The translations under genes and the position numbers were made by a program. 34,920 nucleotides of DNA, from positions 1-34,920 of the forward strand of contig NZ_VOSS01000021.1 of assembly GCF_007997035.1 (NCBI RefSeq), written 5' to 3'. Shown here one piece after another: positions 1-34,920 of the stretch (positions are counted from its first letter, which is position 1; each line of letters begins with the position of its first letter). The stretch is from Ralstonia sp. TCR112. Lineage in GTDB: Bacteria; Pseudomonadota; Gammaproteobacteria; Burkholderiales; Burkholderiaceae. The notes below the pieces were generated by a model that had not been told where the DNA came from, searched no databases, and saw nothing but the letters and a program-made list of their open reading frames with translations.

Positions 1-100
1 TTTCCTCCTGCAACAGAAATTCAAGGCGCCATCTAGGGCAGGGGTACGGCCCACACCGTCTGGCGGCCTGCGTTGTCGCCGTCGGTTGTGCTGACTTTGC

Positions 101-3100
101 TCAATCCAGCTTCTGTTCTGGCGCCGTGGCCTGGGGCATCTTGCAGTTGAAGGCCGGCGCTTCGTCTTGCAGGTCCAGGTGGTTCATCAGCGTGGGGGCC
201 AGGACCTTGAGCACTTGAACGGTCAGTGCGCTGGTGAATTTGTACTTGGCGGCATCAGCGCCGGCCACGTAGGCGACGACGGTGCCGAAGTAGCGGTCTC
301 CGAGGTAGAAGACGAAGGCGCCGGAGCGGCTGACGACCCGTTCGGAGATGAGGCCGCCGCCGCGGCTGAAGGTTTTGAAGCGGTTGTCGCCGGTGCCGGT
401 TTTGCCGCCGATGGCGATGGGTTTGCCGTCCTTGTCGATGAACGTGCCGGAGATGCGCTTGGCGGTGCCGCCTTCGACGACGCCGGCCAGCGCGGATTTG
501 ACCAGGGGCGGAATCTCGGGCGGCAGCACGCGCTCTCCGGCGTTGGGGTCGCGGCACAGCATGACTTCGTAAGGCGTGTTGGCGGCAAAGCGAAGGCGGT
601 CGATGCGTACGCTGGGCAGGCGGATGCCGTCGTTTTCGATGATGCCCATCAGCTCCGCCAGCGATGCTGGCCGGTCCGCCGACGCGCCGATGGCGGTTCC
701 GTATGACGGCACCAGCGATTCGAACGGATACCCCAGCCGCTTCCACATGGCGTGAATCTGCTGGAACGCTTCGATCTCCAGCATCTGCTTGATGCGCTTG
801 TCTTGCGCGGCCTTGCGGTGCGATTGCAGCAGCCATTTGTAGACGGACAAGCGCTCATCGGCGCTGGCCTCGTTCACCTGCGCGAGCGTGGCTTGCGGAT
901 GGGTGCGCAGATACGCCACCAGCCACAGCTCCAGCGGATGCAGCTTGGCGATGTAGCCGCGGTCGGCGAGGTCGAAGCGCTGGACGGAATACTTCTCATA
1001 CAGGTTGGTGAGTTCCGCCTCATCCAGCTTTGCGCCGGGCAGGTAGCTGCGGATGAATGCGGCGAGTTTGCCGGGGCCGGCCTCGGGGTCGATGCTGCGA
1101 TAGATGGTGGCCAGCCGCACCGGCGTCGCGCGCGTGCTTTGCACCAGGATGGCTTCGCGCTCCTGGTCGGTCTTGCCTTTGTATTTGGCGTAGAAACGGC
1201 CCATGAAGAGCTTGCCCTCGCGGTCGGCAAAGCGTCGCAGGTAAATCTGTCGCTGCGGAGACTCCGGATTGGTCAACGCCTCGGCGCCGGCATTGGGCAA
1301 CTGGTGCTGAAAGTAGCGCGAGATGTCGCGCATGATCCGGACGAAGACGAGGTTGACGGAGTGCTTGAGCCCCTCGCGCACCGTGAAGTTTTGGGTGCCT
1401 TCCCATTTCTCGAAGTTTTCGAAACTCTGCATGCCGCCGCCGGTGGCAAACCACTCGCCGGCGTTGCCGGAGTATTTGCGCTCCATCGATGCATCGAGCA
1501 TCGCCGCGAGCGAGCGGTCTTGCATGTGGGCGAGGTAATCGACGGCCCAGCGCTCGATCGGGTTCTGCACGGGAATATTGACCTTGCGCAGCGCCGCGGC
1601 GGGCTGGTCGGCGTAGCGCTTGTGCAGCTCGGCCACGATCTGCAGATACGTCACCAGCGTGCGCAGCTTGGCCGTGGAGCCCAGATCGAGCTTGACGCCT
1701 TCGTTGATGTCGAACGGCTTGTCGAACGTATCGGCTTGCACCAGCACGCGGTTGCCGCCCGGCGCGCGTTCGTAGAGCGTGAAGCTGTAGGTCACGCCGC
1801 GCGGATCGCCGCGCTCCAGCATCATGTCGCCGACGAGGCCGGCGGCCTTGGCGTTGGCCGGGTCGCGCAGCTTGCGCAGTTCGGCAGAGATATCGCGCTG
1901 CAACGGCGCATCGAGCGTGCTGCTGGCAGTCAGGTCGAGCCGGTCGAGCGCATACATGCGCGAGATGCCGAGCATGCCCGCCAGATTCACGCGTACGGCG
2001 TTCGTGCCTTTGTGCTCCAGCGGCGGAGGCGGCACGCGGGTGTTCAGCGCCTGCTGCTTGAGCGATTGCGCAATGGCCGCATCGCGCAGCGCCGGCGGAA
2101 TCACGCCGGAGGCCGCCAGCACGCGCAGGTAGGCGTTGGTCAACGTTTCCAGCTCATCGAGATTCTCCAGGTAGTACGAAGGCCGCCGCTGCGAGACGAG
2201 CAGGCTCAACGCCTCCTTGTAGGCCAGCGCACGGTCTGGGAGGGGCGCCGTCGATTGGGCCGCGAGCAGCGCATTCACCTGGGCGAAGTCGCGCCCGTAC
2301 CAGACCCACAGCGCATCTCCAATCCCCTGGATCTCGCCAAAGCCGGCGCGCGCGCCCAGCGGCACGGTGTTCAGGTAATCGACGGCGAGCTGGTGGCGGG
2401 CGGCGGTGGTGTCTTCGCCGTTCAGGTAAGCACGGGCGGAGGCGGAGAACATCTGACGCAGCTTCTCGCTGGGCGAATCGGTGCGGCCTTCGGGCGAGTG
2501 GCGATACTTTTCGATCTGCGTGGCGAGCGTGCTGCCGCCGGGCGATTCATGCGCCGGGTTGACGGCATGCAGGGCGCGGTCCCACACCGCACGCGCGAGG
2601 CGCGACCACTCCACGGCCGGGTTGCGCTTCGGGTATTCGGTCTGCAGCAGCGTGCGGTTTTCAATCGCAAGCAGTGAGTTGACCAGCAGCGGCGGCACCG
2701 ACGCGAAATTGTCATACACGCGTTCGGGATGCCGCACGCGGTAGATCGGGCGGCCGTCGTCGTCGAGCAGCTCCAGGCCGGCCTGGTCCTTCTCGCGATA
2801 GGGCGGGTTCATGCCGCTGTCCATTCGCGCGACCATCTCTTTGGAGGGCACGGCCTGCTGCGCGACGATGTAGCCGCGCGAGCGCAGGCGGTCCAGAAAC
2901 GTGGGGAGGTCGTGATAGCCGAGCCGCTCGTCGTAAGGGCCGGAGTTCGGATAGCGGGCCGACGTGTTCGGCCCCGGCTTGACGGGAAAGGTTTGCGATT
3001 TCGCCAGATTCGCGAAATAGCGGGCCTGCCAGGCGGAGGTGCGGAATTCGTGAGCGACAAGCAAGGCGCCCACCGCAAGCACCAGCGCCACGACGAGGGC

Positions 3101-3136
3101 CAATTTGATGAAGATGGGGCGGCGTATTCTTTTCAC
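101..3136 (-). CDS. atypical class A penicillin-binding protein (GT51 transglycosylase + transpeptidase)
   Basis: Predicted inner-membrane peptidoglycan synthase of about 1011 residues, longer than the usual 750-850. One N-terminal membrane segment (about residues 7-30) follows a basic stretch. A GT51-like region (about 145-295) contains GGSTLATQ and a YLN-VPLG segment. The transpeptidase domain shows all three penicillin-binding motifs: STAK (S487, K490), SVN (593-595) and KTG (912-914). A long insert of roughly 315 residues separates SVN from KTG. The transglycosylase motifs are degenerate: the first catalytic Glu is kept (IEN, E158), but the position of the second, in the ILExYLN motif, reads Val-Asp. 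Start: the longest frame opens at a TTG (3151) without a ribosome site; I prefer the GTG at 3136, which has GGAG 9 bases upstream. The next Met lies past the membrane segment. The gene follows catR on the same strand after about 100 bases. The fold is clear; transglycosylase activity is uncertain. Confidence 0.85.
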   Translation of the reverse strand: MKRIRRPIFIKLALVVALVLAVGALLVAHEFRTSAWQARYFANLAKSQTFPVKPGPNTSARYPNSGPYDERLGYHDLPTFLDRLRSRGYIVAQQAVPSKEMVARMDSGMNPPYREKDQAGLELLDDDGRPIYRVRHPERVYDNFASVPPLLVNSLLAIENRTLLQTEYPKRNPAVEWSRLARAVWDRALHAVNPAHESPGGSTLATQIEKYRHSPEGRTDSPSEKLRQMFSASARAYLNGEDTTAARHQLAVDYLNTVPLGARAGFGEIQGIGDALWVWYGRDFAQVNALLAAQSTAPLPDRALAYKEALSLLVSQRRPSYYLENLDELETLTNAYLRVLAASGVIPPALRDAAIAQSLKQQALNTRVPPPPLEHKGTNAVRVNLAGMLGISRMYALDRLDLTASSTLDAPLQRDISAELRKLRDPANAKAAGLVGDMMLERGDPRGVTYSFTLYERAPGGNRVLVQADTFDKPFDINEGVKLDLGSTAKLRTLVTYLQIVAELHKRYADQPAAALRKVNIPVQNPIERWAVDYLAHMQDRSLAAMLDASMERKYSGNAGEWFATGGGMQSFENFEKWEGTQNFTVREGLKHSVNLVFVRIMRDISRYFQHQLPNAGAEALTNPESPQRQIYLRRFADREGKLFMGRFYAKYKGKTDQEREAILVQSTRATPVRLATIYRSIDPEAGPGKLAAFIRSYLPGAKLDEAELTNLYEKYSVQRFDLADRGYIAKLHPLELWLVAYLRTHPQATLAQVNEASADERLSVYKWLLQSHRKAAQDKRIKQMLEIEAFQQIHAMWKRLGYPFESLVPSYGTAIGASADRPASLAELMGIIENDGIRLPSVRIDRLRFAANTPYEVMLCRDPNAGERVLPPEIPPLVKSALAGVVEGGTAKRISGTFIDKDGKPIAIGGKTGTGDNRFKTFSRGGGLISERVVSRSGAFVFYLGDRYFGTVVAYVAGADAAKYKFTSALTVQVLKVLAPTLMNHLDLQDEAPAFNCKMPQATAPEQKLD

Positions 3137-3205
3137 TCGCTTGCGCTCCAATCGCAGGCGAACGTGCGCCTTGCTTCAATCTAGCCCATGCGGCTGTCGT
3201 GTCCA

Positions 3206-3228
3206 GCGGCTTGTAACTTTGGAGCCGC
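3206..3228 (-). terminator. possible weak terminator hairpin after catR
   Basis: GCGGCT and AGCCGC form 6-bp perfect arms around an 11-base loop, about 11 bases beyond the catR stop codon and before the penicillin-binding protein gene. There is no T-run after it on the minus strand, so intrinsic termination would be weak at best. It could equally be a chance inverted repeat. Confidence 0.3.
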
Positions 3229-3239
3229 CATTGCAAGCC

Positions 3240-4151
3240 TTACGAGGGTGCGTAATACGGAATCTTCTGCTCGTCGTACAACCGATACGTCAGCGCCAGC
3301 ATGGCGCGGATGTCTTCAGACTCGTCGAGCAGGCGCGTGCTGAAGATAATGGGCGAGACCAATTGCGGATCGTCGAGTTCCATGTAGCAGACATCTTCGC
3401 GCCGCAGGCCCGCCACACTGCGCGGCACCACCGATACGCCTTCGCCCGCAGCCACCAGCCCCAAGGCGATTTGCAATTCCCGTGCCTCGTAAATCTTGCT
3501 GGGTTCCAGCGCGCGATCGTGGAAGAGGGCGAGCACCTGGTCCGCATAACTCGGGCGCGGTGTGCGCGGGTAAATGATCAGCGTGTCGCCGACAAGGTCA
3601 CGCAGCGAGGCGGTTGTCCTGCCGTCCAGCAGCGCATGGCCTGAGGGCAGCGCGACGATCAGTCGTTCATCGCGCAGGAGGATGCGCCGCACGTTCGGGT
3701 CTTCGTAACGGATGCGGCCGAAACCGACGTCGATGCGGCCGTCCTTGAGCGCCTGGATCTGATCCATCGTCGTCATTTCGTGCATGGTCAGATCGACCAT
3801 CGGGTACTCCGCCCGAAAGCGCCGGATGACTTTCGGCAGCATTCCGTACAGCGTGGAAGCCACGAAGCCGACCGACATGCGTCGCTCGATCTGGCCGACG
3901 CGTTGCGTCATCGACGCAAGTTCTGCCGTCTGCGCCAGCAATTGCCGCGCATGCGCGTGGAAAAAGCGGCCCGCTTCGGTCAGCCTGAGCGGGCGGCTGC
4001 CGCGCTCGAACAGCAGCACGCCGACTTCCTCTTCCAACTGCTGAATCTGCCGCGAGAGCGGCGGCTGCGCGATGTGCAGCCGTTCAGCGGCGCGCGTGAA
4101 GTTCAGCTCTTCAGCAACGGCAACGAAATAGCGCAGGTGACGCAGCTCCAT
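3240..4151 (-). CDS. catR: LysR-type regulator of catechol/benzoate genes (CatR/BenM-like)
   Basis: LysR-family activator of 303 residues, the usual length. The N-terminal winged helix-turn-helix (about 1-65) begins MELRHLRYFVAVAEELNFTR and continues with AAERLHIAQPPLSRQI, both typical of the CatR/BenM/CatM/ClcR branch. The rest is the effector-binding domain, which in this branch senses cis,cis-muconate or benzoate. It is divergent from catB with 111 bases between. A perfect ATAC-N7-GTAT site lies 5-19 bases before its start codon and contains its own ribosome site (GAAAGG), so it probably represses itself while activating catB. It is the only regulator beside seven pathway genes, so it probably controls both the cat and ben parts. 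The family call is sure; the choice between catR and benM is inferred from position next to catB. Confidence 0.88.
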   Translation of the reverse strand: MELRHLRYFVAVAEELNFTRAAERLHIAQPPLSRQIQQLEEEVGVLLFERGSRPLRLTEAGRFFHAHARQLLAQTAELASMTQRVGQIERRMSVGFVASTLYGMLPKVIRRFRAEYPMVDLTMHEMTTMDQIQALKDGRIDVGFGRIRYEDPNVRRILLRDERLIVALPSGHALLDGRTTASLRDLVGDTLIIYPRTPRPSYADQVLALFHDRALEPSKIYEARELQIALGLVAAGEGVSVVPRSVAGLRREDVCYMELDDPQLVSPIIFSTRLLDESEDIRAMLALTYRLYDEQKIPYYAPS

Positions 4152-4155
4152 TTTT

Positions 4156-4170
4156 ATACCTTTCAGGTAT
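4156..4170. promoter_or_regulatory. CatR/BenM-type operator, site 1 (perfect)
   Basis: ATACCTTTCAGGTAT is an exact ATAC-N7-GTAT match, the recognition sequence known for CatM/BenM, with the palindrome extended to ATACC/GGTAT. It lies in the divergent catR-catB gap and overlaps the catR ribosome-binding site. Its centre (4163) is about 65 bases before the start site predicted for the catB promoter, the usual place for the LysR recognition site. Confidence 0.75.
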
Positions 4171-4177
4171 GAAACTG

Positions 4178-4192
4178 ATACTAAATCGGTGT
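4178..4192. promoter_or_regulatory. CatR/BenM-type operator, site 2 (one mismatch)
   Basis: ATAC-N7-GTGT differs from the consensus at one base and is centred 22 bp (two helical turns) from site 1, on the same face of the DNA. It abuts the candidate catB -35 element, as expected for the activation-binding site of a LysR regulator. A one-mismatch ATAC-N7-GTGT second site is, as I recall, also the arrangement at the Acinetobacter benA promoter. Confidence 0.6.
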
Positions 4193-4221
4193 TGGACGCA
4201 GTAAATCGCGCTGCGTAATCT
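4192..4221 (+). promoter_or_regulatory. candidate catB promoter
   Basis: TTGGAC (4192-4197), an 18-base spacer and TAATCT (4216-4221) are a weak -35/-10 pair, as expected of an activator-dependent promoter. Its main support is spacing: it would place the two CatR sites near -65 and -43. The -10 element matches consensus at only three of six positions. Confidence 0.35.
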
Positions 4222-4262
4222 GGTTTCCACGTTGATAGCTGTTCTTCTGATACCTGGAAAAC

Positions 4263-5372
4263 ATGATTCGCTCGATCGAGGCCATTCTAGTGGATGTGCC
4301 CACCATCCGTCCGCACAAGCTGTCCGTCGCCACCATGCATACGCAGACGCTCGTCCTCGTGCATGTGCGCTGCGAAGACGGCATCGAAGGCTGGGGCGAG
4401 GCCACCACCATCGGTGGCCTCAACTACGGCGAAGAGAGCCCCGAAAGCATCAAGGTCAACATCGACACGCACATTGCGCCGCTGCTGATCGGCATGGAGG
4501 CGCGCAATGTGGCGGCTGCCATGGCACGCGTGCGCAAGACCATCCAGGGCAACCGCTTTGCCAAGTGCGCGCTGGAAACGGCGCTGCTCGATGCGCAGGC
4601 CCGCCGGCTCGGCGTGCCGCTGTCGGAGTTGCTGGGCGGCCGCCTGCGCGATGCGCTGTCGGTGGCCTGGACGCTCGCCAGCGGCGACACCCGCAAGGAC
4701 ATTGCCGAGGCAGAAGCGATGCTCGCCGAGCGCCGCCACCGCATCTTCAAGCTGAAGATCGGCCTGCGCCCGGTGGCCGACGATGTAGCGCACGTATTGG
4801 CCATCAAGCGCGCACTGGGCGACGCTGTGAGCGTGCGTGTCGACGTCAACCAGGCCTGGAGCGAGCTGGACGCCGCCAACGGCATCGCCGCGTTGCAAGC
4901 CGGCGGCGTCGACCTGATCGAACAACCGGTGCGCGCAGAAAACCGCGCCGCGCTGGAGCGCCTGGCCCGCCAGTTTGCGGTGCCGATGATGGCCGACGAA
5001 GCCCTGCACGGTCCGCTCGATGCATTTGAGCTGGCGTGCTCTGCCAGTGCCGATGTCTTCGCCGTGAAGATCGCGCAATCCGGCGGCCTTGTGCCGGCGA
5101 TGCAGGTGGCAGCCATCGCGCAGCTGGCTGGCATCGGCCTGTACGGCGGAACGATGCTCGAAGGCGCGGTCGGCACGGCCGCATCGGCCCATGTGTTTTC
5201 CACCTTTGGCGAGCTGCAGTTCGGCACCGAGCTGTTCGGCCCCTTGTTGCTCACGCAAGAACTGCTGACCGAACCGCTGCAGTACCGCGACTTCATGTTG
5301 CAGGTGCCGACCGGCCCGGGCCTGGGCATCGACATCGATCGCGACAAGCTGGCGCGCCTGCGCCGCCAATGA
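4263..5372 (+). CDS. catB: muconate cycloisomerase
   Basis: Cytoplasmic enolase-superfamily enzyme (369 residues) that lactonises cis,cis-muconate to muconolactone in the ortho-cleavage (beta-ketoadipate) pathway, using Mn or Mg. N-terminal capping domain about 1-130, barrel about 135-369. Catalytic residues are present: the KLK pair K163/K165, metal ligands D194, E220 and D245, and the opposing base K269. Each is offset by exactly four from the Pseudomonas putida enzyme (K167/K169, D198, E224, D249, K273), which supports both identity and start. The ribosome site is weak (TGGAAA). It is first in the catBCA-benABCD series and is presumably activated by CatR from the divergent gap. A chloromuconate cycloisomerase is possible by family, but the ben and catA neighbours favour catB. 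Confidence 0.93.
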   Translation: MIRSIEAILVDVPTIRPHKLSVATMHTQTLVLVHVRCEDGIEGWGEATTIGGLNYGEESPESIKVNIDTHIAPLLIGMEARNVAAAMARVRKTIQGNRFAKCALETALLDAQARRLGVPLSELLGGRLRDALSVAWTLASGDTRKDIAEAEAMLAERRHRIFKLKIGLRPVADDVAHVLAIKRALGDAVSVRVDVNQAWSELDAANGIAALQAGGVDLIEQPVRAENRAALERLARQFAVPMMADEALHGPLDAFELACSASADVFAVKIAQSGGLVPAMQVAAIAQLAGIGLYGGTMLEGAVGTAASAHVFSTFGELQFGTELFGPLLLTQELLTEPLQYRDFMLQVPTGPGLGIDIDRDKLARLRRQ

Positions 5373-5410
5373 GAACAACCAGACCAAGACACCCCACCAA
5401 GGAGACCACG

Positions 5411-5701
5411 ATGCTGTTCCACGTCCGCATGGATGTTCGTCTGCCGGCCGACATGCCCGCCGATGTCGCCAACGAGATCAAGGCGCGCGAGAAGGCCTAT
5501 TCGCAGGATCTGCAGCGCAGCGGCAAGTGGCGCCACATCTGGCGCCTGGTGGGCGAGTACGCGAACGTCAGCATCTTCGACGTGCAGAGCAATGCAGAAC
5601 TGCACGACATCCTGACGGCGCTGCCGCTGTTTCCGTACATGCAGATCGCCGTGACGCCGCTGTGCCGTCACCCGTCGTCAGTTCATAGCGACGATGCTTG
5701 A
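5411..5701 (+). CDS. catC: muconolactone delta-isomerase
   Basis: Small cytoplasmic enzyme (96 residues, normal for the family) that isomerises muconolactone to beta-ketoadipate enol-lactone. The start MLFHVRMDVRLPADMP is typical of CatC, as is the later GKWRHIWRLVGEYAN segment. Start chosen at the ATG preceded by AAGGAG (5399-5404); the frame is open further upstream but overlaps catB. The gap to catB is 38 bases and catA follows after 43. The enol-lactone hydrolase (catD/pcaD) needed for the next step is not in the window. Confidence 0.93.
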   Translation: MLFHVRMDVRLPADMPADVANEIKAREKAYSQDLQRSGKWRHIWRLVGEYANVSIFDVQSNAELHDILTALPLFPYMQIAVTPLCRHPSSVHSDDA

Positions 5702-5744
5702 GACATTCCACATTCCCCCAGAAAACCACGAGGAGACACCCATC

Positions 5745-6680
5745 ATGAACGCACGCGTATTCCAAACAAAAGAAGTGCAGGACCTGCTGAAGGCCGCCAC
5801 CAACCTCGACGGCAAGGACGGCAACGCCCGCCTGAAGCAGATCACCCACCGGCTGCTGGCCGACCTGTTCAAGGCCATCGACGACCTCGACATCACGCCG
5901 GACGAGGTCTGGGCCGGCATCAACTACCTGAACAAGCTCGGGCAGGACGGAGAAGCGGCATTGCTGGCGGCCGGCGTGGGCCTGGAGAAATACCTCGACA
6001 TCCGCATGGATGCTGCGGATGCGGCGCTGGGCATCAACGGCGGTACGCCGCGCACGATTGAAGGGCCGCTGTACGTTGCCGGCACAACGGTGCGCGATGG
6101 CGTGTCCAGGATCGACATCGATCCGGACCCGGCGGCAGGCCCGCTGGTCATTCATGGCACGGTGACGGGCCCGGACGGCAAGCCGGTGGCCGGCGCCGTG
6201 GTCGAGTGCTGGCATGCGAACTCGAACGGCTTCTACTCGCATTTCGATCCGACCGGTGCGCAGAGCCCGTTCAACCTGCGCGGCGCGGTCAGGACTGGCG
6301 CCGATGGTCAATATGAATTCCGCACGCTCATGCCGGTGGGCTACGGCTGCCCGCCGCACGGCGCCACGCAGCAACTGCTGAACGGCCTTGCGCGCCACGG
6401 CAACCGGCCGGCGCACGTGCACTTCTTCGTCACCAGCGACGGCCACCGCAAGTTGACGACGCAATTCAACATCGAAGGCGATCCGCTGATCTGGGACGAC
6501 TTCGCCTATGCCACCCGCGAAGAGCTGATTCCGCATGTGGTGGAAAAAACCGGCGGCACCGCGCTCGGCCTGAAAGCCGATGCGTACAAGGACATCGAAT
6601 TCAATTTCGTGCTCACGCCGCTGGTTCAGGGCAAGGACAACCAGCGCGTGAATCGTCTGCGCGCTTCGGCCGAGGCCTGA
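5745..6680 (+). CDS. catA: catechol 1,2-dioxygenase
   Basis: Intradiol ring-cleaving non-haem Fe(III) dioxygenase (311 residues) converting catechol to cis,cis-muconate, the probable CatR inducer. An N-terminal helical dimerisation/linker region (about 1-100) precedes the beta-sandwich catalytic domain. The four iron ligands are all seen: Y164 ([11 protein letters not shown]), Y200 (MPVGYG), H224 and H226 (RPAHVHFF). These match the numbering of the Acinetobacter enzyme exactly, which fixes the start at the ATG with GAGGAGA upstream (5730-5736) rather than at an in-frame codon at 5694. It lies between catC and benA, so catechol formed by the ben genes is consumed by the same series. Confidence 0.95.
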
Positions 6681-6708
6681 GGCCGGGTGCCTCAACGTGG
6701 AGACGACC

Positions 6709-8067
6709 ATGTCCGCCTTGATCGACAAAGCCAGCGAACTGGACCAGCTGCTGTCAACCGCCGTGGTGGATGACAAAGAGGCCGGAATTTACCGCTGCCG
6801 CCGCGACATCTTCACCCACCCCGATCTGTTCGCGCTGGAGATGAAGCACATCTTCGAGAACAACTGGGTGTATCTGGCGCACGAGAGCCAGATTCCAAAC
6901 AACAACGATTACTACACCACGTGGATTGGCCGCCAGCCGATCGTCATCACGCGCGACAAGACCGGCGAGCTGCATGCCGTCATCAATGCCTGCGCGCACA
7001 AGGGTGCGATGCTGTGCCGCCGCAAGCATGGCAACAAGGGCAGCTTCACGTGCCCGTTCCACGGCTGGACGTTCTCGAACACCGGCAAGCTGCTGAAGGT
7101 GAAGGACGAAAAGACCACTGAGTACCCGGTGCAATTCAACACGCACGGGTCGCACGATCTGAAGAAGGTTGCGCGGTTCGAGAGCTATCGCGGCTTCCTG
7201 TTCGGCAGCCTCAACGCCGATGTGCAGCCGCTCGAGGCATACCTGGGCGAAGCACGCGTGATCATCGACCAGATCGTCGACCAGGCGCCCGAAGGCCTGG
7301 AAGTGCTGCGCGGCAATTCTTCCTACGTCTATGACGGCAACTGGAAGATGCAGATGGAAAACGGCTGCGACGGCTACCACGTCAGCACCGTGCACTGGAA
7401 CTACGCCGCAACGATGGGGCGACGCAAGGAAGGCGGCACGCAGGCCGTGGATGCAAACAGCTGGAGCAAGTCGGTGGCGGGCGTCTATGGGTTCGAGCAC
7501 GGCCACATCCTGCTGTGGACGCAGACGATGAACCCGGAAGTGCGACCCGTCTATGCGCACCGTGACGAAATCAAGGCGCGCGTGGGTGAAACCCAGACCG
7601 ATTTCATCGTCAACCAGACCCGCAACCTGTGCCTGTATCCAAACGTCTTCCTGATGGATCAGTTCAGCACGCAGATTCGCGTGGTACGGCCCATCAGCGT
7701 CGACAAGACCGAGGTCTCGATCTTCTGTTTCGCGCCGAAGGGCGAAAGCGCAACGGACCGCGCAACGCGCATCCGCCAGTACGAGGACTTCTTCAACGTC
7801 ACGGGCATGGGCACCGCCGATGACCTGGAGGAATTCCGCGCCTGCCAGAACGGCTACGCCGGCACGACTGCGCTGTGGAACGACCTGTCGCGCGGGGCGC
7901 CGCTGTGGGTGCACGGCCCTGACGAGAACGCAACAAAGATGGGATTGAAGCCGCTCATCTCGGGCGAGCGCAGTGAAGACGAAGGCCTGTTCGTCTGCCA
8001 GCACGAATACTGGGTGCGCGTCATGCGCGAGGCGCTCAAGCAGGAATGCGAAGGAGTGCCGGCATGA
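6709..8067 (+). CDS. benA: benzoate 1,2-dioxygenase large (alpha) subunit
   Basis: Oxygenase alpha subunit (452 residues) of the Rieske dioxygenase that cis-dihydroxylates benzoate. Rieske 2Fe-2S ligands C95/H97 and C115/H118 (CAH...CPFH) are present. The mononuclear iron site shows D221, H224 and H229 in DGYHVSTVH, with an acidic third ligand expected near the ADDLEEF segment. Start at the ATG (6709) after GTGGAGA; an in-frame GTG 12 bases upstream is part of that ribosome site. Stop overlaps the benB start (ATGA). Substrate range (benzoate versus toluate, XylX-like) cannot be settled from sequence alone, but the companion genes favour benzoate. Confidence 0.93.
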
Positions 8068-8552
8068 GCGCTGATTACCAAACGATCTGCGCCGCCCTGT
8101 ACCGCGAGGCGCGCTTGCTGGACGACCGGCAGTGGGACGCGTGGCTCGACTGCTACGCCGAAGACGTCACGTACTGGATGCCCGCCTGGGATGACGACGA
8201 CCAGTTGACCGACGATCCGCAGAGCCAGATCTCGCTGATGTACTACGCCAATCGCTGCGGGCTGGAGGATCGCGTCTTCCGCATCAAGACCGAGCGCAGC
8301 GGGGCTTCCACACCCGAGCCGCGAACGAGCCACACGGTCGCCAACGTGGAAGTCCTGGCCGAACGCGGCGATGAAGTCGACGTGCGTTACAACTTTCACA
8401 CGCTCAGCCACCGGTACAAAACCACCGACCACTTCTTCGGCACGATGTTCGTCACCCTGCGCCGCGCGGGCGACGGCTTCCTGATCGCATCCAAGAAAAT
8501 CGTCCTGAAGAACGACTACATCCGGCAGGTGCTCGACGTTTATCACGTCTGA
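8064..8552 (+). CDS. benB: benzoate 1,2-dioxygenase small (beta) subunit
   Basis: Beta subunit (162 residues) of the ring-hydroxylating dioxygenase, a cone-shaped SnoaL/NTF2-like fold that supports the alpha trimer and has no cofactor. Family features include [20 protein letters not shown] near the N-terminus and the [10 protein letters not shown] strand. Start ATG overlaps the benA stop by four bases and has AAGGAG at 8051-8056, so translation is coupled. An in-frame upstream codon lies inside benA and is not needed. benC follows after 47 bases. Confidence 0.93.
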
Positions 8553-8599
8553 TGTGCACACCCGTATAGGACACGCAAAAGAGGCAGCGGAGGTATTCC

Positions 8600-9628
8600 A
8601 TGTCCAGTTTCACAGTCGCACTGAATTTCGAGGACGGGGTGACCCGTTTCATCGACTGCAAAGCGGGCGAGAAGGTGCTCGATGCCGCCTTCCGCGCCAA
8701 GATCAACCTGCCGATGGATTGCTCCGACGGTGTGTGCGGAACCTGCAAGTGCCGCGCCGAAAGCGGAAGCTACGACCTCGGTGACGATTACATTGACGAC
8801 GCCCTGAGCGAAGACGAGAAAAACACCGGCCTCGTCCTGACGTGCCAGATGGTGCCGCACAGCGATTGCGTGATCGCGGTGCCGACCTCGTCGACGGCCT
8901 GCAAAACGGGGCAGAGCACCTTCGCCGCCACGGTGTCGAACGTCGAGCTGCATAACGATGCAGCGGTCATCCTGGAGCTGGAAGTGGATGCCGAGGCGCC
9001 GGTGTTTCTGCCGGGCCAGTACGTCAACATCGGCGTACCGGGCAGCGGGCAGCACCGTTCGTATTCGTTCTCTTCTGCGCCCGGCGAGTCGAAGATCAGC
9101 TTCCTCATCAAGAAAATTCCCGGCGGCGCGATGAGCCGCTGGCTCGAAACCGCACAGCCCGGCGACAAGCTTGATCTGCAAGGCCCGCTGGGCAGCTTCT
9201 ATCTGCGCGATGTGCAGCGGCCGCTGTTGTTCCTTGCCGGCGGCACGGGGCTCGCGCCGTTCCTGTCGATGCTTGAAGTGCTGGCGCGCACCCATTCGCA
9301 GCAGAAGGTGCACCTGATTTATGGCGTCACCCGTGACCTCGACCTGGTGCAGGTCGATGCGATCGATGCCTATGCAGCGCGGCTGCCGAACTTCAGCTAC
9401 GCCACGGTCGTCGCCGACGCCGCGTCGAATCATCCGCGCAAGGGTTGGGGGACGCAGCACGTGCCGGCCGATGCGCTGAACGATGGCGACGTCGACGTCT
9501 ATCTGTGCGGGCCGCCGCCAATGGTCGATGCAGTGCGCAAATACTTTGACGACCAAGGCGTGAAGCCGAGCAGCTTTTACTACGAGAAGTTCACGCCCAA
9601 TGCGGTACCGGAGGCGAAGGCGGCATGA
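8600..9628 (+). CDS. benC: benzoate 1,2-dioxygenase electron-transfer component (ferredoxin:NADH reductase)
   Basis: Soluble reductase (342 residues) passing electrons from NADH via FAD and a 2Fe-2S centre to BenAB. Plant-type ferredoxin domain first (about 1-98) with ligands C41, C46, C49 and C82; then an FAD domain (RSYSFSS) and an NAD domain (GGTGLAPFLSML, CGPPPM). GGAGG lies 9 bases before the start. The stop overlaps the benD start (ATGA). Domain order (ferredoxin-FAD-NAD) is that of BenC/XylZ. Confidence 0.93.
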   Translation: MSSFTVALNFEDGVTRFIDCKAGEKVLDAAFRAKINLPMDCSDGVCGTCKCRAESGSYDLGDDYIDDALSEDEKNTGLVLTCQMVPHSDCVIAVPTSSTACKTGQSTFAATVSNVELHNDAAVILELEVDAEAPVFLPGQYVNIGVPGSGQHRSYSFSSAPGESKISFLIKKIPGGAMSRWLETAQPGDKLDLQGPLGSFYLRDVQRPLLFLAGGTGLAPFLSMLEVLARTHSQQKVHLIYGVTRDLDLVQVDAIDAYAARLPNFSYATVVADAASNHPRKGWGTQHVPADALNDGDVDVYLCGPPPMVDAVRKYFDDQGVKPSSFYYEKFTPNAVPEAKAA

Positions 9629-10406
9629 GCATGCAACGGTTCTCAGGCAAAGCCATCGTCGTGACGGGTGCGGCGCAAGGTATCGGGCGCGGCGTGGCAA
9701 TGGCTGCGGCAGAAGAGGGCGCGCCGTGCTGCTGGTGGACCGGGCCGAGCTGGTCTACGAAGTGCAGGCCGAGATTGCTGCAGCGGGCGGCCAAACCCAC
9801 GCCACCACGGCGGATCTTGAAACCTACGCCGGCGCTCAACATGCCGTACAAACTGCGCTGGATGCCTTCGGCCGCATCGACGTGCTCATCAACAACGTCG
9901 GCGGCACGATCTGGGCGAAGCCGTATCAGCACTATGAAGAAGCGCAAATCGAAGCGGAAATCCGCCGCTCGTTGTTTCCCACGCTGTGGTGTTGCCGCGC
10001 CGTGCTGCCGCACATGGTGGAGCGCCGGCAGGGCGTGATCGTCAATGTGTCGTCGATTGCCACGCGCGGTATCTATCGGATTCCGTATTCGGCGGCCAAG
10101 GGCGGGGTGAACGCGTTGACGGCAAGCCTCGCCATGGAGCACGCGCAGGACAATATCCGCGTCAATGCCGTCGCCACGGGCGGCACCGAAGCGCCGCCGC
10201 GGAAGATCCCGCGCAACACGGCGCCCATGTCGGAGCAGGAGGCGGTCTGGTATCAGGGCATCGTCGACCAGACCATTGCCAGCAGCCTGATGCACCGCTA
10301 CGGCACGATCGAGGAGCAGGTGCGGGCGATCCTGTTTCTGGCTTCGGACGACGCTTCGTACATCACCGGGACGGTGTTGCCGGTGGGCGGCGGAGATCTG
10401 GGCTAG
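9625..10406 (+). pseudogene. benD: benD, dihydroxycyclohexadiene carboxylate dehydrogenase, frameshifted
   Basis: Short-chain dehydrogenase that would oxidise the benzoate cis-diol to catechol with loss of CO2. The start (ATG coupled to benC) encodes the NAD motif VVTGAAQGIGRG. After EEGA (base 9723) the frame is lost; the rest of the enzyme continues in the -1 frame from VLLVDRAELV through NNVGG, NVSSIATRG and the catalytic YSAAK to GGGDLG at 10406. The join reads GCG CC GTG, one base short of a codon; restoring a G (GCG CGC GTG) gives the expected EGARVLLVDR. The starting frame ends at 10038 after 137 codons, and the second frame has no plausible start of its own. The rest of the gene looks intact and catalytic residues are present, so this is either a very recent mutation or a sequencing error in a GC run. 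Confidence 0.88.
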
Positions 10407-10433
10407 GTGCACGGTCGGGCGACCAAAACAAAA

Positions 10434-10457
10434 ACGGCGCCGATGCGCCGTCTTTTT
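10434..10457. terminator. intrinsic terminator after the cat-ben series (bidirectional)
   Basis: ACGGCGC and GCGCCGT form a perfect 7-bp stem with a CGAT loop, followed by CTTTTT on the plus strand and preceded by an A-run, so it can also end transcription from the convergent 55-codon gene. It lies 28 bases after the benD stop. Confidence 0.82.
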
Positions 10458-10498
10458 CTACGTGCCTTCGCGGCATGGCCGAACATTCGGCCGCGGGT

Positions 10499-10666
10499 TC
10501 AGCCCAGGTACGAACCGGACTTGCCAACCACTTCGGCATACGGGAGGTTGTCGTCCCAACCGTTGCGGAAGAAATTGATGACTGCGCGCAGCAGCGATGT
10601 GCGGTTGGCGGCTTGAACCTGGATGTCGCCGGCGAACTTGGGGGTGAAATAGGCTTGCTGAACCAT
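10499..10666 (-). CDS. small conserved-looking protein of unknown function (55 aa)
   Basis: Encodes 55 residues beginning MVQQAYFTPKFAGDIQVQAA and ending GKSGSYLG. I do not recognise a family. It is mixed in composition, has Trp, Tyr and Phe residues well spread (NFFRNGWDDNLPY), and lacks a signal peptide or membrane span, so it reads as a real folded or amphipathic peptide rather than a GC shadow frame. A good promoter (TTGCCC-N17-TATACT) lies 38-66 bases upstream of the start and a bidirectional terminator sits on its 3' side, giving a complete monocistronic unit. The ribosome site is weak (GAGA about 6 bases upstream). The frame is open further upstream but that part covers the promoter. 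Confidence 0.7.
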   Translation of the reverse strand: MVQQAYFTPKFAGDIQVQAANRTSLLRAVINFFRNGWDDNLPYAEVVGKSGSYLG

Positions 10667-10703
10667 GATGTTTTCTCTCAGTGCGTGATTTAGGGTTTTC
10701 CCG

Positions 10704-10732
10704 AGTATAGGGTTATCCCTAGGGCGGGGCAA
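10704..10732 (-). promoter_or_regulatory. sigma-70 promoter of the 55-codon gene, with overlapping palindrome
   Basis: On the minus strand TTGCCC (10727-10732) and TATACT (10704-10709) are separated by 17 bases. The spacer holds the inverted repeat TAGGG-ATAA-CCCTA (10708-10721), which touches the -10 element and could be an operator. The -10 matches five of six positions and the -35 four of six. Confidence 0.55.
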
Positions 10733-10922
10733 TGAGGTAAAGCAAACCTGCGGTCCATTCTCACTATCACTCCCGGTAAATAATCGGCCCCGGCTGCGTT
10801 GCCCTCGCCCGCTCCAAATAGCCGTAAGCGACGGCCCCTCGAAGTGCCTTTTGATGCTCATTTTTTCCCTTGCAGAAAGAATTTTTAGCGACATGTTCCG
10901 CGCAGGACGTTGGGAATCCGCC

Positions 10923-10951
10923 GAAGAAGTGCGCTTCTTCTTTCTTCTTTC
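10923..10951 (+). terminator. hairpin with T-rich tail upstream of bioA (terminator- or attenuator-like)
   Basis: GAAGAAG and CTTCTTC pair perfectly over 7 bp around TGCG and are followed by TTTCTTCTTTC. The stem is only moderately stable and the T-run is interrupted. It sits about 120 bases before bioA, so it could end a short upstream transcript or act in the bio leader. Function is inferred from shape only. Confidence 0.35.
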
Positions 10952-11057
10952 GTCTATAGGAACGTAATTTCACTCAACGTGCGGGCTTGTTGTTTGATCC
11001 ACATGCCCTCTACCATACGCCGCCGAATCCCCCGCTCATGCTTCGAGGAGGCCTCGT

Positions 11058-12464
11058 ATGGCGTATCCCCCCATCCCGGTGCCGGTCGACGGCGCGCCCA
11101 GCGCCAATACGGCGTGGCAGGCGCGCAGCCGCGCGGCCGTCTGGCATCCGTGCACGCAAAATGCGCGGCTCGATGCCATGCCTCCGCTGCCGATCGCACG
11201 CGGCCAGGGGCCATGGCTGATCGACTTTGACGGCAAGCGCTATCTGGACGGCACCAGTTCCTGGTGGGTCAACCTGTTCGGCCATGCGAATCCGCACATC
11301 AACGCGGCGCTGAAGACGCAGCTTGATTCGCTGGAGCACGTCATGCTGGCGGGCGCGACGCATCGCCCGGCCGTGGAGTTGGCAGAGCGCCTGATCGACC
11401 TGACGGGCGGTGTACTGGGCCACAGCTTCTTCGGCTCCGACGGTGCCTCTGCCGTGGAAATCGCGCTGAAGATGAGCTTTCACGCCCAGCGCAATGCAGG
11501 GCAGGGCGCGCGCAGCCGATTCGTCTGCCTGGAACACGGCTACCACGGTGAAACGCTCGGTGCGCTGGGCGTAACCGATGTGGCGATCTTCCGCGATGCG
11601 TATGACCCGCTGATTCTGCAATCGCATCGCGTGCCGTCCCCGGACGCGCGTCTGGCCGGCCCTGGCGAGACCGCGGCTGACGTAGCCGAACGCGCGCTGG
11701 CCGCACTGCGCGATTGCCTGAGCACCCACGCCGGCACCATCGCCGCCGTCATCATCGAGCCGCTGGTGCAATGCGCGGCCGGCATGGCCATGCACGACGT
11801 GAGCTATCTGCGCGGCGTGCGTGCGCTGTGCGACGAATTTGGCGTGCATTGGATTGCCGATGAAATTGCCGTCGGCTGCGGCCGCACCGGTACGTTCTTC
11901 GCGTGCGAACAGGCTGGCGTGTGGCCGGACTTGCTGTGCCTGTCGAAAGGCATCAGCGGCGGTTATCTGCCGCTGTCGATCGTGCTGTCGCGCGATGCCA
12001 TCTACGACGCCTTCAACGACGATGCGCCGGTGCGCAGCTTCCTCCATTCGCATTCGTATACGGGCAATCCGCTGGCGTGCCGCGCGGCACTCGCCACGCT
12101 CGATCTGTTTGCTGAAGAAGACGTCTTTGCGCGTAATCGCGTGACCGCGGCGCGCATCGCCCAGGGGCTGGCGCCGCTGTCGCACGATGCGCGATTTGCC
12201 CATCTGCGGCAGACCGGCATGATCACCGCGTTCGACGTGCACCCCGACGTGGCCGGTGCACGCTTTGCCGAACGCTTTGCGCTGACGGCGCGCACGCATG
12301 GGCTGCTGCTGCGCCCCATCGGCAACACCGTCTATCTGCTGCCGCCTTATGTGCTGAGCGACGAAGAGACCGACACGCTGGTCGAGCGCACGCTGCAGAC
12401 GCTTGAAGACACGCTCGCCCAAGGCACGGGCGAAACAGAAGGACACACCTATGCGATTGCTTGA
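11058..12464 (+). CDS. bioA: adenosylmethionine-8-amino-7-oxononanoate aminotransferase
   Basis: PLP-dependent class III aminotransferase (468 residues) that makes 7,8-diaminopelargonate from KAPA using S-adenosylmethionine as amino donor. The BioA-specific WHPCTQ motif (29-34), [13 protein letters not shown], the PLP-binding D268 (IADEI) and Schiff-base K297 ([10 protein letters not shown]) are visible. The ribosome site GAGGAGG (11045-11051) precedes the ATG. The C-terminus overlaps the bioF start by 14 bases. It is somewhat longer than the E. coli enzyme owing to N- and C-terminal extensions. Confidence 0.95.
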
Positions 12465-13698
12465 CGACCTGCAGGCGGGCCTCGACGCCATCGACGCCGC
12501 GCACCTGCGCCGCGTGCGCCGCACCGCATACAGCCCGACCGACCGCAGCCAACGAATCAGCGTGCCTGGCGAAGAGCCGCGCGACATTCTGGGCTTTTGC
12601 GGTAACGACTATCTCGGGCTGGCAGCGCACCCCGCCTTGGCCGAGGCGATGACGCAGGGTACGCAGCAATATGGCTTTGGCAGCGGCGCATCGCATCTGG
12701 TCAGCGGCCATTCGATTGCGCACGCGCGGCTGGAAGGGCGCATGGCTGCGCTGCAAGCCGAGCACATTCCCGAGGCGGAAGCGCTGTTCTTCTGCACGGG
12801 CTACATGGCCAATCTGGCCGTGGTGAGCGCCATGGCGCAGGCTGGCGGCATCCGCCCGGCCGATGAATGCATGATCTTTTCCGACGCGCTGAACCACGCA
12901 TCGCTCATCGACGGTGCGCGGTTGTCGCGGGCGCCCATCAAGGTCTATCCGCACGTCGACCTCGCTGCGCTGGAAGCGCTGCTGGCCGCCAGCACCAGCC
13001 GCAACAAGCTGATCGTCACGGATGGCGTGTTCAGCATGGATGGCGACATCGCGCCGCTGCCCGAACTGCTGGCGCTGGCCGAACGCTACGACGCCTGGCT
13101 GATCGTCGACGACGCCCATGGCCTGGGCGTGCTGGGCGAGAACGGCGCCGGTGTGCTGTCGCACTTCGGGCTGCACTCGCAGCGCATCGTCTACGTCGGC
13201 ACGTTCGGCAAGGCGGCCGGCGGCTCGGGCGCGGCCATTGTCGGACATCGGCTGGTGATTGACTGGCTGGTGCAGCGTGCCCGCACATACATCTTCACAA
13301 CGGCCACGCCGCCGGGCATTGCATGTGCGGTGGAAGCAGCACTGGACCTCATTGCCAGCGAAGAGGGCGCGGAACGTCGTGCCCGCCTTGACCGCCACAT
13401 CGCCGTGTGGAGTGCGCATGCGCAGCGCCTGGCCGCGCGTTTCGGCTGGCAGTGGATGCCGTCGCCGACGGCCATCCAGCCGATCGTGATTGGAGAGAAC
13501 GCACCCGCGCTGGAGCTGGCCGCTGCGCTCGAACGCGAAGGCATCCGCATCGCCGCGATCCGCCCGCCCACGGTGCCGGCAGGGACGGCGCGCTTGCGCA
13601 TCACGCTGTCGGCGGCGCATACCGATGCCGACATCGAGCGTCTGGCGCAGGCGCTGGAAGCGGCCGGCCAATCCCTCCAGCCCGCCAAGGCAGCCTGA
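12451..13698 (+). CDS. bioF: 8-amino-7-oxononanoate synthase
   Basis: PLP enzyme of the alpha-oxoamine synthase family (415 residues) condensing pimeloyl-thioester with L-alanine. Features: GNDYLGLA near residue 51, [17 protein letters not shown] (D220, H223) and the Schiff-base lysine K254 in [10 protein letters not shown]. Start taken at [10 protein letters not shown] (12451), which has AGAAGGA upstream and lies within the last codons of bioA; a more upstream in-frame codon at 12403 is less likely. bioD starts two bases after the stop codon. Confidence 0.94.
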
Positions 13699-13699
13699 C

Positions 13700-14407
13700 A
13701 TGCCCGCACGCTTCGATTGCTTTGTCACCGGCACCGATACGGAGATCGGCAAGACGCTCGTCAGCGCGGCGTTGCTGAGCAAGCTAGCGGACGCCGGCTA
13801 CCGTGCCGCGGGCCTCAAGCCGATTGCGGCAGGCACGCTGGCGGGCGCGCCCACGCGCACCAACGAAGACGTCGAGCAACTGCGCGCCGCGGCATCGGTG
13901 GATCTGCCGCTCGACACCGTTTGCCCATGGCTGCTCGACGCGCCGATGTCTCCGCATCTGGCCGCCGCGCGCGAAGGCGTGACCATCACGCTGCCGCCGA
14001 TTCTCGATGCGGTTGCGCAGGCCAGATCGTTCGCGGATGCCGTCGTGGTGGAGGGCGTCGGTGGCTTCCGCGTGCCGCTGTCGGACAACTTTGATACGGC
14101 CGAGATGGCCGTGGCGTTGGGCTTGCCGGTGGTGCTCGTTGTCGGGTTGCGCCTGGGCTGCTTGAATCACGCCGCACTCACTGTCGAGGCGATTGCCGCG
14201 CGCGGGCTGCATCTGGCCGGCTGGGTCGGCAACGTGGTTGACACGTCCATGGCGGGGCTTGACGACAATGTCGCCACCCTGCGCCGGTGGATCAACGCAC
14301 CGCATCTGGGCACGATCCCGCGATTGCCGCAGGCCGATGCGCGGCTCGCCGCAAGCCACGTCGATATCACGCCGCTACTGGCGCCCCAAGCTGAAACGCG
14401 GCGGTAA
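13700..14407 (+). CDS. bioD: dethiobiotin synthetase
   Basis: ATP-dependent carboxylase (235 residues) closing the ureido ring of dethiobiotin from diaminopelargonate and CO2. The modified P-loop GTDTEIGKT (11-19), the substrate lysine in LKPIAAG (K40) and [11 protein letters not shown] are present. Start ATG lies one base past the bioF TGA with AAGG upstream. The expected next gene, bioB (biotin synthase), is not found downstream; a lipoprotein gene follows instead. Confidence 0.94.
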
Positions 14408-14444
14408 ACTACCGGCTTCACCGAGTGCAACAGGGACGGTTGTC

Positions 14445-14963
14445 ATGCGCGCAATGCGTTGGCTGGCGATAGCGATTGTGGTGGCGGCAACGGCGGGATG
14501 TGCGGCCTTGGAGTCCCCCGTCACCAAGGGGCAGCGACTGGTGGGCGCCGACGAGCCCGCCGTGCAGGCGCAGTTCGGGCCGCCGCGCGAAACGTATCCG
14601 CTCGATGGCGGCACCCGCTGGCTCTATCCGACCAAACCCTACGGCCAGTTCACCTACGCGGCCGACTTTGATGCCGGCGGCAAGCTCGTCGCCTTCAAGC
14701 AAGTCCTGAGCAGTCTCGAATTTGCCCAGGCCAAGATCGGCGTCTGGACCCGCGACGACGTGCTCCGGCATTTCGGTCAGCCGGTCGAGACCGCGTATTT
14801 CCCGCGCATGGAACGGCTGGTCTGGTCGTACCGCTTCAAGGCGGACGACGTCTGGCCGTCGCTGATGCATTTCTACTTCGACCCGGCCGGCGTCCTGCAA
14901 CTGACGCAGATCACGCCCGACCCGCTTTACGATCCGGACCGCCCCCGGCTGTTCCGCCGCTAA
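14445..14963 (+). CDS. outer-membrane lipoprotein, SmpA/OmlA (BamE)-like
   Basis: Predicted lipoprotein of 172 residues. A short signal peptide ends in a lipobox (ATAGC, modified Cys19), after which Ala-Ala favours the outer membrane. The mature part has two similar stretches, FGPPRETYPLDGGTRWLYPT and FGQPVETAYFPRMERLVWSY, which look like a tandem of the small alpha-beta BamE/SmpA-type repeat; the pattern suggests internal duplication. AGGGACGG lies upstream. It follows bioD by 37 bases and may be co-transcribed. Exact role is unknown; the SmpA/OmlA assignment rests on pattern only. Confidence 0.75.
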   Translation: MRAMRWLAIAIVVAATAGCAALESPVTKGQRLVGADEPAVQAQFGPPRETYPLDGGTRWLYPTKPYGQFTYAADFDAGGKLVAFKQVLSSLEFAQAKIGVWTRDDVLRHFGQPVETAYFPRMERLVWSYRFKADDVWPSLMHFYFDPAGVLQLTQITPDPLYDPDRPRLFRR

Positions 14964-15128
14964 CTGGCCGGCAGTTGAGGTAGCGCAATCCGATTGTGCG
15001 CTCAGGGTTCCTCCTGCATTGCGCGCCTTGCGCGGCGACCTAAGCTAGAGAGCAGGGGAGGCAGACGCCGCCGGCGTTTGCCGAGAGCAACCGTCATCAG
15101 AACGGACGCGCATTGTTGGGGGTGCATC

Positions 15129-15653
15129 ATGCTGACGCATCGCTGGGTCGACATCGACCCGATCGCAGCGGGTCAACATCCGCTGTACGGCATTGCCGGA
15201 TGGCTGCCGTGGGTGCTGGCGATTGCCATCGCCGGGCCAACGTGGGTGTTCTGGCAGGGGTTGTCGATGGATGCGCTGCAACTGGCCGGCGCCGATCTGT
15301 TCGATGCCAACGCGCCGGGCAGCGGCGCTATCAACCTCACCACGCTGCTGTATCTGATTTCCAGCGTGACGGTGCTGGTGCTGGCCACCACGCACGACAG
15401 CGCGTTCCGCCCGGCCATGCTCGTGCACATGGCGCTGCTGCCGCCGCTGATTGGCCTGATGCTGATGGCCGGTGGCATTCCAGAAGCACGCTCCACCTTC
15501 ATCGACGGCGTAGCCGTTGCGGCAGCGCTGACGCTGACGTGCGGCGTCTACCTGCAGGCCTCGCGCCGCGTGCACATCACCTTCGAACTACGCGACCGAG
15601 CGCCTGGCGAGCATGCCTGGTTCAAGCGTCAGAAACGGGCCGCGGCGGGTTGA
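15129..15653 (+). CDS. four-span membrane protein, DUF2569-like
   Basis: Predicted inner-membrane protein of 174 residues with about four hydrophobic segments (roughly 28-48, 70-95, 98-118, 125-145). The opening HPLYGIAGWLPWV and closing YLQASRRVHITFEL resemble the GWL and SkRV-TF ends of the DUF2569 family; this is pattern recognition, not a verified match. Start at the ATG with GGGGGTG 5 bases upstream; the frame is open further upstream but Arg-rich and unlikely coding. Its last 32 bases overlap the end of the convergent DUF817 gene. Confidence 0.75.
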   Translation: MLTHRWVDIDPIAAGQHPLYGIAGWLPWVLAIAIAGPTWVFWQGLSMDALQLAGADLFDANAPGSGAINLTTLLYLISSVTVLVLATTHDSAFRPAMLVHMALLPPLIGLMLMAGGIPEARSTFIDGVAVAAALTLTCGVYLQASRRVHITFELRDRAPGEHAWFKRQKRAAAG

Positions 15654-16494
15654 CGAGCGTGACCATCACGTAACTCATGATGGTCAGGAGGAACCAGGCG
15701 CCAAGCTTAGCGATCGACACCATCTCCCAGCCCTGCAACTGGTTCGGATAGAGCCACGTGCGCGTGAACGTGCCGATGTTTTCGGCAAGCCAGATGAAGA
15801 GGGCGACCAGCGTAAAGCCCAGCAGGAAGGGCATGCGCCGGTGGACGCGATCGATGCGGAAGTGGATCCGGCAGCGCCGGAATGCCACCGCAATGAGTGC
15901 CATCAGCACGTAGCGCAAGTCCCACCAATAGTGGTGCAGGAAGAAATTCACGTAGATGCCGAGCGAGAGCAGGGCCGTCACCGCCAACGGCGGATGATGC
16001 GTGAAACGCAGGTCGAACTCGCGCCACGCCCGCGCGATATAACTGCCGACCGAGGCATACATGAAGCCGGTAAACAGCGGCACACCGCCAATGCGCAGCA
16101 CCGACGCCTCGGGGTAAATCCACGAGCCGACGGCCGTCTTGAACACCTCCATACCTGTACCGGCCACATGGAACATCAGGATCACCTTGGCTTCGTCCCA
16201 CGTCTCCAGCTTCAGCCAAAGCAACGCAATCTGGATGATGACCGCGGCAATCGTCAGGGCGTCGTAACGAGCAATCGGTGCGTCCGCCGGATACCAGAAA
16301 TGCGTGCCGATCAGCAGGGCGACCATCAGCCCGCCAAACAGGCATGCCCACGCCTGCTTGATGCCGAAAACGACAAATTCGTGCACCGCCGCCGCCAATT
16401 GCCCTTGGCGCGCGGCCCAGGCGCCGCTGCGGTCGCGCCAATACGTAAAACGGGCCCGCAGGCCCGCTCGCAAGGAGATGGTTTCGGCTGGCAT
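15622..16494 (-). CDS. DUF817 family multi-span membrane protein
   Basis: Membrane protein of 290 residues with about eight hydrophobic segments. It carries the features I know for DUF817: ACLFGG, RYDAL, LKLETWDEAKVILMFH, GTGMEVFKT, GSWIYPE and PLFTGFMYASVGSYIARAWR. Function of the family is unknown. The start codon directly follows the DUF1653 stop with no gap, so the two are co-translated. The 3' end overlaps the convergent upstream-strand gene by 32 bases. Confidence 0.85.
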   Translation of the reverse strand: MPAETISLRAGLRARFTYWRDRSGAWAARQGQLAAAVHEFVVFGIKQAWACLFGGLMVALLIGTHFWYPADAPIARYDALTIAAVIIQIALLWLKLETWDEAKVILMFHVAGTGMEVFKTAVGSWIYPEASVLRIGGVPLFTGFMYASVGSYIARAWREFDLRFTHHPPLAVTALLSLGIYVNFFLHHYWWDLRYVLMALIAVAFRRCRIHFRIDRVHRRMPFLLGFTLVALFIWLAENIGTFTRTWLYPNQLQGWEMVSIAKLGAWFLLTIMSYVMVTLVNPPRPVSDA

Positions 16495-16704
16495 TCAGTC
16501 GATCAGCGCAAAGCGCGGCACCTGCCGGCCGTCAACTTCAACCATCTCGTGGAACATCGTCGATGGGCGTGTCCAGATCGTGCCGTTGGCGGCGCGATAG
16601 ACCGTCATCTTGATGGCGGGATCGGGCTCGTACGTGGCCTCGCACAGCCATTCGTATTCGCCGCCCTTGTAGTGCCGGTAGCGGCGGGTTGACGGGACTT
16701 GCAT
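16495..16704 (-). CDS. DUF1653 domain protein
   Basis: Small protein (69 residues) consisting almost entirely of a DUF1653 domain: RYRHYKGGEYEWL, VVYRA-like TVYRAANGTIWTRP, then MFHEMVEVDGRQVPRF. Function unknown. Start taken at MQVPSTRRYR; a longer frame upstream overlaps the zinc-ribbon gene. It is 7 bases after that gene and abuts the DUF817 start, so the three form one unit on the minus strand. Confidence 0.85.
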   Translation of the reverse strand: MQVPSTRRYRHYKGGEYEWLCEATYEPDPAIKMTVYRAANGTIWTRPSTMFHEMVEVDGRQVPRFALID

Positions 16705-16711
16705 GGCGGCT

Positions 16712-17059
16712 TCAGTGTTGCGTGGGCTTGTCTTCTTCGTCGACGTAGGGGACGTGCTTGCCTTCCTGCGTCTGCGCGCCGAGCTTGGCATCTTCCATGG
16801 CGTCCTGGTAAGCCAGCATGGCCGCGGCCACGGCTTCGGGTTCGCCGTTGAAGGAAATCACGCTTTCGCCGCAGTTCGGGCATTCGCCGCCGAAGATGGC
16901 GTGGATGCCGGGCATGTCGCGCGGCTCCATCCCTTCGAATTCGGTAAAGGCGGTCTGGCAGGCGCCGCAGACAAGCTTTTCGGGGCGCAGGGCCTCCAGC
17001 CGGGCGTGCGCCTGAGAAATGCGGTCGGCCTGTGAGCCGCGTCGTTTGGCTTCGCCCAT
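16712..17059 (-). CDS. zinc-ribbon protein with MGEAKRR N-terminus
   Basis: Protein of 115 residues beginning MGEAKRRG, a recurring start of small metal-binding proteins (SEC-C-type and related). Two Cys pairs, CGAC (about 32-35) and CPNC (about 60-63), should bind one zinc. The C-terminal third is acidic with many Glu/Asp residues. No enzyme motif is visible. It is first of a tight minus-strand trio with the DUF1653 and DUF817 genes. Role unknown. Confidence 0.8.
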   Translation of the reverse strand: MGEAKRRGSQADRISQAHARLEALRPEKLVCGACQTAFTEFEGMEPRDMPGIHAIFGGECPNCGESVISFNGEPEAVAAAMLAYQDAMEDAKLGAQTQEGKHVPYVDEEDKPTQH

Positions 17060-17138
17060 GATGTTCTTCCTGATTCAGATGATTGGAGGGTGGATCATAC
17101 CGAACGGCGCGGCACGGCTGCCAGTTCGCGCCGCCCGC

Positions 17139-17543
17139 TCAGCGTTCGGCCAATCGCTTCAGCGCGGCCAGAACGTCGGGAAAATCCGATGTGACCATCG
17201 GCCCGAATGCAGCGGCATCGGGGCCCGTGATCTCGGTGCGATAGACGATCTTCGTGCGGCCGGACGGTAGGCTGACGAGCTGATGATCCACCAGTACGCG
17301 GGTGCCGTCGACCACCGTCTCGTCGACAAAACCTTCGTTGGGACGCACGTCGACAAGCGTGCTGATGAACGGGTCTTGCCCCGGCGGCTGCATGGTGAAC
17401 TGCGTACCGTTGGCAAACGGCCCGTGGAGTTCAATGCGCTCGATGCCGGCATTCCAGTCGCCCCATTTCTCAACGTTGGCGAGCAGTTCCCAGACGCGGG
17501 CGGGCGAGGCGGTCGTTTCGATGCTCTCTTCGTGAATCCACAT
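17139..17543 (-). CDS. SRPBCC (START-like / polyketide cyclase) family protein
   Basis: Protein of 134 residues with the START-like fold pattern: IEETTASPARVWELLANVEKW-type opening (WIHEESIETTASPARVWEL), then WNAGIERIELHG, and a long C-terminal helix (DFPDVLAALKRLAER). Such proteins bind hydrophobic ligands in a deep pocket; the ligand here cannot be told. Lies 79 bases upstream of the zinc-ribbon gene on the same strand and divergent from the yjdM-like gene. Confidence 0.8.
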   Translation of the reverse strand: MWIHEESIETTASPARVWELLANVEKWGDWNAGIERIELHGPFANGTQFTMQPPGQDPFISTLVDVRPNEGFVDETVVDGTRVLVDHQLVSLPSGRTKIVYRTEITGPDAAAFGPMVTSDFPDVLAALKRLAER

Positions 17544-17720
17544 AAGCGGCTCCGGGTGTATTTCGATGTGTGGTCAGGCACCGCCCATGGCAGCGCTGCC
17601 GAGGTATAGATTGCGGCGGATCGGGCTGCAAGGTACAGGCACGCGGCAGCAGCCGGCAACTGTCGCGCGCATCTCGGCTGATATAGTGCGGCCCCTTTGA
17701 CCATATTCGCGAGCTTCGCC

Positions 17721-18059
17721 ATGTCTACGATTCCCGCCTGCCCAAAATGCGCCTCTGAAAACACCTATCAGGACGGCGAACTCTATATCTGCCCAGACTG
17801 CGCGCACGAATGGAATCCGTCGGCGCAGGAAGATGAAGAAGAGACGGCGCTGGTCATCAAGGACGCCAACGGCAATCCGCTGAATGCCGGCGATTCCGCA
17901 ACGCTGGTGAAGGACCTGAAGCTCAAGGGCGGGTCGGGCACGCTCAAGGCGGGCACCAAGATCAAGAACATCCGGGTGGTGGCGGGCGACCATCCGATCG
18001 ATTGCAAGATCGATGGGGTGAGCTATCTGCTCAAGCCGGAGTTTTTGAAGAAGGCTTAG
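17721..18059 (+). CDS. yjdM: YjdM/PhnA-type zinc-ribbon protein
   Basis: Protein of 112 residues. N-terminal zinc ribbon with two CxxC pairs (CPKC at about 8-11 and CPDC at about 25-28, in [10 protein letters not shown]), then the SH3-like C-terminal domain ([20 protein letters not shown] and [15 protein letters not shown]). The family was once linked to alkylphosphonate use (PhnA) but YjdM is not phosphonoacetate hydrolase; its real role is unclear. The ATG at 17721 gives the conserved N-terminus but lacks a clear ribosome site; a TATAGT at 17682-17687 may be its -10. Convergent with the NepI-like gene, with the dif-like site between. Confidence 0.88.
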
Positions 18060-18102
18060 TGGGTGGGTTGTGGTAAGGCCGGCGGATGCTGGTCGATGTT
18101 TT

Positions 18103-18130
18103 ATTTAACATAACACAAATTATCCGAAAT
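18103..18130 (-). other. dif: XerCD recombination site (dif-like)
   Basis: Read on the minus strand the 28 bases split into ATTTCGGATAA (XerC arm), TTTGTG (centre) and TTATGTTAAAT (XerD arm). The XerD arm is identical to that of E. coli dif. The XerC arm fits the proteobacterial form RNTKCGCATAA at 10 of 11 positions. The six-base centre differs from TGTATA of E. coli, as second-chromosome dif sites may. It lies in an AT-rich island in the 135-base gap between two convergent genes, and no phage or mobile element is inserted at it. FtsK-orienting motifs in the window point toward it from both sides. Whether this is the primary or a secondary replicon cannot be told. Confidence 0.85.
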
Positions 18131-18194
18131 ACAGGCGAGCGAGCCGGGGGCGCTGCACATAGCCAGCCAACCCCACGGCGCGCATCTCGCCATG

Positions 18195-19406
18195 TCACTC
18201 GGCCATCGCCGGCACCACCTCAACGCGTTTGGGCACGCCCGTCACGATGGTCGCAACGGCAATCGCCAGCACCACGGCGGCGCCGATGAACACGCCGGCC
18301 GCGCCGTTCGCGTCGAACACCACGCCGCCGGCTGCCGCACCGGTCGCAATCGCCAGCTGCACGGCGGCGACGATCAGGCCACCCGCGCTTTCTGCTTCGT
18401 CTGGCACGGTGCGTGTCACCCATGTCGACCACGCGACCGGCACGCCGCCAAACGCCATGCCCCACAGTGCGATGAGCACGGCGTCGATGACCGGCGCGCG
18501 GCCCAGCGCCACGAGCGCGATGCCCAGCACGACCATCAGCGCCGGCATTGCGATCAGCATTGGGCGCAGCCGGTGTTCCAGCACGCGGCCGGCCAACGAT
18601 GTGCCGACAAAGTTGGCAATGCCATAGCCCAGCAGGATTGCCGACAGCCCGTTCACGCCAACGCCCGCCACCTGCTCCAGGAACGGCCGCAAATACGTAA
18701 AGAACGCAAAGTGCCCGGTGAACACGAGGATCGTCGCGAACATCCCGATGCCGACGGATGGACGGCGCAGCACATCGATGAGCGTGCGCAGCCGCGTCGT
18801 GCCGCTCGGCGCCATCGATGGCAGTGTGGCGACTTGCGACACGAACGCCAGCACGCCGAGCGCAGCCGCAGCAAGGAACACATTGCGCCAGCCGATCAGG
18901 TGGCCGAAGTAGCTGCCGAGCGGCGCGGCGGCAATCGTGGCGACGGCGACGCCGCTGAAGATGATCGATAGCGCCCGCGGCACCAGCGCGGCGGGCACAA
19001 GGCGCATTGCGGTAGCCGTGGCCATGGTCCAGAAGCCGCCGAGCGCAATACCAAGCACCACGCGGCCGATCAGGATCGTCGTCAGGTTGGTCGCAAACGC
19101 CACGGCAAGATTGGATGCCACGAGCAGCACCGAAAACGCCAGCAGCACGCGCCGCCGGTCGATGGCGCGCGTGACGGCGGCGGTCAGCAAGCTGGTGACG
19201 AGGGCGACCGTTGCGGTGGCCGTGACGGCCTGCCCTGCCACGCCTTCGGTCACGCCGAGGCTTTCCGCCATGGGCGTCAGCAGGCTTGCGGGCAAGAATT
19301 CGGCCGTGACGAGCCCGAACACGCCCAGCGCCATCGCAAAGACGGCGCCCCAGGCAGGTTCATGCGGGGCCGCGACTGCGGCGGCCGTAGAGGTTCCGGG
19401 ATTCAT
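18195..19406 (-). CDS. MFS efflux transporter, NepI-like
   Basis: Twelve-span major facilitator (403 residues, DHA1 group). The opening WGAVFAMALGVFGLVTAEFLPASLLTPMAESLGV pattern, here seen as AEFLPASLLTPMAESLG, with EGVAGQAVTATA, GRVVLGIALGGFW, GHFAFFTYLRPF and PVAWSTWVTR, closely follows E. coli NepI, a purine-ribonucleoside exporter; related drug or sugar exporters are possible. Start chosen at MNPGTSTAAA (19406) with ACGGAA upstream; the frame is open to 19508 but that part covers the likely operator region. Divergent from an AraC regulator that probably controls it. Confidence 0.87.
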   Translation of the reverse strand: MNPGTSTAAAVAAPHEPAWGAVFAMALGVFGLVTAEFLPASLLTPMAESLGVTEGVAGQAVTATATVALVTSLLTAAVTRAIDRRRVLLAFSVLLVASNLAVAFATNLTTILIGRVVLGIALGGFWTMATATAMRLVPAALVPRALSIIFSGVAVATIAAAPLGSYFGHLIGWRNVFLAAAALGVLAFVSQVATLPSMAPSGTTRLRTLIDVLRRPSVGIGMFATILVFTGHFAFFTYLRPFLEQVAGVGVNGLSAILLGYGIANFVGTSLAGRVLEHRLRPMLIAMPALMVVLGIALVALGRAPVIDAVLIALWGMAFGGVPVAWSTWVTRTVPDEAESAGGLIVAAVQLAIATGAAAGGVVFDANGAAGVFIGAAVVLAIAVATIVTGVPKRVEVVPAMAE

Positions 19407-19467
19407 GCGTCGTTCCGTAGAAAGAGTCAGGGAAAGTACCAATAAGGCCGCATGGTAGGGCGCGTCA

Positions 19468-19518
19468 ATCGGACGGTCTATGACATACAATCCGATCTTG
19501 TTGATCATTCGTCCGAAT
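19468..19518. promoter_or_regulatory. candidate operators between the nepI-like and araC-type genes
   Basis: Three TCCGA half-sites occur in this short gap: one inverted (TCGGA, 19469-19473) and two direct (19491-19495 and 19512-19516) exactly 21 bp apart. The first two form ATCGGA-N17-TCCGAT, and the third lies in the palindrome ATTCG-TC-CGAAT (19507-19518). Direct half-sites two helical turns apart are typical of AraC-family operators. Confidence 0.45.
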
Positions 19519-19525
19519 ACTTGCG

Positions 19526-20488
19526 ATGCCCACTCCCCTCCCCGACGTGCATGACCTTGTCAGCGAGCTGCTGCTGGGCATGCGGCTGAGCGGTGTCCAG
19601 TACCGCCGTATCCACGTGGCGCGGCCCTTCGGGCTGAGCTTTGGCGAGGCGCCGGGGCGTGCGCAATTTCACTTCGTTGGCCGCGGGCCCGTGCTGCTGC
19701 GCGATGCGTCGGGCGCAACGATGCGACTCGAAGCTGGCGATGCGGTGTTGCTGCCGCAGGGCACCCCGCATGCGCTGTTGTCCGATCCGGATGCGCCGTG
19801 CCGCGAGATCGCCGGCTTTGAAGCCGCGAAGATCTGCGACACGGTGGCGTCGGTGGGTGCCGGTACGGAAGCGGCTCCGGGCGATGCGCTCATTTTCAGC
19901 GCGTGCATGGAGCTGGACCTGGGCGGCATGCAGCCCCTTGTCGGCACGATGCCGGAGTTCATGCACGTCGGCACCCTGCTTGCGCGCTATCCGGAAATCC
20001 GCCCGATGCTCGACGCGATGGAGCGCGAATCGTGCTCCGAGCGCGCAGGTTTTGCCGGCATCCTGGCGCGACTGGCGGACGTGGTGGCCGCCTTCATCGT
20101 GCGCGGCTGGGTGGAATGCGGCTGCGGCGACGCGACGGGCTGGGTGCAGGCCCTGCGCGAGCCGAAACTCGGTCGCGCGATCGTCGCCCTGCACCGTGAC
20201 CCGGGCCGCAACTGGAGCGTCGCGGAGCTGGCGGCGCAAGCCGGCGTCTCGCGCTCGGTATTTGCCGAGCGCTTCCTGGCGGCGACCGGAATGACGCCCG
20301 TGCGCTATCTGACCGAGCTGCGGATGCGGCTCGCCGCGCAATGGATCACGCGTGACCGCGAGGCGATCGAGGCCGTCGCGTATCGGCTCGGCTACGGGTC
20401 GCTCGCTGCGTTCAGCCGCGCATTCAAACGGGTGGTTGGGCGGCCGCCTGGGGCCATGCGCGCAGAAGGCGCCGAAGTTGAGGCGTGA
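19526..20488 (+). CDS. AraC-family transcriptional regulator with cupin N-domain
   Basis: Regulator of 320 residues. N-terminal cupin-like sensing domain (about 1-180; FHFVGRGPVLLRDASG, LEAGDAVLLPQGTPHALL) of the AraC_binding_2/cupin_6 kind that often accompanies exporter or oxidoreductase genes. C-terminal double helix-turn-helix (about 210-310; SVAELAAQAGVSRSVFAERF, IEAVAYRLGYGSLAAFSRAF). No convincing ribosome site precedes the ATG. Divergent from the NepI-like exporter with 119 bases between. Effector unknown. Confidence 0.88.
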   Translation: MPTPLPDVHDLVSELLLGMRLSGVQYRRIHVARPFGLSFGEAPGRAQFHFVGRGPVLLRDASGATMRLEAGDAVLLPQGTPHALLSDPDAPCREIAGFEAAKICDTVASVGAGTEAAPGDALIFSACMELDLGGMQPLVGTMPEFMHVGTLLARYPEIRPMLDAMERESCSERAGFAGILARLADVVAAFIVRGWVECGCGDATGWVQALREPKLGRAIVALHRDPGRNWSVAELAAQAGVSRSVFAERFLAATGMTPVRYLTELRMRLAAQWITRDREAIEAVAYRLGYGSLAAFSRAFKRVVGRPPGAMRAEGAEVEA

Positions 20489-20491
20489 TGT

Positions 20492-21409
20492 TCAGCGCTG
20501 GCGATAGTGCTGCGCCGCGTGCCGGATCTCCTTGCTGAATTCCGCGCACACATGCGTCATCAGGTCGGCCGAACGGTAGACCATGTAGACGTTGAAATCC
20601 GGCAGCTCATCTTCCATCGGCAAGGTTTCGAGCGAACCCGGCACCATGCGTAGCGGGCCGCCGGTGCCGCTGAAGACAAATTCCGACCACATGCTGACGA
20701 CGTCTGTCTTCGTGGCGAGCTGCAGCCCCAGCAGATTCGACGCGCTTTGCACGATCCGGCGCGGGATGTCGAGACGATGCAGCCGCATCAGGCTGACCAT
20801 CGGGCTGCCCGGATCCTCCAGCGGGTCGAGCACGAGCCAGTCGGCATCCAGCAGCGGACGCAGCCGGCGCACGCGGCGCAGCGGATGGCCGGGGCGTACC
20901 GCCAGGCGCATCGGCACCGAAAACAGCGGCTCCCACTGAAAACTGCCCGTGCCGGGGCCGCTGTTGCTGGAGATCAAGCCGATATCGAGCCGCCCCTCCC
21001 GGAGCCCTTCCAGAATCTGCTGCGGACGCTGTTCGAAGCCGCGTAGGGCGACGTTGGGAAACCGCTTCCGCAGCGCCGCCATGGCATCCGGCAGCGGGCC
21101 GCTCGACGCCACGGCGGTAAAGCCGATGTTGAGTTCCGCCTCCGCATGGCCGCGAATGGCTTCGATGTCTTCCAGCGCGTGACGCAGTTCCTGTTCGACG
21201 ACACTCGCGCGCTTGACCAGCGCCATGCCATATGCGGTCAGGCTCACGCCGCGCACCGAACGCGACAGCAGCGTGACGCCAAGCTCCCTTTCCAGCTCCG
21301 CAATCGCCTTCGACAACGCCGGCTGGGAGATGTGCAGCCCGCGAGACGCTTCGTGGATGCTGCCGTGCTGTGCCACGGCCAGCAGGATGCGCAATTGGTG
21401 CAGCTTCAC
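20492..21409 (-). CDS. LysR-type regulator of the adjacent transporter/hydrolase operon
   Basis: LysR regulator of 305 residues from a GTG start (21409) with a strong GGGGAG ribosome site 8 bases upstream, giving the normal opening MKLHQLRILLAVAQHGSIHE. In-frame ATG codons further upstream lack ribosome sites. HTH about 1-60 (ASRGLHISQPALSKAIAELE), effector domain after residue 90. Divergent from the transporter-peptidase-amidase genes, so it probably regulates them. It resembles the GbpR/CbbR-like branch; inducer unknown. Confidence 0.88.
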   Translation of the reverse strand: MKLHQLRILLAVAQHGSIHEASRGLHISQPALSKAIAELERELGVTLLSRSVRGVSLTAYGMALVKRASVVEQELRHALEDIEAIRGHAEAELNIGFTAVASSGPLPDAMAALRKRFPNVALRGFEQRPQQILEGLREGRLDIGLISSNSGPGTGSFQWEPLFSVPMRLAVRPGHPLRRVRRLRPLLDADWLVLDPLEDPGSPMVSLMRLHRLDIPRRIVQSASNLLGLQLATKTDVVSMWSEFVFSGTGGPLRMVPGSLETLPMEDELPDFNVYMVYRSADLMTHVCAEFSKEIRHAAQHYRQR

Positions 21410-21642
21410 ATCGCTCTCCCCATTGTTGGGCGCCATGCCCGGCACTCGGCGTGTCATGCGACTTTGCCCCAAGGATTCGCGGGCTTTCCCCGATAGCGGA
21501 TGCAGGCCGGTTATGACGGCGATTCTATTTGGTTATCGGGATGAATATTTACGATTTTTTCCGGACGGCGGCTTGGCGGAATACTGCAAGCGCCCAAGGG
21601 TTCGCAGATGCCCTCTTGCCAATCCCCCGGATGGAGATCCAC
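21410..21642. other. divergent regulatory gap, LysR / transporter
   Basis: 233 bases between the LysR start and the transporter start. It includes an AT-rich stretch (about 21524-21562) that is the likely promoter region. I found no clean T-N11-A palindrome that I would call an operator. The transporter frame is open through part of this gap but without a good ribosome site. Confidence 0.4.
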
Positions 21643-22944
21643 ATGAATGACGCCACCCTGCAGACGCCGTTGCCCGCCTCGGTTGCTGCTGCGCCCAAGC
21701 CTGTCGGCCAGGCAAGGCTGATCGCCGCATGCTCGATCGGCAATGCGCTGGAGATGTACGACTTCACGGTCTACAGCTTCTTCGCGCTGATGATCGGCAA
21801 GCTGTTCTTTCCGTCCGACAGCGCGTATGGCTCGCTGCTGCTGGCGGTGGCGACGTTCGGCATCGGCTTTGTGATGCGCCCGCTCGGCGGCTTCGTGATC
21901 GGCAACTATGCAGACCGCCACGGACGCAAGGCCGCGATGACGCTGACGATCGGGCTGATGGTCGTCGGCACGCTGTGCCTGGCGGTTGCGCCGACATACG
22001 CCACCGCAGGCCTGTTCGGCCCGCTGGTCATTCTGGCCGGGCGGTTGCTGCAGGGCTTTTCGCTGGGCGGCGAAATCGGCGCGTCGACTGCGATGCTGAT
22101 GGAGTCCGGTGGCGTCCGTGGGCGCGGGTTTCGCGTGAGCTGGCAACTGGGCAGCCAGGGCATCGCGGCACTGTGCGGCGCGCTGACTGCGGCCATTCTG
22201 TACGGCAGCCTGTCGCCGGAAGCGCTGCAGAGCTGGGGCTGGCGCGTGCCGTTCTTCCTCGGCCTGCTGATTGCGCCGGTGGGCCTGTATATCCGCTCGC
22301 ACCTGGATGAAACGCACACCGCTGAAGCGCATGCACCGAGCCCGCTCGGCACCTTGTTCCGCGACCACGGCGGGCTCGTCGTCAAAGGCGTGCTGACGAT
22401 CATCGGCGGGACGGTCGGCACGTATCTGGTGATCTATTTCATGCCGACCTACATGATCCGCGAGCTGCATCTGCCGCCTTCGCTGTCGCTGCTCGCTGGT
22501 TGCGTGACGGGGCTGACGAGCTTTGGCGCGTCGCTCCTTTCCGGCTGGCTGGCCGACCGCCTGCCGCGCCGCAAGCCGCTGGTGGTGGGCGCAACGCTGG
22601 TCACCGTGGCGGCGCTTTATCCGGCCTTCTGGCTGATGACGCATTACCCGAGCGTGCCGCTGGTGCTGGTGCTCTCGGCGCTGCTGACCGGCACGCTGTA
22701 TCTGGGCACCACGCCGATGCTGCTCATGATGATGGAGCTGCTGCCCATCAAGGTGCGCGCCAGCGGCCTGTCGGTCATCTACGCGATCGGCGTCACGGTG
22801 TTCGGCGGTTCGTGCCAGTTTGTTGTGACGTGGCTGCTGGCCCGCACCGGCAATCCGCTCTCCCCTGCTTTCTACATGATGGCGTGCAGCGCCATCACGT
22901 TGCTGACGGTGCTGAGCCTGCGCGAAGCGCGCGACACCCACTGA
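21643..22944 (+). CDS. MFS metabolite:H+ symporter (MHS family)
   Basis: Inner-membrane symporter of 433 residues with 12 predicted spans. Family marks of the ProP/citrate/shikimate group: GNALEMYDFTVYSFFALMIG at the first span, RPLGGFVIGNYADRHGRKAA in loop 2-3, and GRLLQGFSLGGEIGAS. Start taken at MNDATLQTPL with GGAG 6 bases upstream. The two genes downstream encode amide-bond hydrolases, so the substrate is probably an N-acylated or amide-bearing carboxylate. Stop is 42 bases before the peptidase gene. Confidence 0.88.
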   Translation: MNDATLQTPLPASVAAAPKPVGQARLIAACSIGNALEMYDFTVYSFFALMIGKLFFPSDSAYGSLLLAVATFGIGFVMRPLGGFVIGNYADRHGRKAAMTLTIGLMVVGTLCLAVAPTYATAGLFGPLVILAGRLLQGFSLGGEIGASTAMLMESGGVRGRGFRVSWQLGSQGIAALCGALTAAILYGSLSPEALQSWGWRVPFFLGLLIAPVGLYIRSHLDETHTAEAHAPSPLGTLFRDHGGLVVKGVLTIIGGTVGTYLVIYFMPTYMIRELHLPPSLSLLAGCVTGLTSFGASLLSGWLADRLPRRKPLVVGATLVTVAALYPAFWLMTHYPSVPLVLVLSALLTGTLYLGTTPMLLMMMELLPIKVRASGLSVIYAIGVTVFGGSCQFVVTWLLARTGNPLSPAFYMMACSAITLLTVLSLREARDTH

Positions 22945-22986
22945 CACCAGATTCCCATCTCCAACGCCCAACCCCGGAGCCCCGAC

Positions 22987-24198
22987 ATGACCAAAGCCCC
23001 CACGCTCACGCCGTTCCAGCTGTTGCCGCATCTGCTGCCGCCCGTCCATATCGATGCAGAAACGTTCGTCAACATCCGCCGCCAGATCCACGCGCAGCCT
23101 GAACTCGGTTTCGAGGTGGGCGCGACAAGCACATTGGTGGCTGATCTGCTCAAGAGCTGGGGCTACGAGGTCCACACCGGCATCGGCAAGAGCGGCGTGG
23201 TCGGGCAGCTGAAACTCGGCAACGGCACGCGCCGCCTTGGCATTCGCGCCGACATGGACGCCCTGCCCATCGTGGAAGCGACCGGCCTGCCTTACGCCAG
23301 CCGCAATCACGGCAAGATGCACGCGTGCGGCCACGACGGGCACACCGCCATCCTGCTCGCCGCGGCCAAGGCACTGGCCGAGAGCCGCGACTTTGACGGC
23401 ACGCTGAATCTCATCTTCCAGCCCGATGAAGAAAACCTGTGCGGTGCGCGCGCCATGATCGAAGACGGCCTCTTCGAGCGCTTCCCCTGCGATGCCGTCT
23501 ATGCCCTGCACAACATGCCCGGCGTGCCGGCCGGCAGCTTCCGCGTGCTGCCGGGGCCGGTGAGCCTGTCTTCCGACGTGGCCGACGTCACCATCAAGGG
23601 CATGGGCGGACACGGCGCGATGCCGCATCGCGCGCGGGATCCGATTGCCGCATCGGCCGCCATCATCACCGCCTTGCAGACCGTGGTCGCACGCAACGTC
23701 GCGCCCGACGACACGGCGGTGGTGTCGGTCGGATTCATTCGCGGCGGGGCCACGCACAACGTGATTCCCGAATCGGTGACGATCGGCCTGAATGTGCGTG
23801 CGGCGCGGCCGGAAACGCGTGCGCTGGTGGAGATGCGCATTCGCGAGATCGTCAGCCTGACCGCACAGGCCCATGGCGTCGAGGCGCAGATCGACTATCG
23901 TCAATTGACGCCGCCGATGGTCAACACCGAGGCCGAGACGCAGCTGGCGCAGCAGGTCTGTACCGAACTGGTGGGCGCGGCCAACGTCGTCACGCAGGCG
24001 CCCAAGGGGCTCAACGGCAGCGAAGACTTTGCCTGGATGCTCAATGAAGTGCCGGGTTGCTACCTGATCCTCGGTAATGGCGAAGGCGAATTCGGCGGCT
24101 GCATGGTGCACAACCCCGGCTACGACTTCAACGACCAGGTGTTGCCGTTGGGCGCTGCCGCCTGGGTGCGTCTGGCACAGACCTACCTGACCGCGTGA
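22987..24198 (+). CDS. M20D amidohydrolase (hippurate hydrolase / IAA-amino-acid hydrolase type)
   Basis: Cytoplasmic zinc/manganese amidohydrolase of 403 residues. Catalytic domain contains RRQIHAQPELGFE, the GIRADMDALPI motif, and metal ligands in ACGHDGHT (C114, H116), E148/E149 (QPDEEN) and H175 (ALHNMPG); the dimerisation lid (about 195-310) carries GMGGHGAMPHRARDPI. These enzymes cleave N-acyl or N-aroyl amino acids. The family signature here reads QPDEE where QPAEE is usual. GGAG at 22975 precedes the start. Operon with the MHS transporter and an amidase. Exact substrate unknown. Confidence 0.9.
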   Translation: MTKAPTLTPFQLLPHLLPPVHIDAETFVNIRRQIHAQPELGFEVGATSTLVADLLKSWGYEVHTGIGKSGVVGQLKLGNGTRRLGIRADMDALPIVEATGLPYASRNHGKMHACGHDGHTAILLAAAKALAESRDFDGTLNLIFQPDEENLCGARAMIEDGLFERFPCDAVYALHNMPGVPAGSFRVLPGPVSLSSDVADVTIKGMGGHGAMPHRARDPIAASAAIITALQTVVARNVAPDDTAVVSVGFIRGGATHNVIPESVTIGLNVRAARPETRALVEMRIREIVSLTAQAHGVEAQIDYRQLTPPMVNTEAETQLAQQVCTELVGAANVVTQAPKGLNGSEDFAWMLNEVPGCYLILGNGEGEFGGCMVHNPGYDFNDQVLPLGAAAWVRLAQTYLTA

Positions 24199-24218
24199 AG
24201 TGAACTTCGAGTCAAGCA

Positions 24219-25694
24219 ATGCAAGCGAATCCGAGCCACGCAGCCACACCGGCGGCCGCCAACGAAGAGATCGTGCAATGGAGCGCGATTGAACTCTCCC
24301 GGCGCATCCACGCGCGCGATGTGTCGTGCGTGGAAGTCATGGAAGCGTTCCTCGCGCAGATCGATCGTCATAACCCGACGGTGAACGCGGTCGTGGCCCG
24401 CATCGATGCCGAATCGGCCATCGACCAGGCACGTGAGCGCGATGTGCTGCTCTCGCAGGGCTTGTCCGGCGGTTGGATGCACGGCTTTCCTCAGGCGCCG
24501 AAGGATCTTGCCGCCACCGCCGGCATGGTGACGGCGATGGGCAGTCTCGCCTTGGCGCGCAATGTGCCGACGCATGACAGCATCGTCGTCGAGCGCATTC
24601 GCCGGCAGGGCACCGTGCTGATCGGCAAGACGAACACGCCGGAGTTCGGGCTCGGCTCGCACACCTACAACCGCGTATACGGCATCACGCGCAACGCCTG
24701 GAACCCCGAGCGCTCGACCGGCGGCAGCAGCGGTGGCACAGCCGCCGCGCTGGCGCTGAACATGCTGCCCGTGGCCGACGGCAGCGACATGATGGGCTCG
24801 CTGCGCAACCCCGCCGCCTGGAACAACATCTACGGCCTGCGCCCGAGCCTCGGTCGCGTACCTTACGGACCGACCGGCGACGTGTTCTTCCAGCAACTCG
24901 GCACCGAAGGCCCGATGGCGCGCAATCCGCAAGACCTCGCCTGGTTGCTCGCCACGCAGGCCGGCTACGACCCGCGTGCGCCGCTGTCGCTGAGCGACGA
25001 TCCGGCGTGCTTCATGCAGCCGCTGCACCGTGACTTCCGGCAAGCCCGCATTGGCTGGTTGGGCGATTTCGGGGGCTACCTTGCCATCGACGCCGAAGTG
25101 CTGGCCGTCAACGAGCATGCGCTCGACACGTTCGACACGCTGGGCTGCCATGTCGAGACCGTGCGGCCTTTCTTCGCCATGGATGCGCTATGGGAATGCT
25201 GGTGCACGCTGCGCGCGCTGAGCGTGTCCGGCAACCTCGGCCTGCTGTACGCCAACGCCGCCACGCGCGATTTGCTCAAGCCCGAAGCGATCTGGGAAAT
25301 CGAGCACGGACGCAGCCGCACTGCCATCGACATCAACCGTGCCATCGCCACGCGTGCGAGCTGGTACCAGGCGCTGCTGCGGCAGTTTGCGCACTACGAT
25401 TTCCTCGTCCTGCCGTGCACGCAGGTTGCGCCCTTCCCTGCCGAAGAACATTGGCCCAAGACCGTCGCGGGCCGCGCGATGGACACGTATCACCGCTGGA
25501 TGGAGGTCGTGATTGGCGCCACGCTGGCGGGCGTACCGGCCGCCAGCGTGCCATCGGGCCTCACTGCGGATGGCCTGCCGCTGGGCTTGCAGGTGATTGC
25601 GCCGCCACGGTCGGAGTTCGCCCTGTTGCAACTTGCGGCCGCGTGGCACGAGGCGTTTGTGCCGGCGCGTGCTACGTCGCCGCTATTGCACTGA
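24219..25694 (+). CDS. amidase (amidase-signature family)
   Basis: Amidase of 491 residues with the Ser-cisSer-Lys triad: K95 (APKDLAA), cis-Ser S170 in GGSSGG, and nucleophile S194. The strand before the nucleophile reads GSDMMGSLR where most members have GSDxGGSIR; spacing S170 to S194 is the canonical 24. It hydrolyses a carboxamide to acid plus amine or ammonia; the substrate is not evident. Third gene of the transporter operon, 20 bases after the peptidase. Its last 12 bases overlap the end of the convergent LysR gene. Confidence 0.9.
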   Translation: MQANPSHAATPAAANEEIVQWSAIELSRRIHARDVSCVEVMEAFLAQIDRHNPTVNAVVARIDAESAIDQARERDVLLSQGLSGGWMHGFPQAPKDLAATAGMVTAMGSLALARNVPTHDSIVVERIRRQGTVLIGKTNTPEFGLGSHTYNRVYGITRNAWNPERSTGGSSGGTAAALALNMLPVADGSDMMGSLRNPAAWNNIYGLRPSLGRVPYGPTGDVFFQQLGTEGPMARNPQDLAWLLATQAGYDPRAPLSLSDDPACFMQPLHRDFRQARIGWLGDFGGYLAIDAEVLAVNEHALDTFDTLGCHVETVRPFFAMDALWECWCTLRALSVSGNLGLLYANAATRDLLKPEAIWEIEHGRSRTAIDINRAIATRASWYQALLRQFAHYDFLVLPCTQVAPFPAEEHWPKTVAGRAMDTYHRWMEVVIGATLAGVPAASVPSGLTADGLPLGLQVIAPPRSEFALLQLAAAWHEAFVPARATSPLLH

Positions 25695-26612
25695 CGAAGG
25701 CGCGTGTGCCGTATTTTTGCGGCAGGCGCATAGCCAGTCCCACGCAGCACGCACGGCGGCGTCTTCAAGCCGCGCAGCCGGCACCAGGGCCCAGAAGGCA
25801 TAGCGCTGGATGACCGGCGCCGCGAATGGCTGGACCAACGTGCCCGCCTCCAGCGCATCGCGCACCAGCGGCAGGTTCGCCAGGATCACGCCCTGCCCGG
25901 CCATTGCCGCCGACATGGCATGCCCATCGTCGGACAGCACGATGCCCGCGTCCGTCTTCAGCGTGTGCTCGATACCCGCCGCGCGCGCCCACATCGGCCA
26001 GCCGATCGCTTGCGGCAGCGTGCGCTGCCATTCGGAATGGATGAGTGGCACGCGCGTCAGATCGTCGTGCGACTGCACTTTCAGGCCCGGGTGGCAGACG
26101 GGCGCATAGGCGTCGCCAAAGAGCCGTTCGGTGACGAGCCCATTCCCCATGGCCGGCGTATCGCCATAGCGCACGGCAAGGTCTGCGCTGCCGCCATGCA
26201 AATCGACCACGGTGTCGGACGCATGAATGCGCAAATCCACCTCCGGATGCTGCGTCGCAAATTCACCCAGCCGCGGCACCAGCCAGCGCGCAGCCAGCCC
26301 CATCGGTGCCGTGAGCGTCACGCGCTGACGCCCCGGTTGTGCCTGCGTGCCGCAAATGGCATCGATGGCCTGCGCAAACGCGTCAAAGCCGGTATTGAGC
26401 ACCGGGTACAGCTGCTCGCCGGCAGCCGACAGGCGCAGGGCGCGTACGTGGCGCTCGAACAGCACCACGCCGAGCGCATCTTCCAGGCGGCGAATCTGAT
26501 GGCTGACGGCCGTGGGCGTGACCGACAGCTCGTCGGCAGCGCGTTTCATGCTGAGGTGGCGCGCGGTGGCTTCAAAGGCCCGCAGCGCGCTCAGGGGTGG
26601 CAGTTTTCGCAT
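25683..26612 (-). CDS. LysR-type regulator (GcvA/AmpR-like)
   Basis: LysR regulator of 309 residues beginning MRKLPPLSALRAFEATARHL, then AADELSVTPTAVSHQIRRLE, the pattern of the GcvA/AmpR/TrpI branch. Effector domain follows from residue 90. Start at 26612; the frame is open upstream to 26738 but that stretch is the divergent promoter gap. No strong ribosome site. It is divergent from the AzoR-like gene and convergent with the amidase, so its target is probably the reductase. Confidence 0.87.
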   Translation of the reverse strand: MRKLPPLSALRAFEATARHLSMKRAADELSVTPTAVSHQIRRLEDALGVVLFERHVRALRLSAAGEQLYPVLNTGFDAFAQAIDAICGTQAQPGRQRVTLTAPMGLAARWLVPRLGEFATQHPEVDLRIHASDTVVDLHGGSADLAVRYGDTPAMGNGLVTERLFGDAYAPVCHPGLKVQSHDDLTRVPLIHSEWQRTLPQAIGWPMWARAAGIEHTLKTDAGIVLSDDGHAMSAAMAGQGVILANLPLVRDALEAGTLVQPFAAPVIQRYAFWALVPAARLEDAAVRAAWDWLCACRKNTAHAPSSVQ

Positions 26613-26652
26613 GCGCGGGATTGTGTCATGGGCGCATTTCCCGCGTGGGCGG

Positions 26653-26668
26653 CATGGATGAATCCATG
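26653..26668. promoter_or_regulatory. palindrome in the LysR / azoR-like gap
   Basis: CATGGAT-GA-ATCCATG is a perfect inverted repeat with 7-bp arms. It lies 41 bases upstream of the LysR start and 86 bases upstream of the azoR-like start, a fitting place for an operator of either gene. It does not fit the simple T-N11-A rule, so assignment to the LysR protein is tentative. Confidence 0.45.
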
Positions 26669-26754
26669 TCAGCCATCGCGCGCAAAACATGTCGTTTGTC
26701 GCGGTGCAGCGCGGTTCGTAGAGTGGGCACACCTCCACTCATCAACGATTCAAC

Positions 26755-27438
26755 ATGACTCGTCTGCTACATCTCGATTCCAGCGCCCGGCCGGGCAGCT
26801 CCGAGACTTCGCGCCATGGCTCGCACACGCGCCGGCTCTCCGCGCGCTTCGTGCAGCGCTGGCTTGAGCGTGAGCCCGACGCGCAGGTCGTCTATCGCGA
26901 CATCGGGGCCGAACCGCCAGCCCCCGTGGATGGCCGCTGGGTCCATGCCGCGTTCACGCCGCCCGCGCAGCGCGAACCGTGGATGCACGACCGGCTTGCG
27001 GAAAGCGATGCACTGATCGACGAATTGCTGGCCGCCGATGTGATCGTGGCCGGCGTGCCGATGTACAACTTCGGCATGCCCGCGCAATTCAAGGCGTACA
27101 TCGACAACATCGTGCGCGTGGGCCGCACGTTCGGCTTCGACCGCAGCCGCCCCGGCGAGCCCTATTGGCCGCTCCTGGCCGGCATGAACAAGCGCCTCGT
27201 CATCCTCAGCGCGCGCGGCGATTTCGGTTACGGCCCCGGCCAGCGCATTGCGCACCTGAACCACGTCGAGGCCGGCGTCGCCACGGCATTCGGCTACATC
27301 GGCATCACCGATGTGGCATCCGTGGCCATCGAATACGACGAGTTTGCCGACGAGCGACTGCGTGCGTCCATCGCATCGGCGGAAAACGACGTCGATGCAC
27401 TGGTCGCGCGGATGGCGGCCGCCGTGGAAGCGGCCTAG
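26755..27438 (+). CDS. azoR: FMN-dependent NADH:quinone/azo oxidoreductase, AzoR-like
   Basis: Flavodoxin-fold reductase of 227 residues. FMN-binding segments LHLDSSARPGSSETSR near the start and VPMYNFGMPAQFKAYIDNIV in the middle are typical of AzoR, as is GFDRSRPGEPYWPLL followed by the loop ILSARGDFGY. Such enzymes make two-electron reductions of quinones and azo dyes and protect against quinone stress. It may be induced through the divergent LysR. Its TAG stop overlaps the stop of the convergent phosphoesterase gene in a CTAG. Confidence 0.87.
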   Translation: MTRLLHLDSSARPGSSETSRHGSHTRRLSARFVQRWLEREPDAQVVYRDIGAEPPAPVDGRWVHAAFTPPAQREPWMHDRLAESDALIDELLAADVIVAGVPMYNFGMPAQFKAYIDNIVRVGRTFGFDRSRPGEPYWPLLAGMNKRLVILSARGDFGYGPGQRIAHLNHVEAGVATAFGYIGITDVASVAIEYDEFADERLRASIASAENDVDALVARMAAAVEAA

Positions 27439-28289
27439 TCGATCAGCCGCCCGTCCGGCTCGAAGAACGGATGCGGGCCATCGAATTGCCCCACGTAGGC
27501 GAGGTGGCTCACCAGGCCCTGCCCCGGCACCCACGCGTGCACCTTGTAGGCGGGCGGCTCCATGACGAAGCCGGGCTCGCCGTCCGGGTCGAGATCCAGC
27601 GCCACCTGGTGCGCCGGCGACGGGCAAGTCGAAGCCACCGTCCCGGCAAACCGCACGTCAATGGAGCGATGCAGATGGCCGCAGAGGATGCGCTCGACGT
27701 TGCCGGCGGCACGCACGATCTGCGCGAAAGCCGGGATGTCTTCGGCGGCGAGCGATTGCACGTCCATGTGGCCGATGCCCGTGGCAAACGGCGGGTGATG
27801 CATCGCGATGACGGTCGGGCGTTGCGTTTCGCGCGCCAGCGCTTCGGCCAGCCAATCCAGGCGCTGCACGCCCAGGCGACCGCCCGGATGGCCGGTGTCG
27901 AGCGTGTCGATCGCGATCAGGCGAACGTCGCCAATGTCGGTCCAGTACTGGAAGGCGTGTGTGTCTTGCGCATCGGCCGGAATGGGCGCGAGCCAATCGG
28001 CAAAGGCTTCGCGCGCGGCGTCACGGCCGTCGTGGTTGCCGAGCACCGGCAGCATGCGGATGCCAGCCGCATCGAGCGGCGCCAGCACCGCGCGCAGGTG
28101 CGCATATTCCTCGGGCGCGCCGGCGTCGACGAGGTCGCCGGTCAGGACGATGGCTTCCGGTTTCTCCGGCTGCGCCAGGATATGGGCCACGCAGCGCGCC
28201 AAATACGCCGCCGAATCCACGCGCCGATAGGCCAGTCGCCCCGGGCGCTTGATATGAAGGTCGGTCAGTTGCAGGAAGTGCATCGGCAT
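27435..28289 (-). CDS. metallophosphoesterase, CpdA/GpdQ-like
   Basis: Cytoplasmic dinuclear-metal phosphodiesterase of 284 residues with no signal peptide. Metal ligands: D10 and H12 (LTDLHI), D52 (TGDLVD), N85/H86 (GNHD), the MHHPPF histidine and GHLH near residue 200. This order matches the class III cyclic-nucleotide and glycerophosphodiester phosphodiesterases (CpdA, GpdQ). Start ATG shares one base with the ATPase TGA (TGATG), so it is the last gene of the ABC operon. This suggests a phosphodiester, or something released with one, is the imported substrate. Confidence 0.88.
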   Translation of the reverse strand: MPMHFLQLTDLHIKRPGRLAYRRVDSAAYLARCVAHILAQPEKPEAIVLTGDLVDAGAPEEYAHLRAVLAPLDAAGIRMLPVLGNHDGRDAAREAFADWLAPIPADAQDTHAFQYWTDIGDVRLIAIDTLDTGHPGGRLGVQRLDWLAEALARETQRPTVIAMHHPPFATGIGHMDVQSLAAEDIPAFAQIVRAAGNVERILCGHLHRSIDVRFAGTVASTCPSPAHQVALDLDPDGEPGFVMEPPAYKVHAWVPGQGLVSHLAYVGQFDGPHPFFEPDGRLID

Positions 28290-29287
28290 CAGGCTTGCAA
28301 GGTCAGGAGACGGTCTGCCGGGATATCGAAGCCGACCGCATGGCCCGGTGCAAAGTGCTGGCGGCCGGGCACATCGATAAAGAGCGGCGTGCTCGAAACA
28401 CCCGCCACGCGCACGCGGGTGCGAAAGCCCAGAAACACCGCCGACTCGACCGTGCCCTTGAGTGCCGCCTGGGCCGGGTCGGCCAGCACTGCATCTTCGG
28501 GGCGGAAGAAGATCGCATTGCCGTCGAGCCGGTTCATGATGCCGATGAAGTCTGCCACGTGCCGGTTGGCCGGCTGGAAGTAGATTTCACGCGGCGTGCC
28601 GATCTGCGCAATGCGGCCGGCTTCCATGACGACGATGCGATCGGCCAGCGCCATCGCTTCTTCCTGGTCGTGCGTCACGTAAATCGTCGTGATGCCGAGA
28701 CCGCGCAGCAGGCGGTCCATCTCGGCGCGCACGGATTCACGCAGCTTGGCGTCGAGCGCCGTGAGCGGTTCGTCGAGCAGCAGCACGCGCGGTTCGGGCG
28801 CCAGCGCGCGCGCCAGGGCCACGCGTTGGCGCTGCCCGCCGGAAAGCTGCGCCACACCGCGATCTGCGTAGGGCGTGAGGTGCATCATCTCCAGCAGCGT
28901 GTTTGCCCGGGCGCTGATCTGCGTGTCGGACAAGCCGTTCTGCCGGCGCTGGATGCGCAGGCCGTATTCGACGTTGCCGCGCACGCTCAGGTTGGGGAAC
29001 AGCGCGTAGCTCTGGAACACCATGCCGACGCGGCGGCGCTCGATCGGGCGTGCGGTGACGTCTTCGTCGCCAAAGTGCACGGTGCCGCCGGCATCCGGCG
29101 CCTCCAGCCCCGCAACGATGCGCAGCGTGGTGGTCTTGCCGCAGCCCGAGGGGCCGAGCAGCACGACGGTCTCGCCGGCGGCGATGTCGAGGTCCATCGA
29201 CTCCAGCACGCGTTGGCCGCCGAAGTGTTTGCCGCAGCCACGCAGCCGGATCGGCACGGGCGCGAGATGTAGAGGTTCGGTACTCAT
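28289..29287 (-). CDS. ABC importer ATPase (PotA/FbpC/PhnT-like)
   Basis: ATPase of 332 residues. Walker A GPSGCGKT (45-52), Q-loop Q92, signature LSGGQ (148-152), Walker B with D172/E173 and switch H206 (VTHD). The C-terminal third is a TOBE-type regulatory domain. This layout belongs to polyamine, iron(III), 2-aminoethylphosphonate and similar importers. ATGA overlap with the upstream permease stop and TGATG contact with the phosphoesterase start. Confidence 0.93.
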   Translation of the reverse strand: MSTEPLHLAPVPIRLRGCGKHFGGQRVLESMDLDIAAGETVVLLGPSGCGKTTTLRIVAGLEAPDAGGTVHFGDEDVTARPIERRRVGMVFQSYALFPNLSVRGNVEYGLRIQRRQNGLSDTQISARANTLLEMMHLTPYADRGVAQLSGGQRQRVALARALAPEPRVLLLDEPLTALDAKLRESVRAEMDRLLRGLGITTIYVTHDQEEAMALADRIVVMEAGRIAQIGTPREIYFQPANRHVADFIGIMNRLDGNAIFFRPEDAVLADPAQAALKGTVESAVFLGFRTRVRVAGVSSTPLFIDVPGRQHFAPGHAVGFDIPADRLLTLQA

Positions 29288-30081
29288 CGGGAAGCCTTTC
29301 CGTTATTCACCCGCAGGCCGCCAAAGCGCTGCATCAGCACCAGCAGCGGCACGATCATGACGAAGAAGATCAGCGTGTAGGCGCTGGCGATTTCCAGGCG
29401 CATCGACGCATAGGTATCAGCCAGGCCGACCGGCAGGGTCTTGGTTTCGGGCGTGTGCAGCATCCAGGTCAGGTTGAACTCGCCCACCGAGAGCGTCACC
29501 ACCGTCAGCGCGCCGGCCAGGATGCCGGGCTGCACGTTGGGCAGCACAATCGTGCGAAAACGCTGCCAGAACGAAGCGCCCAGGCTGGCGGCGCCCTCTT
29601 CCAGCGTCTTCAGGTTCTGGCCTGCCGCCACGGCCGCGACCGAGCGCACCATGAACGGCAGGGTGAACACCACGTGCCCGACAACGATGAACCAGAGGCT
29701 CTCGCGAAAGCCGCCAAAACCGCCGTAGGCCACGATCAACCCCAGCGCCGTCGCCAGGCCCGGCAGCGCCACGGGCAGCGTCAGGAACTCTTCGATCAGG
29801 CGGCTTGCACGGCTCTGACGCCTCGCCAGTACATAGCCCGCCGGCACGCCGGCCGCGAGCACGATCACCAGCGTGCACAGCGCCACCAGCAGCGACATCC
29901 AGATCGACGCGTGGTACATGTCCCACACCTGGGCGACCCAATCCAGCGTCCAACCGCTCTTGAAACCGCGGATGTAGTTGCGCGTCAGGCCCACGGCCAT
30001 CGACAGCACAACCGGCACGATCAGGAACAGGCACAGCAGCAGCGTGATACCCCACTGGGCAATAGACAGAGCGCGCTTCAT
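29284..30081 (-). CDS. ABC importer permease 2
   Basis: Inner-membrane permease of 265 residues with six predicted spans and the cytoplasmic EAA-type loop (EEGAASLGASFWQRFRTIVLPN) that docks with the ATPase. PotC/PhnV-like in length. Start ATG (30081) lies in an ATGA that also ends a short frame reaching back to the first permease. That junction carries a 13-bp repeat and an extra 100 bases. Confidence 0.92.
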   Translation of the reverse strand: MKRALSIAQWGITLLLCLFLIVPVVLSMAVGLTRNYIRGFKSGWTLDWVAQVWDMYHASIWMSLLVALCTLVIVLAAGVPAGYVLARRQSRASRLIEEFLTLPVALPGLATALGLIVAYGGFGGFRESLWFIVVGHVVFTLPFMVRSVAAVAAGQNLKTLEEGAASLGASFWQRFRTIVLPNVQPGILAGALTVVTLSVGEFNLTWMLHTPETKTLPVGLADTYASMRLEIASAYTLIFFVMIVPLLVLMQRFGGLRVNNGKASR

Positions 30082-30194
30082 GCTGCCGCCTCGCCGAGGT
30101 TGTCGTTCATTGCTCTACATTGTTGGTGTCGGCGGCCGGCAGCATTCGCGGACGCGCGCATCCCCGCTGCGCGGGGCCCCTGCTTGCTGCTCAT
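30078..30194 (-). CDS. possible 38-codon bridging ORF between permease genes
   Basis: Starts at the ATG of the ATGA that ends permease 1 and stops at the TGA of the ATGA that begins permease 2. It thus tiles the insert exactly and would pass ribosomes from one gene to the next. The 38 residues (MSSKQGPRAAG to NLGEAAA) are rich in Ala, Arg and Gln and look non-functional as protein. It may be an accident of the insertion that preserves translational coupling. Confidence 0.35.
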   Translation of the reverse strand: MSSKQGPRAAGMRASANAAGRRHQQCRAMNDNLGEAAA

Positions 30195-30203
30195 GCTGCC
30201 GCC
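30078..30203 (-). repeat. 13-bp direct repeat flanking a 100-bp insert between the two permease genes
   Basis: On the minus strand GGCGGCAGCATGA occurs exactly twice: as the last codons and stop of permease 1 (30191-30203) and as the bases leading into the start of permease 2 (30078-30090). The 100 bases between (30091-30190) hold a CCCCGC-TGC-GCGGGG hairpin and show no terminal inverted repeats. Every other junction of the operon is a direct overlap or within 2 bases, so the ancestral join was probably a simple ATGA, later split by an insertion or duplication. Confidence 0.75.
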
Positions 30204-31042
30204 CCCGTCGGGCTACCGCTCGCAGTACGCGCAATTGCCAGCACCAGCCAGGTCACCACGCCCAGCACCACCGACAGCGCCGCCGCCATCGCAATGCCGG
30301 CGTTGAGCGTGAACTCGGTATAGATCGTCATCGGCAAGACGTCGATGTCAGTGGCGAGCGTGAAGGCGGTGCCGAATGCGCCCATCGACGTGGCAAAGCA
30401 GATGGCGCCGGAGGCGATCAGCGCAGGCGCCAGCCCCGGCACCAGCACATCGCGCGTCACCTGCCACGACGATGCGCCCAGCGAACGGGCAGCTTCTTCC
30501 AATGAACGATCGAGTTTTTCCGCCGCCGCCATCACCGTCAGCACCACGCGCGGGATCGAGAAATACAGGTAGCCGAGAAACAGCCCGCCAATGGAATAGG
30601 CGAAGACCCATTTCTCGCCGACGAGCTTGTGTGTGACGTCGCCCAGCAGGCCTTGGCGCCCGGCCAGCAGGATCACCATGAAGCCGACCACCACCCCGGG
30701 AAACGCCAGCGGAAACGTCAGCATGGCGGTAATCATCCGCTTGCCCGGCACGCTGTGACGCACCAGAAACAGCCCGGCGATGGTCGAGAGGACGAGCGTG
30801 GCCAGCGTAACTGCCGCCGACAGCACCACCGTCGAAAACAGGCTGCCCAGATAGCGCGACGTGGTGAGCGCCGTCGTGTACGTGGCGACCAGCCCTTCGC
30901 TGCCGCTCACACGCAGCAACGCCGCCATGGGCAGCAGCCAGAACGCGCAGAACAGCGCGACGGCCGGTGCCAGCAACGCCACCCGCCACCGAGCGGGCAA
31001 CACCGCATCGTCGGGCAAGGTGGTTCGGGTGACGGTGCTCAT
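30191..31042 (-). CDS. ABC importer permease 1
   Basis: Inner-membrane permease of 283 residues with six spans (first about 20-42) and an EAA-type loop (LEEAARSLGASSWQVTRDVL). PotB/PhnU-like. Start at MSTVTRTTLP (31042), two bases after the TGA of the binding-protein gene; the longer open frame upstream is inside that gene. Its stop codon lies in one copy of the 13-bp repeat, so its last residues (PTGAAA) may have been altered by that event. Confidence 0.92.
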   Translation of the reverse strand: MSTVTRTTLPDDAVLPARWRVALLAPAVALFCAFWLLPMAALLRVSGSEGLVATYTTALTTSRYLGSLFSTVVLSAAVTLATLVLSTIAGLFLVRHSVPGKRMITAMLTFPLAFPGVVVGFMVILLAGRQGLLGDVTHKLVGEKWVFAYSIGGLFLGYLYFSIPRVVLTVMAAAEKLDRSLEEAARSLGASSWQVTRDVLVPGLAPALIASGAICFATSMGAFGTAFTLATDIDVLPMTIYTEFTLNAGIAMAAALSVVLGVVTWLVLAIARTASGSPTGAAA

Positions 31043-31044
31043 GC

Positions 31045-32076
31045 TCAGCGGACCTCGTTCAGATAGCGCGTGCCAAACGCCTGCTGGCCGGCGGCCATCT
31101 TGTTGAAGTCGACCGTCTTGGCGCGGGCGTATTCGCTGGCCGGCAGGAAGCGCGAGGCGGCCTCCTTGCTCATGGCGTTGGCACGCACCGGGCGCAGGTA
31201 AGCGTTGGCCCACAGCGTCTGGCCTTCGTCCGACAGCACGAAATCCAGCACCTTCTTGGCGTTGTCGGCGTGCGGCGCACCGGCGGTCAGGCTCATCACG
31301 TACGGCACGGCAATCGTGCCTTCCTGCGGAATCACGAATTCCACGTTCGCGTGGTCCTTGTACTTGGCGCGGTAGGCGTTGAAGTCGTAGTCGAGCAGGA
31401 TGGGGATTTCGCCGGCCACGACGCGCGCGTAGGCGGTCTGCTTCGGCACGATCGGCGCGTGCTTCTTCAACTGCTTGAACCATTCGACGGCGGGGCTGAA
31501 GTCGTCAAGCGTGCCGCCCAGGGCCTGGTTGACCGCCACGGCGCCCACGTAGCCGACGAAGGCGCTGCTCGGGTCCAGGTAGCCGACCATGCCCTTGTAT
31601 TCGGGCTTGAGCAGGTCTTTCCAGGAGCGCGGCACGGGCTTGCCTTCCAGCGCGTCCTTGTTGACGAAGAAGCCTAGCGTGCCGGAGTGGATCGAGAAGA
31701 ACGCGCCGTCCGGGTCCTTCATGCCGGCAGGAATGTCTTCCCAGTGCTTGGGCTTGTAGTTGGCGACCAGACCCTTTTCCTTGGCCTGATACGCGGACGT
31801 GATGCCCAGGTAGGCCACGTCAGCCACGGGGTGCGACTTCTCGGCCAGCATCTGCGCGATGGCCTGGCCGGAGTTCTTGTTGTCGAACGGCACGGTAATG
31901 CCGGTCTTGTCCTTGATGGCCTTGATCTGGCTGGCCCAGTCGGCCCATTCGGGCGGGCAGTTGTAGCAGATGGCGACTTGCTGGCCGGCCGGCTGTGCCT
32001 GCACCGGCGCAGCCACGGCAAATGCGCCGGCAGCCACGAGGCCGCACGCGCGCAGCCATTGAACGAGACGTTTCAT
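31045..32076 (-). CDS. periplasmic substrate-binding protein of the ABC importer
   Basis: Exported binding protein of 343 residues. Signal peptide of about 28 residues (hydrophobic core GLVAAGAFAVAAP, likely cut after VQAQ or VQA). The mature protein has the type II binding fold of the iron/polyamine/phosphonate group (ADVAYLGITSAYQAKEKGLV, LGFFVNKDALEGKPVP, GEIPILLDYDFNAY). It carries an unusual CYNC pair close to the mature N-terminus. Substrate is not certain. Start overlaps the LacI gene stop (ATGA), so regulator and transporter are co-translated. Confidence 0.92.
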   Translation of the reverse strand: MKRLVQWLRACGLVAAGAFAVAAPVQAQPAGQQVAICYNCPPEWADWASQIKAIKDKTGITVPFDNKNSGQAIAQMLAEKSHPVADVAYLGITSAYQAKEKGLVANYKPKHWEDIPAGMKDPDGAFFSIHSGTLGFFVNKDALEGKPVPRSWKDLLKPEYKGMVGYLDPSSAFVGYVGAVAVNQALGGTLDDFSPAVEWFKQLKKHAPIVPKQTAYARVVAGEIPILLDYDFNAYRAKYKDHANVEFVIPQEGTIAVPYVMSLTAGAPHADNAKKVLDFVLSDEGQTLWANAYLRPVRANAMSKEAASRFLPASEYARAKTVDFNKMAAGQQAFGTRYLNEVR

Positions 32077-33143
32077 CGAGACGCTCCTTGCGTATCAGAC
32101 GTGAGGGAAGAAACAACGGAGAGAGACGCTTCCGCCGGCGCACGGGCCAGCGTGCCGCCCGCCAGCAAGCGGTGCGGCAACGTAATCGAGGGCACCACCT
32201 CGCCGGCGATGCGGCGGGCCAGGGCCGTGGCCGCGTCGGCGCCGATCCGCCGGTGGGGCTGGGCCACCGTCGCCAGCGTCGGCGAAAGCCACTGCCCCAT
32301 CGCCAGGCCATCAAAGCCCACCACGCTCACGTCTTCAGGCACGCGCAGTCCCATCTCGCGCAGCGAGCGGATGGTGAGCAAGGCAAGGCGGTCGTTGCTG
32401 CAGAAAATGGCGGTCGGCCGCGGCGGCGCCAGCAGGCGGGCCAGCTCGGCCGGCAGCATGGCGTCGGCATTGAAATCAATTTCGACGGGGGGCTGCGGGG
32501 CAATGCCGGCCGCTTCCAGCGCTTCGCGGTAGCCGTCGTGGCGCAGCGCCGCACGGTCCGACGCCGCCAGCGTGCCCGTCAGCATGCGGATCTGGCGGTG
32601 ACCCTGCGCGAGCAACGCGCGAATGGCGTCGCGTGCGGCGGCGCGGTTGTCGACGGTCACGCAGCAGCGGGCCGGAATGCGTGCCTGGCCGACGGTGTCG
32701 TTGTAGACCAGCACATACGGCACATGCTCAGCGTCCAGGCGATCGAGGTGCGGGTTGGCAGCGGCATCGCCCACGGTCAGGATCAGGCCGTCGACGCGCT
32801 GCTCGAGCATGGTCTCGATGGCGCGGGCTTCACGCTCTCGGTCGTAGGCGGTGGTCATGAGCATCACGCGCTGGCCCGTGATGGACGCAGCCTCCTCGAT
32901 GCCCTGCATGCATTCGGCAAACACGGGGTTGGCCAGCGACGGCAGCACCACGCCCAGCAAGCCCGTGCGCTCGGCGCGCAGTTGGCGGCCCAGCGCGTTC
33001 GGGCGATAGTGCAGCGCGTCCATGGCGGCCTGCACCCGGGCCAGCGTCGAGGCACTCACCCGCTCCGGCGTGTTGACCGCCCGCGACACCGTGGCAATCG
33101 AAATGCCGGCGTGCGTTGCCACGTCCTTGATGCTGCTGCCCAC
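32073..33143 (-). CDS. LacI-family transcriptional regulator
   Basis: Repressor of 356 residues from a GTG start with AAGGGG 6 bases upstream. HTH at about 4-24 (IKDVATHAGISIATVSRAVN) and hinge at about 48-60 (YRPNALGRQLRAERT), then a periplasmic-binding-like effector domain. First gene of the operon, joined by ATGA to the binding-protein gene. A perfect LacI-type palindrome lies 19 bases upstream of its start, so it very likely represses itself and the whole transporter/phosphodiesterase operon. Confidence 0.92.
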   Translation of the reverse strand: MGSSIKDVATHAGISIATVSRAVNTPERVSASTLARVQAAMDALHYRPNALGRQLRAERTGLLGVVLPSLANPVFAECMQGIEEAASITGQRVMLMTTAYDREREARAIETMLEQRVDGLILTVGDAAANPHLDRLDAEHVPYVLVYNDTVGQARIPARCCVTVDNRAAARDAIRALLAQGHRQIRMLTGTLAASDRAALRHDGYREALEAAGIAPQPPVEIDFNADAMLPAELARLLAPPRPTAIFCSNDRLALLTIRSLREMGLRVPEDVSVVGFDGLAMGQWLSPTLATVAQPHRRIGADAATALARRIAGEVVPSITLPHRLLAGGTLARAPAEASLSVVSSLTSDTQGASR

Positions 33144-33385
33144 TGCGCGCCCCTTGGAATTTGTAAACGTTTACATCCTAGGCGGCCGCAGTGACTGTTT
33201 CATGACAATCGATGCTGCACTGCAGTCATCGTCGCAACGCAGCATCGCCAGCGCGGGGCGTGGCAAAGTTACAAAGCTCGCATATGCTTCTTACGAAAAA
33301 TGCGCAACCGACGTGCGCCAATGCGCCCGCAACGGCATGGCCCAGTTGCTGCTGTGCTGTTCTCGCTGCCTGCTCTGGAGACCCC
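33144..33385. other. divergent gap, lacI-type gene / egtB
   Basis: About 240 bases. Holds the LacI operator near one end and, on the other side, an AT-richer stretch (about 33262-33305) that may carry the egtB promoter. No clear -35/-10 pair or RNA gene is evident. A frame open from 33212 runs into egtB, but its extra residues look non-coding. Confidence 0.4.
33162..33175. promoter_or_regulatory. LacI-family operator
   Basis: TGTAAACGTTTACA is a perfect 14-bp palindrome with the central CG typical of LacI/PurR/GalR-type operators. It lies 19 bases before the regulator's GTG start, within the expected promoter, so binding should block transcription of the entire operon. Confidence 0.8.
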
Positions 33386-34690
33386 ATGCGCGTATCGCCC
33401 GTTCTTGATGTGCCGACCACCGCCCTGCCCGCGCTGATGCAGCACTACGGCGTGGTGCGGGCGCAATCGCTGGCCCTGGTCGCGCCGCTGTCCGACGCCG
33501 ATGCCACCGTCCAGTCCATGGACGACGCCAGCCCCGCCAAATGGCATCTCGCCCATACGACGTGGTTCTTTGAAGAGTTCATCCTCGGCCCCAACGTGCC
33601 GGGCTATCGCTCGCCCGATGCCCGCTACCGGTACCTGTTCAATTCCTACTACGAGACGGTCGGCGCGCGGCATCCGCGCCCGCGCCGGGGCATGCTCACG
33701 CGCCCCACCCTCGACGAGGTGCGCGCCTATCGCGCCCATGTCGATGCGGCCATGCAGCGCTTGCTGGCCGACGGCGTATCGGACGATCTTGGCCGCCTCG
33801 TGACGCTCGGCCTGCACCACGAGCAGCAGCACCAGGAGTTGCTGCTGACCGATCTTCTCCACCTGTTTGCGCAGAATCCGCTGTGCCCGGCCTATGCCGA
33901 AGCGCCCGCAGCACGCATGCATGCGGCCCCGGCGCAACCGGGTTGGGTCAACTTCCAGGGCGGCGCCGTCCAGATCGGTAAAACGGATACAGGAGCCGAC
34001 TCCGATTTCATGTTCGACTGCGAAGGCCCGCGCCACACCGTCTGGCTGGAGCCCTATGCGTTGGCCACGCACCCTGTCACCAACCGTGAATGGCTCGCCT
34101 TCATGCAGGACGGCGGCTATCGGCAGCCAACGCTGTGGCTGTCCGACGGCTGGGCGTGGGTGCAGCGCGAAGCCATTGATGCCCCGCTCTACTGGCGCGC
34201 CGGCATGGACGAGGCCGAGGGATGGCAGCAGATGTCGCTGCATGGTCTGCAGCCGGTGGATCTGGACGCGCCGGTCACGCATGTCAGCTTTTACGAGGCC
34301 GATGCCTACGCCCGCTGGGCCGGCGCCCGCCTGCCGACGGAAGCCGAATGGGAGCACGCCGCAGAAGGCCTGCCCGTGCAAGGCAACTTCGCCGGCCGGG
34401 GCGCGCTACGCCCACTGCCTGACCACGGCATTGCCGAGGCCGGCAGCCTGCGTCAATTGTTCGGTGATGTGTGGGAATGGACTGCCAGCCCTTATGGCCC
34501 GTATCCGGGCTTCGAGCCGGCCGAAGGCGCCGTGGGCGAATACAACGGCAAGTTCATGTGCAGCCAGATGGTGCTGCGCGGCGGATCGTGCGTGTCGCCC
34601 GAGGGGCATCTGCGGGCGACATATCGCAACTTCTTCTATCCGCATCAACGGTGGCAGTTCACCGGAGTCCGGCTGGCGCGGCGGGCGTGA
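33386..34690 (+). CDS. egtB: EgtB-type iron-dependent sulfoxide synthase (ergothioneine biosynthesis)
   Basis: Protein of 434 residues with an N-terminal DinB-like domain (about 10-165) and a C-terminal formylglycine-generating-enzyme-like domain (about 185-434; VTHVSFYEADAYARWAG, RLPTEAEWEHAA, LFGDVWEWTASPYGPYPGFE). The non-haem iron histidines are H57 (WHLAHTTWFFE) and H145/H149 (HHEQQHQE). EgtB joins hercynine to a thiol donor with O2. Start at MRVSPVLDVP with TGGAG upstream. The partner egtD (histidine methyltransferase) is not adjacent on either side in this window. A related selenoneine or ovothiol-type role is less likely by length and motifs. Confidence 0.9.
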   Translation: MRVSPVLDVPTTALPALMQHYGVVRAQSLALVAPLSDADATVQSMDDASPAKWHLAHTTWFFEEFILGPNVPGYRSPDARYRYLFNSYYETVGARHPRPRRGMLTRPTLDEVRAYRAHVDAAMQRLLADGVSDDLGRLVTLGLHHEQQHQELLLTDLLHLFAQNPLCPAYAEAPAARMHAAPAQPGWVNFQGGAVQIGKTDTGADSDFMFDCEGPRHTVWLEPYALATHPVTNREWLAFMQDGGYRQPTLWLSDGWAWVQREAIDAPLYWRAGMDEAEGWQQMSLHGLQPVDLDAPVTHVSFYEADAYARWAGARLPTEAEWEHAAEGLPVQGNFAGRGALRPLPDHGIAEAGSLRQLFGDVWEWTASPYGPYPGFEPAEGAVGEYNGKFMCSQMVLRGGSCVSPEGHLRATYRNFFYPHQRWQFTGVRLARRA

Positions 34691-34698
34691 CGCGCATC

Positions 34699-34730
34699 AC
34701 GCCCGGCACCGGCGCTGACGTGCCGGGCGT
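34699..34730. terminator. convergent hairpin after egtB
   Basis: ACGCCCGGCAC and GTGCCGGGCGT pair perfectly over 11 bp around a 10-base loop, 9 bases after the egtB stop and 12 before the stop of the convergent partial gene. No T-run on either side, so it may act as a strong pause or RNA end protector rather than a classical intrinsic terminator. Confidence 0.6.
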
Positions 34731-34741
34731 TCGGGCTGCGT

Positions 34742-34920
34742 CTAGCGGTTGCTGTCAAACAGCATGTTGGTCGGCGTGCCGATCGTATCCTGCCCGGCCG
34801 GGCTAGGCGCCGCCGCGTCGCGCTTGGCGGGCGGCATCGGCGTCGGCACCTCCGGCGCTGCAGGCTTGGCAGGCGGCGAGACTGCGGCCGCAGGCGCCGG
34901 TACTCGCAGCCAGGCTTGCC
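34742..34920 (-). CDS. C-terminal end of an Ala/Pro-rich protein (partial)
   Basis: The last 58 codons of a gene that runs in from beyond the window end. The visible tail is rich in Ala and Pro (APAAAVSPPAKPAAPEVP), then becomes ordinary (QDTIGTPTNMLFDSNR) before TAG. Such tails occur in secreted or envelope proteins. No family can be named from this part. Confidence 0.6.
   Translation of the reverse strand, partial: QAWLRVPAPAAAVSPPAKPAAPEVPTPMPPAKRDAAAPSPAGQDTIGTPTNMLFDSNR

What the first reader, a model, noticed from the sequence alone, without database searches (positions are those of the whole stretch)
18103..18130. A XerCD dif-like site: the window spans a replication terminus
The 28-bp site has an XerD arm identical to E. 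coli dif (TTATGTTAAAT), an XerC arm (ATTTCGGATAA) fitting the proteobacterial form at 10 of 11 positions, and a 6-base spacer (TTTGTG) that differs from the canonical one. It lies in an AT-rich island between convergent genes. Filamentous phages and other Xer-using elements integrate at such sites; here the site looks empty. A divergent spacer would suit a second chromosome or megaplasmid.
Basis: partly seen in the sequence, partly recalled or inferred. Interest (0 to 1): 0.85.

Follow-up and report, generated by a model that had tools for sequence, protein, structure and literature searches.

The report
Main-chromosome dif site, swapped spacer
This is the ordinary site where a bacterium separates the two copies of its main chromosome, but its six-letter core matches the version that many relatives keep on their second chromosome, a small natural test of how such bacteria keep their chromosomes apart.

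Summary
Window 18103-18130 (minus strand) is ATTTCGGATAA-TTTGTG-TTATGTTAAAT, unique in the window and the better of two dif-like sites found in its 5.4 Mb draft genome. It is the dif of the main chromosome: the locus is syntenic with the dif locus on dnaA-bearing contigs of same-genus genomes. FtsK-orienting octamers converge on it in the window (2/0 left, 0/6 right); around 33 dif sites of the genus they point inward 134 times and outward 3. In a relative's 3.5-Mb dnaA contig GC skew changes sign at the orthologous site. So "terminus" is supported; "second chromosome or megaplasmid" is not. One detail is unusual. At this locus 14 of 16 genomes carry spacer TTTGCA; this one carries TTTGTG, the second-replicon spacer of 8 of 16, including the closest relative. 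This genome's second-replicon dif has a third spacer, TTAGGA. The 28-mer is one base from a dif beside a filamentous prophage on a relative's second replicon. The swap is shown. Its origin by phage or inter-replicon exchange, and a later shift of the second replicon to avoid fusion, are inference. The site is empty here.

The parts
18103..18130 (-). dif site of the main chromosome: XerC arm 18120-18130, spacer TTTGTG 18114-18119, XerD arm 18103-18113 (read on the minus strand)
   Evidence: exact sequence; orthologous position to dif in relatives
17697..18059 (+). PhnA/YjdM-domain gene, XerD-side neighbour of dif
   Evidence: Pfam PF03831, PF08274; same neighbour in relatives without an insertion on that side
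18195..19508 (-). MFS transporter gene, XerC-side neighbour of dif
   Evidence: Pfam PF07690; same neighbour in most relatives, lost in G009 and G012
36..43 (+). KOPS-like GGGCAGGG pointing to dif
   Evidence: KOPS motif recalled from E. coli
11499..11506 (+). KOPS-like GGGCAGGG pointing to dif
19536..19543 (-). KOPS-like GGGGAGGG pointing to dif
23261..23268 (-). KOPS-like GGGCAGGG pointing to dif
25431..25438 (-). KOPS-like GGGAAGGG pointing to dif
25891..25898 (-). KOPS-like GGGCAGGG pointing to dif
27517..27524 (-). KOPS-like GGGCAGGG pointing to dif
33423..33430 (-). KOPS-like GGGCAGGG pointing to dif

Best explanation
The site is the dif of the main chromosome of a two-replicon Burkholderiaceae bacterium (genus inferred to be Ralstonia). 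XerC binds one arm and XerD the other. FtsK, steered by inward-pointing KOPS, brings two dif copies of a chromosome dimer together and activates XerD; strand exchange across the 6-base spacer separates the sister chromosomes. Position, arms, spacer length, KOPS polarity and the presence of XerD, a second Xer-like recombinase and FtsK genes are shown here; the reaction itself is inferred from the family. In this lineage the usual main-chromosome spacer TTTGCA has become TTTGTG, the spacer that many relatives carry on their second replicon, and the second replicon here carries TTAGGA instead, so the two replicons still differ; that this keeps Xer recombination from fusing them is inferred. The stated confidence is for the main-chromosome dif and the spacer allocation. 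Where the new allele came from is less sure: I lean to a copy of a phage-remade or second-replicon dif, left after an Xer-using phage or similar element came and went, with plain mutation close behind.
For: Unique site, none in shuffles. Same neighbours as the dif locus of relatives: aligned lengths of about 10 kb on the XerC side and 8.5 to 10 kb on the XerD side in G001, G004, G005, G006 and G015; G004 is 96.3% and 94.3% identical on the two sides. In four relatives with long contigs the locus lies at 42-46% of a 3.4-3.8 Mb contig with dnaA near its start: G007, G008, G011, G015 (positions, lengths, dnaA). KOPS GGGNAGGG in the window: 2 forward and 0 reverse left of the site, 0 and 6 right. 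In up to 10 kb on each side of 33 dif sites of 16 genomes, this one included: 134 toward, 3 away. On G015's main chromosome KOPS are 16:3 before and 2:22 after dif, and skew is positive in 9 of 11 sampled stretches before dif and negative in 9 of 9 after. FtsK gamma domain and XerD above curated cut-offs in the own genome, with a second Xer-like recombinase below the XerD cut-off. Spacer allocation in 16 genomes. Nearest known site is that of L258, 1 of 28 different.
Against: The own genome is in 292 contigs, so skew could not be computed on its own replicon; a relative was used as proxy. The KOPS signal inside the window alone is small (8 motifs), and the skew change inside it is weak (+0.019 to -0.009). 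No Xer recombination was tested. Main-chromosome spacers vary elsewhere too: G010 has TTATGA, and the published GMI1000 chromosomal site has TTTATC (PMC2731167, passage), so a changed spacer by itself is not rare. The phage or inter-replicon origin rests on a likeness of 28 bases: under a null drawn from observed dif variation, 4 changes land within 1 of L258 with frequency 0.004, and within 1 of any of 32 non-canonical sites with frequency 0.022; the comparison was chosen after seeing the match. The own genome shows no Zot-family match, a negative of limited weight because I did not test whether that model finds the L258 protein.
Confidence: 0.95

Rival explanations
1. The window belongs to a second chromosome or megaplasmid and the site is that replicon's dif.
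For: The spacer TTTGTG is the one that 8 of 16 genomes of the genus have on their second replicon.
Against: The window from 6360 to its end matches, with gaps, the fetched stretch of G007's dnaA-bearing contig, and the flanks of the site match G015's dnaA-bearing contig. The second-replicon dif of this genome is on C267, whose XerD side is collinear over about 10 kb with G004:C4 and over about 3.5 kb with G007:C2, the contig of G007 that lacks dnaA.
Confidence: 0.02
2. Rival to the last step only: the swapped spacer is plain mutation. Four substitutions arose on this lineage and happen to resemble the second-replicon spacer and the phage site.
For: The intergenic flanks next to dif are poorly conserved even between close relatives. 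Only two spacer bases differ. The null gives 0.004 to 0.022, not vanishing. Other main-chromosome spacers in the genus have changed as well (G010).
Against: The common 28-mer is identical in 7 relatives and differs at one base in G015 and G011. All four changes here are shared with one other known site, L258. The second-replicon spacer changed on the same lineage.
Confidence: 0.4
3. The site is a dead scar of an excised phage and the working dif is elsewhere on the main chromosome.
For: Viral contigs L282 and L289 show phage-like sequence at this locus in relatives, and the arm and spacer resemble a site beside a prophage, L258.
Against: No other dif-like site on the main chromosome in a 97.6% complete draft at up to 3 mismatches. 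KOPS converge here. The XerD arm and inner XerC arm are intact.
Confidence: 0.02

Closest known systems
Chromosomal dif of Proteobacteria (Carnoy and Roten 2009, PMC2731167; passages read)
   Same: 28 bp, XerC and XerD arms with 6-base spacer, low G+C, intergenic, at the terminus, a distinct site per chromosome
   Different: Spacer TTTGTG is not in the passages seen; their R. solanacearum GMI1000 chromosomal site is CCATCGCATAA-TTTATC-TTATGTTAAAT
dif1/dif2 of Vibrio cholerae and other multi-chromosome Proteobacteria (Val et al. 2008, PMC2533119; passages read)
   Same: Two replicons with divergent central regions served by one XerCD pair and FtsK; the authors propose that identical spacers would fuse chromosomes
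   Different: Here the main-chromosome spacer equals the one that sister species use on the second replicon, with a different one on its own second replicon
dif-integrated filamentous phages (CTXphi type; phiRSS0 of R. solanacearum, PMC3816273 and PMC4471427; passages read)
   Same: Viral contigs from relatives join phage-like sequence to this locus or to the second-replicon dif, with hybrid dif sites
   Different: No prophage beside the site in this window

Membership tests
chromosomal dif site (XerCD/FtsK dimer resolution) | 11-bp XerC arm, 6-bp spacer, 11-bp XerD arm | tested here: met
chromosomal dif site (XerCD/FtsK dimer resolution) | one per replicon | tested here: met
   one site on C124 and one on C267 in the own genome at up to 3 mismatches; draft assembly
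chromosomal dif site (XerCD/FtsK dimer resolution) | at the GC-skew switch opposite the origin | tested here: met
   by synteny in relatives only: 42-46% of contigs with dnaA near the start in G007, G008, G011, G015, skew switch in G015; not computable on the own draft
chromosomal dif site (XerCD/FtsK dimer resolution) | KOPS polarity converges on the site | tested here: met
   window 2/0 and 0/6; 6 toward and 0 away within 10 kb
chromosomal dif site (XerCD/FtsK dimer resolution) | XerC, XerD and FtsK encoded in the genome | tested here: met
   FtsK_gamma twice; XerD above cut-off and a second Xer-like recombinase below the XerD cut-off, read as XerC but not tested with an XerC model
chromosomal dif site (XerCD/FtsK dimer resolution) | cleavage and recombination by XerCD | not testable with these tools
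   needs bench assay
second-replicon dif | lies on the replicon without dnaA | tested here: not met
   synteny with dnaA-bearing contigs
occupied phage attachment site | prophage genes between two dif-type junctions | tested here: not met
   both flanks match the chromosomal flanks of relatives; no Zot-family match in the own genome

The most novel reading that the evidence does not exclude
The main-chromosome dif of this lineage was overwritten by a phage-remade second-replicon dif (inner XerC arm plus spacer), and the second replicon then moved to a third spacer. The spacer would then act as an exchangeable replicon identity tag that is re-diverged after a clash, so that XerCD does not fuse the chromosomes.
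Probability: 0.3. Interest if true: 0.6.

Novelty: new member of a known kind. Interest (0 to 1): 0.3.

Why it matters
Val et al. proposed that non-homologous chromosomes must keep different dif spacers to avoid fusion. A lineage whose main chromosome holds the spacer of its sisters' second replicon, while its own second replicon holds another, is a natural case for testing that rule. The genus survey (the two spacers differ in 16 of 16 genomes as assigned here) also shows how phages and other insertions sit beside dif while it stays intact. The site itself is ordinary.

Tried and rejected
Second-replicon origin of the window: rejected by synteny. tRNA-associated integration: no tRNA in the window. 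Resident filamentous prophage in the own genome: no Zot-family match at E 0.001; the same search found Zot in 2 of 16 genomes (G003, G013), and whether the model finds the L258 protein was not tested. A named record for the genus: none of the organisms shown was of it (plasmid searches with 16500-19700 and with the C267 stretch; one search lists 12 of 68 records and the commonest names; phage search with L258, no match). So 'Ralstonia' is inferred from genome layout, dif type and phage relatives. That IMG taxon 642555151 is R. pickettii 12J is recalled. Phage relatives of L258 (8 loci scanned) gave varied dif-type sites in 4 of 8 but no second copy of the CGGATAA-TTTGTG site; of 18 viral stretches with a CGGATAA arm only L258 has spacer TTTGTG. 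A look at TTTGTG-like sites in other genera of the family (39 of 398 genomes matched with up to 1 mismatch, genus included; 8 loci read) showed the spacer is not confined to this genus; those 8 loci do not hold the PhnA/YjdM gene or the neighbouring MFS gene of this window (7 window proteins compared). A chromosome fusion in G010 was considered when its dif showed a main-chromosome XerC side and a second-replicon XerD side; the yjdM side resumes about 53 kb further on, so it looks like an insertion, not a fusion.

Full report
Observation. It is unique in the window, absent from 100 shuffles at up to 3 mismatches, and unique in the 5.44-Mb own genome at that tolerance. A looser pattern with free spacer adds one site, on contig C267. 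The site is in the 135 bp between two convergent genes, a PhnA/YjdM-domain gene and an MFS transporter.

Which replicon. The own genome is a draft (292 contigs, 97.6% complete), so I used the genus. All 16 genomes have dif-like sites. The window's flanks match the main-chromosome dif locus of the others. In G001, G004, G005, G006 and G015 the aligned length is about 10 kb on the XerC (MFS) side and 8.5 to 10 kb on the XerD (PhnA/YjdM) side; in others one or both sides are shortened or interrupted by insertions or losses. G004 is closest (96.3% and 94.3% over the two sides). In G007, G008, G011 and G015 the contig with this locus has dnaA within its first 1.2 kb and is 3.4 to 3.8 Mb long, with dif at 42 to 46% of its length (positions, dnaA, lengths). 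The window is therefore the main-chromosome terminus.

Terminus signals. The octamer GGGNAGGG (KOPS of E. coli, recalled) points at the site from both sides: 2 forward and 0 reverse on the left, 0 forward and 6 reverse on the right. In up to 10 kb on each side of 33 dif sites from the 16 genomes, this one included, 134 point toward and 3 away. Twenty stretches sampled along G015's main chromosome give KOPS 16:3 before dif and 2:22 after, and skew positive in 9 of 11 stretches before and negative in 9 of 9 after. Within the window the skew is +0.019 left and -0.009 right of the site, a weak effect. The genome encodes two proteins with an FtsK gamma domain, one XerD above the curated cut-off and one further Xer-like recombinase below it.

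Spacers. Sites were assigned to replicons by flanks or by sharing a contig with the second-replicon block; G005:C25 and G012:C6 rest on weaker flank likeness. The main-chromosome spacer is TTTGCA in 14 of 16 genomes, TTATGA in G010 and TTTGTG in the window's genome. The second-replicon spacer is TTTGTG in 8 (G003 to G008, G014, G015), TGTATC in 4 (G002, G009, G010, G011), TTTATG in G001, TTAAGG in G012, TCTATC in G013 and TTAGGA in the window's genome. On these assignments the two spacers differ in 16 of 16. A further site in G009 (C1, TGTATA) was not assigned; its KOPS do not converge clearly (1 toward, 1 away). The closest relative, G004, has TTTGCA and TTTGTG at the two loci, and its second-replicon DNA next to dif is 95% identical to C267 over 9.8 kb. 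So both spacers most likely changed on the lineage of the window. Published work supports the background: each chromosome has its own dif spacer (PMC2731167, passages), and identical spacers were proposed to cause fusions, with one exception noted in a Burkholderia (PMC2533119, passages). The GMI1000 chromosomal site in PMC2731167 has spacer TTTATC (passage), so main-chromosome spacers vary beyond the genomes surveyed here.

Where the allele may come from. Against the common main-chromosome dif the window differs at positions 6, 7, 16 and 17. All four bases occur together in one other site I found, in viral contig L258, which differs from the window at one base. L258 carries a protein of the Zot-like family and a rolling-circle Rep. 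Its far end, 875 bp, matches second-replicon DNA beside the G014 dif at 100%; a further 1126 bp near its other end matches the same G014 contig at 100% but in the opposite orientation, so the two are not simply the same locus. At the far end a chromosomal XerC arm is joined to a degenerate XerD-like half. I read this as a CTXphi-type integration that leaves one remade dif with a phage XerC arm and the host spacer; that reading is inference. Viral contigs L282 and L289 join main-chromosome flank of this locus to phage-like sequence at the dif; I did not annotate their genes. A null drawn from the variation of 36 other distinct sites puts four changes within one base of L258 at frequency 0.004, and within one base of any of 32 non-canonical sites at 0.022. 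That is suggestive, not proof, and was set up after the match was seen. Strand exchange alone would not move the inner XerC-arm bases without the neighbouring flank, so a deletion between near-repeats or a gene conversion would be needed; this too is inference.

Conclusion. An ordinary, intact-looking main-chromosome dif with an uncommon spacer allocation. I did not find a report of this allocation in the listings or in the passages read, but these searches were not aimed at it alone and most subscription papers are not held.

Noticed in passing
G010:C1:90225-143051 (L207, L329, L330): About 53 kb, of which about 46 kb is collinear with gaps to second-replicon DNA of G011 (C2 from about 1,569,723 to the end of the fetched stretch), sits between the main-chromosome dif and the yjdM side in G010, where the dif spacer is TTATGA. 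KOPS still converge at dif. No second dif was found at the far end; misassembly not excluded.
   Followed up: partly
L213 10190-13610 (G000:C267): On the XerC side of the own second-replicon dif lie a heavy-metal P-type ATPase gene and an epimerase gene that are absent at this place in G004; the epimerase region recurs beside the G012 second-replicon dif.
   Followed up: partly
L258 1361-1388 and about 7978-7991: Filamentous prophage at a second-replicon dif with one intact dif and one degenerate junction, like CTXphi integration.
   Followed up: partly
L130, L131, L141, L257, L321, L324, L325, L327, XerC side of dif: Related ends with 'cgacatt' motifs recur near XerC arms across the family; they may be insertion sequences that target dif, as the IS1202 family does in Acinetobacter.
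   Followed up: no
G009:C26 and G012:C7, XerC side of dif: The MFS and AraC-type genes next to dif are missing; homology to the window resumes 2.36 kb out in window terms, at 1.1 kb in G009 and 60 bp in G012.
   Followed up: no
G003:C115 and G003:C480, XerD side: Both dif sites of G003 share a 277-bp phage-like stretch on the XerD side, and the XerD arms look exchanged between the two sites.
   Followed up: no
G000:C284 and G000:C24: Two proteins with an FtsK gamma domain in the own genome.
   Followed up: no
window 5694-10406: Gene cluster that looks like aromatic-ring degradation: a catechol-type dioxygenase, a Rieske ring-hydroxylating dioxygenase with reductase and a short-chain dehydrogenase, near the terminus.
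   Followed up: no
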